The notes below the pieces were generated by a model. It made no database searches, was not told the origin of the DNA, and saw only the letters and a program-made list of their open reading frames with translations. Positions 1 through 64,000 of a stretch of 64,000 nucleotides of DNA are shown piece after piece; the first letter of the stretch is position 1, and the number at the start of each line of letters is the position of its first letter. The translations under genes were made by a program, and so were the position numbers. The DNA is from Natribaculum luteum (GTDB lineage Archaea > Halobacteriota > Halobacteria > Halobacteriales > Natrialbaceae): NCBI RefSeq assembly GCF_023008545.1, contig NZ_CP095397.1, positions 1,178,001 to 1,242,000 of the forward strand. Reading direction: 5' to 3'.

Positions 1-286
1 CGCCGTGTTCGCGATAGCTCGGGAAGATCCAGTCGTCGTCCTCGAGTGCGTGAGCACTCCCGATCTGGGCACCTTCCTGTCCCGACAGCGGCGGATACGT
101 CCCCATCCGCCCCTGGCGCTGGAGACTCACCGCCCGCTGGTCGAAGTGCCTGGCCAGACGCATCTGTTCGTACATCTCGACCATCGCGTCCTCGGAGAGA
201 TCGGGCACGTCAGCACCGTCCAGGACGCGACCGGTATCGTCGAGTACCTGTACTCGTTCCTGGGGGTCGTGCTGTAGCGTACTCAC
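1..286 (-). CDS. pdhA: Pyruvate/2-oxoacid dehydrogenase E1 alpha subunit, N-terminal part (cut by window edge)
   Basis: The first 95 residues can be read from a GTG start (codon complement at 284-286; protein begins MSTLQHDPQE). The segment with YEQMRLARHFDQRAVSLQRQ followed by GRMGTYPPLSGQEGAQIGSA and DDDWIFPSYREHG is the N-terminal part of the thiamine-diphosphate E1 alpha fold of 2-oxoacid dehydrogenases. The complex oxidatively decarboxylates pyruvate or branched-chain 2-oxoacids on a lipoyl-bearing E2. Lipoyl synthase lies just upstream on the same strand, which fits a complex needing lipoylation. The rest of the gene lies left of the window. Haloarchaeal E1 substrate is not certain from sequence, so pyruvate is the family default. 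Confidence 0.85.
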   Translation of the reverse strand, partial: MSTLQHDPQERVQVLDDTGRVLDGADVPDLSEDAMVEMYEQMRLARHFDQRAVSLQRQGRMGTYPPLSGQEGAQIGSAHALEDDDWIFPSYREHG

Positions 287-645
287 GGGTGTACCCACCT
301 GCGCATACCTAATGGTCTATCGCTCGCGTTATAGGAGTTTCGTAAATAACTTACTATCAATGCTATTCTTGCGAAAGGGCAACGAAACTCTGGTTCAATG
401 GGCTATATTTTGGACGTTTGAACCACCGATACGAGTGTGAGAAGACATTGTTTAATTCCACCATTCGTAATTATGGTCGTAAGAAGGAGATGGCCGGACG
501 GCGACGACCTGGCGCGCTCATCCTATGCGTTTCACGCTCGAGTGATAGTGCTGGCTCTCGTTCAGACTGTTCGGTCCGAGAGAAACGGCGTCCGATCGAG
601 GTTCGGATTCTCGAACGAGACAGTACGGGCGTGCTACCGTCTTCG
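287..645. other. Intergenic region with probable pdhA promoter
   Basis: This 359-base gap between lipA and pdhA is clearly more A+T-rich than the genes beside it, above all at 305-420. On the minus strand a TATA-like GTTATTTACG lies at 341-350, about 27 bases before a plausible transcription start near 318. That would leave a leader of roughly 30 bases before the pdhA start. I see no convincing gene here; the short reading frames at 418-645 run into lipA antisense and have no coding character. Confidence 0.4.
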
Positions 646-1590
646 CTAGTTCGAGGCTCGCCGGCGGCGAGCTTCGCTTCTCGCCTCTTCGATCGTCTTT
701 CCCTCCCGCAAGACCGCGTCGACAAACAGCTCGCCGGCCTTGTACGACGAGCGGACCATCGGTCCGCTCGCACAGTAGAGAAAGCCGAGTTCGTTCTCGG
801 CGACCCGACGCCACGTCTCGTATTTGTCCGGGTGGTCGTAGCGTTTGACCTCGAGGTGGCTCCGGGAGGGCTGGAGGTACTGGCCAAGCGTGACGACGTC
901 GACGCCGCGCTCGCGCAGGTCTGCAAGCGTCTGGTAGACCTCGTGGTCGTACTCGCCGTGGCCGAGCATGATCGAGGTCTTGGTGTAGATGTCGGACTCG
1001 CGCTCTACCTGCTCGAGGACGCGCAGGCTCTGTTCGTAGCCGGCCCGACGATCCCGGACGGGAAACTGGAGTCGTTCGACGGTCTCGACGTTGTGGGCGA
1101 TGACGTCCGGTTCGGCGTCGATGATCTTCCGGACGAGGTGCGGTTCGCCCTGGAAGTCGGGAATCAAGACTTCTACGAGGATGCCGGGGTGGAGGGCTTT
1201 GATCTCGCGGATCGTCTCCGCGAAGTGGCCCGCTCCCTGGTCCGGGAGGTCGTCGCGGTCGACGCTCGTCAGCACGACGTAGTCTAACCCGATCTCGGCG
1301 ATCGCGCTCGCGACGTTCGCCGGTTCGTCGGGGTCGAGCGGTTCCATCCCGCCGGTCTCGACGTCACAGAAGTTACAGCCTCGAGAACAACGATCGCCCA
1401 TCAGCATGAACGTCGCGGTGCCGCCGCTCTCACCGCCTCGGCCGGACCAGCACTCACCCAGGTTCGGACAGTTTGCCTCCTCACAGACGGTGTGCAGGTC
1501 GTGGTCCCGCAGCGTCTCCCGGATTCCGGCGAACTCCCGGCCCGACGGCGGACGGCTCTTCAACCAGTCGGGCTTTCGCGAGCGACTCAT
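646..1590 (-). CDS. lipA: Lipoyl synthase (radical SAM)
   Basis: LipA inserts two sulfurs into protein-bound octanoyl groups to make lipoyl cofactors for 2-oxoacid dehydrogenases and the glycine cleavage system. The protein (314 aa) shows both iron-sulfur signatures: the auxiliary-cluster CEEANCPNLGEC near residues 36-47 and the radical-SAM CSRGCNFC near residues 67-74. The ATG at 1590 (MSRSRKPDWLK) is preferred over an in-frame GTG two codons upstream, because family members start with this sequence. The gene sits upstream of pdhA in the same orientation, as in other haloarchaea. Confidence 0.95.
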   Translation of the reverse strand: MSRSRKPDWLKSRPPSGREFAGIRETLRDHDLHTVCEEANCPNLGECWSGRGGESGGTATFMLMGDRCSRGCNFCDVETGGMEPLDPDEPANVASAIAEIGLDYVVLTSVDRDDLPDQGAGHFAETIREIKALHPGILVEVLIPDFQGEPHLVRKIIDAEPDVIAHNVETVERLQFPVRDRRAGYEQSLRVLEQVERESDIYTKTSIMLGHGEYDHEVYQTLADLRERGVDVVTLGQYLQPSRSHLEVKRYDHPDKYETWRRVAENELGFLYCASGPMVRSSYKAGELFVDAVLREGKTIEEARSEARRRRASN

Positions 1591-1671
1591 ACCCACTACT
1601 GGGGTCGCGTGTGCAAAAATCGTGGTGGTTCTCCGGACTGGAGACCGATCACGGCGTACACGGACACGAAC

Positions 1672-1678
1672 TTATATT
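1672..1678 (+). promoter_or_regulatory. TATA box of the MATE gene
   Basis: TTATATT lies about 40 bases before the ATG at 1715, so transcription would start near 1700 and the leader would be about 15 bases. Confidence 0.5.
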
Positions 1679-1714
1679 AGCGATGAATTGTCAATGGTAA
1701 TCATCTAACAGGTC

Positions 1715-3115
1715 ATGCTCGACGTATCTCGAGAGGAAATAACCGACGGCTCGCTCACGAAGGCGTTAGTCGTCCTCGCAGCACCGCTTCTGGTCCAGAA
1801 TCTCGTCCAGGTACTCCAGCAGGTCGTCGACATCTTCTGGCTCGGGCGACTCGGCGGCGACGCCGTCGCGGCTGTCGGACTGAACTTCCCGATCACCGGC
1901 TTGCTCGCGACCGTCGCCGTCGGAGCCAGCGTCGGGACGCAGGTCGTCGTCTCCCAGCGTGCCGGTGGCGACGACCTCGAGGCGAGTCGGCGCGGCGCGG
2001 TCAACGGGACGGTCCTCGGGTTCGTCGCCGGACTCGTGGTCGGTCTCGTCACTGCTCTGTTCGCACGGGACGTCGTCGGACTGTTCGGCGCGAGCCCGAA
2101 CCTGGAGGGGATGGCTGCCGCGTATCTCGCCGTCTACGCCCTCGCGATGCCGATCCTCGCGACGAGCGACGTCTTAGAGGCGAGTTTCGTCGGCTGGGGC
2201 GACTCCCGGGCGGCGCTATACATCAACGTCGTCGCCGTCGGGCTCAACGTCGTCCTCGATCCGTTGCTCATCTTCGGGTGGGGACCGTTCCCCGCCCTCG
2301 GCGTCGCCGGGGCCGCCCTCGCGACCGCGACCGGCTACGCGGGCGGACTCGCACTCGCGGTCGCGATGGCAGTCCGCGGACGAGACGGGTTCGTCGTCGA
2401 CCGGACGGTGATGGAGTTTCGACGCGACGACGTCCTCGAGATCGTCAACGTCGGCTGGCCGAACGCCGGTCAGTTCCTCGTCAGCCAGTCGGTCCGCGTG
2501 GTGATGGTCGCCATCGTCCTCGTGGCGGGCGGCGACGCAGGGCTGGCGGCGTACACGATCGGCGCGCGCGTCGCGAGCATCTCGTTTATCCCCGCGATCG
2601 GGCTCCAGCAGGCCGCACAGAGCGTCGTCGGCCAGAACCTCGGTGCTGGAAAGCCCGCCCGCGCGAGACAGGCCACCTGGACCGGCGTCGCCATCGCCGG
2701 CGGCGCACTCACCGTCGTCGGCGTCGTCCAGTGGATCGTCCCGGAGCCGCTGACCCACGTCTTCGTCCCCGACGTGACCGCGACCGAACTCGAGTTGACC
2801 GTCGAGTACCTGCGGATCCTCGCGTACGGCTACTGGGCCATCGGCGCGATGTACCTCCTCCAGGGCGGGTTCAACGGTGCCCGCCGGACGCGGACGAGCC
2901 TCGTGGCCAGCCTGTTGCAGTACTGGGTGGTCCGCCTGCCGATCGCGGCCGCCGGCGTGTACGTCCTCGAGATGGGCGCCTCGGGCGTCTTCTGGGCTGT
3001 CACGCTCTCGAACGTCGCCGCCGCGGTCGGACTCGGCCTCTACTACTGGCACGAGACGACGAACGGCATGAACGCTCGAGCGGCGGACGAGGCGACGGCG
3101 GCGGCGAGCGATTGA
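1715..3115 (+). CDS. MATE family multidrug/metabolite exporter
   Basis: A 466-residue membrane protein with about 12 hydrophobic segments in two similar halves. The start MLDVSREEITDGSLTKALVVLAAP followed by LVQVLQQVVDIFWLGRLGGDAVAAVGL is the N-terminal MATE signature (DinF/NorM type). Such proteins export cationic or amphipathic compounds in exchange for Na+ or H+. The second half repeats the pattern (GWPNAGQFLVSQSVRVVMVAIV). It stands alone between lipA (divergent) and a PH-domain gene. The transported substrate cannot be told from sequence. Confidence 0.92.
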   Translation: MLDVSREEITDGSLTKALVVLAAPLLVQNLVQVLQQVVDIFWLGRLGGDAVAAVGLNFPITGLLATVAVGASVGTQVVVSQRAGGDDLEASRRGAVNGTVLGFVAGLVVGLVTALFARDVVGLFGASPNLEGMAAAYLAVYALAMPILATSDVLEASFVGWGDSRAALYINVVAVGLNVVLDPLLIFGWGPFPALGVAGAALATATGYAGGLALAVAMAVRGRDGFVVDRTVMEFRRDDVLEIVNVGWPNAGQFLVSQSVRVVMVAIVLVAGGDAGLAAYTIGARVASISFIPAIGLQQAAQSVVGQNLGAGKPARARQATWTGVAIAGGALTVVGVVQWIVPEPLTHVFVPDVTATELELTVEYLRILAYGYWAIGAMYLLQGGFNGARRTRTSLVASLLQYWVVRLPIAAAGVYVLEMGASGVFWAVTLSNVAAAVGLGLYYWHETTNGMNARAADEATAAASD

Positions 3116-3210
3116 GAGCGACGGACACGGTCCGTATACGGACGTCTCGAGACCGTCGCATCGTCACCTGCCGCGATAGCTTTACAGACGCCAGTGAGAA
3201 ACGGTGAGCC

Positions 3211-3723
3211 ATGAGCGACGGGTCGACGCCGGACTGGCTCCACCTCGGGGAGGGTGAGGCGGTCGTCTGGGAGAGCCGACCACATCCCGTCGCGATGGGG
3301 TCGAGACTGCTCGTCGGCGTGTCGCTCGTGCTCGTCGGGTTCCTGGTCGCCGTCTGGGGAGCGGCCGACGGCGTCGGCGTAGTGACGGCGATCGGACTCG
3401 TCGTCGCGATCGTCGGTGCCGGCCTCGCAGTCGTACGGTACGTCCACTGGACTACGACAAGATACGTCATCACTACCTCCGAACTCTACGAGAAACGCGG
3501 CGTCGTCTCGAGGGACGTCACCCAGTTTCGCCTCGATCGCATCCAGAACACGAGCCTGCGCCAGTCGGCGCTGGGGCGACTGCTCGGCTACGGCAACCTG
3601 ACCGTCTACACGGCCGGTTCCGGCGACCCGGAGCTGACGTTCCAGCGTCTCTCACGCCCCCACGAGGCGAGTACCGTGCTCTCGGAACAGCTCGACGACC
3701 TCGAGGTTCGCTCGTCGACCTGA
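3211..3723 (+). CDS. PH-domain (bPH2/YdbS-like) membrane protein
   Basis: A 170-residue protein with two transmembrane segments near residues 30-50 and 53-75. A bacterial-type PH domain follows, with the typical TTRYVITTSELYEKRGVVSRDVTQFRLDRIQNT stretch that in this family ends in a PXXXL-like beta fold. Family members are membrane-associated proteins of poorly defined role. The ATG at 3211 follows a short gap after the MATE gene, and the helicase gene starts 58 bases later, so co-transcription is possible. No catalytic residues are seen. Confidence 0.8.
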   Translation: MSDGSTPDWLHLGEGEAVVWESRPHPVAMGSRLLVGVSLVLVGFLVAVWGAADGVGVVTAIGLVVAIVGAGLAVVRYVHWTTTRYVITTSELYEKRGVVSRDVTQFRLDRIQNTSLRQSALGRLLGYGNLTVYTAGSGDPELTFQRLSRPHEASTVLSEQLDDLEVRSST

Positions 3724-3781
3724 TCGACGCCGTCGGTCGCGACAGAAACGCCTTTGACCGGCCGCTCCCCGTCTCCGTGTG

Positions 3782-6124
3782 ATGGAGGTCGCCGAGGTTC
3801 TGCCAGAGTTCGCCGACGCGTTCGCCTTCGAGGAGTTCAACCGGATGCAACGCGAGGCCCTGCCCGCACTGCTCGAGCGCGAGGAGAACGTGGTCGCGAG
3901 CGCGCCGACCGCGTCCGGAAAGACGGCCCTCGCAGAACTCGCGATCTGCAAGGCACTCGCCGACGACGGGACGGCGTTGTTTATCGCTCCGCTGCGGGCG
4001 CTGACCAACGAGAAAGAGAGCGACTGGGATCGCTTCGAGGAACTCGGCTACTCGGTGTACGTCGTCACGGGCGAACGCGAGTTGAACCCCCGGCGAGCGC
4101 GACGCGCGGACATCCTCGTGATGACGCCGGAGAAACTCGACTCGGCGACCAGGAAACACGACTCGCGACGGTACGACTTCGTCACCGACGTCGACGTCTG
4201 CGTCATCGACGAGGTCCACCTGCTCGACGCCGACCGGCGGGGGGCGGTACTCGAGGTGACGATCTCGCGGCTCCGACGGCTCTGTTCGCCCCGGATCGTC
4301 GCGCTGTCGGCGACGATGCCGAACGTCGACGACGTGGCGGCGTGGCTCGACGCCCCGCCGGCGTGTACCTTCGAGTTCGGCGACGAGTACCGCCCGGTCG
4401 ACCTGAACGCCGGCGTGAAGACCTACACGCACGGCGAGAACTCCTTCGCGGACAAGTACCGTCGCCTGTATCGAGCGCTGGATCTGGCGGAACCCCACCT
4501 CAGGGAGGACGGCCAGGCGCTCGTGTTCGTCGCCTCGCGCCAGGACACGGTACAGGCGGCGAAGAAGGCCAGAGACGAGATTGCCGAACGCGACGTCCCG
4601 ATGGGCGCACGCGGTGACTACGACTTTCACACGGAGAGTAAAGAACTCGAGAACGACACGCTGCGCAACTCCGTGCTCGACGGCGTCGCGTTCCACCACG
4701 CGGGTCTGTCGAAAAACGACAAGGACCTCGTCGAGGCGTGGTTCAAGGAGGGGAAGATCGAACTGCTGTTTTCGACCTCGACGCTCGCGTGGGGGGTCAA
4801 CCTGCCGGCTCGCTGCGTGGTCATCCGCGACACGAAACTCCACGACCCGCTCGAGGGCGAGGTCGACATGAGCCCCCTCGACGTCTTGCAGATGCTCGGC
4901 CGGGCCGGTCGGCCGGGCTACGACGACGTCGGCTACGGCTGGGTCGTTTGCGACGCGGCGGAGGCGGACAAGTACCGCCGACTGCTGCGCGACGGCAAGG
5001 AGATCGAGTCGCGACTGGCCGACGACGTAGACGCCCACCTCAACGCCGAGATCGCGATGGGCACGATCACCGACCTGGAGGACGTCATGGAGTGGCTCGA
5101 GACCACCTTCTACTACGTCCGCGGCCAGTCGCAACCGGAGGCGTACGACTTCCCGAACCTCACGAAGAACGTCCGGGACACGCTCGAGGGACTGGTCGAA
5201 GAGGGGTTCGTCGAGACGGGCGAAGACCTCTCGATCGAGGCGACCCCGCTCGGCGTCCTCGCCTCGAAGTACTACCTCAGACTCGACACCGCCGCACGCT
5301 TCGCTCGACTGTGCGAGCACGACCAAATCGGCGACGGCGACGTCCTCGAGGCCGTCGCGACCGCCGCGGAGTTCGACTCGGTGTCGGCCCGGCAGTCCGA
5401 ACGGGACGCGATAAACGCGGTGCTCGTCGGGCAAGAGACCGGCGACCTCGAGGCGGGCGAGCGGAAGGTGCTCGCCATCCTCCGCGGAGCGGCGAGCGGG
5501 ACGACGCCCGCCGAACTCAGGAGCGACGCGTGGGTGATCCGCCAGAACTCCCTGCGACTGCTCGCGGCGCTACGGGCCTTCCTCGACCGGTTTCACGGGC
5601 CGCACGCAGCGAACCTCGCCCGCCGACTCGAGGCGCGGATCGAAAACGGCGTCGCCGAGGACGCCGTCGGGCTGACGGGGATCGACGGCGTCGGCTCGGG
5701 CCGGGCGAGCAAACTCTCGAAAGAGGGGCTCTCGACGCCGCGCGACGTCGTCGACGCGGGTGTCGCCGGCCTGGTCGACGCCGGCCTCTCGGAGGGCGTC
5801 GCCGAACGCGTCTACGAGGGCGCACAGTCGCTTCCAGCGCTCGACCTCGAGTGGGGGACGTTCCCCGAATCGGTCGCGACGGGCGAAAGCGACGTCCACG
5901 AGGTGACCGTCAGAAACGTCGGCGAACCTGCCCGGGCCGGAATCCGTGTCACCGTCAACGGCGTCGAGATGACGAGTACGAGCACCTACCTCCGTGACGA
6001 GGAGACTGTCCCAGTGGGCGTCTTCGGCGCGAACGAAGACGAACTCGAGTTTACCGTCAGCGTGGCGTTTCCGGGGGAGCCGCTGGTCCCGCTCGAGGAG
6101 ACGCGTACCGTCGCGGTGAACTAG
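3782..6124 (+). CDS. Ski2-like superfamily 2 helicase (Hel308-related)
   Basis: An ATP-dependent helicase of 780 residues. Motif I APTASGKT is at residues 41-48, motif II DEVH near 144, SATM near 178 and QMLGRAGRPG near 369. A winged-helix and ratchet region follows. A helix-hairpin-helix (GLTGIDGVGSGRASKLSKEG) lies near 630-650, and the last ~100 residues look beta-rich (VHEVTVRNVGEPARAGIRVTVNG). The layout is that of Ski2/Hel308 helicases, which unwind branched DNA at stalled forks, but the extra C-terminal domain differs from canonical Hel308. The ATG at 3782 is chosen over a GTG one codon earlier; CCTTTGACC about 27 bases upstream suggests a leaderless transcript. Confidence 0.88.
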   Translation: MEVAEVLPEFADAFAFEEFNRMQREALPALLEREENVVASAPTASGKTALAELAICKALADDGTALFIAPLRALTNEKESDWDRFEELGYSVYVVTGERELNPRRARRADILVMTPEKLDSATRKHDSRRYDFVTDVDVCVIDEVHLLDADRRGAVLEVTISRLRRLCSPRIVALSATMPNVDDVAAWLDAPPACTFEFGDEYRPVDLNAGVKTYTHGENSFADKYRRLYRALDLAEPHLREDGQALVFVASRQDTVQAAKKARDEIAERDVPMGARGDYDFHTESKELENDTLRNSVLDGVAFHHAGLSKNDKDLVEAWFKEGKIELLFSTSTLAWGVNLPARCVVIRDTKLHDPLEGEVDMSPLDVLQMLGRAGRPGYDDVGYGWVVCDAAEADKYRRLLRDGKEIESRLADDVDAHLNAEIAMGTITDLEDVMEWLETTFYYVRGQSQPEAYDFPNLTKNVRDTLEGLVEEGFVETGEDLSIEATPLGVLASKYYLRLDTAARFARLCEHDQIGDGDVLEAVATAAEFDSVSARQSERDAINAVLVGQETGDLEAGERKVLAILRGAASGTTPAELRSDAWVIRQNSLRLLAALRAFLDRFHGPHAANLARRLEARIENGVAEDAVGLTGIDGVGSGRASKLSKEGLSTPRDVVDAGVAGLVDAGLSEGVAERVYEGAQSLPALDLEWGTFPESVATGESDVHEVTVRNVGEPARAGIRVTVNGVEMTSTSTYLRDEETVPVGVFGANEDELEFTVSVAFPGEPLVPLEETRTVAVN

Positions 6125-6859
6125 TTACCTGTGAGTCGACGACCGCGTCCAGTCGTAGGTCGCAAAGAGCTGTTTAGCACCGTCGTGTTCGCCGACGAGC
6201 CACAGGGTCGTCTCCTGGCCGCACGCGCGCAGTTCGTCTTCAGAACGGAGCGTCACGGCGTTTCCGGCGGTCGCCTCGAGGTGGACGTCGACGTCGCAGT
6301 CGGGGCTGCGAATCGAAACGCCGTCGACGCGTTCGGCCGACTTGACGACGAACGTGACCGCGTCTTCACGGCTTTGGTCGTCGATGCCGATGCCGACGTC
6401 GAGTGGCGGTCCGGCGTTGCCGTCGTAGCTCGTACCGTAGGCGTCGACGTTCCAGTCGTACGAGGCAACCGTCCGTTCGGTCTCTCCGTACTCGCCGACG
6501 ACGTCGATGGTCGCCTCGTCCTCGCAGTCGGCGAGCTCGTCGTCGACGGTGAGCGACACCGAGGCGTTGAGCGCGGTCTCGAGGTCCGCCTCGACGTCGC
6601 AGTCCCGTCCCTCGATGCGAAATCGGTCTGCCCGGTCGAGTTTCATCACGGAGACGCTGAGTCCGTCGCCGTAGTCCTGAAAACGGAACGTCGCTCGAGG
6701 ACCCTGACCAGCGTCGTCTGTAGGCGCGTCGTTCTCCCTATCGTCGGCGCTACCGTCCGAACGGAGCTCCGTTCTCGAGTCGTCGCGCTCGTCGCCCAGA
6801 CAGCCGGCGAAGACGGCTGTCGCAGCGAGTCCCCCGAGCAACGTCCGTCTCGCGAGCAT
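6125..6859 (-). CDS. Secreted lipoprotein of unknown function
   Basis: A 244-residue protein starting MLARRTLLGGLAATAVFAGC: a twin-arginine signal and a lipobox with Cys20 as the likely lipid anchor. An acidic linker follows (about residues 21-50), then two similar beta-rich repeats of about 90 residues. Each repeat has a paired-cysteine pattern (EGRDCDVEADLE...DELADCEDEATI and RSPDCDVDVHLE...DELRACGQETTL). The conserved spacing suggests one disulfide per repeat. I do not recognise the family. It is convergent with the helicase gene, the two stop codons being adjacent. Confidence 0.75.
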   Translation of the reverse strand: MLARRTLLGGLAATAVFAGCLGDERDDSRTELRSDGSADDRENDAPTDDAGQGPRATFRFQDYGDGLSVSVMKLDRADRFRIEGRDCDVEADLETALNASVSLTVDDELADCEDEATIDVVGEYGETERTVASYDWNVDAYGTSYDGNAGPPLDVGIGIDDQSREDAVTFVVKSAERVDGVSIRSPDCDVDVHLEATAGNAVTLRSEDELRACGQETTLWLVGEHDGAKQLFATYDWTRSSTHR

Positions 6860-6879
6860 ACCAACCGTTGCGAACAAAA

Positions 6880-6888
6880 GTATAAAAA
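6880..6888 (-). promoter_or_regulatory. TATA box of the lipoprotein gene
   Basis: On the minus strand TTTTTTATAC precedes the ATG at 6859 by about 25 bases, so the transcript is probably leaderless. This supports the chosen start. Confidence 0.6.
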
Positions 6889-6933
6889 AGGAGAGTATGA
6901 ACGACCGCTCGAGTCGACGGACGACGGGCCGAG

Positions 6934-7584
6934 TCACTCGAGCAGTGCCAGCACCGTCCGCCGAAGCTCGTCGGGATCGTCGACGACGACGTCCGCTTCG
7001 GAGAGGTCGAGGTCGTCGTGGGCGTCGATCCTGTAGGCGACCGCCGTCGTCCCCGCTCGAGCGGCAGCCTCGACGCCGTGCTCGGAGTCCTCGACGGCGA
7101 GACACTCCTCGACTGGAACGTCGATCGCGTCGGCGGCGTACTCGTAGACGTCGGGTTCGGGCTTGCCTGCCCCGTCGATCTCCTCCGTGCTGACAACCGC
7201 GTCGAACGCCTCCTCGAGGTCGAACCGCTCGAGGACCGTGTCGATCCAGTCGTGGGGCGACGAGGAGACGAGGCCGACCGCGACGCCGCGGTCACGGAGC
7301 GCCGCGAGGAGGTCGTGAAAGCCTTCGAGCAGCGAGACGCGTTCCGTGTAGAGCGTGGCTGCCGTCTCGTCGAAGATCTCGAGAAACTCCTCCCGGGAGA
7401 CGGCCGTACCGTATTCGGACTCGAGGTAGTCGTAGATTTCGCGGTAGTTCATCCCGGTGATCTCGGCGATGGCGACCTCGGCGTCCGGGACGACGCGTGG
7501 CAGGATCGTCTCGCGCTCGAGTTCGACCCAGTAGTCTTCGCTGTCGACGATCACGCCGTCCATGTCGAAGAGTACGGCACTCAT
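6934..7584 (-). CDS. HAD-superfamily phosphatase (beta-phosphoglucomutase-like)
   Basis: A 216-residue haloacid-dehalogenase hydrolase. Motif I FDMDGVIVDS has nucleophile Asp7 and Asp9; motif II is the serine in LVSSSPHDW; the conserved Lys is in GAGKPEPDVYEYAA; motif IV is AVEDSEHGVEAA. The helical cap between residues 15 and 85 is of the subclass I type found in phosphoglycolate phosphatases and beta-phosphoglucomutases. It removes phosphate from a small phosphorylated metabolite that cannot be named from sequence. On the minus strand an AAATATC box near 7597-7607 precedes the ATG by about 20 bases. Confidence 0.88.
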   Translation of the reverse strand: MSAVLFDMDGVIVDSEDYWVELERETILPRVVPDAEVAIAEITGMNYREIYDYLESEYGTAVSREEFLEIFDETAATLYTERVSLLEGFHDLLAALRDRGVAVGLVSSSPHDWIDTVLERFDLEEAFDAVVSTEEIDGAGKPEPDVYEYAADAIDVPVEECLAVEDSEHGVEAAARAGTTAVAYRIDAHDDLDLSEADVVVDDPDELRRTVLALLE

Positions 7585-7728
7585 GACGTGTCCCCGATAT
7601 TTGCCGGGGGTCTATAGCCGTTCGGTCTGCGGCAGAGCGGCGGGTTCGCGACGCAGTCATCGGGCGGCGAACGAGCGACCGACGCCGACGGTCGTACCGA
7701 CGGGTGCGAGTCGGTTCCGGGGCACCCG

Positions 7729-7814
7729 TGATACGGACCGCTGTCCGTCCGTCCCGCAGCGACCGCGTCCCGTCGGGCGGTCGCTGCGGAAAAGAGGGAT
7801 AGCAGACCGTATGA
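7729..7814 (-). repeat. MITE-like palindromic repeat, family A, copy 1 (with TGA duplications)
   Basis: An 80-bp element at 7732-7811 flanked by TGA at 7729-7731 and 7812-7814. Its ends are TACGG(T/A)C(T/C)GCTGT inverted repeats and its centre is a 13-bp perfect stem (CCGCAGCGACCGC paired with GCGGTCGCTGCGG). It lies in the opposite orientation to the copies at 21368-21447 and 47692-47771. It abuts the family B remnant at 7815-7860. Confidence 0.8.
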
Positions 7815-7860
7815 CCCGTCGTGGAGTTGCCTTGGAACACAGTCACAGCCACCAGTATCA
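7815..7860 (-). repeat. Truncated MITE-like repeat, family B, copy 3
   Basis: On the minus strand, starting at the TGA stop of the DJ-1/PfpI gene, the sequence TGATACTGGTGGCTGTGACT and the bases after it match the left half of family B (compare 31561-31610) at roughly three bases in four. The right half is not recognisable; a family A copy begins there. Confidence 0.55.
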
Positions 7861-8448
7861 CCGAACGACCTCGCCGCGACGCTCGTATTCCATCTCGCGG
7901 GCGACCCGATCCGCCACGTTCGCGCCGTACTCGCGCTCGAGGAGCCACAGCGCGAGGTCCAGTCCGGAGGTGACCCCGCCCGCGGTGAGGACGTCGCCGT
8001 CGTCGACGACGCGTGCGTCGGTTACGTCCGCAGTCTCGGCGAGGTCGTCGATCGCTCCGTGGTGGGTGATCGCGGGCCGACCCTCGAGGAGCCCGGCCGC
8101 CTCGAGAATCATCGCGCCGGTACAGACGGACGCGACCGTCGTCCCCGTTTCGTAGGCGGCGGCGACTGCATCGGGTAGTTGCCCCCTCTCGACGACGCGT
8201 CGAACGCCGCCGTCGCCGGTCGTCCACCCGCCGCCGGGAACGAGAAGCAGGTCCGGTTCGCCGAGAACGCCGTCGGGACCGACCCGGAGGCCGTGGCCCG
8301 CCGTCACGACCGCCGTCGGCTCGAGGGTTACCAGTCGCGTCTCGAGGTTGGCACCCGCCCGCGCACCGTTCGCGAGGACCTCGTAGGGGCCGATCGCGTC
8401 GAGTTCGTCGAACCCGTCGAACAGGACGACCTCCGCGGTATCGCTCAT
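7858..8448 (-). CDS. DJ-1/PfpI family protein
   Basis: A 196-residue class-I glutamine-amidotransferase-like fold. The nucleophile elbow is ASVCTGAMILEAAGLL with Cys109. The acidic residue expected before it in the fold is the Glu in AIGPYEVLANG near residue 23. Relatives include isonitrile hydratase and the N-terminal domains of AraC-type regulators; no DNA-binding domain is attached here. The function may be detoxification of a reactive small molecule, but this is only a family inference. It is divergent from the FAD oxidoreductase gene, and its TGA stop overlaps a family B repeat remnant. Confidence 0.85.
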   Translation of the reverse strand: MSDTAEVVLFDGFDELDAIGPYEVLANGARAGANLETRLVTLEPTAVVTAGHGLRVGPDGVLGEPDLLLVPGGGWTTGDGGVRRVVERGQLPDAVAAAYETGTTVASVCTGAMILEAAGLLEGRPAITHHGAIDDLAETADVTDARVVDDGDVLTAGGVTSGLDLALWLLEREYGANVADRVAREMEYERRGEVVR

Positions 8449-8534
8449 GCGACTCCCTGGCGTGAGATACGTAAACGCTTTTCGTCCCGACGTAGGCCAC
8501 AGCTATTTTTCCCGCCGGAGCCAGGGTCGAACCG

Positions 8535-9572
8535 ATGACGAACATCGGTATCGTCGGCGCGGGCACGGCGGCGAGCGCGACCGCGACCGTGCTCGATCGG
8601 ACGGTTCCGGAGGCGGGCGTGACGATCCTCGAGAAGTCGGGTGGGCTCTGCGGGCGCGCCGCGACGCGTCGCCGCGGCGACGTCACCTACGACTACGGCG
8701 CGAACTACGTCAAGGCCGACGACGAGCGCGTCGTCGAACTCCTGACGGAGACGCTCGAGACCGACGGGCTCGTGGACGTGACCGAGCCGATCTGGACGTT
8801 CGACCGCGATGGGAACGTCTCGCCGGGTCGGGACGCCGACGCGCACAAGTGGAGCTACCGTCGGGGGCTCACCCAGATCGCCAAGCGGCTCCTCGGCGGG
8901 ACGGACGTGACGGTCCATCGTCGAACGCGGGTCGAGCGGATCGTCCACGACGGGGAGACGTGGTGGCTGACCGACGCCGACGGGGGCGAGTGGGGGCCGT
9001 TCGACGTCCTCGTGTTGAACCCGCCCGCACCGCAGACGGCAGCGTTGCTCGCCGACGCCGACTGGGACCACCATCTCCGGGACGACCTCGCGACTGCCGC
9101 CGCCGAGGTTCCGTACCGGACGATCTGGACCGCCGTCCTCGGCTACGGGTTCGAACTCGAGGCCCCCTACTACGCGCTCGTGAATCCGGGGAAAGACCAC
9201 GAGATCGGCTGGATCGCCCGTGAGGAGTGCAAACCGGGCCACGTCCCCGACGGAGAGTCGGTGCTGGTCGTGCAGGCGAGCCACGAGTGGTCCGTCGAGC
9301 ACTACGACGCCCCGCCCGCTGAGAACGTCGCCACCCTCGCGTCGACGACCGCCGACGTGATCGGCGACCAGCGCCTGGCCGACCCGGCCTGGACCGACCA
9401 TCAGGGCTGGCGCTACGCGTTACCCGAGGGACGCGCTCCTGCCGGCCCGCTCGAGTCCGCCGAGGAGCACGACCTCTACTTCGTCGGCGACTGGGTCGTC
9501 GGCGAGGGTCGTCTCCACGCCGCAGTTCGCAACGGCCTCGAGACGGGCGAGCGGCTCGTCAATTCCCTCTGA
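8535..9572 (+). CDS. FAD-dependent oxidoreductase (renalase/amine-oxidase-like)
   Basis: A 345-residue protein whose N-terminus NIGIVGAGTAASATA is a Rossmann FAD-binding motif. The second FAD signature is ILEKSGGLCGRAATRR and the C-terminal one is LYFVGDWVVGEGRLHAAVRNGLETG. This is the renalase-like branch of flavin amine oxidases. The substrate is unknown; haloarchaeal members are sometimes considered NAD(P)/FAD-dependent dehydrogenases. TATA-like CTATTTTTC near 8503-8511 places the start about 26 bases upstream of the ATG, so the transcript is probably leaderless. Confidence 0.85.
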   Translation: MTNIGIVGAGTAASATATVLDRTVPEAGVTILEKSGGLCGRAATRRRGDVTYDYGANYVKADDERVVELLTETLETDGLVDVTEPIWTFDRDGNVSPGRDADAHKWSYRRGLTQIAKRLLGGTDVTVHRRTRVERIVHDGETWWLTDADGGEWGPFDVLVLNPPAPQTAALLADADWDHHLRDDLATAAAEVPYRTIWTAVLGYGFELEAPYYALVNPGKDHEIGWIAREECKPGHVPDGESVLVVQASHEWSVEHYDAPPAENVATLASTTADVIGDQRLADPAWTDHQGWRYALPEGRAPAGPLESAEEHDLYFVGDWVVGEGRLHAAVRNGLETGERLVNSL

Positions 9573-9638
9573 TCACTCCTGGTGGCTCGATCGCGAAACC
9601 GCCGCGGGTTTAAGTACGAAAGCGAGGCCATCGTCCCC

Positions 9639-10400
9639 ATGATCGACGACGCAATCCGCGTGCTCGCAGGCGACTGTACGGTCATCACGGACGGGACAGA
9701 CCGCGAGGAGTACCGCGGTCGCGTGACGACGCTCGTCAAGCCGGACAACACCGTGCTCGTCCACGACGTCGACGGCTACCAGCCCGTCGCCTGGCTCACC
9801 CGCGCCGACAGCGTCTCGAGCGACCGCGCGGACGGCTTCAGCCTCGTCGCCAAGAAGGGAAGACAGAGCCTCCGTATCGCGGCCCACGACCAGGATGGCT
9901 TCGCCAACTACCCATCCTCGGCGGCCGGAACGCCGGTCGGCGACTGTCCGAACTGTGGCGGGGCCCTCGTCCGGTCGTCCGGTGGCGTCGGCTGTGTCGA
10001 CTGTGACACCCGGTACAGTCTGCCGGCCGACGCGACGGTCCGCGACGAGCGCTGTGAGTGTGGCCTCCCCCGCATGCGCGTCGAGCGCGGTCTCGCGTTC
10101 GACGTCTGCATCGATCGCGACTGCGAGTCGCTCGACGACGCCGTCCGGGAGGCGTTCGACCGCGAGTGGACGTGTCCGAACTGCGGCGGCGACCTCCGAA
10201 TCCTCCGCCGTGGCGGCCTGATCGCCGGCTGTGAGAACTACCCCGAGTGTGACACCGGCTACGCGATCCCCGCCGGCGTCGTCGACGGCGAGTGCGGCTG
10301 TGGCCTCCCGACGTTCGAGACCAGGAGCGGACGGCGCTGTCTCGACGCGACCTGCGAACGGCTCCTCGAGACGTCGACAGAGGCGCAGCCGGATCCGTGA
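9639..10400 (+). CDS. NucS-like N-terminal domain protein with four zinc ribbons
   Basis: A 253-residue protein. Residues 1-85 (VLAGDCTVITDGTDREEYRGRVTTLVKPDNTVLVHDVDGYQPVAW) resemble the N-terminal DNA-binding domain of NucS/EndoMS mismatch endonucleases. No nuclease domain follows. Four C4 zinc ribbons follow instead: CPNCG...CVDC, CECG...CIDRDC, CPNCGG...CENYPEC (topoisomerase I type) and CGCG...CLDATC. A nucleic-acid-binding role is likely; catalysis is not supported. The ATG at 9639 is chosen because GTTTAAGTA at 9608-9616 is a TATA box about 27 bases upstream. The tRNA-splicing endonuclease gene follows on the same strand. Confidence 0.75.
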   Translation: MIDDAIRVLAGDCTVITDGTDREEYRGRVTTLVKPDNTVLVHDVDGYQPVAWLTRADSVSSDRADGFSLVAKKGRQSLRIAAHDQDGFANYPSSAAGTPVGDCPNCGGALVRSSGGVGCVDCDTRYSLPADATVRDERCECGLPRMRVERGLAFDVCIDRDCESLDDAVREAFDREWTCPNCGGDLRILRRGGLIAGCENYPECDTGYAIPAGVVDGECGCGLPTFETRSGRRCLDATCERLLETSTEAQPDP

Positions 10401-10533
10401 GCGACGCGGTCGATCCAGACGGTCTGTCGTACCGATTTCCCGGCACAGCCGCAGACGGTTCGCGGTCGTGCTGGAACTGACGTACAACGGTCCGTATCAC
10501 AGCCCCTATGTGCCGGGCGACCGAGGGTCGGGT

Positions 10534-11571
10534 ATGGCACTCGAGGGACGGTTCGACGACGGCGTCGTCCGCGTCGCAGGGGACGCACGCCAGCGCTACC
10601 ACGACGCACGCGGCTACGGCTATCCACTCGAGGGCAACGAGATCGCGCTCGCGCCGGTCGAGGCGGCCCACCTGCTGTACCGGGGCGACCTCGAGGCGGT
10701 CGTCGACGACGGGAAACGGCTCACGTTCCGGGAGTTCGCCGCGCGCGAACCGGGCGAGGACTTCGGCGTCGAGTTTCTCGTCTACGCCGATCTGCGCTCG
10801 CGGGGCTTTTACCTCTCGCCGGCCAGCGAGCCGTGGATCGACGATCCGCCCGACGCCGACTTCGCCGTCTTTCCCCGCGGGAAGGGGCCGAGAGACGGCG
10901 AGATCGCCTACGCCCTGCGGGTGATCGGCGAGCGAACCGACGTCCCCGCCGCCGACCTGCAGGAAGGCGTCCTCGCGGTCGTCGACGAGGAAAGCGAGAT
11001 CACGTACTTCGAGGTCGGCCGCGAGGAGATCACGGGCTCGTCGGCGACGACGCTCCCGACGGGCGTCGAAGCCGATCTACTGGCGGATCGGGTCGTCCTC
11101 TGGGATCCGCCACACGAACTCTACGAGCGGACGTTCTACGGCCAGCCCCTCGAGGGTCGGGAGTACGACCGGCCCACACTACAGTGCTCGCTGCTCGAGG
11201 CGGCCCACCTCGCGGAAGCGGGGGCGGTCGACCTCGACTCCGAGACCGTCACAGAGCGTGGCCGCGAGGTCGAAGGCGAGCGGTTCGACCGGCGACTGCG
11301 CGTGTACACGACCCTGCGCGAGCGTGGCGTCGTCCCGAAGACGGGCTACAAGTTCGGTGCCGACTTCCGGACGTACGCCGACGTGGAGTCGGTCGACGAA
11401 CTGGGACACTCCGAACTGTTGATCCGGGTGCTCCCCGAAGACCACGTCTTCGAGCCGCGGGACCTCGCCCTCGACGTCCGACTCGCTCACGGCGTCCGCA
11501 AGACGATGGCGTTCGCGCTGGTCGGCGAAGCGGGAATCGAGTGGTGGGCGCTCGAGCGACTGACCCCCTGA
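10534..11571 (+). CDS. endA: tRNA-splicing endonuclease
   Basis: EndA cuts pre-tRNA at bulge-helix-bulge motifs so that introns can be removed. At 345 residues this is the double-length, two-repeat form of haloarchaea that works as a homodimer. The N-terminal half (residues 1-165) is a degenerate repeat. The C-terminal half has the catalytic triad: Tyr in YKFGADFRTY, His in ELGHSELLIRV and Lys in HGVRKTMAFAL. The ATG at 10534 (MALEGRFDDGVVRV) is the usual family start. trpS follows 49 bases later on the same strand, a pairing seen in other haloarchaea. Confidence 0.94.
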   Translation: MALEGRFDDGVVRVAGDARQRYHDARGYGYPLEGNEIALAPVEAAHLLYRGDLEAVVDDGKRLTFREFAAREPGEDFGVEFLVYADLRSRGFYLSPASEPWIDDPPDADFAVFPRGKGPRDGEIAYALRVIGERTDVPAADLQEGVLAVVDEESEITYFEVGREEITGSSATTLPTGVEADLLADRVVLWDPPHELYERTFYGQPLEGREYDRPTLQCSLLEAAHLAEAGAVDLDSETVTERGREVEGERFDRRLRVYTTLRERGVVPKTGYKFGADFRTYADVESVDELGHSELLIRVLPEDHVFEPRDLALDVRLAHGVRKTMAFALVGEAGIEWWALERLTP

Positions 11572-11620
11572 TCGGTGGAAAGCGAAGGTTTTTGCGCCAC
11601 GGGGGGCGAAAGCGGGCATA

Positions 11621-13234
11621 ATGACCGGAGACGACCCACTCGATGAGGGGACAGCACCCCAGGCAGACGGCGGCGAGCGAGCCGCGTCCGAGCCGCACAC
11701 TGACGGCGGTGTCGCGGGCGCAGACGACGTGACGCTCGACCCGTGGGGGTCGTCGACCGTCTCCGACTACCGCAAACTGTTCGAGGAGTTCGGCATCGAG
11801 GAGTTCGACGAGATCCTCGCCGACGTGCCGAATCCACACTACCTGATGCGTCGCGGCGTCATCTTCGGCCACCGCGACTACCGGCCCGTGGCCGAGGCAA
11901 TGCAAGAGGGCGAGCCGTTCGCCGCGCTGTCGGGGTTCATGCCGACCGGCGACCCCCACATCGGACACAAACTGGTGTTCGACGAGATCATCTGGCACCA
12001 ACGACAGGGTGGAGACGCCTACGCGCTGATCGCCGATCTCGAGGCTCACTCCGCTCGCGGCCTCTCCTGGGACGAGATCGACGAACACGCTCGCAACTAC
12101 CTCCTCTCGCTGCTGGCGCTCGGGTTCGACCCCGAGGAGGGGACCCTCTACCGGCAGTCGGAAAACCGCGAGGTCCAGGACCTGGCGTTCGAACTCGGGA
12201 TCGAGGCGAACTTCTCCGAACTCGGGGCGATCTACGGCTTCGACGGCGAGACCGACGTCTCGCACATGCAGTCGGTCGTCACGCAGATGGCCGACATCCT
12301 CTACCCGCAACTCGAGGAGCCAAAGCCGACGGTGATCCCGGTCGGGCCGGACCAGGACCCACACGTCCGGCTGGCTCGCGACCTCGCCGCCCGGATGCGC
12401 TTTTTCAAGGTCACGAAGGCGTACGCGAGTTTCGAGTTGACCGACGACGAGCGTGCGCTCGTCGCCCGGGCCTACGACGCTCGCGAGGAGTACGCCGAGG
12501 ACCCCGAGATGCCCCGCTGTGAGGGGGCAGCCACCTGGCTCGAGGCCGAGAGAGCGACGGCGGACGGCCTCCCCGCCGACGACGTGACCCTCGAGTCGAC
12601 GGTCGAGAAACTCGAGAACGGCGGAAAAGAGCCGCTCCGACCGCGGACCCGCTTTTTCGATCGGCAGGCGACCGACGAGGCGTTCGAGGCGCTGATCGAC
12701 GCCGTCGAGGGCGAAAAGCGGGTCTACGAGAGCCACGTCGACGCCTTCGACCTCGAGGTCGCCGAGGCGGAGGAACTCGCACGCAGACTCGAGGTCGAGC
12801 ACGGCGGTTACGGCTTCCTCCCGCCGTCGTCGATCTACCACCGGTTCATGACCGGGCTGACCGGCGGCAAGATGTCCTCGTCGATCCCGGCCAGCCACAT
12901 CTCGCTTTTGGACGACCCCGAGGAGGGGTACGACAAGGTGAAGTCGGCGACGACCGGCGGCCGCGAGACCGCAGCGGAGCAACGCGAGAAGGGCGGCCGG
13001 GCCGACGAGTGTCCGGTCTACGAACTGTACGCCTACCTGCTCGCGGGCGATGACGACGAGTTCGCCAAACGCGTCTACGACGAGTGCGTCGGCGGCGAGC
13101 GCCTCTGTGGCGACTGCAAAGAGCAGGCCGCCCAGCTCATGCGGGAGTTCCTCGAGGACCACCAGGAGAAACGCGCGGAAGTCGAGGAGTTGCTCGAGGC
13201 GGCCGACGTCACCCTCGAGTCGCCGCGACGCTAA
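11621..13234 (+). CDS. trpS: Tryptophanyl-tRNA synthetase
   Basis: A class I aminoacyl-tRNA synthetase that charges tRNA-Trp. The 537-residue protein has the HIGH motif as DPHIGHKL near residues 111-118 and the KMSKS loop as GGKMSSSIPASH near 415-426. An acidic, low-complexity N-terminus of about 40 residues (DDPLDEGTAPQADGGERAAS) is a haloarchaeal extension. The start ATG is preceded by GGTTTTTGCG about 30 bases upstream. It is one of a run of information-processing genes with endA. Confidence 0.96.
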   Translation: MTGDDPLDEGTAPQADGGERAASEPHTDGGVAGADDVTLDPWGSSTVSDYRKLFEEFGIEEFDEILADVPNPHYLMRRGVIFGHRDYRPVAEAMQEGEPFAALSGFMPTGDPHIGHKLVFDEIIWHQRQGGDAYALIADLEAHSARGLSWDEIDEHARNYLLSLLALGFDPEEGTLYRQSENREVQDLAFELGIEANFSELGAIYGFDGETDVSHMQSVVTQMADILYPQLEEPKPTVIPVGPDQDPHVRLARDLAARMRFFKVTKAYASFELTDDERALVARAYDAREEYAEDPEMPRCEGAATWLEAERATADGLPADDVTLESTVEKLENGGKEPLRPRTRFFDRQATDEAFEALIDAVEGEKRVYESHVDAFDLEVAEAEELARRLEVEHGGYGFLPPSSIYHRFMTGLTGGKMSSSIPASHISLLDDPEEGYDKVKSATTGGRETAAEQREKGGRADECPVYELYAYLLAGDDDEFAKRVYDECVGGERLCGDCKEQAAQLMREFLEDHQEKRAEVEELLEAADVTLESPRR

Positions 13235-13305
13235 TTTCACAGTTTAGTTCACACTATTTTTCGTCTGACGGAAGACGTAAACCCGAGTCCGTTGAACGGG
13301 CGCGT

Positions 13306-14652
13306 ATGAAGCGGTCTCGAGAGGACGTGCTGGTGTGTGCGGACGTCCTCGGCGCGTTCGGCGTGACGCCGGCGGACGTCCGGTCGGCGGATCAGCCCAC
13401 CGAGACGTCACTCGAGACGGCACTCGAGGACGCGCTCCGCGACGCCCGCGACCGGACGGCGTTTCTGCGCCAGACGATCTGTCGATCGGCCCGCGGCGTC
13501 GACTGTTCTGCACGCTACTCGAGGGAGACGCTCCGGCGAGGGCTGACGACGGCGTTCGCAGCCGTCGACTGGTCGCTCTCGATTGCCGGTCACGGCGGGG
13601 AACTCCGACTCGAGGCGACCGACCCGGCGGGACGGAGCCGCGAGACGACGATCAGCTATCCGGAGACGCCGCTCGGGACGGACAATCTTCCGGCTGTCCT
13701 CTACGCGATCAACGAGCGGGTGCTCGGCGGGGTCGACGCTCGCTTCGTGCTCCTCTCGTCGGGCGTCGACCGCTGGCGGGCGGCGCTGATCGAACCCGAC
13801 GAACTCGAGCGCGTCCGAGAACAGTACGGCGACCGCGTCTCGGCGTTCGATCGGCCGTTGGTGCCCGAGCACGACCCGATCGCGTACGTCCCCGACGAGC
13901 GGGAGACGGCGTGTGACCCGTGGCCGCCGTGGGCGGCCGATCGACGTGGCCGAGCCGGCGTCGACGCGAGCGCGCCAGCGGAGACGACTGCGGCCGGCGG
14001 GGACGGGGTCGAATCGCTCATCGACGAAGCGGAACCAGCTCGAGCGGCGTCGTCACCGACGGCGGAAGCGGGCGACGCGGCGGAGCCGGACGGACCGGAC
14101 AGGCGCGGCGGACTCGAGATCGTGGGCGGTTCACCGACGGTCTCGCGACGACCCGCCGACGCAGCCGACTCGACCGGCGACGCCGGCGACAGGTCGGACG
14201 GAGGCGACTCGAGCGTGGGCGACCGGCCGGGCGAGACGGAGACTGGCCCAGGATCGACGGGCGATCGAAACGATCGGGCGTCGGTCGTCTCGCGGCGAAC
14301 GAAGCGATCGACGGACGCCTCGGGCTTTGGAACGCTCTCGGGGAGCGCGAAGACGGCGCGGGTCTCGAACGACTCGTTCGGCGCAGGCGTCGAGAGCCAG
14401 ACGGAAGACGACCGATACCGGGCGCTCGGCGCGGCGCTTGGGACTGGCAAGAGCGTCTCGGTGAAAGGACTGCTCGACGACGACGAGTTCCTCCCGGAAC
14501 TCCCGGCGTCGGGGCCCGACGAGACGCGCATCGAGTTCGAAGACGAGTTCGATCCGGGCGCGATGTCGGAAGCGAAGGCGGCCGCCGAGGAGTCGGGCTT
14601 CGTCTGGGTCGACGCCGGGTCGGTCGAGACGACCCGCGTCTCGAACGGGTAG
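13306..14652 (+). CDS. Unrecognised protein with long acidic low-complexity linker
   Basis: A 448-residue protein I do not recognise. Residues 1-200 look globular, mixed alpha/beta (SREDVLVCADVLGAFGVTPADV at the start, then NLPAVLYAINERVLGGVDARFVLLSSGVDRW). Residues about 205-365 are Ser/Thr/Gly/Asp-rich and probably disordered. The last ~80 residues form a short conserved-looking module (GKSVSVKGLLDDDEFLPELP...EAKAAAEESGFVWVDAGSVETTRVSNG). There are no membrane segments or signal peptide. It sits between trpS and an MBL hydrolase on the same strand. The long, uninterrupted haloarchaeal-style codon use supports a real gene. Confidence 0.75.
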   Translation: MKRSREDVLVCADVLGAFGVTPADVRSADQPTETSLETALEDALRDARDRTAFLRQTICRSARGVDCSARYSRETLRRGLTTAFAAVDWSLSIAGHGGELRLEATDPAGRSRETTISYPETPLGTDNLPAVLYAINERVLGGVDARFVLLSSGVDRWRAALIEPDELERVREQYGDRVSAFDRPLVPEHDPIAYVPDERETACDPWPPWAADRRGRAGVDASAPAETTAAGGDGVESLIDEAEPARAASSPTAEAGDAAEPDGPDRRGGLEIVGGSPTVSRRPADAADSTGDAGDRSDGGDSSVGDRPGETETGPGSTGDRNDRASVVSRRTKRSTDASGFGTLSGSAKTARVSNDSFGAGVESQTEDDRYRALGAALGTGKSVSVKGLLDDDEFLPELPASGPDETRIEFEDEFDPGAMSEAKAAAEESGFVWVDAGSVETTRVSNG

Positions 14653-14697
14653 CGGCGAGCCACCACGGTTTTGCCGTCGGCCCGCGAGTCGTCGCGT

Positions 14698-15309
14698 ATG
14701 GAGGTCCACCACGTCACGGAAGACGCCGAGACGTTCACGTGTAACGCGTATCTGGCCGTCGGCGAGCGGACGGTGCTCGTCGACGCGGGCACCTACGATG
14801 GCGTCGTCGACGAGATCCGCGAACACACGGACGACGTCGACGCCGTCGTCCTCACCCACCAGCACGGCGACCACGTCGAGCAACTCGAGGCCGTCTGCGA
14901 GGCGTTCGACCCCGAGGTGTACGCCTACGCGGACCACCCGCTGCGGACCCACTCGATCGACGACGGGGAGACGGTCGCGATCGGCGACGAGTCGTTCGAG
15001 GTCGTCTACACGCCGGGACACGCTGACGACCACGTCTCGCTGGTCTCCGAGACGACGCTTTACTCCGGCGACGTGGTCGTCCACGACGACGGCGCGTTCG
15101 ACTACGGAAGCTTCGGCCGGACCGACATGCCCGGTCAGTCACGCGAACGGCTCATCGAGAGCATCGAGGACTTGCTCTCCCGTATGCCCGACTCTGTCGA
15201 GCACATGTACGCCGGCCACGGCGGCGTCTTCCACGGCGACGTCCGCGACGTCGTGGCGACGGCACTCGAGCGCGCCGAGAAACGCGAACCGAAGTACCCC
15301 GACGAGTAG
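14698..15309 (+). CDS. MBL-fold metallohydrolase
   Basis: A 203-residue zinc-dependent hydrolase of the glyoxalase-II-like group. The metal motif is THQHGDHVE (HQHGDH at residues 54-59), with further ligands in TPGHADDH and AGHGG. The substrate may be a thioester such as S-lactoyl-thiol, but haloarchaea use gamma-glutamylcysteine rather than glutathione and the sequence does not settle this. The ATG at 14698 follows the preceding gene by 45 bases. It is one of four MBL hydrolases in the window. Confidence 0.88.
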   Translation: MEVHHVTEDAETFTCNAYLAVGERTVLVDAGTYDGVVDEIREHTDDVDAVVLTHQHGDHVEQLEAVCEAFDPEVYAYADHPLRTHSIDDGETVAIGDESFEVVYTPGHADDHVSLVSETTLYSGDVVVHDDGAFDYGSFGRTDMPGQSRERLIESIEDLLSRMPDSVEHMYAGHGGVFHGDVRDVVATALERAEKREPKYPDE

Positions 15310-15424
15310 ACTCGAGGCCGATCGCGCGACGATCGCCAACGCTAGTCGGACTACAGAGTCAGGTGGGGGAGAGTGTCGACGAGACGGTGAGTCGATCGTC
15401 GAGCGGATCGAAGCAGAGAACGGA

Positions 15425-15574
15425 TTAGGCGCTGCGGGCTTCCTTCGCCTTGGGACGGAGTTTGTCGTAGCCACACTTGCGGCAGCGCTCGGCTCCCGGC
15501 GGGTTGCGAGCGTTACAGCGCATGCAGATCTGTTTCTCGAGCATTCGCTTTTCCGCGGCGTCGAAACTGGCCAT
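15425..15574 (-). CDS. rpl40e: 50S ribosomal protein L40e
   Basis: A 49-residue protein starting [20 protein letters not shown]. Its zinc finger is C-x2-C (CMRC) followed by CRKC ([13 protein letters not shown]). It matches archaeal L40e in length and in its basic tail. Its neighbour upstream on the same strand is tsr3, and this pairing of a ribosomal protein and a ribosomal-RNA modification enzyme is common in haloarchaea. The gene is too short to stand out by length but the family match is clear. Confidence 0.93.
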
Positions 15575-15649
15575 GTCGGTGCGTTCGCCCGTGGTGCATT
15601 TAACCGCTGTGATCCGCAGGTCGGTCGCGTCTCGACCGATCGGCCGCGA

Positions 15650-16153
15650 TCACTCCTCGTCGGCCAGGTAGTCGTCCTGGACGGCGACGACCTCGCTCGA
15701 GTCCGTACAGTCGGCGTACCGTCGAAGCGGTTCCTCGTTGAGCGTCAGGAACGTCTCGCCCCAGCGAAACGGCTCGAGGAGGCGTTCGGCCTGCTCGCGC
15801 TCGCCGAGGATGACGAGGCCGGCGGCGAGCGCCTCGGCCGTCGTCAGCCGGAACGGGCGACCGTAGTTGACCGGGTTGGCGGCGACGAGGAACGGAAGCG
15901 CGCGGTGGATGCCCTGCATCGAGAAGGCGGCTTCGCCGGCGGACTCCCAGGAACAGTCCAGCGCGACGAGGGTGTCGATCGCGTCGTCGGCGTCGGCCGG
16001 CGAGAGCGCCTGTTCGGCGTGGGGGTTGAGCACGACGCCGTAGGGGACGCCCCGCATCGAGCGGTGGAGCGTCGCGCGGTCGAAGCGCTCGAGGCGACGG
16101 GCCGTGCACTTGTCGGGGTCGTCGTCGCCCTCGTAGTAGACGTGGACTTCCAC
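15650..16153 (-). CDS. tsr3: 16S rRNA aminocarboxypropyltransferase Tsr3 (DUF367)
   Basis: Tsr3 transfers the aminocarboxypropyl group of S-adenosylmethionine to a hypermodified uridine near the P site of small-subunit rRNA. The 167-residue protein has the family segments [44 protein letters not shown] and [16 protein letters not shown]. The start is a GTG at 16151-16153 (protein [21 protein letters not shown]); no in-frame ATG lies upstream. It precedes rpl40e with a 75-base gap and is probably co-transcribed. Confidence 0.9.
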
Positions 16154-16282
16154 GCGCGGGTCTAGGGACGGACTCGAGAAAAGCGACCCGACTCGCCGTC
16201 ACGGCGCTGGTCGCGAGTCAGTTCCGGTGTGACCCGACGCAACGAGTTACGGTCGCACCGAGAGGCGGTTTCGACCGGATTG

Positions 16283-18082
16283 TCAGCCCTCGTGGATCGC
16301 CTCGCCGCGGTTGAGGCGGGTGGCGATCGTGAACGTCTGTTCGGCCTCCCGCCGGGTGGGGAAGTGGGCGGCCATGTAGCGGGCGGTGGCGATCATCGGG
16401 ATTCGGCGGGTCCGCACTGCGCGCTCGCTCGCAGCGTCGCCGAAGCGCCGCGTTGCGTCGTCGAACTGCTGAAACGCGGCTTCGACGTTCTGGAGCGTGT
16501 GGAAGCCGGCGTCCTCGCGCAGGAGGCCGTGCCCGAGGGTCCGCTTCAGCGCGGCGGGGTCGCCGCCGCAGTCGAAGAACTCGCCGACGAGGCGGCCGGC
16601 CTCGTCGACGCGTCCGTCCTCGTCGAACGTCTCGAGGAGGTTCTGCCGGACGGCGTCGGGGTCGCGGCCGGTGTCGTGCTCGGCGGGATCGGGAATCGGC
16701 GCTGGCGGCGTGTTGAGGAACCGATCGAGGTAGACGCTCGTCGCGCCGTCGAAGACGCCCCGGTAGAGTTCGACGGCGTCCGTCCGCCGCGTCGCCTGGT
16801 GGACCGCGTTGGCGTACGTGAAGGTGTGGTGGACGGTGTTCCAGTCGTCGAACTCGTTTGCCGTGCCGAACTGCGCGACGCGGGTCGCGGCGGCGGAGGC
16901 GACTTCAGCGGCGAGGTCCTCGGGTGTCGCTCCCGACCGGACGGCGTCGGCGAGCGCGTCGACGATGACCTCGGGGTCGTCGGACAGCAGCGTCGCCCGG
17001 AAGTCGTCTGGGACGGTCCACTCGTCACCGTCGCCCTCGCTCGCGAGGGCGGCGAGGCCGCTCGTCTCGGTCACGTCGCCGCCGTAGACGTCCTCGAGCA
17101 GTTCCACGAGGTCGATCGGCTGTCGCCACGAGGAGCGTTCGTCGCTGCGAGTCGCGTCGGTCAGGGGATCGACGAGACTCGCGAGCGCGTCGTCGGCGAA
17201 CTCCCAGCCGACGTGCTCGAGGCTCTCGAAGGCCGTGTTCGCGAAGTCGAGGACGTGGCCGGCCGTGAGGTAGGGGTGGTCGGTCGCGGCGGCGAAGACT
17301 ATCTCGGCGACCTCGGCCTCGGAGCGGCCAGTCGCGACGGCAGTTCGGAGACAGCGCTCCGCGCCGTCAGAGTCGCGAACCTCGACGCAGTCGCGGAACC
17401 ACCGTTTGAGGCGGTCGAACGAGACGTCCGAGGTCGAAAACGACGGCTGGTCGAAGTTCGGCGGTTCGTCCGCACAGTCGCTCGCGACGTGGCGAACACC
17501 CGTGTACAGCGCCCGCTTTCGGTCCGCGGGCTCGAGGTCGTCGATCACGTTGGCCAGACAGCCGAGGATCGTCAGTCCCGGCCCCCAGCCCGTCTCCCGG
17601 TACCGCGTGCCGAACTCGAGCGTCGTCGCCATCGGGTCCCGGTAGTCGACGTCCGCGTCGAGCAGTCCGATCGTCGACTTGGCGACGACGAGTCGGAGGT
17701 TCTCCTCGAGACCCGTCTCGAGTCGGTCGGCCCAGTGTTCCGCGGCTGGCCGATCCCGCGTCGGCGAGGGGTCGACGTACACCGTCCCGTCGCGTACCTC
17801 GACGGGATAGGTCGGGACGTCGTCGGCCCACGGGTCGAACGTGTCCCCACAGGAGAGTTCGAACCGGGCGTGGTGCCAGTGACAGGTGAGGATGCCGTCG
17901 TCGACGGTCCCCTCCGAGAGGGGAAAGCCCATGTGCGGACAGCGGTTGTCCACCGCCCGCACCTCGCCCCCGTGGTGAAAGAGGGCGATCGCCGTTCCGT
18001 TCGCCGAGATCACTTTTCGACCCGCGTCTCGCAGTTCCTCGAGGTCCGTCGCCTCGAGGAATTCGTCCGAGATCGTTGCCAT
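16283..18082 (-). CDS. Rieske [2Fe-2S] protein fused to a large helical domain
   Basis: A 599-residue protein. Residues 1-105 are a Rieske ferredoxin domain with CPH (Cys48, His50) and CHWH (Cys67, His70), of the nitrite-reductase-small-subunit/toluene-ferredoxin type. The remaining ~490 residues are mostly helical (for example LTILGCLANVIDDLEPADRKRALYTGVRHVA and NTVHHTFTYANAVHQATRR). They contain many His and Asp residues, but no catalytic family is recognised. The fusion implies that the Rieske centre feeds electrons to a bound cofactor or partner in the large domain. The ATG at 18082 (MATISDEFLEATDLEELRDAG) is chosen because the upstream continuation lacks protein character. Confidence 0.8.
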   Translation of the reverse strand: MATISDEFLEATDLEELRDAGRKVISANGTAIALFHHGGEVRAVDNRCPHMGFPLSEGTVDDGILTCHWHHARFELSCGDTFDPWADDVPTYPVEVRDGTVYVDPSPTRDRPAAEHWADRLETGLEENLRLVVAKSTIGLLDADVDYRDPMATTLEFGTRYRETGWGPGLTILGCLANVIDDLEPADRKRALYTGVRHVASDCADEPPNFDQPSFSTSDVSFDRLKRWFRDCVEVRDSDGAERCLRTAVATGRSEAEVAEIVFAAATDHPYLTAGHVLDFANTAFESLEHVGWEFADDALASLVDPLTDATRSDERSSWRQPIDLVELLEDVYGGDVTETSGLAALASEGDGDEWTVPDDFRATLLSDDPEVIVDALADAVRSGATPEDLAAEVASAAATRVAQFGTANEFDDWNTVHHTFTYANAVHQATRRTDAVELYRGVFDGATSVYLDRFLNTPPAPIPDPAEHDTGRDPDAVRQNLLETFDEDGRVDEAGRLVGEFFDCGGDPAALKRTLGHGLLREDAGFHTLQNVEAAFQQFDDATRRFGDAASERAVRTRRIPMIATARYMAAHFPTRREAEQTFTIATRLNRGEAIHEG

Positions 18083-18196
18083 GGTCCGACGTAACACAGC
18101 GGGCGGCAAAACCGTTCCCTGAAACGAGCTTTTGTCCACGTTCCGAGACGTCGGTCGACGGCATCGCTTTTGGCGGTAGCGGTCCCGACGATTACC

Positions 18197-18523
18197 ATGG
18201 ACGTCGACGCAGTTGTCAGACGGTACTACGACGCCCTCGACACACACGCCTACGACGCACTCGAGTCGGTGCTCGCGCCCGATTTCGTCCAGCGTCGGCC
18301 CGACCGTACGTTCGAGAGTCGGGCGTCGTTCGTCGAGTTCATGCGCGACAGTCGCCCGCAGACCGACACGCGCCACGAACTCCGTGAGGTGATCACGGAC
18401 GAGAACAGGGTCGTCGTTTGCGGTCGGCTACGCGACGCCGAGGGCGACGAACTGTTCGCGTTCGCGGACGTCTTCGAACTCGAGGACGGCCGGATCGCCG
18501 GCCTCGAGACGTACACTCGATAG
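18197..18523 (+). CDS. SnoaL-like/NTF2-fold protein
   Basis: A 108-residue small alpha+beta protein. The start MDVDAVVRRYYDALDTHAYDALESVLAPDFVQRRPDRTFESRASFVEFM and the end FADVFELEDGRIAGLETYTR are typical of the SnoaL-like polyketide-cyclase/NTF2 superfamily. Members may be enzymes or ligand-binding proteins; no function can be assigned. It is divergent from the Rieske gene, with 114 bases between the two start codons. Confidence 0.85.
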   Translation: MDVDAVVRRYYDALDTHAYDALESVLAPDFVQRRPDRTFESRASFVEFMRDSRPQTDTRHELREVITDENRVVVCGRLRDAEGDELFAFADVFELEDGRIAGLETYTR

Positions 18524-18540
18524 CCGGATCAGTGAGAGTG

Positions 18541-18830
18541 TCATAGAACGGCCTGCTGACTCGATGGAAACGCTGCTACTCCAGGAGAGTGTAAACCAAG
18601 CAGGGAGCACAAGAGACCGACCTGTATTCCGGGCCGAGTGAGAGGAAGTCGACTTCGTCTGGCAGGACGTGGGCGAACAGGACATCGTCCTCGTCGTCGA
18701 CGCCGCCGACACTCATGGTACCAACGCAACTCATCCTCGACGAGCAACTCGGGTGCCGTCCCGTCGAGTCTGTTCTCCTGTCAACCCACTCATACAGTTG
18801 TGAGTTCGTCGAACATCGCAAACGTATTTC
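18541..18830 (-). pseudogene. Possible remnant of a small gene (frames broken)
   Basis: Nothing intact is found between the SnoaL-like and DUF4397 genes (18524-18917). On the minus strand two pieces with protein-like composition sit in different frames. One begins MFDELTTV near 18827 and, after stops, continues RLDGTAPELLVEDELRWYHE. The other, in another frame, reads MSVGGVDDEDDVLFAHVLPDEVDFLSLGPEYRSV from an ATG at 18716 to a stop at 18576. They could be halves of one decayed regulator-like gene. The local G+C is lower than that of the neighbours. Confidence is low. Confidence 0.25.
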
Positions 18831-18917
18831 GTTTGCTCATACGTACGGCTGTACCTGCGTGAAAACACTCACTACCCGATGGCAGCGAGAATGTTCCACG
18901 ACAGGCTACCGGCAGAA

Positions 18918-19745
18918 TCAATTAGCCTTCTCGTCTGTCTCGCATTCGTCTTCTTCAGTCTTCTCTTCGTCGGGTTTGCCGTCCGTCTCGTCCAGGAGGG
19001 CGTCCTCCGTGAGGAGTATCTCGAACGGTTCATCGGCGGGTGCATTCTCCGTCTCGAGGTAGCCAACCGCGAACGCGGAGTAGACGGTTCCTCCGGCGAG
19101 AGAAACGTCGATTTCGAAAACGCTGGTCTCCCGGTCACCCGCAGGATAGATGACGAGCGGATACTCGCCTTCCGGGACCTCGATATAGCTGGATTCACCG
19201 AACGCGACGTTCTCGAACAGCGCGTCCCCATTTTCACCGGCAACGACGTCCACCGCAGGCGCGTCGGGTGAGGCGTGGAGGACGCGAACGCGAGCGGTAC
19301 CCGAATCGACCGGGCTATTGTCGTCATCGAGAAACAGCGCCTCGAGGGGCTGGTTTTCGGCGGCCACTTCGCCGACCACTGCGAGGAGACCGTCGAGGGT
19401 GGGGTCCACGTCGCCGGCCTCGACGGTCTCCTCGAGCACTGCCTCGGCCGGGTCTTCACCGGCGGGAACGACCTGGATCGTGTACGTGCCAGGCTCGAGG
19501 TCGCGGTAGGGGGTGACCGTCCGGTACGAGAGGCCCTCGCGGACCCGCTCTCCGTCGACGTAGATGTCGATACTGGGCGCGTCGGGTGAGAGGTGTGCAA
19601 CTCGAGTCCCGAAGCCGGTATCGGTTGACTGGTCGTTCGTTTCGTGGTCACTCGAGGCGGCCGTGGTACTTCCGACGCCACTGACCACCACGAGGCCGCC
19701 GCCGATCTGTAGAATTCGCCGTCGGCTCACGCCATCCCTAGTCAT
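18918..19745 (-). CDS. Tat-exported DUF4397 surface protein
   Basis: A 275-residue protein beginning MTRDGVSRRRILQIGGGLVVVSG, a twin-arginine signal. Two DUF4397 repeats follow, each opening with a matching phrase (VAHLSPDAPSIDIYVDGERV near residue 48 and VLHASPDAPAVDVVAGENGD near 150). DUF4397 domains are extracellular Ig-like modules common in haloarchaeal cell-surface proteins. The C-terminus is very acidic (ETDGKPDEEKTEEDECETDEKAN) and lacks an obvious membrane anchor. No enzymatic role is evident. The start ATG at 19745 directly precedes the Tat motif. Confidence 0.88.
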   Translation of the reverse strand: MTRDGVSRRRILQIGGGLVVVSGVGSTTAASSDHETNDQSTDTGFGTRVAHLSPDAPSIDIYVDGERVREGLSYRTVTPYRDLEPGTYTIQVVPAGEDPAEAVLEETVEAGDVDPTLDGLLAVVGEVAAENQPLEALFLDDDNSPVDSGTARVRVLHASPDAPAVDVVAGENGDALFENVAFGESSYIEVPEGEYPLVIYPAGDRETSVFEIDVSLAGGTVYSAFAVGYLETENAPADEPFEILLTEDALLDETDGKPDEEKTEEDECETDEKAN

Positions 19746-20019
19746 GTAACTGTCATGAACGATGATATCGGTGATAGTGCTAACACCTGCAGGCGCAGGC
19801 CGATGCAGTTCCGAGGCTCGATACCCAACGCTGTGGGTCTTCCGAGCGAACCACCCGGTATGGGAGAATCCGGATACGTCCACGCCCTGCCGTCGCCGTC
19901 GAGTAGGGCAACCTCGAACTGACGATTACGCCCGTCGTGCTGAATCGGTGGCGGACCGACGACCGACCGCACGCACGGCGCGTCGAATCTCGTGCTGCAT
20001 TCGCGCTCCTGTCAACTGT

Positions 20020-20267
20020 CCCGACATCAAGGGTCGGGGTTTCCGCCCTGCTCCGCAGATGAAAATCCCGCACCACCACACCACTGTGTATTCAGCGGAT
20101 GAACTTTCTACCCGAATCCTGTCAGGAACTGCGTGCGAGATACAGAGGATGATGTATCCACCAACGGCACGTCGATGAGACCGTCAGTTTCGTTTCTGAC
20201 AATATTATTCAAGCCGAGTCCACGGACAAGCCCCACCCTCAAAGCGCCGACGGCGCTTAGGGTGGGG
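20020..20267 (+). mobile_element. IS200/IS605 (IS1341)-type relic: two end hairpins without transposase
   Basis: The gap 19746-20352 contains no gene. At 20020-20038 there is a small hairpin (CCCGAC ... GTCGGG) of the kind found at left ends of haloarchaeal IS200/IS605 elements. At 20231-20267 there is a long right-end-type hairpin: CCCCACCCT at 20231-20239, inner stem AAGCGCC/GGCGCTT, then AGGGTGGGG at 20259-20267, followed by TAGTTGAC. The ~190 bases between are A+T-rich relative to the genome and carry no TnpA or TnpB reading frame. Loss of the internal part, or a TnpB-mobilised miniature element, are both possible. Confidence 0.5.
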
Positions 20268-20352
20268 TAGTTGACATAGAACGACAGTGACAGCTGACTC
20301 CATCATTCGGAAAGATCAGTCGTTCGGCGGCATCTCGAGACGTCGGCGGGTC

Positions 20353-20916
20353 CTACGCGATCACCCAGACACCAACGATCCCGGCTGGAAGTGCAAGCAG
20401 CACGAGGGCGCTGATGAGCGGTCGATCACGACGAGACGCCGCCACAGCGTAGAATCCGGCGAAGACGACGGCCGTTCCGAGAGAGCGGAACAAGTCCCAC
20501 AGAATGACTTCAGCGCCACGGGACGGCGCCAGGATGGTCGAGAGTCGGACGTCGCCAACTACTGCGGGTCCGAAAAAGAATATGAAGAGGAACGCAGCGT
20601 ACATCGCACACAGCCCCCAGAGTACGACGAGACCGATTTCCCCGACACCTGCTGCCGGTCGGATACGCATGTACGCGAGGGCGCCAACCACGAAGGGTGC
20701 CAACCCGCTGATGGATTGCAGCGGGTCCAGCAAAGCTTTCAGCAGGTCGATATTCGCCAGTATCGCCGTCAAGTGAGCCCCCCTCGAGGCCAGTGCGACC
20801 CCGACGATGCCGACCAGCCAGCCAATAAACGCTCGCCTGTCCAGGTCGATAACCGACGAATGCATCTCTCGAGCCAGGTCGGCGACCGGGGAAAGAATCC
20901 CTGGAAGTATTGACAT
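20353..20916 (-). CDS. Small integral membrane protein, unrecognised
   Basis: A 187-residue protein with about four to five hydrophobic helices (GWLVGIVGVALA, SISGLAPFVVGALAYM, IGLVVLWGLCAMYAAFLFIFFFGPAVV, SLGTAVVFAGFYAVAA, LISALVLLALPAGIVGVWVIA). There are no conserved catalytic motifs. The ATG at 20916 (MSILPGILSP) is preferred over one at 20934, because the TATA box at 20937-20945 places the transcript start near 20915. It lies between the IS relic and nested repeats in a low-G+C accessory patch and could be horizontally acquired. Confidence 0.6.
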   Translation of the reverse strand: MSILPGILSPVADLAREMHSSVIDLDRRAFIGWLVGIVGVALASRGAHLTAILANIDLLKALLDPLQSISGLAPFVVGALAYMRIRPAAGVGEIGLVVLWGLCAMYAAFLFIFFFGPAVVGDVRLSTILAPSRGAEVILWDLFRSLGTAVVFAGFYAVAASRRDRPLISALVLLALPAGIVGVWVIA

Positions 20917-20936
20917 GGTAACACATGTTTTCATGG

Positions 20937-20945
20937 TAATAAGTA
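20937..20945 (-). promoter_or_regulatory. TATA box deciding the start of the 20353-20916 gene
   Basis: TACTTATTA on the minus strand lies about 25 bases upstream of the ATG at 20916 but only a few bases from the alternative ATG at 20934. It therefore points to a leaderless transcript starting at 20916. Confidence 0.45.
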
Positions 20946-21201
20946 CTTTCTGCGTCTGACACATCCGGATAGATCGGTCCTCGCGCCGTCGCACACCTGT
21001 CCTGTACCGGGCAATCGTACTACTTCCGAGTGGGTGACGATCCATGCGGCAGTCGCGCGCTGTATTCAGCCCGACTCCGTCAACATTTTCAGTAGATAGT
21101 AGAAGTGGCAACGGTAAATTCGCACGACCCGCCTATCGGTCGGTTTACCGTAGAGGTGGGCGTAATCAACACTGCAGGAAGGGTACCGTGTCACTCCCGA
21201 G

Positions 21202-21287
21202 TCATAATGATGGCTGTGACTGGTTGCCGACGCAACCGCAAGACGTGTCGCGGTTGCGGCGGTACAGACTCACAGCTATCGTTATCA
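21202..21287 (+). repeat. MITE-like repeat, family B, copy 1 (with TCA duplications)
   Basis: An 80-bp element at 21205-21284 flanked by TCA at 21202-21204 and 21285-21287. Ends are imperfect inverted repeats (GGCTGTGA ... TCACAGC) and the core is a stem of CGCAACCGC and GCGGTTGCG. It matches the copy at 31564-31643 in length and in nearly all positions. Its right TCA runs straight into family C sequence (GTGAAGACTC), so it sits inside a family C copy. Confidence 0.75.
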
Positions 21288-21460
21288 GTGAAGACTCGAG
21301 CGCGTCTCACGGCCGACGCCACAGCGACGACCGTGCGAGTGCGATCGACGTGTGAACCGGTTTGTCATACGGTCTGCTGTACCGATGTTCCGCAGCGACC
21401 GCCCGACGGGACGCGGTCGCTGCGGGACGGACGGACAGCGGTCCGTATCAGACAGTATCA
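21285..21460 (+). repeat. MITE-like repeat, family C, diverged copy 3, interrupted by family A
   Basis: Bases 21285-21364 match the core of family C (compare 39187-39270). The match stops at TTTGTCA, where the family A element at 21368-21447 is inserted. After that element, GACAGTA at 21451-21457 matches the family C right end (CGGCAGTA), followed by TCA at 21458-21460. That TCA is the complement of the TGA stop of the rhodanese-MBL gene. The left arm of this copy, upstream of the family B insertion, is not clearly recognisable. Confidence 0.6.
21365..21450 (+). repeat. MITE-like repeat, family A, copy 2 (with TCA duplications)
   Basis: An 80-bp element at 21368-21447 with TCA on both sides (21365-21367 and 21448-21450). 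It begins TACGGTCTGCTGT and ends ACAGCGGTCCGTA, and has the same 13-bp central stem as the copies at 7732-7811 and 47692-47771. It is nested in a family C copy. Confidence 0.8.
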
Positions 21461-22597
21461 GGCCGAACAGTTGTTCGGCCCCATCTCGAGTTCGACCCGC
21501 TCTTCGGAGGCGACGTCGCGGACGCCGCGGTTGCGCTCGATGATCTCCTCGTAGTTCGCCGGTTTCTCGCCGGCGTCGGCCAACCGGTCGACGAACGCCT
21601 CCTCCTCGAGGTCGAGGACGTCGATCTCCGTCCGCGCATCGCGGATCGTGGTCGCGATCGGTTCGCCCGGCCGGCCGTAGCCGAACTCGCCGTCGGCGGT
21701 GACGGTGACGTGTCCGGGCAACACGACGACGCCGTCGGGTTCCGCGAGGAGCGTCCGGTGGAGCGTCTCGTAGAGCATCCGCGCGCCCTTCTCGCCTTCG
21801 TCCTCGCCGAACTCGAGTTCGGTCCGACCGACGGAGTCGGCGTGAAGCGTGTCGGCGGTCAGGAGAGCGCGGTCGTCGACGAGCAGGTTGATCATCTCGC
21901 TCGTGTGTCCCGGCGCGGAGAGCGCCTTCACCTCGAGGTCGCCCACCTCGAGAACCTCGTTGCGCTCGAGCGAACGGTAGTCGAACGCGAGGTCGCGCTC
22001 GGCGGCGCGTTCGCCGAGGTAGTAGGGGACGTCGAGGTCGGCCGCGAGGTCGCGACCGCCGGAGACGTGGTCGGCGTGAACGTGCGTGTCGATCACGCCC
22101 TGGATCGTCAACCCCTGGTCTGCCGCGGCGGTTTCGAACTCGTCCGTGTCGGCCGTGGGGTCGACGACGACGGCGTCGCCGGACTCGCTCCCGACGACGT
22201 AGCCCAGACAGCCCTTGGCCCGGCGCTGTACCTGCACGATCACCAGATCGTCGCCGGCGTCGATCGGGACGTGATCGTAGACGCCGCTCCAGGCTTCCAT
22301 CCCACCGTCGACCGCCTGGACCGCGAACTCGTCGGTCGCCTCGTCGAGTTCCGTCGCGAAGTTGCCCGACGAGATGCCCTTCGCGCAGATGGCGACGACC
22401 CTGTCCGCGTCCCCGACGAGGTCCCGGACCTCCTCTACGTCGCCGTCGAGTTCCTCCTCGGAGCCGAAGGGGTAGTTGAGCGCCCCCTGTACGTGCCAGG
22501 CCTCGTAACTCTCCTCCGGGCGCGTGTCCACCAGCGCGAACGCCTCGTCTGCGTCCTGGAGTTCGGCGAGCCGATCGGCCGTGATCGTATCGACCAT
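21458..22597 (-). CDS. Rhodanese-MBL fusion (persulfide-dioxygenase-like)
   Basis: A 379-residue two-domain protein. Residues 1-110 are a rhodanese domain with active-loop Cys71 (AICAKGISSGNFA). Residues about 115-330 are an MBL hydrolase with HVHADH at 172-177, SAPGHTSEM and VLPGHVTV, related to ETHE1-type persulfide dioxygenases, which oxidise thiol persulfides to sulfite. The fusion suggests persulfide produced or carried by the rhodanese Cys is passed to the iron site. The last ~40 residues form a helical tail. The stop codon TGA is the duplicated target of a family C repeat. Confidence 0.9.
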   Translation of the reverse strand: MVDTITADRLAELQDADEAFALVDTRPEESYEAWHVQGALNYPFGSEEELDGDVEEVRDLVGDADRVVAICAKGISSGNFATELDEATDEFAVQAVDGGMEAWSGVYDHVPIDAGDDLVIVQVQRRAKGCLGYVVGSESGDAVVVDPTADTDEFETAAADQGLTIQGVIDTHVHADHVSGGRDLAADLDVPYYLGERAAERDLAFDYRSLERNEVLEVGDLEVKALSAPGHTSEMINLLVDDRALLTADTLHADSVGRTELEFGEDEGEKGARMLYETLHRTLLAEPDGVVVLPGHVTVTADGEFGYGRPGEPIATTIRDARTEIDVLDLEEEAFVDRLADAGEKPANYEEIIERNRGVRDVASEERVELEMGPNNCSA

Positions 22598-22653
22598 ACC
22601 GTCTTTCGTACGCGCTCGAGACCCCTAAGCGCGGCCGTTGCGACGGCAACGTG

Positions 22654-23202
22654 TTACTCCCGCGTATCGCGCCACCGCGCGGCGAGATCGTCGCGCTCGA
22701 CGGAATCGAACTCGCCGTCCCGGAAGACCGTCACCCGTCCCGTCTCCTGGCTCAGCGTGAGCGTCGCGACGACCGACTCCCGTCTCGAGGTGTCGAGGGC
22801 GCTCATGTGTCTCGAGCCCATCCAGTCGGCGTACCCGGTATCGGCCTCCGGCAGGTCGCGAAACCGGACCATCCGCTCCTGAATCACGCCGTCGACGCTC
22901 ACCACGACCGCCCCGTCGTTGCAGACGGCGACGTCCGCGGCAGCCTCGTAGAACCGATCGAGGTCGGCGAGCGGGTCGCGACACGTCTCGACGGGCCAGC
23001 GGTTGTCCCCCATCGGGTCGGCGTGGTCGGCGATCGACCGACCCGCGACGACGGCGAGGTACATCCCCGGCCCCTTCGCTTGCGGGTCGTCGAAGGTGTC
23101 GAACTCGAGGCTCAGCCCCTCGAGACAGTACCTGAGCACGTCGGTCAGTTGCCGGACGCGGTCGTGGCGTTCGTAGGCGATCGAGAGTCCCTGGTCGTCC
23201 AT
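22654..23202 (-). CDS. dacZ: Diadenylate cyclase DacZ
   Basis: DacZ joins two ATP molecules to make cyclic di-AMP, a signalling nucleotide tied to osmotic balance in haloarchaea. The 182-residue protein has the DAC (DisA_N-type) catalytic signatures: DGA in VCNDGAVVVSVDG near residues 92-104 and RHxSAL in GSRHMSALDTS near 130-140. As in other haloarchaeal DacZ proteins there is no membrane segment. The ATG at 23202 (MDDQGLSIAYERHDRVRQL) is the only sensible start. It is downstream of the candidate structured RNA, which is transcribed in the opposite direction. Confidence 0.93.
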   Translation of the reverse strand: MDDQGLSIAYERHDRVRQLTDVLRYCLEGLSLEFDTFDDPQAKGPGMYLAVVAGRSIADHADPMGDNRWPVETCRDPLADLDRFYEAAADVAVCNDGAVVVSVDGVIQERMVRFRDLPEADTGYADWMGSRHMSALDTSRRESVVATLTLSQETGRVTVFRDGEFDSVERDDLAARWRDTRE

Positions 23203-23427
23203 CGTCGGTCGATACGGACGGCGCTGGGAAATAGGCTGTCGGCCGTGGGTCCGCTGGAATCGTGTCCATCACGTCGGCCGGAAGTCCCGCTGCCACCACC
23301 TCGACGACACGTCCGTCCCGTTTGCCGGCGATTTCCTCCTCGAGCGAGCCGCGACGAGTACCGGCCGCGCAGCGGATAGCCGAGGAACGGACCGGCGAGC
23401 GATATCTTCGCACCTCCTGTGCAGTAG

Positions 23428-23434
23428 ATTTATC
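23428..23434 (+). promoter_or_regulatory. TATA box for candidate structured RNA
   Basis: ATTTATC about 25-30 bases before 23458, where the outer stem of the candidate RNA begins. No start codon of a credible gene lies at the expected distance, which argues for a non-coding transcript. Confidence 0.45.
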
Positions 23435-23457
23435 TCGCTACAGGTCAACGATCAGAA

Positions 23458-23576
23458 CGGAAGCCGCTCTCCGACGGGGGCACGAATCGAAGTGCCCCGG
23501 GTGTACAGGCACCCGAGACGTGGCTTCCAACCCGAGAGGGTCCGAAAGCCATGCTCGGATTCGTCCCACCGGAACA
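23458..23576 (+). ncRNA. Candidate structured non-coding RNA, unknown family
   Basis: The plus strand can fold into a regular structure. A 13-bp outer stem joins 23459-23471 with 23515-23528 (GGAAGCCGCUCUC with GAGA-C-GUGGCUUCC, one bulged C and one G-U pair). Inside, two hairpins stand side by side: a 7-bp stem GGGGCAC/GUGCCCC at 23477-23498 and a 5-bp stem GGGUG/CACCC at 23499-23514. After the junction follow ACCC-GAGA-GGGU (a GNRA loop, 23530-23541) and GGA-UUCG-UCC (a UUCG loop, 23557-23566). The stable loop types favour the plus strand, as does the TATA box at 23428-23434. The bases ACA occur at 23574-23576, so an H/ACA guide is one possibility, but I could not identify its guide pocket. 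It is not a tRNA, 5S, SRP or RNase P RNA. Confidence 0.5.
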
Positions 23577-23938
23577 TAAACGTCTCGCACGACCGACGTA
23601 TCACCGTCGAGTGACGACGCCGAAGTCGGGTTCGACATTCCTGTCGGCATGTCCACACCGTGACACACTGCTCGCTGGCGGAGTGGCGACTGGACCGACG
23701 GATCGACGCGCCCGGTGCTGTGGCTCTCGGGCCCTCGTGGGCTCACTCGCATCGAGCGACTGACCACCTCGAGGGCGACGACCACCACCATCCACCGTTC
23801 GAAGCCTCGCCCTCGAGTCCTCTTTTATCCCATAGGACGTCTGCAGGCGGTGTTCGCACGCTCGAGACCGACCGAAACCGGGAGAAATTGACGGCCACTG
23901 CAGGTGCGCACGTGTCGAAACGACGAGGGGGCACAAGG
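23577..23938. other. Intergenic region without recognised gene
   Basis: Between the candidate RNA and the AbrB-type gene I see no convincing coding frame. Reading frames on both strands are Arg/Ser-rich shadows. The composition is less G+C-rich near 23780-23940. Confidence 0.4.
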
Positions 23939-23980
23939 ATGGAGTCTGTTAGCCCAGTAATTGGAAATAGGTGCTTTGAA

Positions 23981-24250
23981 ATGGGAAATCCCTCGTTCGA
24001 GGCGAACCACGGAGAGGAATTCACGCTCACGGTGGACGACAGAGGACGGGTGACCCTCCCGAAAGAGGTGCGAGAGCGGTTAGGTATCGAGTCGAACGAC
24101 GAGATCCCGGCGACGCTCGTCGGCTCTGTCCTCGAGGTCAAGCCGAAGCCCAGTTCGAAACTTGAGACGGCAACTGCAGGACGGACCGACTGGGAGGGCA
24201 CCACCCCGACCGACGCTGGAGAGACGCTTTTCGGGCCGATGGATCGGTGA
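23981..24250 (+). CDS. AbrB/MazE-type (SpoVT-AbrB) antitoxin or transcription factor
   Basis: An 89-residue protein with a swapped-hairpin AbrB DNA-binding domain (EEFTLTVDDRGRVTLPKEVRERLGIESNDEIPATLVGSVLEVKP, residues about 10-53), followed by a short Thr/Gly-rich tail (GRTDWEGTTPTDAGETLFGPMDR) of the sort that contacts a PIN toxin. The ATG at 23981 is used; an ATG 14 codons upstream at 23939 is an alternative. The downstream PIN gene begins 10 bases after the stop, the usual toxin-antitoxin layout. That toxin is broken, so the antitoxin is probably an orphan. Confidence 0.8.
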   Translation: MGNPSFEANHGEEFTLTVDDRGRVTLPKEVRERLGIESNDEIPATLVGSVLEVKPKPSSKLETATAGRTDWEGTTPTDAGETLFGPMDR

Positions 24251-24259
24251 AGGGACGAC

Positions 24260-24719
24260 GTGTCCGAGACGCTCCCGACAGAGGTGACGGTCCTCGCCGA
24301 CGTGAACGTGCTCGCGGTCGGACTGATCGACGATCATCCTGTCCACGACGACGTGTACCCGTGGCTCCAGAACGCGCTCGATGGGCCGAACGTCTTGCTC
24401 GTGTTCGACTATTACCCGTTACGAGCAGTTTCGGAGTGGATGCGGTCGATACTCGCAACGCAGTCCAGTCACTCGTGCAGAGTCCGGCGCGAATCGTAAG
24501 CGCTACGAGACGACGCTTCTCGAGGCGTACGAAATCGGCGCCGAGAAGAACCACGACGTCTACGACTCGTTTATCCTCGCTCTCGCACGATCGTACGACG
24601 CCGATTATTTGCTCACGACTGACGGCGACTTCGACGACCTGTGTAACGGTGAAGACGTGGCGTACGTCAACCCAGTTCCTGCAGAGAAACGCGAGAAACT
24701 AACACGCATCAGTGGGTAG
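24260..24719 (+). pseudogene. PIN-domain (VapC-type) toxin disrupted by two frameshifts
   Basis: Three consecutive pieces of one PIN ribonuclease lie in three frames. Frame 1 from GTG 24260 gives VTVLADVNVLAVGLIDDHPVHDDVYPWLQNALDGPNVLLVFDYYPL with the first catalytic Asp. Near 24415 the frame changes and reads VTSSFGVDAVDTRNAVQSLVQSPARIVSAT. Near 24512 it changes again to ETTLLEAYEIGAEKNHDVYDSFILALARSYDADYLLTTDGDFDDLC, with the remaining acidic residues, to the TAG at 24717-24719. Joined, they give a normal ~150-residue PIN protein. Sequencing error is possible but two independent shifts favour true decay. Confidence 0.8.
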
Positions 24720-24728
24720 CGGAGACTG

Positions 24729-26108
24729 CTACTCGCGCTCGCCCGCACCGAGTGCGCTCTCGCCGACCTTCTCGTGGCCCTCGATGACCTCCTGGCCGTC
24801 CATGTACGGGCGCAGCGCCTCGGGGATCGTGACCGTCCCGTCGTCGTTCTGGTAGTACTCGAGGATCGCCACCATCACGCGCGGCAGCGCCAGCCCCGAG
24901 GCGTTGAGCGTGTGGAGGTACTCGGCCGACTCGTGGCGCTCCGGACGGTACCGGAGACCGGCGCGTCTGGCCTGGAACTCCTCGAAGTTCGACGCGCTCG
25001 AGACCTCGAGCCAGCGGCCGCCCTCCTCGGGGCCGTCGGCCATGTCGTCGCCGGGTGCCCAGACCTCGATGTCGTAGGTCTTCGCCGACGCGAAGGTGAG
25101 GTCGCCGGTGCAAAGTTCGAGGATGCGGTAGGGGAGGTCGAGTCGGCGCAGGACCGCTTCTGCTTCCTCGAGCAGTCCCTCGAGGCGGTCGTAGCTGGTC
25201 TCGGGTTCGACGAAGTTGACGAGTTCGACCTTGTTGAACTGGTGGACGCGGACGATCCCGCGCGTCTCGGTGCCGTGTTCGCCGGCCTCGCGGCGGAAGT
25301 TCGGCGTGTACGCCTGGTGTTTCAGCGGCAGGTCGTCGTCGAGGAGGATCTCGCCGGCGTACATGTTCGTCACCGGCACCTCGGCGGTCGGACAGAGCCA
25401 GAGGTCGTCGTCCTCGTAGTCCTCGTCGTTGCTACCGCCGAGCCGGTAGGCGTCGTCGGCGAACTTCGGGAGTTGACCGGTGCCGCGCATCGACTCGCTT
25501 TTGACGGGCACCGGCGGGAAGACGTCGACGTACCCCTGCTCGCGGTGGACGTCGAGCATGAACTGGATCAGCGCGTGCTCGAGCCGTGCGCCGTCGCCCT
25601 TGAGGAAGTAAAAGCCCGCGCCCGTGGTCTTCGCACCGCGGTCTTCGTCGATGACGTCGAGGTCCTCGCCGAGGTCGTAGTGGGGGACGACCTCGTCGGG
25701 CAGGTCACGCAGGTCGTCGAAGCCCCAGCGGCGGCGTTCGACGTTGTCAGACTCGTCCTCGCCGACGGGGACGCTCTCGTGGGGCACCTGCGGGAGTTCG
25801 TACATCGCCGCCTCGAGTTCGGCCTCGAGTTCGCCCGCCTCCGTCTCGACTTCCTCGAGTTCGGCCTTGAGTGCGCTCGATTTCTCGATGGCTTCCTCGG
25901 CCTCCTCGTCTTTGCCCGCCTGTTTGAGCTGGCCGATCTGCGAGCTCACTTCGTTGCGTTCGTGTCGCAGTTCGTCGCCGCGGGCTTTCAGTTCGCGCCA
26001 CTGTTCGTCGAGGTCGAGCACCGCCTCGAGGTCGACGTCGGCACCTCGGTTGTCGAGGGCCTCGCGCACCTCCTCGGGGTGCTCACGTAGATAGGTCCGG
26101 TCGAGCAT
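24729..26108 (-). CDS. serS: Seryl-tRNA synthetase
   Basis: A class II synthetase that charges tRNA-Ser and tRNA-Sec-like substrates with serine. The 459-residue protein has the long antiparallel coiled coil at residues about 25-105 (KARGDELRHERNEVSSQIGQLKQ...) that grips the tRNA variable arm. The class II core includes PNFRREAGEHGTETRGIVRVHQFNKVE and the C-terminal SGLALPRVMVAILEYYQNDDGTVTIPEALRPY. It is the bacterial/common type, not the rare methanogen type. It is convergent with the broken PIN gene. Confidence 0.96.
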   Translation of the reverse strand: MLDRTYLREHPEEVREALDNRGADVDLEAVLDLDEQWRELKARGDELRHERNEVSSQIGQLKQAGKDEEAEEAIEKSSALKAELEEVETEAGELEAELEAAMYELPQVPHESVPVGEDESDNVERRRWGFDDLRDLPDEVVPHYDLGEDLDVIDEDRGAKTTGAGFYFLKGDGARLEHALIQFMLDVHREQGYVDVFPPVPVKSESMRGTGQLPKFADDAYRLGGSNDEDYEDDDLWLCPTAEVPVTNMYAGEILLDDDLPLKHQAYTPNFRREAGEHGTETRGIVRVHQFNKVELVNFVEPETSYDRLEGLLEEAEAVLRRLDLPYRILELCTGDLTFASAKTYDIEVWAPGDDMADGPEEGGRWLEVSSASNFEEFQARRAGLRYRPERHESAEYLHTLNASGLALPRVMVAILEYYQNDDGTVTIPEALRPYMDGQEVIEGHEKVGESALGAGERE

Positions 26109-26208
26109 TCGTACGCGTCGGTTCTTTGCGCCGCGGCAAAACCGTATCGGAAGTGTGCCAGACGAGCACACGACGTGTCGTGTGAACGCCCGCCACCCGG
26201 AGCCGCGA

Positions 26209-27501
26209 TCAGGGCCAGAGGCCGCGTGCGTCGTGTGCCGCGGCGAGTCGCGAGAGCGCGACGACGTACGTCGCGTCCCGCCAGGTGAGGTCGTCTGCGC
26301 CGTCGACCTCCCGTGCCACGGCGTTCCAGGCGGCGAGCATCTCCGTCTCGAGTTCCTCGCGGACCCGCTCGAGCGACCACGACCGCCGGTTGATGTCCTG
26401 GAGCCACTCGAAGTAGCTCACGGTGACGCCGCCGGCGTTGGCGATGATGTCTGGGATGACCGGGACGTCGCGCTCGTCGAGAATTTCGTCGGCTTCCGCG
26501 GTCGTCGGACCGTTCGCCCCCTCGACGACGAGGTCCGCGCCGACCTCGTCGGCGTTGTCGGCCGTCAGGACGTTCCCGACGGCCGCGGGGACGAGCACGT
26601 CGACGTCGAGTGTGAGCAGTTCGTCGTTGGATATCTCGTCGCCCTCGCCCTGTCGAGTGACGGCTTCCGGTTCTTCCTGGTGGGTCGGGATCGCCGAGAT
26701 GTCGAGACCGTCGGGGTCGTAGACGCCGCCGGTGACGTCACTGACGGCGACGACGTCCGCTCCCCACTCGTCGAGCAGTCGGGCAGCGTTGGCTCCGACG
26801 GAGCCGAATCCCTGGACGGCGACGGTCGCTCCCTCGAGCGATCGATCGTAGAAGTCGAGGGCCTCGCGCGTGACGATGGCGACCGAACGGCCGGGCGCTT
26901 CCTCCCGGCCGTAGGAACCGCCGATGACCGGTGGCTTGCCGGTGACGACGCCGGGCGTGGTCTCGCCTTGCTGCATCGAGTAGGCGTCCATGAACCACGC
27001 CATCTCCTGGCTGCCGGTCCCCATGTCGGGTGCGGGGATGTCGTGTTCGGGGCCGACAACCGTCCGGAGCTCCTGTGCGAGCCGGCGCGTGAGGCGTTCG
27101 GTCTCGGCCTCGCTCAACGCCTTGGGGTTGACGACGACGCCGCCTTTCGCCCCGCCGAAGGGCAGATCCATCACCGCGCACTTCCAGGTCATCCACATCG
27201 CCAGCCCGATACACTCCGCCTCGGTAACGCCGGGGTGGTAGCGCATGCCCCCTTTGAACGGGCCGCGGACGCCGTCGTGCTGGGCGCGGTAGGCGGTGGC
27301 GATCTCGACCGAGCCGTCGTCGCGCTCGAAGGGAACCATCACGCGGTGGACGCGAGACGGGTGCCTGAGCCGCTCGAGCGTCGTCGGGTCGACGTCGACG
27401 AGCGCGCTCGCTCGCTCGAGCTGTGAAAGTGCCGTCGAGAGAACGTCGTCCTCGCTGCCGACGTCGTCACGCCTCGTGGCGATCGACCTGTCCGGGGCCA
27501 T
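26209..27501 (-). CDS. gdhA: Glutamate dehydrogenase (Glu/Leu/Phe/Val family)
   Basis: Catalyses reversible oxidative deamination of glutamate to 2-oxoglutarate with NAD(P). The 430-residue protein shows the substrate-binding [11 protein letters not shown], the catalytic-Lys segment [16 protein letters not shown] and the Rossmann glycine motif [15 protein letters not shown]. The ATG at 27501 ([13 protein letters not shown]) is chosen; it follows the stop codon of the rubredoxin-like gene by one base, so the two are co-transcribed. Coenzyme choice (NAD or NADP) cannot be told from sequence here. Confidence 0.92.
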
Positions 27502-27502
27502 C

Positions 27503-27646
27503 TCACTCGAGTGGCATCGATCGGTTACGGAACGTAGCGCCGCAGACGGGACACTCGCCAGGGTGTGTCGTCGAAAGGACCGTATTTCCACAGTCGAGGC
27601 ACTCGTAGGTCGATTCCGTCTTGGGGTCGTATTCGGCGTCCATCAT
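27503..27646 (-). CDS. Rubredoxin/rubrerythrin-like small zinc-ribbon protein
   Basis: A 47-residue protein, [20 protein letters not shown] at its start, with CLDC and CPVC knuckles (C-x2-C ... C-x2-C) typical of the rubrerythrin-like rubredoxin fold. It may hold iron or zinc. It lies one base upstream of the glutamate dehydrogenase start on the same strand. An A+T-rich element near 27690-27700 on the minus strand is a plausible promoter for the pair. Haloarchaea have many such small zinc-finger proteins and the role is unknown. Confidence 0.8.
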
Positions 27647-27753
27647 GGTGCAGGCCGGCCACCGGCGGTGTCGGTGGTCCGTGTGGCAATTTTTGCTACG
27701 GTAATGAAAGAAGACAGTGGTTGAATACGCCACCCGTAACCGACCGGGTGGGT

Positions 27754-30537
27754 TCAGTATTCAACCCCCTGGGCGACGGCGGCGTCGTCGAACAGCACCG
27801 AGAACAGTTTTCGCTGGACCGTCCGGGTGTGATTCGAGAACGCCGTCGACGAGATCCCGAGCGAGGACGCCACCTCCTCGCCGGTCTGTCCCCGCGGCGA
27901 CTCGAAAAAGCCGGCGTGGTAGGCCGTCCGGACGACCTCGAGTTGCCGATCGGTCAGCGACCCGAGGACGTCGTCCTCGAGTCGGTCCCGGGTCGTCGGC
28001 GTACCGCCGCGCTCCCGGCGGGAGACGAGCGTCGCGTCCGCGTAGGTCGTCCGGACGAGGTCGTCGACGGCGTTCGTCTCGACCGACGACGGCACCTGGA
28101 TCGTCATCGTCGCGCTGTCGGCGTCCGCGACGAGGTTCCGGACGACCGCTCCGTGTTCGACGAGGCGAGTCGCGACGAACGGCCGCGAGAGCAGCAGGCG
28201 AATCAGGCCGCCGTTCTCGCCGTGGTTGACGACTCGTGCGTCTTCGACGGCCATGAACGAGGCGGCGCGATCGACCACCCGATCCGGATCGCCGTCGGAG
28301 ACGGTCGCGAACGCGAGGACCCCGTCTGTCACCCGCTGGAGCCCACCCTCGAGTTCGATCGTACACGCCTGTTCGCTCGCGAGCCGAACGAAGACGTCGC
28401 TCGAGTCGGCCGTCTCGTAGGTAAGTTCGACGACTCGACCGCCCATAAGGGCGTTTTTCCGCTCGACGGAGCTGATCCCCGAGGCGATCGTCTCGCCGAG
28501 TTCCCGGAGGACGGATCGCGCCGTCTCGTCGAACGCCGCCGCCCGGTCGGCGTACACCGTCAGCGCGCCGTACCCGACCTCGTCGTACGACAGCGGCACG
28601 CTCACGGCGGACTGGAAGCCGCGGGTAAGCGCCTCCGAGCGCCAGGGTTCCTCGCGAAGGCCGTCCGCGACGTTCTCGACGACCGTCGGCTCGTTCGTCG
28701 CGAGCGTCCGCTCGCCCGGATCGGTCCCGGCCGTGTCGGTGCCGAGCACGTCGAGGTAGCCCTCCCCGTCACCGGCCCACGCGCGCGGGTCGGCGGCGAC
28801 GTCCGCCTCGCCGATCCAGGCGAACGCGAACCGGTCGGGGCCGGTCAGCCGGTCGCAGACGGCTCGTTCGATCTCCTCGCGTGTATCGGCCTGGACGACG
28901 TCCTGGCCGATCTCGCGGATGACCTCGTTGATCCGGTTGAGTTCGGTCAGCTGGCGGTTCCGTCGCTGCAGTTCCTGGTCGCGCTCGCGTAGCGTCGACT
29001 CCCGCTCGACGCGATCGAGGGCGGCTTCCGCCGTGGCGGCGAGCAGGTCCGCGACCTCGCCTGTCACCTCGTCGATCTCGTCTGCCGTCTCCGAGCCGAC
29101 GAGGAAGACGCCGTGGTCGCCAAGCGGCGCGACGACAGCGCTCTGGACCTCGTGTGCGGTGGTCGTCCACCGGCTGAGATCGTCGAACGTCCGGGCGTCG
29201 TTGTTCACGAACGTGGTCGAGATCACGCTCCCGTCGCCGGGCCACCGGGGGCCGGGCTGGCCGTCGAACGTGGCCATCGACTCGGTGTACGCCGTCGGCC
29301 GGAGGACGTTCCGCCCGGCGTCGAAGAGGTAGATCGCCGCAGTCGGCAAATCGAGGACGTCCGCGGCGTCGTCGACGACGCGGTCGGCGATCTCTCCTTT
29401 GTTCTCGGCGTACAGCAGTTCGCGGGCGGTGTCCTGCAACGACGTGAGCGCGCGCTCGCGCTGTTTTCGCGTCGTCACGTCCCGACAGCTAAACAGCGTC
29501 GTCCCGTCCTGAATCGACACCTCCCGGACGTTGACCAGCAGCGTGTGTTCGCGACCGGCCCTGTCGGTCGCCGTACACTCGAGGTTCGTGAGGACGCCCT
29601 CGGCCTCGAGGTCGGGCTCGTCGTAGAGATCGTCGCCGAGCAGGGCGTCGATCGTCCCCATCTCGTGGATCTCGTCGGCCGTGTAGCCGAAGATGAAGTG
29701 GACGTTCGGGCAGACGTAGGTAAACTCGCCGTCGTCGTCGGTGAGCAACACCGTGTCGGTCATGTTGTTCAGCGTGACCCGGTGGAGTTCCTCCGAGCGA
29801 CGGAGTTCGGACTCGAGTCGCGCCCGTTCGGTGACGTCCCGGCCGTGGACGACGACGCCGTCGACGCCGTCCGCGAGGATCGGCCGGAACGACAGCGACA
29901 GCGTCGTCTCGCCGCCGGCGGCCGTGACCGTCCGGTCGAGGCGATCCTCGTGGCGGGCGCGCTCGAGGGCGGTCTCGAGGGTCTCGCGGGCCGGTTCGCT
30001 CCAGCAATCGAGCGTCGCGAACGGCCCGCAAACCGGGCCAAATCGGTCTCGAACGGCCGCGTTCGTCTCGGCGACCGTGCCGTCCGGCTCGAGTACCCAC
30101 AGGAACGTCGCCGAATCGGCAGCGAGCGCGTCGAACCACCGTGCTCGCTCGTGTCGCTCGCGCTGGCGGTCACCCCAGTCGATCGCACCATCGATCCGAT
30201 CGACGAGCGTCGACTCGCGGTCGTCGAAGGGGACGTAGGCCGTCGCCCCCGCCTCGACCGCCGCACCGGCGAGAGCCTCGTCGCCGTCGCGCGGGACGAA
30301 GACGATCGGGAGGTCGGGGCGCTCCCCGCGGATTCGCTCGAGAACGGACAGTCCGCGATCGTCGGACGCCGACGCGTCGCAGACGAGACAGCGCACGTCG
30401 CCGTCGAGGGCTGCGTCCGGCGACCACTCGACGAGGTCGAACGCTCGATTGGCAGCGGACAGCACGGACCGAACCGCGTCGGTCCAGTCGCGATCCCCGA
30501 CCAGGGCGACCGCGGGCGTACCTCCGGTAGCAGGCAT
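27754..30537 (-). CDS. PAS/GAF sensor with HTH_10 bacterio-opsin-activator DNA-binding domain
   Basis: A 927-residue cytoplasmic sensor-regulator. In order: a receiver-like domain lacking a clear phospho-acceptor Asp (residues about 8-120), PAS (about 130-235), PAS (about 245-370, LHRVTLNNMTDTVLLTDDDGEFTYVCPN), GAF (about 385-530), a coiled coil, GAF (about 555-690), the Bat-type region (about 700-860) and the C-terminal HTH_10 domain (LTDRQLEVVRTAYHAGFFESPRGQTGEEVASSLGISSTAFSNH). Relatives such as Bat respond to light or oxygen; its signal is unknown. It is divergent from an MBL hydrolase with about 100 bases between starts, a likely regulatory target. Confidence 0.9.
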   Translation of the reverse strand: MPATGGTPAVALVGDRDWTDAVRSVLSAANRAFDLVEWSPDAALDGDVRCLVCDASASDDRGLSVLERIRGERPDLPIVFVPRDGDEALAGAAVEAGATAYVPFDDRESTLVDRIDGAIDWGDRQRERHERARWFDALAADSATFLWVLEPDGTVAETNAAVRDRFGPVCGPFATLDCWSEPARETLETALERARHEDRLDRTVTAAGGETTLSLSFRPILADGVDGVVVHGRDVTERARLESELRRSEELHRVTLNNMTDTVLLTDDDGEFTYVCPNVHFIFGYTADEIHEMGTIDALLGDDLYDEPDLEAEGVLTNLECTATDRAGREHTLLVNVREVSIQDGTTLFSCRDVTTRKQRERALTSLQDTARELLYAENKGEIADRVVDDAADVLDLPTAAIYLFDAGRNVLRPTAYTESMATFDGQPGPRWPGDGSVISTTFVNNDARTFDDLSRWTTTAHEVQSAVVAPLGDHGVFLVGSETADEIDEVTGEVADLLAATAEAALDRVERESTLRERDQELQRRNRQLTELNRINEVIREIGQDVVQADTREEIERAVCDRLTGPDRFAFAWIGEADVAADPRAWAGDGEGYLDVLGTDTAGTDPGERTLATNEPTVVENVADGLREEPWRSEALTRGFQSAVSVPLSYDEVGYGALTVYADRAAAFDETARSVLRELGETIASGISSVERKNALMGGRVVELTYETADSSDVFVRLASEQACTIELEGGLQRVTDGVLAFATVSDGDPDRVVDRAASFMAVEDARVVNHGENGGLIRLLLSRPFVATRLVEHGAVVRNLVADADSATMTIQVPSSVETNAVDDLVRTTYADATLVSRRERGGTPTTRDRLEDDVLGSLTDRQLEVVRTAYHAGFFESPRGQTGEEVASSLGISSTAFSNHTRTVQRKLFSVLFDDAAVAQGVEY

Positions 30538-30639
30538 CGATCTACCTATTCGACCGCTGGCAAAACCGTTGTCGGCCTCGTTCCGTGCGCACCTTGCGCA
30601 GACGACAGTATTTATCACATCGGGACTCGCGTTTCGGGT

Positions 30640-31563
30640 ATGGAAGCTGGCGACGTCCGAAAAGTCACGAGCGGCGACTGTTCGGACCTCTACTACGTCG
30701 ACACCGGAATGTACGGCACCAGCGAGTACGGCGCAGCCTACGTCCTCGACAGCGAGCGCCCCGCAGTCGTCGAGACCGGGATCGGGACGAACTACGAGTA
30801 CATCCTCGAGGCGCTCGAGGAGGTCGGCATCGACCGCGACGAACTCGAGGTCGTCGCCGTCTCGCACATCCACCTCGACCACGCTGGCGGCGCGGGCTTT
30901 CTCGCCGACGCCTGCCCGAACGCCGACGTCTACGTGCCAGCAGTCGGCACGGCCCACCTCGTCGACCCCGAACGGTTAGTCGAGGGAACGAAAACGGCCG
31001 TCGGCGACCAGTGGGAGTTCTACGCGGAGCCGAAACCGATTCCCGAAGAGCGGATCGTCGAACTCGAGGACGGCGACGTGATCGACCTCGGCAACCACGA
31101 ACTCCGGGTCCACGCGACGCCGGGCCACGCCCCCCACCACGTCGTGTTCGAAGATTCCGCGAACGACGCGATCTTCGTCGCCGACGCGGCGGGCATCTGG
31201 GTGCCGGCACGCGAGGAGATCGTCGAGACCTCGCCGCCCTCGCAGTTCAACTTCGACCGGTGTCTCGAGGACGTCGAGACGCTGAAATCGCTCGATCCGG
31301 ACGTCCTCCTGTACACCCACTTCGGTCCCCGCGAGGTGGGCGACGACGCGACCGCGGCGCTCGAGGAGTACAAGGACGTCCTCACCGAGTGGGTCGAGGC
31401 GGTCGAGGCAAAACGCGACGAACTCGCCGACGACGAGGCGGTCATCGAGTACTTCGCCGACCGCCCACAGATGGCAGACGTCTGGGGCGAGCGCAAGGCA
31501 CGCGAGGAGCGGAAAATGAACACCCGCGGCGTCCTCGGCTACCTGGACTGGCGCGAGGAATGA
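30640..31563 (+). CDS. MBL-fold metallohydrolase
   Basis: A 307-residue zinc hydrolase with SHIHLDHAGG (HIHLDH at residues 76-81), TPGHAPHH and a later YTHFGP segment. An extra helical C-terminal region (about residues 245-307, rich in Glu/Lys, ending RKMNTRGVLGYLDWREE) is characteristic of haloarchaeal relatives. Substrate unknown. A TATA box (GTATTTATC near 30608-30616) places the transcript start close to the ATG at 30640. It is divergent from the HTH_10 regulator. Its TGA stop (31561-31563) is the duplicated target of a family B repeat. Confidence 0.88.
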   Translation: MEAGDVRKVTSGDCSDLYYVDTGMYGTSEYGAAYVLDSERPAVVETGIGTNYEYILEALEEVGIDRDELEVVAVSHIHLDHAGGAGFLADACPNADVYVPAVGTAHLVDPERLVEGTKTAVGDQWEFYAEPKPIPEERIVELEDGDVIDLGNHELRVHATPGHAPHHVVFEDSANDAIFVADAAGIWVPAREEIVETSPPSQFNFDRCLEDVETLKSLDPDVLLYTHFGPREVGDDATAALEEYKDVLTEWVEAVEAKRDELADDEAVIEYFADRPQMADVWGERKAREERKMNTRGVLGYLDWREE

Positions 31564-31646
31564 TACTGATTGCTGTGACTGGTTGCCAACGCAACCGCAA
31601 GACGGTTCGCGGTTGCGGCGGTACAGACTCACAGCGATCGTTATGA
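31561..31646 (+). repeat. MITE-like repeat, family B, copy 2 (with TGA duplications)
   Basis: An 80-bp element at 31564-31643 between TGA 31561-31563 and TGA 31644-31646. The left TGA is the stop codon of the MBL hydrolase. Ends are TACTGATTGCTGTGA and its imperfect inverse TCACAGCGATCGTTA; the core has CGCAACCGC paired with GCGGTTGCG. Confidence 0.8.
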
Positions 31647-31787
31647 TACTGCTGGCCGACACAGGCCAGACGCCGATCGTGCTCGAGCGGGTCGAAACGC
31701 TCGCGGCGTGTCGAGCGAAATAAACGGTGTGTCGCGTGTTACGAGTTCCCTCACCTTTTATCTCGAGGGAGGTGCTGTCGGGGAGAT

Positions 31788-33740
31788 ATGAACTGGTGGG
31801 ACGCGGAACGCGAGTACACAGACGAGGTCATCGGGGAGACCACGCTTGGACGGATGTTCGAAGAGAGCGCCGAGCGGAACGCGAACCGGCCAGCACAGCG
31901 GTACAAAGGCGGCGTCTACGACCGGTCGCTGACCGAGTCCGTGCTTCCGGCGGCCCCGCGCGGGGAGTTTCAGGCCATCTCCTACGCCGAGATGCGCGAC
32001 GTCGTCCGAAACCTCGCAGCCGGCTTTCGCGACCTCGGCGTCGAGACCGGCGACCGCGTCGGCATGTTCTCGAACACCCGAATGGAGTGGGCCCAGACCG
32101 ACTTCGCGCTCCTCGCGGCGGGTGCCGTCGTGACGACCGTCTACACGGGCTCGTCGCCGGATCAGGTCCGCTACCTGCTCGACGATCCCGGGGCGACGGC
32201 CGTCGTCGTCGAGAACGAGGACGCACTCGAGTCGGTCCTCGAGGTCGACGACGACCTCGACCTCGAGTTCATCGTTTCGATCGATCGCCTCTCGCGGTAC
32301 GGCGACCGCGAGGACGTGCTGAGTCTGGCGGACGTCTACGAGCGCGGTGCCGAGACGTTCGACCTCGAGACCTACCAGACGTGGGTCGACGACCCCGAGT
32401 TAGACGACCTGGCGAGTCTGATCTACACGAGCGGGACGACGGGACAGCCCAAGGGCGTGCGGTTGACCCACTGGAACTTCCGTTCGAACGTCAACCAGAT
32501 CCGCAAGCGATTCGCGCCGCGGCCGGACAAGAGCACGGACCTGCCGTCGATCGACGAGCACGCGCAGACGGTCTCGTACCTGCCGCTGGCGCACGTCTTC
32601 GAGCGGACGGCAGGACACTTCCTCATGTTCGCGAGCGGGGCGTGCGTGGCCTACGCCGAGAACCCGGACACGCTCCAGGAGGACTTCAGCGCCGTCGAAC
32701 CGAACGCGGCGACGAGCGTTCCGCGAGTCTACGAGAAGATCTACGACGCCATCCGCGAGCAGGCCAGCGAGTCGCCGACGAAACAGCGGATCTTCGAGTG
32801 GGCGACCGACGTCGGTCGCGAGTACCAGGAGACCGACTCGCCGGGACCGGCGTTGCGGGCCAAACAGGCGATCGCTGACAGGCTCGTCTTCTCGCAGGTC
32901 AGGGAGGCACTCGGCGACAACGTCGAACTCCTGATCAGCGGCGGCGGCAGCCTCTCGCCGGAGCTGTGTACCCTCTATCACGCGATGGGCCTGCCGATCT
33001 ACGAGGGGTACGGCCTCACCGAGACGGCACCCGTCATCACGGTAAACCCGCCCGAAGAACCGAAGATCGGCACGATCGGCCCGGCCGTGGTCGACGTCGA
33101 GTTGAAGGTCGACGAGCGGGTCGTCGACCAGAGCGCCTTCGACGACCCCGGCGAGGTCGGTGAACTGCTCGTGCGCGGACCGAACGTGACCGACGGCTAC
33201 TGGAACGACCCCGACGCGACCACACAGGCGTTCACCGAAGACGAGGACGGCAAGCGGTGGTTCCGGACCGGCGACGTCGTCCACCTGCGCCCGGACGGCT
33301 ACGTCGAGTTCCGCGAGCGCGCAAAGCAGATCCTCGTGCTCTCGACCGGCAAGAACGTCGCCCCCGCGCCGATCGAGGACGCGTTCGCCGCCAGCGAGGT
33401 CGTCGAACAGTGTCTGGTCGTCGGCGACGGCGAGAAGTTCGTCGGCGCGTTGCTCGTCCCGAACGAGGACCACATCCGCGAGTGGGCCGACGAGGAGGGA
33501 ATCGACCTCCCCGACGACCCCGAAGCGCTCTGTGGGGACGAGCGCGTCACCGAGTACGTCCAGGAGGAGGTCGACCGGATCAACCAGCAGTTCGAGAAAC
33601 ACGAGCAGATCAAGAAGTTCCGCATCGTTCCCCGCGAGTTCACCGAAGAAAACGACATGCTCACCCCCACGATGAAGAAGAAGCGACGTGTGATCATGGA
33701 TCGCTTCGAGGACCGGGTCGAGGAGATGTACGCCGAGTGA
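31788..33740 (+). CDS. Long-chain acyl-CoA ligase (AMP-forming), paralogue 1
   Basis: Activates fatty acids to acyl-CoA via an acyl-adenylate, feeding beta-oxidation. The 650-residue protein has the AMP-binding P-loop YTSGTTGQPKGVRLTH at residues 213-228, the YGLTET motif and the WFRTGDVV and KNVAPAPIE segments around the hinge. It starts MNWWDAEREYTDEVIG; a TTTTATC box near 31755-31761 supports a leader of only a few bases. It is followed 193 bases downstream by a close paralogue on the same strand. The chain length accepted cannot be told. Confidence 0.9.
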   Translation: MNWWDAEREYTDEVIGETTLGRMFEESAERNANRPAQRYKGGVYDRSLTESVLPAAPRGEFQAISYAEMRDVVRNLAAGFRDLGVETGDRVGMFSNTRMEWAQTDFALLAAGAVVTTVYTGSSPDQVRYLLDDPGATAVVVENEDALESVLEVDDDLDLEFIVSIDRLSRYGDREDVLSLADVYERGAETFDLETYQTWVDDPELDDLASLIYTSGTTGQPKGVRLTHWNFRSNVNQIRKRFAPRPDKSTDLPSIDEHAQTVSYLPLAHVFERTAGHFLMFASGACVAYAENPDTLQEDFSAVEPNAATSVPRVYEKIYDAIREQASESPTKQRIFEWATDVGREYQETDSPGPALRAKQAIADRLVFSQVREALGDNVELLISGGGSLSPELCTLYHAMGLPIYEGYGLTETAPVITVNPPEEPKIGTIGPAVVDVELKVDERVVDQSAFDDPGEVGELLVRGPNVTDGYWNDPDATTQAFTEDEDGKRWFRTGDVVHLRPDGYVEFRERAKQILVLSTGKNVAPAPIEDAFAASEVVEQCLVVGDGEKFVGALLVPNEDHIREWADEEGIDLPDDPEALCGDERVTEYVQEEVDRINQQFEKHEQIKKFRIVPREFTEENDMLTPTMKKKRRVIMDRFEDRVEEMYAE

Positions 33741-33933
33741 GTGCTGCACCTCGTCGCTCGTCGTCCCGCTCGAGCGAGACTATCGAGAGCGAGGAAGTAT
33801 TCTATAAAGTGTAACAAGTTATGCGAGAAGCCGCCTACTCGAGCGGATTTTTACTCACTGTTGCCCGATAGAAGTACAGTAATATCACGTTTTTGGTCAT
33901 AACTATCCCTATAATTCATGAGAGTGTAGTTCC

Positions 33934-35928
33934 ATGGCACGCCAACCCATGGAACGACGGGAGCCAGAACGAGCGTTCGACGACGACGTGATCGAACTCG
34001 AGACGCTGGGACGGACGTTCGAGCGGAGTGCCGAGCGAAACGCGGACCGACCAGCGCAGCGATACAAAGGGGGCGTATACGACCGAACGCTCGCCGAGAC
34101 GGCGTTCGGGTCGGCACCAGACGGGGAGTACGCGACGCTTTCGTACGCCGAGATGCGCGAGGTCGTCAGAACTCTCGCGAGCGGGTTCCGAACGCTCGGC
34201 GTCGACCACGGCGACCGCGTGGCGATGTTCGCGGGGACGCGGATAGAGTGGGCCCAGTCCGACTTCGCGCTCCTCGCGGCAGGTGCCGTCGTGACGACCG
34301 TCTACCGGAGCTCCTCGCCGAGTCAGGTTCGCTACCTGCTCGACGACCCCGGAGCGACGGCCGTCGTCGTCGAGAACGAGGAGCTACTCGAGCGCGTCCT
34401 CGAGGTCGACGACGACCTCGACCTCGAGTTCGTCGTCGTGATGGACGAACTCGGGCCCGAGTACGACGGGATGGCGGACGTCTACACGCTCGCGGACGTC
34501 TACGAGTGCGGTGCCGAGACGTTCGATCTCGAGGCCTACCGGTCGTGGATCGACGAGACCGAGCTGGACGATCTGGCGAGTCTGATCTACACGAGCGGGA
34601 CGACCGGACGGCCGAAAGGCGTGAAGCTGACCCACCGCAACTTCAGGGCGAACGTCAACCAGGTGTACCGACGCTACGGCCCGCAACCGGACAAACCGAG
34701 CGGGTCGCCGTCGATCGACGAGGAGACCGAAACGGTCTCGTACCTGCCGCTGGCGCACGTTTTCGAGCGGACGGCGGGACACTTCGTCATGTTCGCGAGC
34801 GGGGCGTGTGTGGCCTACGCGGAGAGCGCCGACACGCTCCAGGAGGACTTCCAGCTCGTCGAGCCGACGACCGCAACGAGCGTTCCGCGGGTCTACGAGA
34901 AGATCTACGACGCCATCCGCGAACAGGCCAGCGAGTCGCCGCTCAAAGAGCGCATCTTCGAGTGGGCGACGGACGTCAGCAAGGCGTACTACCGATCGGA
35001 CAGCCCCGGCCTGGACCTCAAACTGAAGATGACGATCGCGGACAGACTGGTGTTCAGCCAGGTGAAAGAGGCCCTCGGCGGAAACGTCGAGTTTCTGGTC
35101 AGCGGCGGCGGAACGCTGTCGCCGGAGCTGTGTACGCTCTACCACGGGATGGGGCTGCCGATCTACGAGGGGTACGGGCTCACCGAGACGGCACCGGTCG
35201 TCACGACCAACCCGCCCGAGGAGCCCAAGATCGGCACGATCGGCGTCCCGGTCGAGGGCTGTGAGATCACGGTCGACAAGTCGGTCGTCCCCGCAGAGAC
35301 CGCAGACGACACCCTCGGCGACCTCGGCGAGTTGCTCGTGTGCGGGCCGAACGTGACCGACGGCTACTGGAACGATCCGGAGGCGACCGACCGAGCGTTC
35401 ACCGAGGACGAAGACGGCAAGCGGTGGTTCCGGACCGGCGACATCGTCAACGTCCGGCCCGACGGCTACGTCGTCTTCCGCGAGCGCGCAAAACAGATCC
35501 TCGTGCTCTCGACCGGCAAGAACGTCGCCCCCGCCCCGATCGAGGACTCGTTCGCGAAGAGCCAGGTCGTCGAACAGTGTCTGGTCGTCGGCGACGGCGA
35601 GAAGTTCGTCGGTGCGCTGATCGTCCCCAACTTCGAGTACCTCGAGGACGCGGTCGACGGCGACGTGGCAGGTCGCGAGCGGCTGGTCGACCACGAGGAG
35701 GTACAGCGTCTCATCCAGCAGGAGGTCGACGCGGTCAACGAGAACTTCGAACCCCACGAGCGGATCAAGGAGTTCCAGCTCGTCCCCAGGGAGTTCACCG
35801 AGGAAAACGAGATGCTCACCCCCACGATGAAGAAGAAACGCCGGGTCATCCTCGAGCGCTTCGCCGACGAGGTCGCGGACATCTACCCGGAGCGCGAACG
35901 CGAGTCGCAGGCCGAGCCGGCCGACTGA
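33934..35928 (+). CDS. Long-chain acyl-CoA ligase (AMP-forming), paralogue 2
   Basis: A 664-residue homologue of the preceding gene, with the P-loop YTSGTTGRPKGVKLTH at residues 219-234, YGLTETAPVVTTNPPEEP and RTGDIVNVRPDGYVVF. The two proteins are alike over almost their whole length, most closely around the hinge and C-terminal domain (ILVLSTGKNVAPAPIED...VEQCLVVGDGEKFVGAL and EFTEENEMLTPTMKKKRRVI). An insertion around residue 440 (VVPAETADDTLGD) distinguishes it. The 193-base A+T-rich gap upstream suggests its own promoter. Tandem duplication is the simplest origin. Confidence 0.9.
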   Translation: MARQPMERREPERAFDDDVIELETLGRTFERSAERNADRPAQRYKGGVYDRTLAETAFGSAPDGEYATLSYAEMREVVRTLASGFRTLGVDHGDRVAMFAGTRIEWAQSDFALLAAGAVVTTVYRSSSPSQVRYLLDDPGATAVVVENEELLERVLEVDDDLDLEFVVVMDELGPEYDGMADVYTLADVYECGAETFDLEAYRSWIDETELDDLASLIYTSGTTGRPKGVKLTHRNFRANVNQVYRRYGPQPDKPSGSPSIDEETETVSYLPLAHVFERTAGHFVMFASGACVAYAESADTLQEDFQLVEPTTATSVPRVYEKIYDAIREQASESPLKERIFEWATDVSKAYYRSDSPGLDLKLKMTIADRLVFSQVKEALGGNVEFLVSGGGTLSPELCTLYHGMGLPIYEGYGLTETAPVVTTNPPEEPKIGTIGVPVEGCEITVDKSVVPAETADDTLGDLGELLVCGPNVTDGYWNDPEATDRAFTEDEDGKRWFRTGDIVNVRPDGYVVFRERAKQILVLSTGKNVAPAPIEDSFAKSQVVEQCLVVGDGEKFVGALIVPNFEYLEDAVDGDVAGRERLVDHEEVQRLIQQEVDAVNENFEPHERIKEFQLVPREFTEENEMLTPTMKKKRRVILERFADEVADIYPERERESQAEPAD

Positions 35929-36081
35929 CCGGTTACACGCGGGTCGCCCGCCGGCCGGTACGTCGCCGATCGGGGCGGCGAAGAACGGTGTTTAAGCCAC
36001 TGTAGTCACTCTCTTTCGACAGGGAATGAGTCCGAAAGACGCACCCGGCAGGCGAACGTCGGTCGACGATCAGAGGTAACT

Positions 36082-37965
36082 ATGGCTACAGAAGCGACCG
36101 GCGACCTGATCGTCCTCGTCGCCGCCATCATCGGACTCGGCGTGCTCTCACAGCTTCTCTCGGCCAAATTGCAGATCCCGAGCGTCCTGTTTCTCATCCT
36201 CTCGGGCGTCGCGATCGGTCCGGAAGGACTCGGTGTGCTCACGGTCGAGTCCTTCGGCGGCAGCAGCGGGCTGTCGACGATCGTCGGACTCAGCGTCGCG
36301 ATCATCGTCTTCGAGGGCGCGTTTCACCTCAAATTCGAGAAAATCAGGGAAGCACCGGCGGCCGTGCTGCGGTTGATCACGATCGGGGCGGCGATCGCGC
36401 TGTTCGGGACGGCTGCGGCCGTCCACTTCCTGCTCGGCGCAGACTGGGACATCGCACTGCTGATCGGCGCGCTGCTCGTCGCGACGGGACCGACCGTCGT
36501 CACGCCGATTCTCAAAGTCGTCCCCGTTCGCGACCGGGTCGCGGCGGCCCTCGAGACCGAAGGGATCGTCAACGACGTCACCGCGGCGATCCTCGCGATC
36601 GTGATGTTCAAGGCGATGACGGTGCGGGAGCTTAACGCCAGCATCTACGTCCGGCTGTTCGCCGAGCGTCTCGGCACCGGCCTCCTCGTCGGCCTCGCGG
36701 TCGCGGCGGTCGTCTGGTACGTCCTGCAGTACGTCGACGTCTCGCCCGACGACGCGCCGCGAAACGCACGGCTGCTCACGCTCGCGGGAGCGATCGTCGC
36801 GTTCGGTGCCGCAGACTGGGTGTTCTCCGAGGCCGGCGTCGCCGCAGCGGCGACCGCCGGGTTGATCCTCGGAAACGCCAATCTGCCGTACGAGGAGGAT
36901 ATCGAGGCGTTCAAAGGCGACGTGACGCTGATCGTCCTCTCGTTCGTCTTCATCACGCTCGCGGCGTTGCTCGAGTTCGACCAGCTGTTCGCGCTCGGCC
37001 TGGGCGGCGTCGCCGTCGTCTTGATCGTAATGGTCGTCCTCCGGCCGCTACTCGTCTTCCTCTCGACGATGGGAGAGCGGTTTACCACCAGGGAGAAACT
37101 GTTCGTGAGCTTCGTCGGCCCGCGAGGAATCATTCCGGCGTCGGTCGCGACGCTGTTTGCGATCCGCCTGCAGGCACCCGAGGCACCGACCAACGAGACC
37201 GGCGCAGAGTTGCTCGTCGGGACCGTCTTTCTCGTCATCCTCGTGACGGTCGTCCTCGAGGGTGGCTTCGCCCGGCAGATCGCGGAGCGACTGGAAGTGA
37301 TACCAATGCGTGTACTCATCGTCGGCAGCGGCAGAGTCGGCCGCCTGCTGGCAGAACGACTGGAAGCGCGCGGCGAAAACGTGGTCCTGATCGAAGAGGA
37401 CAGAGACGCTCTCGAGCGGGCGCGCGAGGACGGGTTCACCGTCCGGGAGGGCGACGGTGCCGACACCGAGGTGTTGCGCTCGGCCGGCGGCGAGAACGCC
37501 CGCATCGTCGTCGCGGCGACCGGCGACGACGACACGAACCTCCTCATCGCTCAGCTCGCCAAATCGAAGTTCGACGTAGAGACGGTGATCGCCCGTGCGA
37601 ACAACCCGTCGAACGTCGACGCGTTCGAGGAACTCGGCGTCCGCACCATCTCCGCGGCGGAGTCGACCGCGTGGGCGATCGACAACGTGATCGAACGCCC
37701 CGCGCTCTCGAACTGGATGACCGAACTCGGTCGCTCCGGTGACGTACAGGAAGTCGAAGTGACGGACGACGCCATCGTCGGCGAGAAGATCGCCGACATC
37801 GACGACAGGTTGCCCAACGGCGTGCTCATCGCGCTCGTGAGCAGAGATGGCGACAACGAGGTCCCGGAGCCGAACCTCGAACTCGAGCGCGGCGATCACG
37901 TGACGTTCATCGGCCGAACCGAAGCGGTTCGCGAAGCGATCGAGCGCTGCGGTGCGCCGGCATGA
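36082..37965 (+). CDS. Na+/H+ antiporter (CPA1 family) with RCK_N and RCK_C domains
   Basis: A 627-residue transporter. Residues 1-400 hold about 12 membrane helices of the CPA/NhaP type, with ILSGVAIGPEGLG and the conserved TGPTVVTPILK and VGPRGIIPASVATL segments. From residue 409 a cytosolic RCK_N (TrkA_N) Rossmann domain begins, MRVLIVGSGRVGRLL, with GSGRVG at 415-420, and an RCK_C domain ends the protein (QEVEVTDDAIVGEKIADIDDRLPNGVLIALV...). RCK domains bind NAD(H) or nucleotides such as c-di-AMP, so dacZ in this window may bear on its control. That link is only inferred. GAGGTAACT precedes the ATG. Confidence 0.9.
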   Translation: MATEATGDLIVLVAAIIGLGVLSQLLSAKLQIPSVLFLILSGVAIGPEGLGVLTVESFGGSSGLSTIVGLSVAIIVFEGAFHLKFEKIREAPAAVLRLITIGAAIALFGTAAAVHFLLGADWDIALLIGALLVATGPTVVTPILKVVPVRDRVAAALETEGIVNDVTAAILAIVMFKAMTVRELNASIYVRLFAERLGTGLLVGLAVAAVVWYVLQYVDVSPDDAPRNARLLTLAGAIVAFGAADWVFSEAGVAAAATAGLILGNANLPYEEDIEAFKGDVTLIVLSFVFITLAALLEFDQLFALGLGGVAVVLIVMVVLRPLLVFLSTMGERFTTREKLFVSFVGPRGIIPASVATLFAIRLQAPEAPTNETGAELLVGTVFLVILVTVVLEGGFARQIAERLEVIPMRVLIVGSGRVGRLLAERLEARGENVVLIEEDRDALERAREDGFTVREGDGADTEVLRSAGGENARIVVAATGDDDTNLLIAQLAKSKFDVETVIARANNPSNVDAFEELGVRTISAAESTAWAIDNVIERPALSNWMTELGRSGDVQEVEVTDDAIVGEKIADIDDRLPNGVLIALVSRDGDNEVPEPNLELERGDHVTFIGRTEAVREAIERCGAPA

Positions 37966-38011
37966 GAGACGGCGGTAGAGCGTTTTTGTTCGCCCGGTAC
38001 GTATCTCGAGT

Positions 38012-38812
38012 GTGACAGTCACCAGCCTCTACCGCCTGAACACAGCCGAGTGGACGTTCGACTACAGCGCCGCCGTTCAGCTACAGAATCCCGGCGAGCC
38101 CTACGTCGGCTGGTGTCCGTGCTACCTGCTCGAGCACCCGGATGGGCTGGTGCTGTTCGATACGGGGATCAGCCGCGAGATGGCCGCCGACCCCGAAAGC
38201 TACGGCCCGAACGGCGCACCTCACATGGTCGACTTCCTGGAGACGCTCGACCTCGAGGTCGGCCAGTCGCCGACCGACCACCTCCACGCGCTGGGGTACG
38301 AACCCGAGGACGTCGACTACGTCGTCCTCTCGCACCTGCACACGGACCACGCTGGCAACGTCGACTCGTTTCCCGACGCCGAGGTCGTCGTCCAGAAAGA
38401 AGAGCTCCGGTACGCCTTCTGGCCCGACGGCGTCCAGCGGCTGTTCTACCTCGAGGGCGACATCTCCCCGCTCCGCGGGCCGTCGCGTGACGTGACCGCG
38501 ATTACAGGCGAGTACGACCTCTTCGGTGACGGGAGCGTCGTCGCCTTCCCGACGCCGGGGCACACGCCAGGCCACCAGTCGCTGTCGGTCGAACTCGACT
38601 CCGGGAACGTCCTCCTCGCGGCCGACGTCGCAAACAGCCGGGTCGGCTACGAGCAGGACCTCGTCCCCTCGTTCGCGTGGTCGCTCGAGGAGTCACTCGA
38701 GTCGATCCAGACGGTGCGAACGCGGGCACGACTCGACGACGCCGAGGTGATCGTCCACCACGATCCGGACGAACAGGCGAAGCTGCCGGATCCGCCTGAT
38801 TCGCTCGGGTGA
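38012..38812 (+). CDS. MBL-fold hydrolase, N-acyl-homoserine-lactonase-like
   Basis: A 266-residue enzyme with SHLHTDHAGN (HLHTDH at residues 108-113), TPGHTPGHQSLSVE and LLAADVANS, the pattern of AiiA-type lactonases. It could open lactone rings of signal molecules or other esters; haloarchaeal substrates are unproven. The start is GTG at 38012, preceded by TTTTTGTTC near 37983-37991. It follows the antiporter gene by 46 bases and may be co-transcribed with it. Confidence 0.85.
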   Translation: MTVTSLYRLNTAEWTFDYSAAVQLQNPGEPYVGWCPCYLLEHPDGLVLFDTGISREMAADPESYGPNGAPHMVDFLETLDLEVGQSPTDHLHALGYEPEDVDYVVLSHLHTDHAGNVDSFPDAEVVVQKEELRYAFWPDGVQRLFYLEGDISPLRGPSRDVTAITGEYDLFGDGSVVAFPTPGHTPGHQSLSVELDSGNVLLAADVANSRVGYEQDLVPSFAWSLEESLESIQTVRTRARLDDAEVIVHHDPDEQAKLPDPPDSLG

Positions 38813-38936
38813 CCGGCGCTCGCGAACCGCCGCGATCACGACGGGTTCGAGCACGTCTGTCACGGACAGTTGCATGTGTTAATTTTTGCCACGGCTGAAA
38901 GCGATATTCGAACGGTCGGTGTACGAACCGCGGACC

Positions 38937-39170
38937 ATGACAGACGCCTATGTACACGTCATCGTCGACGCGGGAGCCGTCTCGAATGCTGCAAACGAGA
39001 TCGCGGACCTCGAGTCGGTCGAGACGGTTCACATCGTGACCGGCGACTACGACCTCATCGCCCAGCTCGAGCTCGACGACGTCGACGACCTGCCGACCGT
39101 CGTGGCCGACGAGATCCACGCCGTCTCGGGCGTGATCGACACGGTGACGAACGTCGCGTTCGAGCCCTGA
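38937..39170 (+). CDS. Lrp/AsnC ligand-binding (RAM) domain protein
   Basis: A 77-residue stand-alone RAM domain (MTDAYVHVIVDAGAVSNAAN and then EIADLESVETVHIVTGDYDLIAQLELDDVDDLPTVVADEIHAVSGVIDTVTNVAF). It lacks the N-terminal helix-turn-helix of full Lrp proteins. Such short forms bind amino acids and can mix with full-length Lrp regulators to tune them. An AATTTTTGCC TATA-like box near 38881 lies upstream. The TGA stop at 39168-39170 is the duplicated target of a family C repeat. Confidence 0.88.
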   Translation: MTDAYVHVIVDAGAVSNAANEIADLESVETVHIVTGDYDLIAQLELDDVDDLPTVVADEIHAVSGVIDTVTNVAFEP

Positions 39171-39281
39171 TACTACCGGACAACAGTCAGTGACTACTCG
39201 ATCGCGTCTCGACGGCTGTCGTCAGCGACGACAGCGTCTCGAGTGCGATCGATGTCTGAACCGTGTTGTCCGGCAGTATGA
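39168..39281 (+). repeat. MITE-like repeat, family C, copy 1 (with TGA duplications)
   Basis: A 108-bp element at 39171-39278 between TGA 39168-39170 and TGA 39279-39281. The left TGA is the stop codon of the Lrp-domain gene. Ends are 15-bp inverted repeats TACTACCGGACAACA and TGTTGTCCGGCAGTA (one mismatch). Internal palindromes include CTGTCGTC/GACGACAG and CGATCGC/GCGATCG. It differs from copy 2 (46405-46512) at only two or three positions, so the copies are recent. Confidence 0.85.
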
Positions 39282-39297
39282 ACGCGAGGCGATCCGG

Positions 39298-39879
39298 CTA
39301 GAGAACGATCCAGACCACAGTAAAGAGGATCAAGACGCCGGTGACGTCGGAGACGTTGGTGACGACGGGGATCGTCGTGTCGTCGGGGTCGTACCCGAGG
39401 CGATAGGAAACGTAGACGGCAACGGAACTGACGATCACGACCCAGACGGCCAGCAGCATACCCGAGACCATCGTGATGAACATGAGTGCCCCGAGTCCGA
39501 GCGAGCCGCCGAGCAGGCGGCCGATGGCCCACGACGCGATGCCGAGCAGGAAAAAGACCGTCGCGGCGAGGCCAAACACCGCCGCGACGTTCGCCCGCAC
39601 GTTCGGATTGTCGGGGGAGAACTCGAGGATGCCCAGGTGAAGCTGGGTCGACAGCCGCGCGCACATGATCGACCCCAGGTTGCCCGCCGTCCCGATCATC
39701 ACGGGGACGAGCACGAGCAGCGAGGGCTGGGTGAGCAGCTGCTCCTCGAAGTTCTCGAGGACGGTGCCAGAGCCCATCTGGAGCAACGAGAGAACGGCCA
39801 AAAGCGGGACCATCGTCGTGACGATGTTCGAGACGGTCCACTCGTCGACGAACTCGCCGTCGTCTCCTGTCTCGGTCAC
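39298..39879 (-). CDS. MgtE/SLC41-type divalent cation transporter, half protein 2
   Basis: A 193-residue membrane protein with about five helices, equivalent to one SLC41/MgtE membrane repeat. The signature LVPVMIGTAGNLGSIMCARLSTQLHLG matches the Mg2+-pore helix of MgtE. There is no cytosolic N or CBS domain. Its start overlaps the stop of the upstream half by four bases (ATGA at 39876-39879), so translation is coupled. The two halves probably assemble into one transporter of Mg2+ or another divalent ion. Confidence 0.82.
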   Translation of the reverse strand: MTETGDDGEFVDEWTVSNIVTTMVPLLAVLSLLQMGSGTVLENFEEQLLTQPSLLVLVPVMIGTAGNLGSIMCARLSTQLHLGILEFSPDNPNVRANVAAVFGLAATVFFLLGIASWAIGRLLGGSLGLGALMFITMVSGMLLAVWVVIVSSVAVYVSYRLGYDPDDTTIPVVTNVSDVTGVLILFTVVWIVL

Positions 39880-40448
39880 AGGATCACCTCCGTGATCTCG
39901 ACGGCGACGAGCAAGAACACGACGCCGAAGACGTCACCGACGGTCGTCACGACGGGACCGACGATGTTGTCGGGGTCGACGCCACGGCGATACCCCCTGA
40001 AGATCACGGCGAGCAGGACGCCGAGCATCGTCACGGCACTCAAGAAGCCGGCGATCGTCAGGATGAGCACGAGCTCGAGCAAGTTGCCGGAGCGGCCGAA
40101 CGCCAGCAGGACGACGTACGCGAGAAACGCGATGAGAATCGAGACGATCATTCCGTTGAGAAACGAGGCGACGACTGCGTTCCGGAGCCGGTCGTTCCAC
40201 TCGAAGCGCGGACTGATCAACCCCTGGTGGAGCCCACTCGAGAGGCGAGCACCGAGCGGGCCGTAGACGCCGCCACGGGTGGCGAGAAACGCGGGGAGCA
40301 AGAGGAGGAGGCCGGGAACGTTCTCGATCCCCTCGCGCATGGATTCGGTGCCGAGCAGCGTTCCGGCGAACAGCCCTGCCACGAGACTGACGAGGATAAC
40401 CGGTAGCGCCTGCCGATAGACGGCGGCGGCGGAGTCGTGGCGCACCAT
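39876..40448 (-). CDS. MgtE/SLC41-type divalent cation transporter, half protein 1
   Basis: A 190-residue membrane protein, homologous in layout to its downstream partner, with the pore-helix signature LLLLPAFLATRGGVYGPLGARLSSGLHQG and about five helices. It lacks the CBS sensor domain of bacterial MgtE. A TTAATG box (minus strand, about 40475-40482) lies about 30 bases upstream of the ATG at 40448. The pair represents a membrane pore split over two genes. Confidence 0.82.
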   Translation of the reverse strand: MVRHDSAAAVYRQALPVILVSLVAGLFAGTLLGTESMREGIENVPGLLLLLPAFLATRGGVYGPLGARLSSGLHQGLISPRFEWNDRLRNAVVASFLNGMIVSILIAFLAYVVLLAFGRSGNLLELVLILTIAGFLSAVTMLGVLLAVIFRGYRRGVDPDNIVGPVVTTVGDVFGVVFLLVAVEITEVIL

Positions 40449-40603
40449 CTATCCGATGGTCCCGCCCCGGCACATTAAGCGTTGTTTCACAGCTGGAAAC
40501 GCCGGCGTGCTCGAGCCGATCAGCACGCACTCGCCGCCGTGTCGAACCGGGGTATCTCGAAAAATCGGTATCGTTTTGCGCGCGTATCCACCACGTTGAG
40601 AGT

Positions 40604-42289
40604 ATGAAACACGTACGAGGACCGCTGTGTTCGATCGACGTCGGCGACCGGACGGCCGAGACCGAAGACGTAGACGACGTCCTCGAATCGTTCGTCGGCG
40701 GTCGCGGGGTCGGGACGAAACTCGCCCACGACCGGATCCCCTTCGACGCCGATCCCCTGGGCGCGGAGAACCGCCTCTACTTCGCGACTGGGCCACTGCA
40801 GCACTCGACGATGAGTTTCACCGGCCGGATGTCGGCGACGGGTCTTTCGCCGCTGACCGACGGCCTGCTCTCCTCGAACGCCGGCGGCTTTCTCTCGCGG
40901 AACTTCACGGACACGGGCTACGGGGCCGTCGAGATCACGGGTGAAAGCGACGAGTTGCTCGTCGTCCACGTCACAGACGAGGGCGTCGAGTTCGAGGAAG
41001 TGCCCGACCTCGAAGGTGCGACGACCTCCGAGATCTGTGACTACATCGAGGACGAACACGGCCTCGGGGTCGAGCACACCGTCACCATCGGCCCGGCCGG
41101 CGAGAACGAGGTCCGTTTCGCCTCGATCATGACCTCGAGAGAGCGGGCGTTCGGTCGCGGCGGCCTCGGTGCCGTCCTCGGCGCGAAGAACGTCAAAGCA
41201 ATCACCTTCGACGGGGACTCGACCCGCGAGGTCGAGATTCCACCGCTACAGATGGACGTCCACCGCGAGGCGGCCACCTCCGATCACATCATGAAACGCC
41301 AGGGGACCACCTCGGTGACGGAGTTCGCAAACGCCGTCGAGGCACTCCCCACGCGGTACTTCTCGGAACTCTCCTTCGAGGGCGCGTCGGGGATCAGCGG
41401 CGACCGCGTCGAGGAGAAAAAGTACGAGAAGGGAACGTGTTCTGCCTGTGCATTCGCCTGCAAACTCCCCACGCGAGACGAGGAGAGCGGCCTCGAGACG
41501 GAGGGTCCCGAGTACGAGACGGTGATGGCGTTCGGATCGAACGCAGGCGTCGACGACATCGTCGACGTGATGCAGTCGAACAAACTCTGTGACGAACTCG
41601 GGATGGACACCATCTCCTGTGGCGACACGGTCGCTGCCTACCTGGCGAGCGAGGACGAGTTCGGCAACGTCGAGTTGATCCACGAAACCGTCGAGAAAAT
41701 CGCCCACCGCGAGGGCGTCGGCGACGTCCTGGCGGAGGGCGTCGAGCGCTGTCACGACGACCTCGGGGTCGGAAACTGGACGGTGAAAGGCATGGAGTTC
41801 CCCGCCCACGACGGCCGCACCCTCAACGGACAGGGACTCGCCTTTGCGACCTCGAACCGCGGGGCCGACCACATGTACGCGGAGTTTTACCCCTACGAGT
41901 ACCCGCTCGTCGACGAGGAGCAGGCGATGGACAAAGCGGGACTCGAGGGCAAACCCCCGAAGGTGATCGAGAAGGAGAACCTCAACGCGATCAAAGACAG
42001 CGGCGTCCTCTGTAAGTTCTCCCGGGACTTCGTCACGCCCGACCGCCTCGAGACGCTGCTCGATGCCGACTACGAGGACTTACTCGAGATCGGTGCCCGC
42101 GTGATCGACATGGAGCGACACTTCAACAACCAGCGCGGCATGGATCGGACGGACGATCGGTTGCCGTACGACATCCCCGAGTTCGAGGACGCGCTGGCGG
42201 AGTACTACGACGAACGCGGCTGGAACGACGACGGCACGGTTCCCGCGAGCGCGTTCGAGGGCGCTGACGTTGCGCCCGCAGACGACTAG
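40604..42289 (+). CDS. aor: Tungsten-containing aldehyde:ferredoxin oxidoreductase
   Basis: Oxidises aldehydes to acids with ferredoxin as electron acceptor, using a tungstopterin and one [4Fe-4S] cluster. The 561-residue protein has FVGGRGVGTKLAHDRIPFDADPLGAENRL at the N-terminus, GPAGENEVRFASIMTSRERAFGRGGLGAVLGAKNVKAI (pterin binding) and cluster cysteines in CSACAFAC with a fourth Cys in DSGVLCKFSRDF. The substrate is unknown; in haloarchaea it probably clears aldehydes from amino-acid or sugar breakdown. It stands alone, divergent from the split MgtE genes. Confidence 0.9.
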   Translation: MKHVRGPLCSIDVGDRTAETEDVDDVLESFVGGRGVGTKLAHDRIPFDADPLGAENRLYFATGPLQHSTMSFTGRMSATGLSPLTDGLLSSNAGGFLSRNFTDTGYGAVEITGESDELLVVHVTDEGVEFEEVPDLEGATTSEICDYIEDEHGLGVEHTVTIGPAGENEVRFASIMTSRERAFGRGGLGAVLGAKNVKAITFDGDSTREVEIPPLQMDVHREAATSDHIMKRQGTTSVTEFANAVEALPTRYFSELSFEGASGISGDRVEEKKYEKGTCSACAFACKLPTRDEESGLETEGPEYETVMAFGSNAGVDDIVDVMQSNKLCDELGMDTISCGDTVAAYLASEDEFGNVELIHETVEKIAHREGVGDVLAEGVERCHDDLGVGNWTVKGMEFPAHDGRTLNGQGLAFATSNRGADHMYAEFYPYEYPLVDEEQAMDKAGLEGKPPKVIEKENLNAIKDSGVLCKFSRDFVTPDRLETLLDADYEDLLEIGARVIDMERHFNNQRGMDRTDDRLPYDIPEFEDALAEYYDERGWNDDGTVPASAFEGADVAPADD

Positions 42290-42308
42290 ATCGATCGAGA
42301 GCAGGTGT

Positions 42309-43913
42309 TCAATTTTCGACGCCGTCGGCCTCGAAGCGCTCGAGCGTTCGCGCCGCGTAGCGGTAGCCGGCGGTGCCGACGGCGGCGGCGAGTGCGACGG
42401 TGAGGACGGTCGCGACCGCGGCGCTTGTGGTCGGCGAGTCGCCGAACGCGGCAGCACCGAACCCGGCGAACGACGGCGAGGCGACGACGGACATCGCCAG
42501 GAGGTACGCGAACATCGCGTACAGTTCGGGCGGGACGAGCGTCGCGTTCGCCGGCCCCTCGAGGTTCGGCAAGAACGCGCCGACGCCCAGCGAGACGCCG
42601 ACGCCGGAGACGACGAGTGCGAGCGCGGCGACGACGAGCGCGAGGAGGACCGCCGGAGGGTAGCCGCCGAACAGGCCGGTCACGACGGCGGCCGCGACGA
42701 CGAACGGTGCGCCGGGGAGCAACGCGGCCACGGCGTGTCCGTGCAGGACCGACGTTCGGCCGCCGGGGGTCGTGAGGATCGCTGGGAGCGCGACACGCTC
42801 GTTGCCGAGCGGGTTGAGTGTCGTCCCCATTCCGACGGCGCTGGCAGCGTAGAGTGTCACCAGGACCGGGACGAACCCGGGCCGGGAAGCCGAGAGTTCG
42901 ACCGACGCGGGGCCGACGAGCGCGAACGGGAGGAGGACGTAGATCATCGCCCGCGGCGACCGACGGATGCGCCGCCACGTCGCGCGGACGACCGAAGCCG
43001 TTCGAGGGGCGACGAGACGCGCGAGGAACGGTTCGAACCGCGACCGCGATCCGTCGGCGTCGACGGTTCCGTCGTCGAGGACGGTCTCGGCGAACCACAG
43101 CGACCGCGCCGTCGCGACGACGACGGCGAGCGCGGTCGTGAGCACGACGCCGGCCGCTGCGAGCGCGAGGAGTACCCGTCCCGACGCCGTCGGAATCGCG
43201 GGCGTCGTCGCCAGTAGCAGGTCACCGTACCAGCCAAGCGGTGAGGCCGCAAGCGCTGCACCGGCAGCCCGGCTGATTCCGAGCCCGATGAACGTCAGAA
43301 ACAGCGTGACGGCACCGACTGCGTACCGCGCTCCGTAGAGGCGCGGCGACCGGCGGATGGCCGTTCGGAAGCCGAGACCGGCCGCAGTCCCCGCGAGCAG
43401 TCCCGTCGCGACGACGGCGACGACGCCGACGGCCGCCCCGACGACCGTCACGAGCCGTCCCGTCCCGGCGGTAAACGCCAGCCCACCACCGACCGCGACC
43501 GGGCCGACGAACCAGACGCTCTCGAGCAGTTCGTCTCCGAGGACGCCGAGGATCGCCGCTGGCAGCGGCACCGCCGTCACGAGCTCGACCGGCGGGTCCT
43601 CCCAGTCGTCGCTGACCACCGCGGTCAGCGAGGCGAGACCGGCGATCACGACGATCGCGACCGCCGCGACCTCGCGGACGAGTGCGAGGACGGCCTCCGG
43701 GTGGTCTGCGACCAGCGTCCCGTAGTGGTACGCGCCCGGTTCCGGCCAGAGTCGTTCGTAGCGTGGCAGCGGGAGCTGTCCGACGATCGACAGCGTTCCG
43801 AACGTTGCACCGAGGAGGACGGCGAACCCCAGCTGTGGGTGCTTGCGGCGACGGCGCAGTTCGACGCGGTGGCGCACCGCGGTCACGAGCGCGATCGTCC
43901 GGGGCCAGTTCAT
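42309..43913 (-). CDS. ABC exporter membrane subunit
   Basis: A 534-residue protein with about 12 hydrophobic segments (two sets of six), Ala/Gly/Val-rich, starting MNWPRTIALVTAVRHRVELRRRRKHPQLGFAVLLGATF. It overlaps the upstream ATPase gene by four bases, the normal pairing of an ABC-2-type exporter. The sequence itself has little conserved signature, so the call rests on topology and gene context. The exported substrate is unknown. Confidence 0.75.
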   Translation of the reverse strand: MNWPRTIALVTAVRHRVELRRRRKHPQLGFAVLLGATFGTLSIVGQLPLPRYERLWPEPGAYHYGTLVADHPEAVLALVREVAAVAIVVIAGLASLTAVVSDDWEDPPVELVTAVPLPAAILGVLGDELLESVWFVGPVAVGGGLAFTAGTGRLVTVVGAAVGVVAVVATGLLAGTAAGLGFRTAIRRSPRLYGARYAVGAVTLFLTFIGLGISRAAGAALAASPLGWYGDLLLATTPAIPTASGRVLLALAAAGVVLTTALAVVVATARSLWFAETVLDDGTVDADGSRSRFEPFLARLVAPRTASVVRATWRRIRRSPRAMIYVLLPFALVGPASVELSASRPGFVPVLVTLYAASAVGMGTTLNPLGNERVALPAILTTPGGRTSVLHGHAVAALLPGAPFVVAAAVVTGLFGGYPPAVLLALVVAALALVVSGVGVSLGVGAFLPNLEGPANATLVPPELYAMFAYLLAMSVVASPSFAGFGAAAFGDSPTTSAAVATVLTVALAAAVGTAGYRYAARTLERFEADGVEN

Positions 43914-44686
43914 GCCCGCTGGTCGACGTACTCGTCGGTATCCGTGACCTCGAGGAAGACGTCCTCGAGGGTTCGCCCACCGGTCGCGTCGGCCACTGCG
44001 CCGGCTTCTGCGCGGCGTTTCAGCGTCTCGGGGTCGCCCTCGGCGACGAGGCGGCCTGCGTGGAGGACGCCGATAGTGTCGGCGAGTTCGTCGACGACAG
44101 GGAGGATGTGCGTCGAGAGGAAGATCGTCATCTCCCGGTCGGCCAGGTCGGCGATGGTCTCGCGCATCGTTCGGGCGGCCCGGGGATCGAGACCGCTGGT
44201 CGGTTCGTCGAGGAATGCGACGGCGGGGTCGTGCAACACCGCCTGGATGACGCCGACTTTCTGGCGCATCCCCTTCGAGTAGGCGTCGATGCGCTTGTCG
44301 GCGTCCTCGAGCAGGTCGAAGCGCTCGAGCATCGCCTCGATGCGCTCGCTCGCCGCCTCCTCGGGGAGGTCTCGCAGGCCGGCGGCGTACTCGAGTTGCT
44401 CGCGGCCGGTGAGTTCGTCGTAGATCGGCGGCTCTTCGGGGAGGTAGCCGATGTGGGGCGTCACCGCGTCGCGGTTTTCGACCGACTGGCCGACGACGCG
44501 TGCGGTTCCTGCGGTGGGGCGGGTGAGCGTCGTCAGCATCCGCATCGTCGTCGTCTTCCCGGCACCGTTCGGACCGAGAAACCCGTAGACTGCGCCCGGT
44601 TCGATCTCGAGCGAGAGGTCGTCGACGGCGGTCTCGTCGCCGTACCGTTTGGTAAGTCCCACGGTCTCGATGGCGAGGTCGGTCAT
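43910..44686 (-). CDS. ABC exporter ATPase subunit
   Basis: A 258-residue ATPase of the ABC-2/CcmA type. Walker A is GPNGAGKTTT near residues 39-48, the signature is AYSKGMRQK near 136, Walker B is AVAFLDEP with TSGLDPRAAR, and the switch His is in LSTHIL. It energises the 534-residue membrane partner encoded downstream with a four-base overlap. Its promoter lies in the 95-base gap shared with the divergent acyl-CoA ligase gene (GTTAAC near 44713-44718 on the minus strand). Confidence 0.92.
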   Translation of the reverse strand: MTDLAIETVGLTKRYGDETAVDDLSLEIEPGAVYGFLGPNGAGKTTTMRMLTTLTRPTAGTARVVGQSVENRDAVTPHIGYLPEEPPIYDELTGREQLEYAAGLRDLPEEAASERIEAMLERFDLLEDADKRIDAYSKGMRQKVGVIQAVLHDPAVAFLDEPTSGLDPRAARTMRETIADLADREMTIFLSTHILPVVDELADTIGVLHAGRLVAEGDPETLKRRAEAGAVADATGGRTLEDVFLEVTDTDEYVDQRA

Positions 44687-44781
44687 CTGGCCCGGAATTG
44701 TCGGGGAACGATGTTAACGGTGTCTCTCTGAACACGCCGGAGAGAAGAACACTGATAATGATGTTGGTTGACTATTAACAC

Positions 44782-46404
44782 ATGGCTGTCGGCTACGACA
44801 CCGCGACCGAGGAGTTCGAGTGGAACGTCCCGACCGAATACGCGATTCCGTCAGTCGTCGAGTCCCACGCCGAGGCGTTCGGCGACCGAGTCGCGGTCCG
44901 ATACCTGAACGAGGACGGCGAGCGGACCGAACGAACCTACGACGACCTGCGTGCGGACATGTCCCGGTTCGCGAACGGCCTCACAGAGCGCGGCGTCGAG
45001 AAGGGCGACAGGGTGATGCACCTGTTCCCGCGCCACCCGGACGCCTTCGCGGTCCAGCTCGGCGCGCTCGCGACCGGCGCGTTGCTGGTTCCCTGCTCGT
45101 CGATGCTCCGGCCGAAGGACATCGCCTTCCGCGCGAACGACTGCGAGGCGGAGACGGTCGTCGTCCACGACTCCCTGCTCGAGATGGTCGAGCCCGTCGC
45201 CGAGGAGACGCCCCTCGAGCGCGTGATCGTCCTCGACGGCGACGGCGACGAGTATCCGTCGTACGCGGACGTCGTCGCGGACCAGCCGACCGCATTCGAC
45301 GGCCCCGACCTCGCCGCCGAGGATCCGATGTCGATCAACTACACCAGCGGGACGACCGGCCAGCCCAAACCCGTCCTCCACAGGCACCGCTGGATGTACT
45401 GCTTCGAGCGGATCAACGCCCCGTACTGGTGGGGCGTCGACGAGGAGACCGACCTCGAGGACGAGCTGCTGTGGGCCACCACGGGGACGGGCTGGGCGAA
45501 GTGGTTCTGGAGCCCCGTCGGCGTCGGGCTGACGACCGGCGCGACCCAGTTGCTCTACGACGGCGAGTTCGAACCCGATCGGTTCCTCGAGATCATGGAA
45601 GCGGAGGGCGTCACCCGGCTCTGTGCCGTCCCCACCCAGTACCGGATGTTCTCGAACGCCGACCTCTCCGAGTACGACCTCGCGCTCACGGACGCCCTCT
45701 CGGCGGGCGAGCCGCTGAACCGTGAGCCGATCGAGCGCTTCGAGGAAGCCGTCGGCGTCACGCCTCGCGACGGCTACGGCCAGACCGAGACGGTCGCACT
45801 CGTGACGAACTACCCCGGCATCGACGTCAAGCCCGGCAGCATGGGCAAGCCGACGCCGGGGGTCGGAACGACGATCGTCGACGTCGACGAGGAAGACGAA
45901 GTCGAGACCGGAGAGATCGGCGAGATCGCCGTTCCCGTCGACTCGCCGGCCATCTTCGACGGCTACTACGAGAAGCCAGACCTGGACGAACGGACGTTCG
46001 ACGGCGAGTACTACCGCACTGGCGACCTCGCGAGCCGCGACGCCGACGGCTACTTCTTCTTCGAGGGACGGGCCGACGACATCATCATCTCCGCGGGCTA
46101 CCGGATCGGTCCGTTCGAGGTCGAAGACGCCCTCGTCTCCCACGACGCCGTCGCCGAGGCCGCCGCCGTCGACAGCCCCCACGAAGAGCGAGGCAGCGTC
46201 GTCAAGGCTTACGTCGTCCTCGCGGAGGGCTACGAGGGCGGCGACGACCTGAAAGACGACCTCCAGGCGTTCATGAAAGAAGAGACGGCACCGTACAAGT
46301 ACCCCCGCCGGATCGAGTTCGTCGACGAACTGCCGAAGACCTCGAGTGGCAAGATCCGCCGGGTCGAACTCCGACGCGAGGAACGGGAGCAGCGCACGGA
46401 CTGA
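44782..46404 (+). CDS. AMP-forming acyl-CoA ligase (acetyl/medium-chain type)
   Basis: A 540-residue ligase with the P-loop YTSGTTGQPKPVLHRH at residues 187-202, the GYGQTET motif and YYRTGDLASRDADGYFFFEGRADDIIISAGYRIGPFEVE, ending in the catalytic-Lys segment PKTSSGKIRRVELR. This is closer to acetyl-CoA and medium-chain synthetases than to the two FadD-type ligases at 31788-35928. Substrate not settled. The TGA stop at 46402-46404 is the duplicated target of a family C repeat. Confidence 0.88.
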   Translation: MAVGYDTATEEFEWNVPTEYAIPSVVESHAEAFGDRVAVRYLNEDGERTERTYDDLRADMSRFANGLTERGVEKGDRVMHLFPRHPDAFAVQLGALATGALLVPCSSMLRPKDIAFRANDCEAETVVVHDSLLEMVEPVAEETPLERVIVLDGDGDEYPSYADVVADQPTAFDGPDLAAEDPMSINYTSGTTGQPKPVLHRHRWMYCFERINAPYWWGVDEETDLEDELLWATTGTGWAKWFWSPVGVGLTTGATQLLYDGEFEPDRFLEIMEAEGVTRLCAVPTQYRMFSNADLSEYDLALTDALSAGEPLNREPIERFEEAVGVTPRDGYGQTETVALVTNYPGIDVKPGSMGKPTPGVGTTIVDVDEEDEVETGEIGEIAVPVDSPAIFDGYYEKPDLDERTFDGEYYRTGDLASRDADGYFFFEGRADDIIISAGYRIGPFEVEDALVSHDAVAEAAAVDSPHEERGSVVKAYVVLAEGYEGGDDLKDDLQAFMKEETAPYKYPRRIEFVDELPKTSSGKIRRVELRREEREQRTD

Positions 46405-46515
46405 TACTACCGGACAACAGTCAGTGAATACTCGATCGCGTCTCGACGGCTGTCGTCAGCGACGACAGCGTCTCGAGTGCGATCGATGGCTGAACCGTGT
46501 TGTCCGGCAGTATGA
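46402..46515 (+). repeat. MITE-like repeat, family C, copy 2 (with TGA duplications)
   Basis: A 108-bp element at 46405-46512 between TGA 46402-46404 (stop codon of the acyl-CoA ligase) and TGA 46513-46515. Nearly identical to the copy at 39171-39278. It fills the space between two convergent genes and its palindromic arms would form a strong hairpin in either transcript. Confidence 0.85.
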
Positions 46516-46524
46516 TCGCCCGCG

Positions 46525-47376
46525 TCACGCCGACAGCGCCGCGAGCAGGTCGACGTCGCGGACGATGCCGACCAGTCGGTCGCCGCTGACCATCGGGATC
46601 TGCTCGATGTCGTTGCTGATCATCAGCTGTGCGGCCTCCTCGACGCTCTTCTGGGTCGAGACCGTGACGACGTCGTCGGTCATAAACTCCGAGACGGGGC
46701 CGGCCGGGAGTTCGATGTCTCGAGTCGGCAGATACCGGCTGCCGACGCCCTTGATCCCCTCCCAAGCCCACTCCGAGTCCTGGTCGGCAAAGGAGTTGCC
46801 CGTCTCCTCTTCGCCCTCGACGATCCGGGCGACGTCGATGATGTCGACCTCGGTGAGGACGCCACACATCCGCCCGTCGTCGTCGAGCACGACGGTGTAG
46901 GGCACGTTCGCGTAGGAGAGGCCACGCTCTGCCACCGGTAGCGGCGCGCCCTCGTAGGTCGTGTTCACGTCGGGGCTGGCGTACTCTTCGACGATGGCGT
47001 CGACCTCGGCGTCGCCGGCCGCGATGGCGTGGACGACGTCCGTCACCGTGACGATGCCCTCGAACTCGCCGTCGACGACCGGCACGCGGCGGGCACCCTC
47101 GTCGATCATCAGTGACGCGACGTCTTCGATCGTCGTGTCCGCGGTCGTCGTCGGTACGTCTTCCATCAGCATCACCAGCTGGTCTTCGTCCGGCTGTTCG
47201 ATCAGGACCTCTCGAGAGACGAGCCCCCGGTACTCCGGGCCGTCGTCGGTCGGTTTGATCACGGGAACCGAGGAGAACGACCGTTCCTGGAGGTACTCGA
47301 GAACGTCGCTTCTGGTGCCGGGCAACTCGACGGTTACCACCTCAGAGCGGGGAGTCATCGCGTCGGCTACGTTCAT
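46525..47376 (-). CDS. CBS-domain protein (four CBS motifs)
   Basis: A 283-residue cytosolic protein made of two CBS pairs: MNVADAMTPRSEVVTVELPG, DVPTTTADTTIEDVASLMIDEGARRVPVVD, the middle motif around NVPYTVVLDDDGRMCGVLTEVDI, and FMTDDVVTVSTQKSVEEAAQLMISNDIEQIPMV. CBS pairs bind adenosine nucleotides and regulate partners; no effector domain is attached. The ATG at 47376 is favoured because TATAAAG at 47402-47408 (minus-strand TATA) lies about 27 bases upstream, giving a leaderless transcript. Confidence 0.9.
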   Translation of the reverse strand: MNVADAMTPRSEVVTVELPGTRSDVLEYLQERSFSSVPVIKPTDDGPEYRGLVSREVLIEQPDEDQLVMLMEDVPTTTADTTIEDVASLMIDEGARRVPVVDGEFEGIVTVTDVVHAIAAGDAEVDAIVEEYASPDVNTTYEGAPLPVAERGLSYANVPYTVVLDDDGRMCGVLTEVDIIDVARIVEGEEETGNSFADQDSEWAWEGIKGVGSRYLPTRDIELPAGPVSEFMTDDVVTVSTQKSVEEAAQLMISNDIEQIPMVSGDRLVGIVRDVDLLAALSA

Positions 47377-47401
47377 ATCCCGCTCGTACGGCCAAACCGA
47401 G

Positions 47402-47408
47402 TATAAAG
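47402..47408 (-). promoter_or_regulatory. TATA box of the CBS gene
   Basis: CTTTATA on the minus strand about 27 bases before the ATG at 47376; it fixes the start of the CBS protein. Confidence 0.55.
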
Positions 47409-47493
47409 CCAGTGTTTCGAGACACCCTCGCACGCGAGGGGTCGTGACGTCGCCGGCGAGCGCGCCCGGACGCAGGCGGTGCATTTCGACGAC

Positions 47494-47500
47494 TTTATAC
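47494..47500 (+). promoter_or_regulatory. TATA box of the 55-residue gene
   Basis: TTTATAC about 27 bases before the ATG at 47524, divergent from the CBS-gene promoter; it supports a leaderless small gene. Confidence 0.55.
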
Positions 47501-47523
47501 GTCGCCGAATGTGAATTACACTC

Positions 47524-47691
47524 ATGGTGGTGGATCACAACGGGCACGCCGACACGTCGAACGAGACGATCGTCGGCTCGATCGATTCGGACGGCCGCAG
47601 CGACGAGTACGTCATCGCCGACATCTCCGCGGACGGCGCGTGGCTCTCGATGCGAGCGGACGAGGCGGCAACCCTTCCAGCCTGGCGCTGA
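47524..47691 (+). CDS. Small conserved haloarchaeal protein (55 aa, DUF7556-like)
   Basis: A 55-residue protein, MVVDHNGHADTSNETIVGSI at the start and ending SADGAWLSMRADEAATLPAWR. Acidic, no cysteines, no membrane segment. The reading DEYVIADISADGAWLSM resembles a small uncharacterised haloarchaeal family often found near housekeeping genes. A clear TATA box at the right distance makes a real gene likely. Its TGA stop (47689-47691) is the duplicated target of a family A repeat. Confidence 0.7.
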   Translation: MVVDHNGHADTSNETIVGSIDSDGRSDEYVIADISADGAWLSMRADEAATLPAWR

Positions 47692-47774
47692 TACGGTCTG
47701 CTGTACCGAGTTTCCGCAGCGACCGCCCGACGGGACGCGGTCGCTGCGGGACGGACGTACAGCGGTCCGTATGA
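47689..47774 (+). repeat. MITE-like repeat, family A, copy 3 (with TGA duplications)
   Basis: An 80-bp element at 47692-47771 between TGA 47689-47691 (stop of the 55-residue gene) and TGA 47772-47774. It starts TACGGTCTGCTGT, ends ACAGCGGTCCGTA, and differs from copy 2 (21368-21447) at only a few bases. Confidence 0.85.
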
Positions 47775-47834
47775 GACTGTCGTCCGGCATCTGGGGCGGG
47801 ACTGTTTTACTCGCGGGCGTCGAATCGGGACCGA

Positions 47835-48332
47835 ATGCCACGCCGTCGAACGCGGTCCGAGCCAGAGTCCGTCGACGAGTTCGGCCTCGACGACCGGAGT
47901 GGCCTCTCGCGTCGGTTCGCCGACCTCGTCCCGGCGACGCTGGCTCGACGCGGCGTCGCCGTCTCGGTCGACACCGACCAGCGCGTCTACGAGCGCGACG
48001 ACCCCGTCGAGATCACCGTCGAGTTCGAGAATCGCCTCCCGGTTCCGATCGCGGTGCCGACGCCGAAACGCCGGCTGTGGGGGTGGACGGTCGACGGCGA
48101 CCTCGAGGCCAGCGACGAGCGCCGGTACACCCGGTCGGACCCGTCGACGTTCGACTTCCGGGGCGGCGAGCGAAAGCGAGTCTCGGTCGTCTGGAACGGT
48201 CGACTCGAGCGAACCGACGGGCTCCACGAGTCGGTAGTACCGGAACCCGGCGAGTACGAGATCACGGCGTTCGTCGCGACCCACCCCGAGACGTACCAGC
48301 CGAGCGACTCGACGACTGTCAGGCTTCGGTGA
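47835..48332 (+). CDS. BsuPI-like beta-sandwich protein, unrecognised role
   Basis: A 165-residue protein. After an acidic/basic N-terminus it reads as an Ig-like sandwich: VYERDDPVEITVEFENRLPVPIAVPTPKRRLWGWTVDGDLEASDE, then FDFRGGERKRVSVVWNGRLERTDG and VPEPGEYEITAFVATHPETYQPSDSTTVRLR. This pattern is similar to intracellular proteinase inhibitor (BsuPI) domains, but a protease-inhibitor function is only a weak inference. No signal peptide. It precedes the threonine synthase gene by 63 bases. Confidence 0.65.
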   Translation: MPRRRTRSEPESVDEFGLDDRSGLSRRFADLVPATLARRGVAVSVDTDQRVYERDDPVEITVEFENRLPVPIAVPTPKRRLWGWTVDGDLEASDERRYTRSDPSTFDFRGGERKRVSVVWNGRLERTDGLHESVVPEPGEYEITAFVATHPETYQPSDSTTVRLR

Positions 48333-48395
48333 TCGTCCGGAGCCGAAGAGCTTTATTTGCGGCCGCGAAACCGGGTGATACGCCGTTTTCGACCC

Positions 48396-49592
48396 ATGAG
48401 ATACGACCGCGTCTGTTACGACTGTGGCACGCGAACGACCGCACCCGTCGCTCGCTGTGAGTGTGGCGAGCCGCTCTGGCTCGAGACCGACCCCGGCTCG
48501 TTCGACTGGGACGACGTCGTCGACGCGCCGGGGATGTGGCGCTACGGGCCACTGCTCCCGGTCGAACCACCCGGAGGCCTCGCCGACGCCGCCGGCGGAA
48601 CGCCGCTCGTTCACGAGCCGGCCGTAGACGAGTTCGCGGGTGCCCGCGTCCACGTCAAAGTCGAGGGCGAGAACCCGACCGGGAGCTTCAAGGATCGCGG
48701 GAGCGCGTTCGGCCTGGCCGCCCTCGAGGCAGGTGCCGCGGGCGACGTCTCCGCTGTCGGCACCGTCTCGCACGGCAACATGGCGATGAGCACCGCCGCT
48801 TTCGCCGCCGCGGCCGACGTCCCCTGTGTCGTGATGACCCCGACCGACGTCCCACCTGCGCGACTGGACGTCATCGCACAGTACGACCCGACGCTGCTCA
48901 AAGTCGACGGCGACTACGGCCGCCTCTACGAACGGACGCTCGAGCGGGGCCTCGAGTCCGGCGTCTGCTTTCTCAACTCCGACGTCCCGCTTCGCGTCGA
49001 GGGACAGAAGACGACGGCCCTCGAGATCTGCGAGGCGTTCGCGCCCGACGTGCCGGACGCGATCGTCATGCCGGTCAGCAGCGGCGGCCACGCCAGCGGC
49101 GTCTGGAAGGCACTGCGCGAGCTGCAGGCGGCCGGTACGATCGACGACCTCCCGCGGCTGTACCTCGTCCAGGCGGCGGCCTGTGCACCCATCGCCGAGG
49201 CGGACGCGGCCGGGGCCGACGCGGTCACGCCGGTCGAGGGCGGCGAGACGGTCGCCTACTCCATCGCCAACGCCGACCCGCCGAGTGGAACCCGCGCGCT
49301 CCGGGCAGCCCGCGACACCGACGGTGCGGTGATCGCCGTCGACGACGACGCGATCCGGACCGCACAGCGCGTGCTGGCGACCCAGGCAGGTCTGAGCGTC
49401 GAGGCCGCGTCCGCGACGGCGCTGGCCGGCGTCAGGAAGCTAGTCGCCGAGGGCGTCCTCGAGTCGACGGACGACGTCGTCGCGGTCGCCACGGGAACGG
49501 GGCTCACGGAAGCGACCGCGGCCGGTTCGACCGCGGCCACGACGATCGACATCGCCGACCTGGACGACAACCTCGACGCCGTCGGCGAGTGA
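48396..49592 (+). CDS. thrC: Threonine synthase (PLP)
   Basis: Converts O-phosphohomoserine to threonine. The 398-residue protein has an N-terminal zinc-ribbon (Cys7, Cys10, Cys21, Cys23) seen in archaeal ThrC, the pyridoxal lysine Lys99 in NPTGSFKDRGS, the glycine-rich phosphate loop (VSSGGHASGVWKAL) and the C-terminal VVAVATGTGLTE. CTTTATTTG near 48350-48358 is the TATA box. Some relatives act on other phosphohomoserine-like or cysteate substrates, but ThrC is the best call. Confidence 0.85.
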   Translation: MRYDRVCYDCGTRTTAPVARCECGEPLWLETDPGSFDWDDVVDAPGMWRYGPLLPVEPPGGLADAAGGTPLVHEPAVDEFAGARVHVKVEGENPTGSFKDRGSAFGLAALEAGAAGDVSAVGTVSHGNMAMSTAAFAAAADVPCVVMTPTDVPPARLDVIAQYDPTLLKVDGDYGRLYERTLERGLESGVCFLNSDVPLRVEGQKTTALEICEAFAPDVPDAIVMPVSSGGHASGVWKALRELQAAGTIDDLPRLYLVQAAACAPIAEADAAGADAVTPVEGGETVAYSIANADPPSGTRALRAARDTDGAVIAVDDDAIRTAQRVLATQAGLSVEAASATALAGVRKLVAEGVLESTDDVVAVATGTGLTEATAAGSTAATTIDIADLDDNLDAVGE

Positions 49593-49607
49593 TTCGACCG
49601 ACCGACG

Positions 49608-50933
49608 TCACCGGTGCAGGTGACAGGCGGCGAAGTGCTCCCCGGTGCCGTGCCCGGGTTCGACGTTGTAGGCGGGCCGTTCCCGCGCACAGATGCTCTC
49701 CTCGGCGAACGACTCGAGCAGGAGCGTCGTCGCCCGGTCCCACCCCTGTCGATCGCCGTCGTCGGCCGTCTCGTCGGCGGTGCGATCGATCGCGATCAGC
49801 CGGATGGCCTCGTCGACGATCTCGCCCGCCTCGCCGCGGGGCGTCCCGTCGTCGAAAAAGCGCGCGCGGATCTCGGCCTCGATGGTCGGTTCGAACGACC
49901 GTCGCTTGACCGCACGCATGAACGCCCGCGTCTGCTCCCACTCCCGATCGCGCCACTCGACGGAGTCAGGTGCGATCAGTCGCGGACACCGGGTCCGGAA
50001 CCGACAGCCAGAGGGGGGATCGACCGGACTCGGGACCTCTCCCTCGAGGACGCCGCGTTCGTCCCTGTCGCGGGGATCGGGCGTCGGAATGGAGTCGAGC
50101 AACGCCTTCGTGTAGGGGTGCTGTGGGTTCTCGAAGAGTTCCTCCTTGTCTGCCAGTTCGACGACGTGCCCGAGGTACATCACCGCCACGCGGTCGCTGA
50201 TGTGACGGATCACCGAGAGGTCGTGGGCGATGAAGAGGTAGGTCAGCCCGAACTCCTCCTGGAGCTGTTCCATCGTGTTCAGCACCTGCGCCTGGATCGA
50301 GACGTCCAGCGCCGAGACGGGTTCGTCACAGACGATGAAGTCGGGGTCGACCGACAGCGCCCGGGCGAGGTTGATCCGCTGGCGCTGGCCGCCGGAGAAG
50401 GCGTGGGGGTAGCGGTTGTAGTGGCGTGGATCGAGGCCGACCTTCTCGAGCAGTTCCTTCGCCCTGGCCTCGCGGCCCTCGTCGTCTAGCATGTCGTGGG
50501 CGCGCATCGGCTCCTCGATGATCTGGCCGACTTTCATCCGCGGGTCGAGCGAGGCGTGGGGATCCTGGAAGATCATCTGGATCTCCGAGCGCTTCCGGCG
50601 GATCTCCTCGCCGCTTAGCTCCGCCAGATCGTCGCCTTTGAACGAGATGCGACCCGCCGTAGGCTCGAGCAACCGAAGGATCGTCCGTCCGAGCGTGCTC
50701 TTCCCGCAGCCGGACTCGCCGACGAGCCCCAGCGTCTCGCCTCGCCTGACGTCGAAGGAGACGTCGTCGACGGCTTTCACCCGATCCACGCCGAGGCTGA
50801 TCGGGGGGAACGTATCCAGCTCGAGGTTGACGCTCGCGAACAGGCCGGATTCGGACGCGAAGTGCTTCTTCAGGCCGTCGACCTCGAGGATCGTCTCGCC
50901 CTCACTGACCGACGGACGATCGGGGCTACTCAC
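49608..50933 (-). CDS. dppF: Peptide/nickel ABC transporter ATPase F
   Basis: A 441-residue ATPase of a Dpp/Opp importer. Walker [10 protein letters not shown], signature [15 protein letters not shown], Walker [12 protein letters not shown], and the oligopeptide-family C-terminal zinc/iron-like motif [14 protein letters not shown]. An extra ~100-residue tail beyond that motif ([25 protein letters not shown]...) is haloarchaeal and of unknown role. The GTG at 50931-50933 overlaps the dppD stop by eight bases; an upstream GTG at 50942 is possible. Last gene of a five-gene operon read right to left. Confidence 0.9.
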
Positions 50934-52056
50934 GGTCCTCACCTCCGTCCGCCGAGGCAGAACCTGCGTCCGCCGTCAACTCGGGTTCGGGATCGATCGG
51001 GACGCTCTCGTCGTAGCCGACGTCGAAGGCATCGTGTTTCACGCAGGCCGCACGATGTGGCTCGTCGCCCGCAAGCGCGACCCGCCTGTTCTCGGGGTGG
51101 ACGCGTCGACAGACCTCCCTGGCGTCCGGACAGCGGGGGTGGAACCGACAGCCCGACGGCGGATTGATCGCCTCGGGCATCACCCCCTCGATCGGCTCGA
51201 GGTCCTCGACGGTCCGGTCGGGACGGGGGATCGAGTCGAGCAAGGCGTCGGTGTAGGGGTGTTTCGTGTCGTAGAACAGCTCGTCCACGGGCGCTTGCTC
51301 GACGATTTCGCCGAGGTACATGACGTTTACCCGATCGCAGATTTCTGCGACGACGCCCAGATCGTGGGTGACCCAGATGAAACTCGTGCCGTACTTCTGC
51401 TGGAGTTCGTCGACGAGGTCGATGATCTGGCCTTCGACGGTGACGTCCAGCGCCGTCGTCGGTTCGTCGGCGATGATGAGGTTGGGTTCGCAGGCCAGCG
51501 CCATCGCGATGAGTACCCGCTGGCGCATGCCGCCGGAGAACTGGTGTGGATACTCGTCGTACCGCTTTTCGGGATCGGGAATGCCGACCTCCCGGAGCAT
51601 GTCGACCGCCTCGAGTCGCGCCTCGTCTTCCGACAGTCCGCGGTTGAGTTCGATGAACTCCCGCAGTTGCCCCCCGACGGTGAAGACCGGGTTGAGCGAC
51701 TCCATCGGATCCTGGAAGATGACGGCGATCTCGTTGCCCCGGATCCGGGTGCGGATCTCCTCGTTCGAGAGCACGTCGTCACGCTCCCGAAGGTCGCCGT
51801 CCGGCCCCTCCTCGAGGCCGAAGATCGTCTCGCCCTTGTAGGTGATCTCGCCGCCGACGATCTCGCCGGGGGACTCGACGAGTCGCAGCAGGCTCATCGA
51901 GGCGACGCTCTTGCCGGCGCCGCTCTCGCCGACGAGCCCGACGATCTCGCCTTCGTAGACCTCGAACGAGATGCCGTCGACAGCGCGTACTGTACCGGTT
52001 TCTGTGAAGAACTGCGTCTTGAGGTTCTCGACGCGAAGGAGTGGTTCGGAGCTCAT
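50926..52056 (-). CDS. dppD: Peptide/nickel ABC transporter ATPase D
   Basis: A 376-residue partner ATPase with Walker A GESGAGKS, signature [15 protein letters not shown], Walker [12 protein letters not shown] and the C-terminal [14 protein letters not shown] motif of the oligopeptide family. DppD and DppF pair to energise import through DppB and DppC. The start codon lies one base after the dppC stop, so translation is coupled. Substrate may be di- or oligopeptides; nickel or sugars are transported by some relatives. Confidence 0.9.
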
Positions 52057-52057
52057 G

Positions 52058-53089
52058 TTAGTCGTCGATTCGCGGGTCGAGGGCGTCCTGTAAGCCGTCG
52101 CCGAACAGGTTGAAGCCCATGATGGTGATCATAATCGCCAGCCCCGGCCAGATCGAGAGCCAGACGTTCGAGTGCATGTAGCCGTGTGCGGTGTTGAGCA
52201 TCTGGCCCCAGTCCGGGGTCGGCGGCTGTGCGCCGTAGCCGAGAAACGAGAGTCCAGCGACGATGAGAATCGTCACGCCGATCTGGAGCGTCGCGTACAC
52301 CAGCACCGGCGCGAAGCTGTTCGGCACGACGTGTCGCATGATGATGTCGCGATCTTTCACCCCGGACGCGCGGGCTGCCTCGATGTAATCCATCTCGCGG
52401 ATGCTCAGGACCCGGCTCCGGATGATGCGGGCGAAGACGGGAACGAACGCGATCCCGACGCCGAGGACCGCGTACCAGATGTTCGCACCGCCGACGAAGA
52501 CGGTAAAGACGATGATGAGGATCAGCGGCGGGATCGCGTAGACGATCTCGACGAGCCGCATCAGGGTGTCGTCGACCCTGCCGCCGTAGTAGCCGGCGAC
52601 GGCGCCGACGATCGTGCCGCCGGCGAGGCCGATAGTCGTCGAGACGATGCCGACGAACACCGACACCTGCGTGCCGTAGACGATCCGCGTGAAGTAGTCT
52701 CGACCGGAGGAGTCCGTTCCGAGGGGATGCTCGAGCGTACCGCCCGCTGGCAGCGGGTTCCACGGCTGCTCGGCGAGCGGGAAGTACGGCGGCATGTGCT
52801 GTGTCCCCTCGCCCGGTGGCGGGATGCGAGTGGGGTGATCGAAGATCGGCAACAGCTTTGCGAACGTGTAATCAGAGAACTGGCCGAACGTGAGCCGCGA
52901 GAGGTTGCTGTCGACAGCGGCGTAGATCGCGACGAACAGCACGAACGCCACGACGTACAGTCCCCAGCGGGCCGTCGTGTCCTGCCGGATCCGCGCGACG
53001 GTGTACCGCCAGCCGACGCGGGCTTCGACCTCCTCGTCTTCGCCGGCCGCATCCGTACTGCTCTCGACCTGTGATTCACCGACTGCCAT
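52058..53089 (-). CDS. dppC: Peptide ABC transporter permease C
   Basis: A 343-residue inner-membrane permease with a hydrophilic N-terminus (~40 residues), six helices and the EAA loop AARASGVKDRDIIMRHVVPNSFAPVLV that contacts the ATPases. A long extracytoplasmic loop lies after the first helix (about residues 65-125). It follows dppB with two bases between stop and start. Confidence 0.9.
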   Translation of the reverse strand: MAVGESQVESSTDAAGEDEEVEARVGWRYTVARIRQDTTARWGLYVVAFVLFVAIYAAVDSNLSRLTFGQFSDYTFAKLLPIFDHPTRIPPPGEGTQHMPPYFPLAEQPWNPLPAGGTLEHPLGTDSSGRDYFTRIVYGTQVSVFVGIVSTTIGLAGGTIVGAVAGYYGGRVDDTLMRLVEIVYAIPPLILIIVFTVFVGGANIWYAVLGVGIAFVPVFARIIRSRVLSIREMDYIEAARASGVKDRDIIMRHVVPNSFAPVLVYATLQIGVTILIVAGLSFLGYGAQPPTPDWGQMLNTAHGYMHSNVWLSIWPGLAIMITIMGFNLFGDGLQDALDPRIDD

Positions 53090-53091
53090 TG

Positions 53092-54093
53092 TTATTCACG
53101 CTCTCCGTAGGTGACTCGCGGGTCGACGTACGCGTACGAGATGTCCGTGATGATGACGCCGATCACGAACAGGGTGCCGAGCACTATCGTGACGCCCATC
53201 ACGAGCTGGTAATCGTTCCGCTGGATCGCGTTGACGAACAGCAGGCCCATACCGTTGATGTTGAACACCGTCTCCGTGAGGACTGCACCGCCGAGCGCCG
53301 TCGACAGGTTGAGACCGACGATAGTGATGATCGGTAGCTGGGCGACCTGGAAGGCGTGCTTTCGCAGGATCGTCTGCTCGGGAACACCGTACGCGCGGGC
53401 GAGTTTGACGTACTCGCCTTGCAGCGACTCTATCATCTGGGTCCGCTCGACGCGCATGATCGTCGCCATCTGCAACGTCCCCAGCGCGATCATCGGCAAC
53501 AGCAGGTGTCTGATCGTCTGCTGGAACAACTCGAGACGGCTGTCGATCCCCCGGTAGGCGTCGGGCGGTCGCCACGGGTAGACGAGTCCACTCGAGGGGA
53601 GCCAGCCGAGTTTGACCGCGAAGATCAGGATGAGGACGATCCCGATCCAGAACGACGGGGTGCTAACGCCGACGAGCGCGACGATCCGCGAGACGTGGTC
53701 GGTCGGCGCATTTCGTCGGTTGGCGGCCACGACGCCGAGTGGAACTGCCGTCACCAGCGCGAACGCGTACGCCGACAGGACCAGCAGGAGCGTCGGCCCG
53801 ATCCGGTCCATCATCAGGTCGGAAACCGGTCGCTGGTAGTAGATGCTCTGGCCGAAGTCGCCCTGCAGGAGACTGGTCATGTACGTCACGTACCGTTCGT
53901 GTAATGGTTTGTCGAGCCCGTACCGCTGTTCGATCGCCCTGATCAGTTCCTCGTCGTGTTCCTGTCCCTGGAGCATGAGGCTGACCGGATCGCCTGGCCC
54001 CAGGTTCGCGAGCAGGAACGTGATGATAGAGATCCCGATCAGGACGGGAATCGCCTGCAGGAGCCTGAACAGTGCGTATTTCAGTAGTTTCAT
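53092..54093 (-). CDS. dppB: Peptide ABC transporter permease B
   Basis: A 333-residue permease with six helices, starting MKLLKYALFRLLQAIPVLIGISIITFLLANLGPGDPVSLML as usual for DppB/OppB. The EAA loop is in RAYGVPEQTILRKHAFQVAQLPIITIVG. It is separated from dppA by 104 bases that include a hairpin (54143-54179). Confidence 0.9.
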   Translation of the reverse strand: MKLLKYALFRLLQAIPVLIGISIITFLLANLGPGDPVSLMLQGQEHDEELIRAIEQRYGLDKPLHERYVTYMTSLLQGDFGQSIYYQRPVSDLMMDRIGPTLLLVLSAYAFALVTAVPLGVVAANRRNAPTDHVSRIVALVGVSTPSFWIGIVLILIFAVKLGWLPSSGLVYPWRPPDAYRGIDSRLELFQQTIRHLLLPMIALGTLQMATIMRVERTQMIESLQGEYVKLARAYGVPEQTILRKHAFQVAQLPIITIVGLNLSTALGGAVLTETVFNINGMGLLFVNAIQRNDYQLVMGVTIVLGTLFVIGVIITDISYAYVDPRVTYGERE

Positions 54094-54142
54094 TGATCAG
54101 TCGTTTCGTCGCTATCGTACCGGCGTCGACTGCGTCGTCGGT

Positions 54143-54179
54143 CTGTCGACCGGAAACCGGCCGCTCGCCCCGTCGACAG
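54143..54179 (-). terminator. Intercistronic hairpin between dppA and dppB
   Basis: CTGTCGAC at 54143-54150 pairs with GTCGACAG at 54172-54179, and a short inner CCGG-AAA-CCGG stem lies in the loop. In many binding-protein operons a hairpin at this position makes the binding-protein mRNA more abundant or stable than the downstream genes. No T-run follows, so it is more likely a stabiliser or attenuator than a full stop. Confidence 0.45.
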
Positions 54180-54197
54180 CCGGAAACGCCGCTGCGT

Positions 54198-55823
54198 TCA
54201 CTGCAGCGATACGTTCGTGTAGTCCGCGACGAGCGTCGGGTTTCTCGTCACTTCCGGGTGGGGCTGGAGGCCCTGGACGTAGTCGCGGGAGGCCATCGTG
54301 TTGTCCTGCGTGAACGCCGGCAACACGGGGAGTTGCTCGACGATCTCCCGGATGACGGGTTCGTAGAGATCGTAGCGTTCCTCCTGGTCGGCCGAGTTGC
54401 GCGCCTGGGCGATGTTGTCGTGGAAGTCCGCGCTCCCCTCGTAGTAGTGGCCCTGGTTTACCCCCGCCTGGCTCTCGTGGAAGAGCGGGTAGAGGTAGAA
54501 GTCGGGGTCGGGACCGCCGGTCCAGCCCAGCAGGTACATCTGGTAGTCGTCGGCGCTCCCGCTGGTGTAGGTGTCGACCAGGGTCGCGAAGTCGAGGACC
54601 TGCACGTCCGCGCCGTAGCCGATCTCGTCCAGTCGGGTGGCGAGCCGTTCGGCTAACTGCGCACGGATCCCCTCCGGCGTGATGATCGTCGGCGTAAAGC
54701 CGTCGGGCGCGTGCTCGTCGAGTAACGACTGAGCCTCGTCTGGATCGTACTCCGGCAGCATCCCCTCGTACTCGTCCTGTGGGAACCCCCAGACCTCGTT
54801 GACGACCGGCGGAATCGGACTGTACATCGGCGAGGCCACGTTTCCGGCGTTGGACTCGATGAAGTCCGACATGGAGAACGAGTGAGCGATTGCCCGACGA
54901 ACCTCGGGGTTGGTCGTGGGCCCCTCGTTACAGTTGAACGCCATGTACATGAACGACGGACTCTCGGCCGAGTGGAGATTGACGCCTCCCTCGTTCTCGA
55001 GGACGTCCCAGTCGTCGTTGGGAATGCCCGCAATGACGTCGGTGTTCTCCGCCCGGATGTCGGAGATACGGCCCGCGTCGTCGTCGTGGGCCACGAACCG
55101 GACCTGCTCGAGGTTCGGCTCGAGGTCGTCCCAGTAGTCGTCGTTGCGCGCGAGGTCGACGTACTCGTTCTCCTGGAGTTCGGCGAACTCGAACGGGCCG
55201 GAGCCGACCGGGCTGGTGTTGAACGCCTCGCGATCCTCGGTGCGGACGCTCTCGGGAACGACCGTCACCCCCATCGTCGCGAGCTCGAACGGGCCGTACG
55301 GGTCCTCTCCAAGGTCGACCTGCAGCTGGTAGTCGTCGATGACCTCGGTGCTCTCGATCATGTCGTACGTGGACGCGTTCTCCGTCTCCTCTTCGACGGG
55401 CGCGGTAAACGAGTGGGCGACGTCGCCGGCGGTCACCTCGTCCCCGTTGTGGAACGTCGCACCCTCGACGATCTCGAAGATGAATCGCGTGCCGTCGCGT
55501 TCGACGGTCGGTTCGCCCGTCGCGAGCTTCGGCTGGAGCTCGAGGTTCTCGCCGTACTCGTAGAGGCCGTCGAAGACCTGCTGGATCACCTGAAAGCTGT
55601 AGGCGTCGTTCGAGATGACGGGGTCGAAGTTCTCTTCGCGCGATTGTTCCTGCGTGAAGTGGAGGCGGTTGCCACCGCCACCACCGCCGCCACCGCCGCC
55701 TTCGTTGTCGTCGTTGTCGTCGTTTCCGTCGCCACCGATGCACCCTGCGATCACTGCTGCGGAGACGGCAGCACCCGAACCGAGCAGTTGCCGCCGCGTT
55801 ACAGTGGTCTGGTCTAGCACCAT
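54198..55823 (-). CDS. dppA: Peptide ABC transporter substrate-binding lipoprotein
   Basis: A 541-residue family 5 solute-binding protein. The N-terminus MVLDQTTVTRRQLLGSGAAV followed by SAAVIAGC has a Tat motif (TRRQLL) and a lipobox with Cys as lipid anchor. An Asp/Gly-rich linker with a run of ten or more glycines follows. The mature part has the typical SFTAPVEEETENASTYDMIES and SPVGSGPFEFAELQENEYVDLARNDDYWDDLEP segments. The ATG at 55823 is chosen; a CATATTTTAC box near 55868-55877 gives a leader of about 25 bases. First gene of dppABCDF. Confidence 0.92.
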   Translation of the reverse strand: MVLDQTTVTRRQLLGSGAAVSAAVIAGCIGGDGNDDNDDNEGGGGGGGGGGNRLHFTQEQSREENFDPVISNDAYSFQVIQQVFDGLYEYGENLELQPKLATGEPTVERDGTRFIFEIVEGATFHNGDEVTAGDVAHSFTAPVEEETENASTYDMIESTEVIDDYQLQVDLGEDPYGPFELATMGVTVVPESVRTEDREAFNTSPVGSGPFEFAELQENEYVDLARNDDYWDDLEPNLEQVRFVAHDDDAGRISDIRAENTDVIAGIPNDDWDVLENEGGVNLHSAESPSFMYMAFNCNEGPTTNPEVRRAIAHSFSMSDFIESNAGNVASPMYSPIPPVVNEVWGFPQDEYEGMLPEYDPDEAQSLLDEHAPDGFTPTIITPEGIRAQLAERLATRLDEIGYGADVQVLDFATLVDTYTSGSADDYQMYLLGWTGGPDPDFYLYPLFHESQAGVNQGHYYEGSADFHDNIAQARNSADQEERYDLYEPVIREIVEQLPVLPAFTQDNTMASRDYVQGLQPHPEVTRNPTLVADYTNVSLQ

Positions 55824-56186
55824 CTTGGCAGATGTTATCACCACACCTATTTTGGTATCAACAGGGTAAAATATGCAAATCGGCTTTTACTCTCGAGAAT
55901 AGTCGAAATACCTGATCCACCTGTCCCCACATCTGTCTGCTGAGGAACGTTCCTGCACACTGAGTCTACCCGCGTGTGGCGTCAACCCGGCGTTCGTCAG
56001 ACGACACGCCCAGATCGGCCTCACACGGACCGGAAACCCCACACCCCACCCCAGTCGACGGAACGCCACCGTCGACGGTCGTGACCGGCCGCCCCGAGCA
56101 GCGTCGACGCCACTACTGCCGGGGCGGACGACTGGATCCGCTCGCGACCCGTGGTATTTTTCTCCCAGCCGATACAGAACACGTGT
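55824..56186. other. Divergent promoter region, otherwise empty
   Basis: This gap holds the dppA promoter (minus strand, near 55868-55877) and a TATA-like GTATTTTTC near 56153-56161 for the plus-strand PPC gene. Between 55890 and 56150 I see no gene or structured repeat. Confidence 0.45.
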
Positions 56187-56606
56187 ATGAACTATCGCGC
56201 CGTCGAGACGACACGTGAGTACGTCGCCCGCCTCGAGACCGGAGCCGACTGGCGGGCAGAGATCGAGTCGCTCGCGGACGAGGTCGAGGCCGACGCCGCC
56301 TGGTTTACGGCGCTCGGCGCGGTCCAGGACGCCGAACTCTGGTTCTACGACCAGGACGACCTCGAGTACCGCCCGATCGAGTTCGACGAACCGCTCGAGG
56401 TCGCAAGTTGCGTTGGTAACGTCTCGTTGTTAGACGGCGAGCGCTTCGCACACACCCACGTCGTCCTCTCGGGACCCGACGGCGGCGCCGTCGCCGGCCA
56501 CCTGAACGAGGCGACCGTCTTCGCCGGCGAGGTACACATGCGCGTCTTCGAGGAGCCGCTCGAGCGCGCCCACGACGAGACGACCGACCTCGACCTCTGG
56601 CTCTGA
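56187..56606 (+). CDS. PPC-domain (DUF296) protein
   Basis: A 139-residue stand-alone PPC/DUF296 domain (MNYRAVETTREYVARLETGA, then ALGAVQDAELWFYDQDDLEYRPIEFDEPLEVASCVGNVSLLDGERFAHTHVVLSGPDGGAVAGHL). In plants and some bacteria this trimeric fold is linked to AT-hook DNA-binding proteins; in archaea its role is unknown. No AT-hook is present here. The ATG at 56187 lies about 28 bases after the TATA box. The polC start codon follows the stop by one base, so the two form an operon. Confidence 0.88.
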   Translation: MNYRAVETTREYVARLETGADWRAEIESLADEVEADAAWFTALGAVQDAELWFYDQDDLEYRPIEFDEPLEVASCVGNVSLLDGERFAHTHVVLSGPDGGAVAGHLNEATVFAGEVHMRVFEEPLERAHDETTDLDLWL

Positions 56607-56607
56607 G

Positions 56608-59600
56608 ATGCGCCAGGAGGACGAGCAGTACTTCGATAGACTCGAAGAGCAACTCGAGGCGGCGTTCGACGTCGCCGAGACGGCGAAAGAACGCGGCGAC
56701 GACCCCGAACCCGAGGTCGAGATTCCGGTCGCCCAGGACATGGCCGACCGCGTCGAGAACATCCTCGGTATCGACGGCGTCGCCGAGCGGGTTCGCGAAC
56801 TCGAGGGGCAGATGTCCCGCGAGGAGGCCGCCCTCGAACTCGCGAAGGACTTCGCGGAAGGGAACGTCGGCGACTACGAGACGAAAGCCGGGAAGGTCGA
56901 GGGCGCAGTCCGGACCGCCGTCGCCTTGCTTACCGAGGGCGTCGTCGCCGCGCCCATCGAGGGAATCGACAAGATCGAGATCCTGGAAAACGACGACGGC
57001 ACGGAGTTCGTCAACGTCTACTACGCCGGGCCGATCCGCTCTGCGGGCGGGACCGCACAGGCGCTGTCGGTGCTCGTCGCCGACTACACACGGGCACTCG
57101 TCGGCTTAGAGCAGTACGACGCCCGCGACGAGGAAACCGAACGCTACGCCGAGGAGGTCGCCCTCTACGACAAGGAGACGGGGCTGCAGTACTCTCCGAA
57201 AGACGAGGAGACGAAGTTCATCGCCAGACACCTCCCGATCATGCTCGATGGGGAGGCGACGGGCGACGAAGAAGTGTCGGGCTACCGCGACCTGGAACGG
57301 GTCGACACTAACTCCGCCCGCGGCGGGATGTGTCTCGTCATGGCCGAGGGGATCGCCCTGAAAGCGCCGAAGATCCAGCGGTATACCTCCCAGCTCGAGG
57401 AGGTCGACTGGCCGTGGCTCCAGGATTTGATCGACGGCACCTACTACGAAAGCGAGGACGAAGCGAGCGAAGACGACGGAGAGGAAGCCGACGAAGACGA
57501 GGACGAGGACGACAGCGGCGGGGACGACGACGAGGTCGACGACGGGGAAACCGAGGACGACGACGAGCCACAGGGACCGACGCGCGTCGACGAGTCGACG
57601 AAGTTCCTCCGGGACCTGATCGCCGGCCGCCCCGTCTTCTCTCACCCCTGTGCCGAGGGCGGCTTTCGTCTGCGCTACGGCCGTGCACGAAACCACGGCT
57701 TCGCGACCGCCGGCGTCCACCCCGCGACGATGCACCTCGTCGACGACTTCCTCGCGACCGGGACGCAGATCAAAACCGAACGGCCGGGGAAGGCGGCGGG
57801 CGTCGTCCCCGTCGACACTATCGAAGGCCCGACCGTCAAACTCGCCAACGGTGACGTCCGCCGGATCGACGACCCCGACGAGGCACTCGAGGTCCGAAAC
57901 GGCGTCGAGGCGATCCTCGATCTGGGCGAGTACCTCGTCAACTACGGCGAGTTCGTCGAGAACAACCACCCGCTCGCGCCCGCCTCCTACGTCCCCGAGT
58001 GGTGGATCCAGGACCTCGAGGCTGCCGGCGCTGACGCCCAGGCACTCGAGGACGACCCCCGGGTCGACGTCGAACAGCCGACCGTCGAGCGCGCACTCGA
58101 GTGGGCCGAACGCTACGACGCCCCGCTGCACCCCGAGTACACCTCCCTCTGGCACGACCTCTCCGTCGAGGCGTTCTGCGACCTCGCCGAGGCGGTCTCG
58201 AACGGCCGGATCGAAGACGACACGCTGGTTCTCGAGTTCCGCGAGGAGACCCGCGAGGCCCTGGAGACGATCGTCCTCGAGCATCGCCAGCGCGAGAGCG
58301 AGGGTCGGATCGAGGTCGACGACTGGCAGCCGTTCGTCCGAACGCTGGGACTGACGACCGACCTCGAGCGCACCTGGCGCGACGAGGACCTCTCCGAGCG
58401 CGCCCGAACGTGGGCCGACGGCGAGAACGCGATCGAGGCGGTCAACGAGGTCGCACCCTTCGCGGTCCGCGAACGGGCACCGACGCGGATCGGCAACCGG
58501 ATGGGCCGCCCCGAGAAGTCAGAGCGCCGGGACCTCAGCCCACCCGTCCACACCCTGTTCCCGATCGGCGAGGCCGGCGGCGCACAGCGCGACGTCGCCA
58601 AGGCGGGCAAACACGCCGAGACGATGTCCGACACGCCGGGCGTCGTCGAACTCGAGGTCGGTCGCCAGTACTGTGGGGCCTGTGACACAGAGACGTTCAA
58701 AAACCGGTGTCCGGACTGTGGCTCGCGGACCGAACCCGACTACCGCTGTCCGAGTTGTGACGCGAAAGTCGAACCAGACGAGGCCGGCCGCGTCGAGTGC
58801 GACCGCTGTGAGGTCGAGGCGACCTGCGTCGAACACCAGGAGGTCGACCTCAACGCCGAGTATCGCGACGCGCTCGAGTCGGTCGGCGAGCGCGAGAACG
58901 CCTTCGAGATCCTGAAAGGCGTCAAGGGGCTCACCTCGACGAACAAGATTCCCGAACCGATGGAGAAGGGGATCCTGCGGGCGAAACACGACGTCTCGAC
59001 GTTCAAGGACGGTACCGTCCGCTACGATATGACGGACCTGCCCGTCACGGCGGTTCGCGCGTCGGAACTCGACGTCACCGTCGGCCAGCTCCAGGCGCTT
59101 GGCTACGAGGAGGACGTCCACGGCGAACCGCTGACCCACGAGGACCAGCTGGTCGAACTCAAAGTCCAGGATATCGTCCTCTCCGACGGCGCGGCCGAAC
59201 ACATGCTCAAGACGGCCGACTTCATCGACGACCTCCTCGAGAACTACTACGGGCTCGAGCCGTTCTACGAACTCGAGGATCGGGAGGACCTCGTGGGCGA
59301 GTTGGTGTTCGGGATGGCACCCCACACGTCGGCGGCAACTGTCGGGAGAGTGATTGGTTTCACGAGCGCAGCGGTCGGATACGCTCATCCGTTCTTTCAC
59401 GCCGCCAAACGTCGCAATTGCGACGGTGACGAAGATTGCGTGATGCTGCTTATGGACGGTCTGTTGAACTTTAGTATCAGTTTCTTGCCAAATAAGCGGG
59501 GCGGGCGCATGGACGCGCCCTTGGTCATGTCCTCCCGCATCGATCCCGCCGAGATCGACGACGAGGCCCACAACATGGACGTCGTCTCGCAGTATCCGCG

Positions 59601-60165
59601 GGAGTTCTACGAGGCCAGCCTCGAGATGGCCGACCCCGGCGAGGTCGACGTCGAGATCGCAGAGGACACGCTGGGGACCGACGAGGAGTACACCGGCTTC
59701 GAACACACCCACGACACGTCGAACATCGCGCTCGGGCCCGATCTGTCGGCGTACAAGACGCTCGGGTCGATGATGGACAAGATGGACGCCCAGCTCGAGC
59801 TCTCACGGAAGCTGCGGGCGGTCGACGAGACGGACGTCGCCGAGCGGGTCATCGAGTATCACTTCCTGCCGGACCTGATCGGCAACCTGCGGGCGTTCTC
59901 ACGGCAGGAGACGCGGTGTCTCGACTGCGGCGAGAAGTTCCGGCGGATGCCCCTGACCGAGGTCTGCCGAGAGTGTGGCGGGCGCGTCAACCTCACCGTC
60001 CACCAGGGCTCGGTCAACAAGTACATGCAGACGGCGATCGAGGTCGCCGAGGAGTACGGCTGCCGGGACTACACGAAACAGCGCCTCGAGGTACTCGAGC
60101 GCTCGCTCGAGAGTATCTTCGAAAACGACAAAAACAAACAATCAGGTATCGAGGATTTCATGTGA
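56608..60165 (+). CDS. polC: DNA polymerase D large subunit (DP2), intein-free
   Basis: The catalytic subunit of the archaeal replicative polymerase PolD, which works with the small exonuclease subunit DP1 and PCNA. The 1185-residue protein contains a haloarchaeal acidic insert at about residues 285-330 (long Glu/Asp runs), zinc-binding cysteines near residues 690-735 (CGACDTETFKNRCPDCGS...CPSCDAKVEPDEAGRVECDRC) and C-terminal CLDCGEKFRRMPLTEVCRECGG. The catalytic metal-binding motif NCDGDEDC is at residues 937-944. No intein interrupts it. Codons from about 59290 to 59531 around this motif are unlike the rest of the gene (ATT, GGT, AGT, TTG, CTT, AAT). Co-transcribed with the PPC gene. Confidence 0.96.
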   Translation: MRQEDEQYFDRLEEQLEAAFDVAETAKERGDDPEPEVEIPVAQDMADRVENILGIDGVAERVRELEGQMSREEAALELAKDFAEGNVGDYETKAGKVEGAVRTAVALLTEGVVAAPIEGIDKIEILENDDGTEFVNVYYAGPIRSAGGTAQALSVLVADYTRALVGLEQYDARDEETERYAEEVALYDKETGLQYSPKDEETKFIARHLPIMLDGEATGDEEVSGYRDLERVDTNSARGGMCLVMAEGIALKAPKIQRYTSQLEEVDWPWLQDLIDGTYYESEDEASEDDGEEADEDEDEDDSGGDDDEVDDGETEDDDEPQGPTRVDESTKFLRDLIAGRPVFSHPCAEGGFRLRYGRARNHGFATAGVHPATMHLVDDFLATGTQIKTERPGKAAGVVPVDTIEGPTVKLANGDVRRIDDPDEALEVRNGVEAILDLGEYLVNYGEFVENNHPLAPASYVPEWWIQDLEAAGADAQALEDDPRVDVEQPTVERALEWAERYDAPLHPEYTSLWHDLSVEAFCDLAEAVSNGRIEDDTLVLEFREETREALETIVLEHRQRESEGRIEVDDWQPFVRTLGLTTDLERTWRDEDLSERARTWADGENAIEAVNEVAPFAVRERAPTRIGNRMGRPEKSERRDLSPPVHTLFPIGEAGGAQRDVAKAGKHAETMSDTPGVVELEVGRQYCGACDTETFKNRCPDCGSRTEPDYRCPSCDAKVEPDEAGRVECDRCEVEATCVEHQEVDLNAEYRDALESVGERENAFEILKGVKGLTSTNKIPEPMEKGILRAKHDVSTFKDGTVRYDMTDLPVTAVRASELDVTVGQLQALGYEEDVHGEPLTHEDQLVELKVQDIVLSDGAAEHMLKTADFIDDLLENYYGLEPFYELEDREDLVGELVFGMAPHTSAATVGRVIGFTSAAVGYAHPFFHAAKRRNCDGDEDCVMLLMDGLLNFSISFLPNKRGGRMDAPLVMSSRIDPAEIDDEAHNMDVVSQYPREFYEASLEMADPGEVDVEIAEDTLGTDEEYTGFEHTHDTSNIALGPDLSAYKTLGSMMDKMDAQLELSRKLRAVDETDVAERVIEYHFLPDLIGNLRAFSRQETRCLDCGEKFRRMPLTEVCRECGGRVNLTVHQGSVNKYMQTAIEVAEEYGCRDYTKQRLEVLERSLESIFENDKNKQSGIEDFM

Positions 60166-60237
60166 GACGACCGGTCTGGGAACCGGGCGTCGAATGCGCG
60201 GTGGGGCTTTATTGACGACGGCGATGTCACCGCGCCT

Positions 60238-60576
60238 ATGGGAGGAACAGGCGAGACGCCAGCAAGAGAAGACGATGAAGAGGCCGTCGAGCAGGTCCAC
60301 GAGGTCGAATTCGGCGAGACCGTCTACAGCGAGGACGGCGACGCGCTCGGCCGCGTTCGAGGGTTCGACAAGGGCGGATTCTTCGTGACTACTCGAGAGG
60401 GCGTCGAGGCGCTCTCGGTCGAACACGCCAGGTCGGGCCACGAGTTCGGCGAGGCCGAACTGATGTGGCGCTGCATCGAGTGTGGCGAGATGGGTGAGAT
60501 TCAGGACGGACTCCCCGAGGAGTGTCCGAACTGTGGCACCGAGAAGGAGAACCTGATGTACTGGACCGAAGACTGA
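60238..60576 (+). CDS. Rubredoxin-like zinc-ribbon protein
   Basis: A 112-residue haloarchaeal protein. Residues 20-70 form a small beta domain with a Gly-rich turn (ETVYSEDGDALGRVRGFDKGGFFVTTREGVEALSVEH). The C-terminus is a rubredoxin-type C-x2-C pair set, WRCIECGEMGEIQDGLPEECPNCGTEKENLMYW. The leading ~18 residues are disordered and acidic. CTTTATTG near 60208-60215 lies about 27 bases upstream of the ATG, a leaderless start. Role unknown. Confidence 0.8.
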   Translation: MGGTGETPAREDDEEAVEQVHEVEFGETVYSEDGDALGRVRGFDKGGFFVTTREGVEALSVEHARSGHEFGEAELMWRCIECGEMGEIQDGLPEECPNCGTEKENLMYWTED

Positions 60577-60638
60577 CCGTCCCGGCCGCTCGAGGTCGAG
60601 ACGAACTCGTTATGTAGCCGCCTCTCAGAGCCTCCGGC

Positions 60639-61538
60639 ATGGAAATCGTCGTCTTCGGGGCGGGAAGCCTGGGGAGTCTCGTCGGTGGCGTCCTCGCACG
60701 CGAGCACGACGTCACGCTCGTCGGCCGCGACGACCACGCAGACGCCGTCCACGAGGGCGGCCTCGTCGTCGAGGGCGAACTCGAGGCACGCGTCCGGCCG
60801 GCGGCGACGACCGACGGGCGCGACCTGGAGGCTGACCTCGCCGTCGTCACCGTCAAGTCCTTCGATACGGCAGCCGCAGCGCGGACGCTCGCGACGGGTG
60901 CGGTCGACGCCGCGCTCTCGCTCCAGAACGGGATGGGCAACGAGGAGACGCTCGCGAGGCACCTCGAGTCGCCCGTCCTGGCGGGAACGGCGACATACGG
61001 CGCGGTCCTTCACGAGCCGGGCGTCGTGGAGTGTACTGGCATCGGCGAGGTCGTCCTCGGGCCCCCCGAGGGAGGCCCCTCGTCGGTCGCCGACCGCGTC
61101 GGCAAGGCGTTCGAGGCGGCCGGCCTCGAGACGACCGTCGCCCCCGACATGCCTCGTCGGCTGTGGGAAAAGCTCGCGGTCAACGCAGGCATCAACGCCG
61201 TGACGGCGCTCACGCGAACGGAAAACGGGGCCATACTCGAGGAGCCAGCGGCCGCGCTTGCCCGCGGGGCGACCCGCGAGACGGCTCGCGTCGCTCGAGC
61301 GTGTGACGTGTCGCTCTCGGATCGCGAGGCGCTGGCGGCGATGGAGTCGGTCGCAGAAGCGACGGCGGCGAACACGTCCTCGATGCACCAGGACGTCACC
61401 AGGGGTCGGCGGACGGAAGTCGACGCGATAAACGGCTACGTGGTCGACCGAGCGACAAGCCGCGGGCTCACGGCGACGAGAAATCGGATGCTCGCGACGC
61501 TGATCCGAGCGTGGGAACGTGGTAACGGGCTCCGGTAG
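60639..61538 (+). CDS. panE: 2-dehydropantoate 2-reductase-family protein
   Basis: A 299-residue NADPH-dependent reductase of the ApbA/PanE fold, which reduces ketopantoate on the way to pantothenate and coenzyme A. It starts MEIVVFGAGSLGSLVGGVLA, a Rossmann motif, and has the family segments LSLQNGMGNEETLARHL and KLAVNAGINAVTALTRTENG with the catalytic Lys. Other 2-keto-acid reductases share the fold. It is convergent with the NifU-type gene, the two stops being one base apart. Confidence 0.87.
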   Translation: MEIVVFGAGSLGSLVGGVLAREHDVTLVGRDDHADAVHEGGLVVEGELEARVRPAATTDGRDLEADLAVVTVKSFDTAAAARTLATGAVDAALSLQNGMGNEETLARHLESPVLAGTATYGAVLHEPGVVECTGIGEVVLGPPEGGPSSVADRVGKAFEAAGLETTVAPDMPRRLWEKLAVNAGINAVTALTRTENGAILEEPAAALARGATRETARVARACDVSLSDREALAAMESVAEATAANTSSMHQDVTRGRRTEVDAINGYVVDRATSRGLTATRNRMLATLIRAWERGNGLR

Positions 61539-61539
61539 T

Positions 61540-61902
61540 CTAGAACGGCGCCTCTGGCCCTTCGTCTTCTTCACCGTCGTCGTCGACGGTCTCGCCGGGG
61601 AACGACGGGCTCATCCCTCCGCCGCCGCCCATGCCGCCGTCCATCCCGGTCTGGGCGTGGACCTGCTCGATCTCGGGAATCTCTTTGACCATGCGGCTCT
61701 TGATCGCCTGGATCGTCATCGGCGAGATGCCACAGCCGCTGCAGGCCCCGCCGAGTGCGATGGAAACCTCGCCCGTCTCGCGGTCGAGGTCCTGGATAGC
61801 TGCGCTACCGCCGTGCATCTGGATCTGCGGGAAGTTACGACGCAGGAAGTTCGTGACGCGCTCCTCGAGGTCGTCTCCCTCGTCCTGGGTCTCGGTACTC
61901 AT
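61540..61902 (-). CDS. NifU C-terminal-domain iron-sulfur scaffold protein
   Basis: A 120-residue protein built on the NifU C-terminal domain (ERVTNFLRRNFPQIQMHGGSAAIQDLDRETGEVSIALGGACSGCGISPMTIQAIKSRMVKEIPEIEQV), with the scaffold Cys pair in CSGCG. It binds a cluster transiently and passes it to apoproteins such as lipoyl synthase and Rieske proteins. A Gly/Met- and acid-rich tail (about 35 residues) is haloarchaeal. The ATG at 61902 begins MSTETQDEGDDLEERV. Confidence 0.9.
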   Translation of the reverse strand: MSTETQDEGDDLEERVTNFLRRNFPQIQMHGGSAAIQDLDRETGEVSIALGGACSGCGISPMTIQAIKSRMVKEIPEIEQVHAQTGMDGGMGGGGGMSPSFPGETVDDDGEEDEGPEAPF

Positions 61903-62036
61903 GATTCGCCATTGGGGGTCAGCGTCCTTAGACCTTCCGTCGTCGGGGGTCGACGGATTCACGACGTCGACTGTCGCTGGTTTCCGAACACCGCCGACAG
62001 GTTCAGTCGTTCCGGGAACGACGGACAGCAGAGGTA

Positions 62037-62372
62037 TCAGGCGAGTCCGAACACGCGCTCGAGTTCCGATTCGATCTCGGCGACGTACTCCTCGAGAACC
62101 GTTTCGAACGTTTCTTGGTCGACGAGGACGCCGGTAAGCCGATCGTACGGATCGTCGGGCAGGTCGACGTAGAACTCGCCGTCGCTCGAGTCGTCCGGCG
62201 CACCGTCGTAGAACGGTTCGCTCTCGTTGAGCACTTGCTGGTCGATGGCGTGGATCAACTGGGAGTCGTACCGATCGTTCATCCGGTTGAACACGTTCTT
62301 GTAGGCCTGCTGTAACTCGGGGAAGTAGTGGACGTACTTGTCCTCGAATTTCTCGGGATCGAACTCGGTCAT
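62037..62372 (-). CDS. Small haloarchaeal protein, DUF5783-like
   Basis: A 111-residue acidic protein with an alpha-helical first half (FEDKYVHYFPELQQAYKNVFNRMNDRYDSQLIHAIDQQVLNESEPFYDG) and a C-terminal helix (FETVLEEYVAEIESELERVFGLA). It resembles an uncharacterised halobacterial family. No motifs suggest an enzyme. Its start ATG at 62372 follows a clear gap after the divergent gene at 62520. Confidence 0.75.
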   Translation of the reverse strand: MTEFDPEKFEDKYVHYFPELQQAYKNVFNRMNDRYDSQLIHAIDQQVLNESEPFYDGAPDDSSDGEFYVDLPDDPYDRLTGVLVDQETFETVLEEYVAEIESELERVFGLA

Positions 62373-62456
62373 GTGCGGGTCGTGGACCGGTGACGACAAA
62401 AGTCGGCCGATCGATCACCGCCGACAGGCTAATCCGCTGACTCGTTAGTGGGCCCC

Positions 62457-62465
62457 TACATATAA
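62457..62465 (+). promoter_or_regulatory. TATA box deciding the start at 62520
   Basis: TACATATAA is only four bases before an in-frame ATG at 62469, which therefore lies upstream of the expected transcript start (about 62485). The next in-frame ATG, 62520, is preferred. Confidence 0.5.
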
Positions 62466-62519
62466 CGGATGAGTACGCAAGCCGAACGGGCACCCCCGCC
62501 AGTACCATTCGCAGTGGTG

Positions 62520-62909
62520 ATGCCAACCGACCAGCCACCCATCCCGCACGAAGCGCTTCCGCCGGGGTGGGGGCCAGCCGAGGTTCGCAACGATCACGTC
62601 GCGTACCGACACAGGCAGCCACAGATCGAACTCGTCGCCGAGCGAACGGAGGCGAATCAGTCACACCCGGCTCTCGGTCTCTGTCGATGCTGGGAGCTTC
62701 GCTACCGGCACCCGATCGGTGAGCTTTCGATCACCAAATCGATCGGCCACGTCTCCACCCGACGTGCTGCGTTCGAGGGACTCCTCGAGAGTATGAACCG
62801 CATCCACGAGTTCGTCGACGACTTGCACAATCCACTCGAGGTCAGGACCGCCCTCGAGAGCGTCTCGCTCGACAGCGTCGTTCCCGACGGAGCGGCGAGG
62901 CCGCAGTGA
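62520..62909 (+). CDS. Small haloarchaeal protein, unrecognised
   Basis: A 129-residue protein starting MPTDQPPIPHEALPPGWGPA and containing VAYRHRQPQIELVAERTEA, HPALGLCRCWELRYRH and RAAFEGLLESMNRIHEFVDDLHNP. The layout of two beta strands and a long helix is seen in small haloarchaeal proteins of unknown role. Start chosen by the TATA box at 62457-62465; an earlier ATG at 62469 would add 17 residues. Confidence 0.65.
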   Translation: MPTDQPPIPHEALPPGWGPAEVRNDHVAYRHRQPQIELVAERTEANQSHPALGLCRCWELRYRHPIGELSITKSIGHVSTRRAAFEGLLESMNRIHEFVDDLHNPLEVRTALESVSLDSVVPDGAARPQ

Positions 62910-63847
62910 GCAGGGGCACCTCGCGTGGAATCGCGAATTTAGGTTTTCGACGCTCGGCTGAGTCGTTTCGAGAGTGTGAGGATACGCCGCTGGCGAACCC
63001 GCGATCGAATTTCTCCCTCGAGTCCCGTTCGTCGACTCATCCCACGGCCCGTACCGATTCCATATATCGTGATGTAGTTTAAGACCAGCCACCGATGGTC
63101 AGTGCACGTATCCGAGACGACGCTATGGAGATGCGCCGTTCGTACTGTAGGCCGGACGTCCTCCGGAGTTGCCACGAAATATCGCAGCGCCATCGACGAC
63201 GGCCGCGAAACGGTGGCACTCGAATCGCGAACGGCTCTGCGCGCAGTCGGAGCGACCACCCGCCGCTGGAGAGTACGTGAAACAGGAGACAGTCACACGA
63301 GGGAGTGAGTCGACCGACGGACCGTTCACCGGTCCGCGTCGCCGGCGCTGAACGTGCTCGGCCAGTAGCCGGTATCGGTCGGATCCACCCTGGAGTGTCA
63401 GTCCCGACGATCGCACGAACCCCACGTCGACCACGATGGACTGGGGGACATCCGTCGAAGACCGGGTGGTTATCGAGACGGTGGCGAAGGCGTCTCCGGC
63501 CGAGACAGGCGCTCGAGTACGGCGGCAGCCGATGGGCCTATACGACGTGACGAAACGGGTCACACGCCCGGTCGCCGTGACCTCGAGCGTCGAGTCGTGA
63601 CCCGACGTGTTCTGGCCGCCGTCTCGTCGTAGTCGGCTCTCGAGAGTAACGACGACGTTGGCGGTTTCGCATCGGTCGAACGAACTGCTCGACGTCAGCG
63701 TTCCTCTCCAGGGACGACGGTCGCAGCGCACGCGATAAATCATATATTACGATACTAAATTGCACATCAGCGTCAGAAAACTGGTCGGCGGCGCAGTGCT
63801 TATACACGTCAACGAGGTATTGACAGACGAGCGCTCCTGGAAGTCCA
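62910..63847. other. Long stretch without a recognised gene
   Basis: 938 bases with no convincing gene. The frames present on either strand, up to about 200 codons, are Arg/Ser/Thr-rich and lack family signatures. An A+T-rich patch at 63058-63085 (CATATATCG and TTTAAG) looks like a promoter but no credible start follows. TTATACAC near 63801-63808 is a plausible TATA box for the PHP gene. Decayed gene content is possible. Confidence 0.4.
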
Positions 63848-64000
63848 ATGACATCGCCGATCCCATTTGCCATCGACTTTCACGTCCACTCCAACGATTC
63901 GTACGACGGCCGCGAACCGATCGAGCTCATTCTCGAGCACGCGGCCGACATCGAACTCGATGGCGTCGTCGTCACCGACCACGACGAGATCGGCGAATCG
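63848..64000 (+). CDS. PHP-domain metallohydrolase, N-terminal part (cut by window edge)
   Basis: The first 51 residues ([20 protein letters not shown], then [31 protein letters not shown]) show the PHP metal motif HVHS and the TDHD segment. PHP proteins are trinuclear metal phosphoesterases acting on histidinol phosphate, nucleotides or related substrates. The rest lies right of the window, so the substrate cannot be inferred. Confidence 0.85.

What the first reader, a model, noticed from the sequence alone, without database searches (positions are those of the whole stretch)
23428..23576. Candidate structured RNA upstream of dacZ
A TATA box at 23428-23434 predicts a transcript start at about 23458, exactly where a 13-bp outer helix begins. 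The helix closes a three-way junction with 7-bp and 5-bp hairpins, followed by a GNRA-capped and a UUCG-capped hairpin. No good protein frame exists. The gene is divergent from the c-di-AMP synthase. It does not look like tRNA, 5S, SRP or RNase P RNA. An ACA near the end leaves an H/ACA guide as one option.
Basis: partly seen in the sequence, partly recalled or inferred. Interest (0 to 1): 0.7.

Follow-up and report, generated by a model that had tools for sequence, protein, structure and literature searches.

The report
Switch-like mRNA leader family in haloarchaea
The sequence is one of hundreds of copies of an undescribed folded RNA at the start of messenger RNAs in salt-loving archaea; it can form two mutually exclusive shapes next to the start codon, and so probably switches on or off the making of small zinc-finger proteins.

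Summary
The RNA is real, but it is not a stand-alone RNA and has nothing to do with dacZ. It is the 5' leader of an mRNA. The window copy (23459-23593, start codon 23551) is one of 8 in its genome. The covariance model finds it in 81 of 121 Natrialbaceae genomes (25 of 29 genera), up to at least 27 copies per genome, and a diverged form lies in Haladaptatus and other Halobacteriales. There is no Rfam match.

The transcript probably starts at helix P1: TATA-to-P1 spacing is 27-28 nt in 138 of 154 copies. P1 closes two hairpins. Its 3' strand (GGCUUCC) can pair with the RNA's 5' end or with the bases just before the AUG. All three strands change together between lineages (GGAAGCC, GAAACC, GGAAGACC, GGAAAGCC, GAGAAGC), and the two folds differ by only about 4-6 kcal/mol. 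That is the anatomy of a translational switch.

In Natrialbaceae the AUG opens a short ORF whose end overlaps the start of a CPxCG...PCGC zinc-finger ORF. In Haladaptatus the AUG starts a SWIM zinc-finger protein. In the window the zinc-finger ORF has decayed.

Comparative evidence for a cis-acting switch is strong. The trigger, ligand and transcript are unknown.

The parts
23429..23434 (+). TATA box (TTTATC); centre 27 nt upstream of the first base of P1
   Evidence: spacing 27 nt in 114 and 28 nt in 24 of 154 copies
23459..23471 (+). P1, 5' strand (GGAAGCCGCUCUC); likely transcript start at or within a base or two of 23459
   Evidence: Fold; 7 bp of P1 formed in 143 of 155 copies; covariation
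23477..23498 (+). P2 hairpin
   Evidence: Fold; G-C to A-U changes on both sides in 8 of 31 copies at one pair
23499..23514 (+). P3 hairpin (GGGUGU...GGCACCC); stem nearly invariant, loop variable
   Evidence: four of the six differences from the sister species lie at 23504-23509, in and next to this loop
23515..23528 (+). P1, 3' strand; its GGCUUCC (23522-23528) is the switching strand, pairing with 23459-23465 or with the bases before the AUG
23530..23541 (+). P4 stem-loop (ACCC GAGA GGGU); sequence varies widely between copies, pairing kept
23544..23550 (+). pre-AUG strand (GAAAGCC), competing with the 5' strand of P1 for the switching strand
   Evidence: 6 or more contiguous pairs in 57% (Natrialbaceae) and 82% (diverged type) of copies against 9% and 8% with shuffled bases; three-strand changes
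23551..23763 (+). ORF from the leader's AUG (70 codons): upstream ORF (MLGFVPPEHKRLARPTY...) fused in frame with the remnant of the zinc-finger ORF
   Evidence: frame open in 124 of 124 distinct copies; ends of the upstream ORF and starts of ORF2 overlap in intact copies
23570..23587 (+). P5 hairpin inside the upstream ORF, loop CAUAAACG; one A-C mismatch in the window copy
   Evidence: Covarying pair 118 of 123 against 91.5 when shuffled
23620..23757 (+). Decayed CPxCG...PCGC zinc-finger ORF (ORF2): two of four Cys lost (CPHRD...CCGSR)
   Evidence: Profile of ORF2 hits G000:C1:1201620-1201757, E = 0.004; alignment with intact copies

Best explanation
The element is a cis-acting, switch-like 5' mRNA leader that controls translation. 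Supported by comparison: transcription should start at P1; P1, P2 and P3 form a three-helix domain; the 3' strand of P1 can pair either with the RNA's 5' end (state A) or with the bases directly before the AUG (state B); the two states are close in energy; the AUG opens an ORF. Inferred: state A leaves the region before the AUG free (ON), and state B puts a hairpin end against the AUG and blocks initiation (OFF). A factor that binds the conserved P1-P2-P3 core would stabilise P1 and turn expression on. In Natrialbaceae, translation of the short ORF would be passed on to the zinc-finger ORF2 through their overlap (ATGA in most copies) and an SD-like motif. In Haladaptatus the AUG directly starts a SWIM zinc-finger protein. 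Because many copies in one genome share the core, they probably answer one common signal. Zinc, or another intracellular state that matters to these zinc-binding proteins, is my likeliest signal, but that step is a guess. The window copy keeps the leader but its ORF2 has decayed.
For: Multi-copy conserved family. Covariation in P1, P2 and P5: 0 of 500 shuffles reach the score; P5 pair 118 of 123 against 91.5 shuffled, with coupled codon changes AGA/GGA and CTC/CCC. Alternative helix: the pre-AUG strand forms 6 or more contiguous pairs with the P1 3' strand in 57% (n=155) and 82% (n=40) of copies, against 9% and 8% with shuffled bases. The three strands change together between lineages: GGAAGCC/GGCUUCC/GAAGCC, GAAACC/GGUUUC/GAAACC, GGAAGAcC/GGUCUUCC/GAAGACC, GGAAAGCC/GGCUUUCC/GAAAGCC, GAGAAGC/GCUUCUC/GAGAAGC. 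Median energy difference between states 4.1 and 5.6 kcal/mol; window -52.1 against -47.5. TATA-to-P1 spacing. ORF overlap: 62 at -4, 23 at -8, 6 at -11, of 102; SD-like motif in 88 of 94. ORF2 profile hits lie directly downstream of RNA hits. SWIM genes start at the leader's AUG in annotated records. ORF2 is the last gene: next gene 47 same, 51 opposite strand.
Against: No transcript, ribosome or probing data were available. State A is the more stable in most copies, so OFF needs a trigger or kinetic control. In copies with GGUUGCC before the AUG (at least 31 of 155) the alternative helix is interrupted by a UU/UU internal loop. The switching strand is nearly invariant in Natrialbaceae, so covariation of the alternative helix there rests on a few lineages; the strong cases are between families. 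No ligand pocket can be shown by sequence. About 60 of 165 parsed copies had no zinc-finger ORF by my pattern: some have other Cys-rich ORFs, some are decayed, and the window copy is one of the decayed.
Confidence: 0.66

Rival explanations
1. Autoregulatory protein-binding leader: the zinc-finger product (or another protein) binds the P1-P2-P3 core or the AUG-proximal hairpin and feeds back on its own translation. The two-state fold is the same; the effector is a protein, not a small ligand.
For: Most intact copies encode a small zinc-binding protein, of two unrelated kinds (CPxCG and SWIM). Protein-binding leaders are the kind of archaeal leader candidate described in haloarchaea (S15 leader; also eL15 and L4 in other archaea, PMC7247131).
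Against: The core is conserved while the downstream protein family changes completely between Natrialbaceae and Haladaptatus, and a few downstream ORFs have no Cys (L283, L287). With 20 or more paralogs sharing the core, self-specific feedback is unlikely. The core has no resemblance to the genome's own rRNA.
Confidence: 0.25
2. Constitutive translation-initiation element: the fold presents the AUG at the end of a compact 5' structure so that ribosomes start there without a Shine-Dalgarno motif; the second helix is a folding intermediate with no regulatory role.
For: No SD motif before the first AUG; transcript start, P1 and AUG are kept at fixed places. Leadered SD-less initiation is known in haloarchaea (my knowledge).
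Against: A passive element needs no second complementary strand, yet that strand co-changes with both strands of P1 in several lineages. Near-equal energies of the two states are typical of switches.
Confidence: 0.15
3. A hok/mok-like module: a structured mRNA with a coupling ORF controlling a harmful small protein, silenced by an antisense RNA or by folding; copies on plasmids and chromosomes decay in place.
For: Many copies on chromosomes and plasmids, a short ORF overlapping a second small ORF, decayed copies (window). ORF2 gives weak, sub-threshold hits to Lar/RalR-type zinc proteins.
Against: No antisense RNA is known; ORF2 is a soluble acidic zinc-finger protein; no hit in the PADLOC library; the Lar/RalR scores are far below cut-off.
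Confidence: 0.1
4. Trans-acting or stand-alone non-coding RNA.
For: The window copy and some others keep the RNA after loss of ORF2; the RNA is 97% identical to the sister species' copy against 93% over 500 bp.
Against: The family is tied to an AUG and an ORF in nearly all lineages; no Rfam match of any kind; ACA not conserved and in the coding region; loop sequences that a guide would need are variable.
Confidence: 0.05
5. Mobile repeat (MITE-like) whose structure is incidental.
For: Dispersed copies, variable number per genome; four copies within about 5 kb in G021.
Against: Conserved promoter spacing, structure and ORF overlap; copies in one genome are diverged, not recent; different sequence downstream; compensatory change is not expected of a neutral repeat.
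Confidence: 0.04

Closest known systems
Translational riboswitches (general architecture: aptamer closed by P1, P1 strand shared with an expression platform at the start codon)
   Same: P1-closed multi-helix core, switching strand shared between P1 and a hairpin at the start codon, near-isoenergetic states, many loci with one core
   Different: No ligand known; not in Rfam; in archaea, where the only experimentally shown natural riboswitch reported in the 2021 paper read here was the fluoride one of Thermococcus kodakarensis (PMC8241225); would occlude the AUG itself, not an SD motif; up to at least 27 copies per genome
Archaeal ribosomal-protein leaders (Halobacteria S15, eL15, L4; Eckert and Weinberg 2020, PMC7247131)
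   Same: Structured cis-acting leaders in archaea, one of them in haloarchaea
   Different: Downstream genes here are zinc-finger proteins, not ribosomal proteins; no similarity to rRNA found; no match to any Rfam model
hok/mok/sok-type plasmid modules (from memory, a lead only)
   Same: Structured mRNA, coupling ORF overlapping a second small ORF, copies on chromosomes and plasmids
   Different: No antisense RNA known, product is a zinc-finger protein, AUG-proximal switch shares a strand with the 5' end
Small C(P)XCG zinc-finger proteins of Haloferax (HVO_0758, HVO_2753; PMC10716476)
   Same: Tiny zinc-binding proteins of haloarchaea
   Different: ORF2 has CPxCG...PCGC (second knuckle CGC), belongs to no Pfam or NCBIfam family above cut-off, and is tied to the leader RNA

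Membership tests
Riboswitch (translational) | Located in the 5' leader of an mRNA, upstream of the regulated start codon | tested here: met
   TATA spacing, AUG and open frame, SWIM genes annotated from the leader's AUG; no transcript data
Riboswitch (translational) | Conserved structured core with covariation | tested here: met
   (0 of 500 shuffles reach the covariation score)
Riboswitch (translational) | Mutually exclusive pairing between core and expression platform | tested here: met
   weaker in the GGUUGCC subset
Riboswitch (translational) | Direct ligand binding that shifts the equilibrium without protein | not testable with these tools
   Needs in-line probing with candidate ligands
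Any Rfam family (including ydaO c-di-AMP riboswitch, H/ACA, SRP, RNase P) | Match to the covariance model | tested here: not met
   No match at gathering scores in the window; nothing sensible at E up to 10 or in eight other loci
H/ACA guide RNA | Conserved ACA box 3' of the hairpins | tested here: not met
   ACA at 23574-23576 lies in codons 8-9 of the ORF; codon 9 is UAU instead of CAU in 51 of 124 copies
Ribosomal-protein leader | Ribosomal-protein gene downstream or mimicry of rRNA | tested here: not met
   Downstream genes; no shared stretch longer than 10 bases with the rRNA loci
hok/mok-type toxin module | Overlapping coupling ORF | tested here: met
hok/mok-type toxin module | Antisense RNA and toxic product | not tested
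   No transcriptome; toxicity needs an experiment

The most novel reading that the evidence does not exclude
A new archaeal riboswitch class with an unknown, possibly metal- or stress-related ligand. It acts directly on the start codon and runs a genome-wide regulon of dozens of dispersed zinc-finger microprotein genes, as a cassette that has moved in front of unrelated zinc-protein families.
Probability: 0.35. Interest if true: 0.87.

Novelty: new variant of a known kind. Interest (0 to 1): 0.76.

Why it matters
Very few natural riboswitches or switch-like leaders are proven in Archaea. This family is large (hundreds of copies seen here), its two-state fold is supported by compensatory change in three strands, and it occurs in culturable haloarchaea, so the question of how archaea regulate translation by RNA at SD-less start codons becomes directly testable. 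It also reveals a family of small zinc-finger proteins, without a Pfam or NCBIfam model, that accompanies it.

Tried and rejected
Rfam at gathering score and at E up to 10: nothing. tRNA or tmRNA: none. Neighbour genes: no enriched Pfam family on either side of 77 loci each, so no operon partner, and toxin-antitoxin neighbours are incidental. c-di-AMP link through dacZ: no recurrence of the neighbour from copy to copy and no ydaO match. Phages: none; one exact 19-mer in a viral contig was a chance match without the structure. rRNA mimicry: none. Defence library: none. Solved structures of ORF2: only chance zinc-finger matches, best E 0.28. TnpB guide RNA and CRISPR-regulated CreT were considered from memory and not pursued: neither fits an RNA at a promoter leading into an overlapping ORF pair.

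Full report
Observation. The window is from a haloarchaeon that appears to belong to the genus Natribaculum: its same-genus genome G001 has a contig of 636,809 bases, the length of Natribaculum breve NZ_CP095391.1. The described fold is real and stronger than chance: z = -4.1, none of 200 shuffles as good.

It is one of many copies. A DNA search found six places in the window's own genome and matches in 23 of 61 genomes. A covariance model built from 31 copies (R1) finds 8 copies in the window's genome and matches in 81 of 121 genomes of its family (25 of 29 genera), with 1 to at least 27 per genome; 27 was the number of candidates scored. Named carriers include Natrinema, Natrialba, Halovivax, Halostagnicola, Halopiger, Natronorubrum and others, on chromosomes and large plasmids. 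No phage record holds it. Rfam has no model for it.

Structure. P1, P2 and the coding-region hairpin P5 covary: on 31 and on 82 sequences no shuffle of 500 reached the observed covariation score, and sliding the partner destroys the pairing. P3 is nearly invariant, which says nothing either way. The distance from TATA centre to the first base of P1 is 27 nt in 114 and 28 nt in 24 of 154 copies; shuffled sequences show no such peak. So the transcript very probably begins at P1.

The second helix. The 3' strand of P1 (GGCUUCC) is followed by a short hairpin P4 of highly variable sequence and then by GAAGCC or a similar string directly before an AUG. In nearly every copy this stretch folds into one long hairpin that ends at the AUG and uses the strand that P1 also needs. 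The pre-AUG bases form six or more contiguous pairs with that strand in 57% of Natrialbaceae copies and 82% of the diverged copies, against 9% and 8% after shuffling those bases. The decisive evidence is between lineages: the 5' strand, the 3' strand and the pre-AUG strand change together, as GGAAGCC/GGCUUCC/GAAGCC, GAAACC/GGUUUC/GAAACC (Halostagnicola group), GGAAGAcC/GGUCUUCC/GAAGACC (Haladaptatus), GGAAAGCC/GGCUUUCC/GAAAGCC (another genus of that family) and GAGAAGC/GCUUCUC/GAGAAGC (L276). Forced into either state, the RNAs differ by a median of 4.1 and 5.6 kcal/mol; the window copy has -52.1 against -47.5. In state B the upper part of P1 with P2 and P3 can stay folded. This is how translational riboswitches are built. 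A subset (GGUUGCC before the AUG) has an interrupted alternative helix and is weaker evidence.

What it leads into. The frame from the AUG is open over 15 codons in all 124 distinct copies, the other two frames in 37 and 17; part of that contrast comes from the invariant AUAAACG. Its peptide is M-x-x-x-I-L-P-G/R-Y/H-K-R-P/L-A-R. The R/G and L/P choices go together because the codons pair in P5, so the RNA constrains the peptide. In 102 of 165 parsed copies a zinc-finger ORF (CPxCG...GP...PCGC, mostly 47-120 aa) follows; its start overlaps the end of the first ORF at -4 in 62, -8 in 23 and -11 in 6, with an SD-like motif in 88 of 94. This points to translational coupling. A profile of ORF2 (A3) searched over whole genomes lands directly downstream of RNA matches: in G009, 11 of the 12 listed RNA matches and 11 of 12 strong ORF2 matches pair up by position (my comparison). 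ORF2 fits no Pfam or NCBIfam family above cut-off. It is the last gene of its unit, and neither side has a recurrent neighbour family.

The diverged branch. Weak R1 matches outside the family turned out to be the same architecture with replaced helix sequences, in Haladaptatus in front of SWIM zinc-finger genes that start at the leader's AUG. A model built from these alone (R2) finds 54 of 243 Halobacteriales genomes, including Natrialbaceae copies already found with R1, so the two are one family. Other downstream ORFs are mostly Cys-rich, a few are not. A class-wide sample added only members of the same order.

The window copy. P1 to P4 are intact; all six differences from the sister species lie at the P3 loop or in the ORF. 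ORF2 has decayed: it is fused in frame with the first ORF and lost two of four Cys, and the profile still recognises it at E = 0.004. So this copy is not the best one for experiments.

Mechanism. Supported by comparison: leader position, two competing helices, open frame, overlap. Inferred: state A on, state B off; a factor that binds the core turns the gene on; coupling hands translation to ORF2. Not known: the factor. Because one core serves many loci and unrelated zinc proteins, one shared signal is more likely than self-specific feedback. A protein effector remains the main rival.

Novelty. I found no description in the papers searched (passages read), but the library lacks most subscription journals. 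The kind (switch-like mRNA leader) is known. The family, its host domain, its number of copies and its cassette-like pairing with zinc-finger microproteins appear new.

Noticed in passing
23660-24719: AbrB/MazE-type antitoxin ORF followed by a PIN toxin split over two frames (24260-24499 and 24381-24719): a vapBC-like pair with an apparently frameshifted toxin gene.
   Followed up: partly
L204, L206, L207, L283, L287 (about 1455-1500 on the RNA strand): SWIM-type and related leaders carry a palindrome between TATA and transcript start whose sequence differs at each locus (e.g. atatcccatgtgggatat, caattgctacgtagcaattg), suggesting locus-specific operators.
   Followed up: no
L226, L288:1676-1915, L289:2168-2410: A divergent ORF of about 80 aa with winged-helix similarity (MarR_2/TrmB) lies just upstream of SWIM-type leaders; it may bind the palindrome.
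   Followed up: partly
L034 (6957, 7879, 9600, 11123): Four leader copies within about 5 kb in one genome (G021).
   Followed up: no
G012:C1:660413-660711, 3614918-3615201, 3332952-3333283: Pairs of ORF2-like zinc-finger ORFs in tandem.
   Followed up: no
L096, L097, L106, L148: In Halostagnicola ORF2 carries an extra N-terminal part of about 75 aa (LVVDIVRTLE...) without a Pfam match.
   Followed up: no
L251-L254: ORF2 and the upstream ORF are missing from the gene tables of the public plasmid records looked at (that table is incomplete).
   Followed up: no
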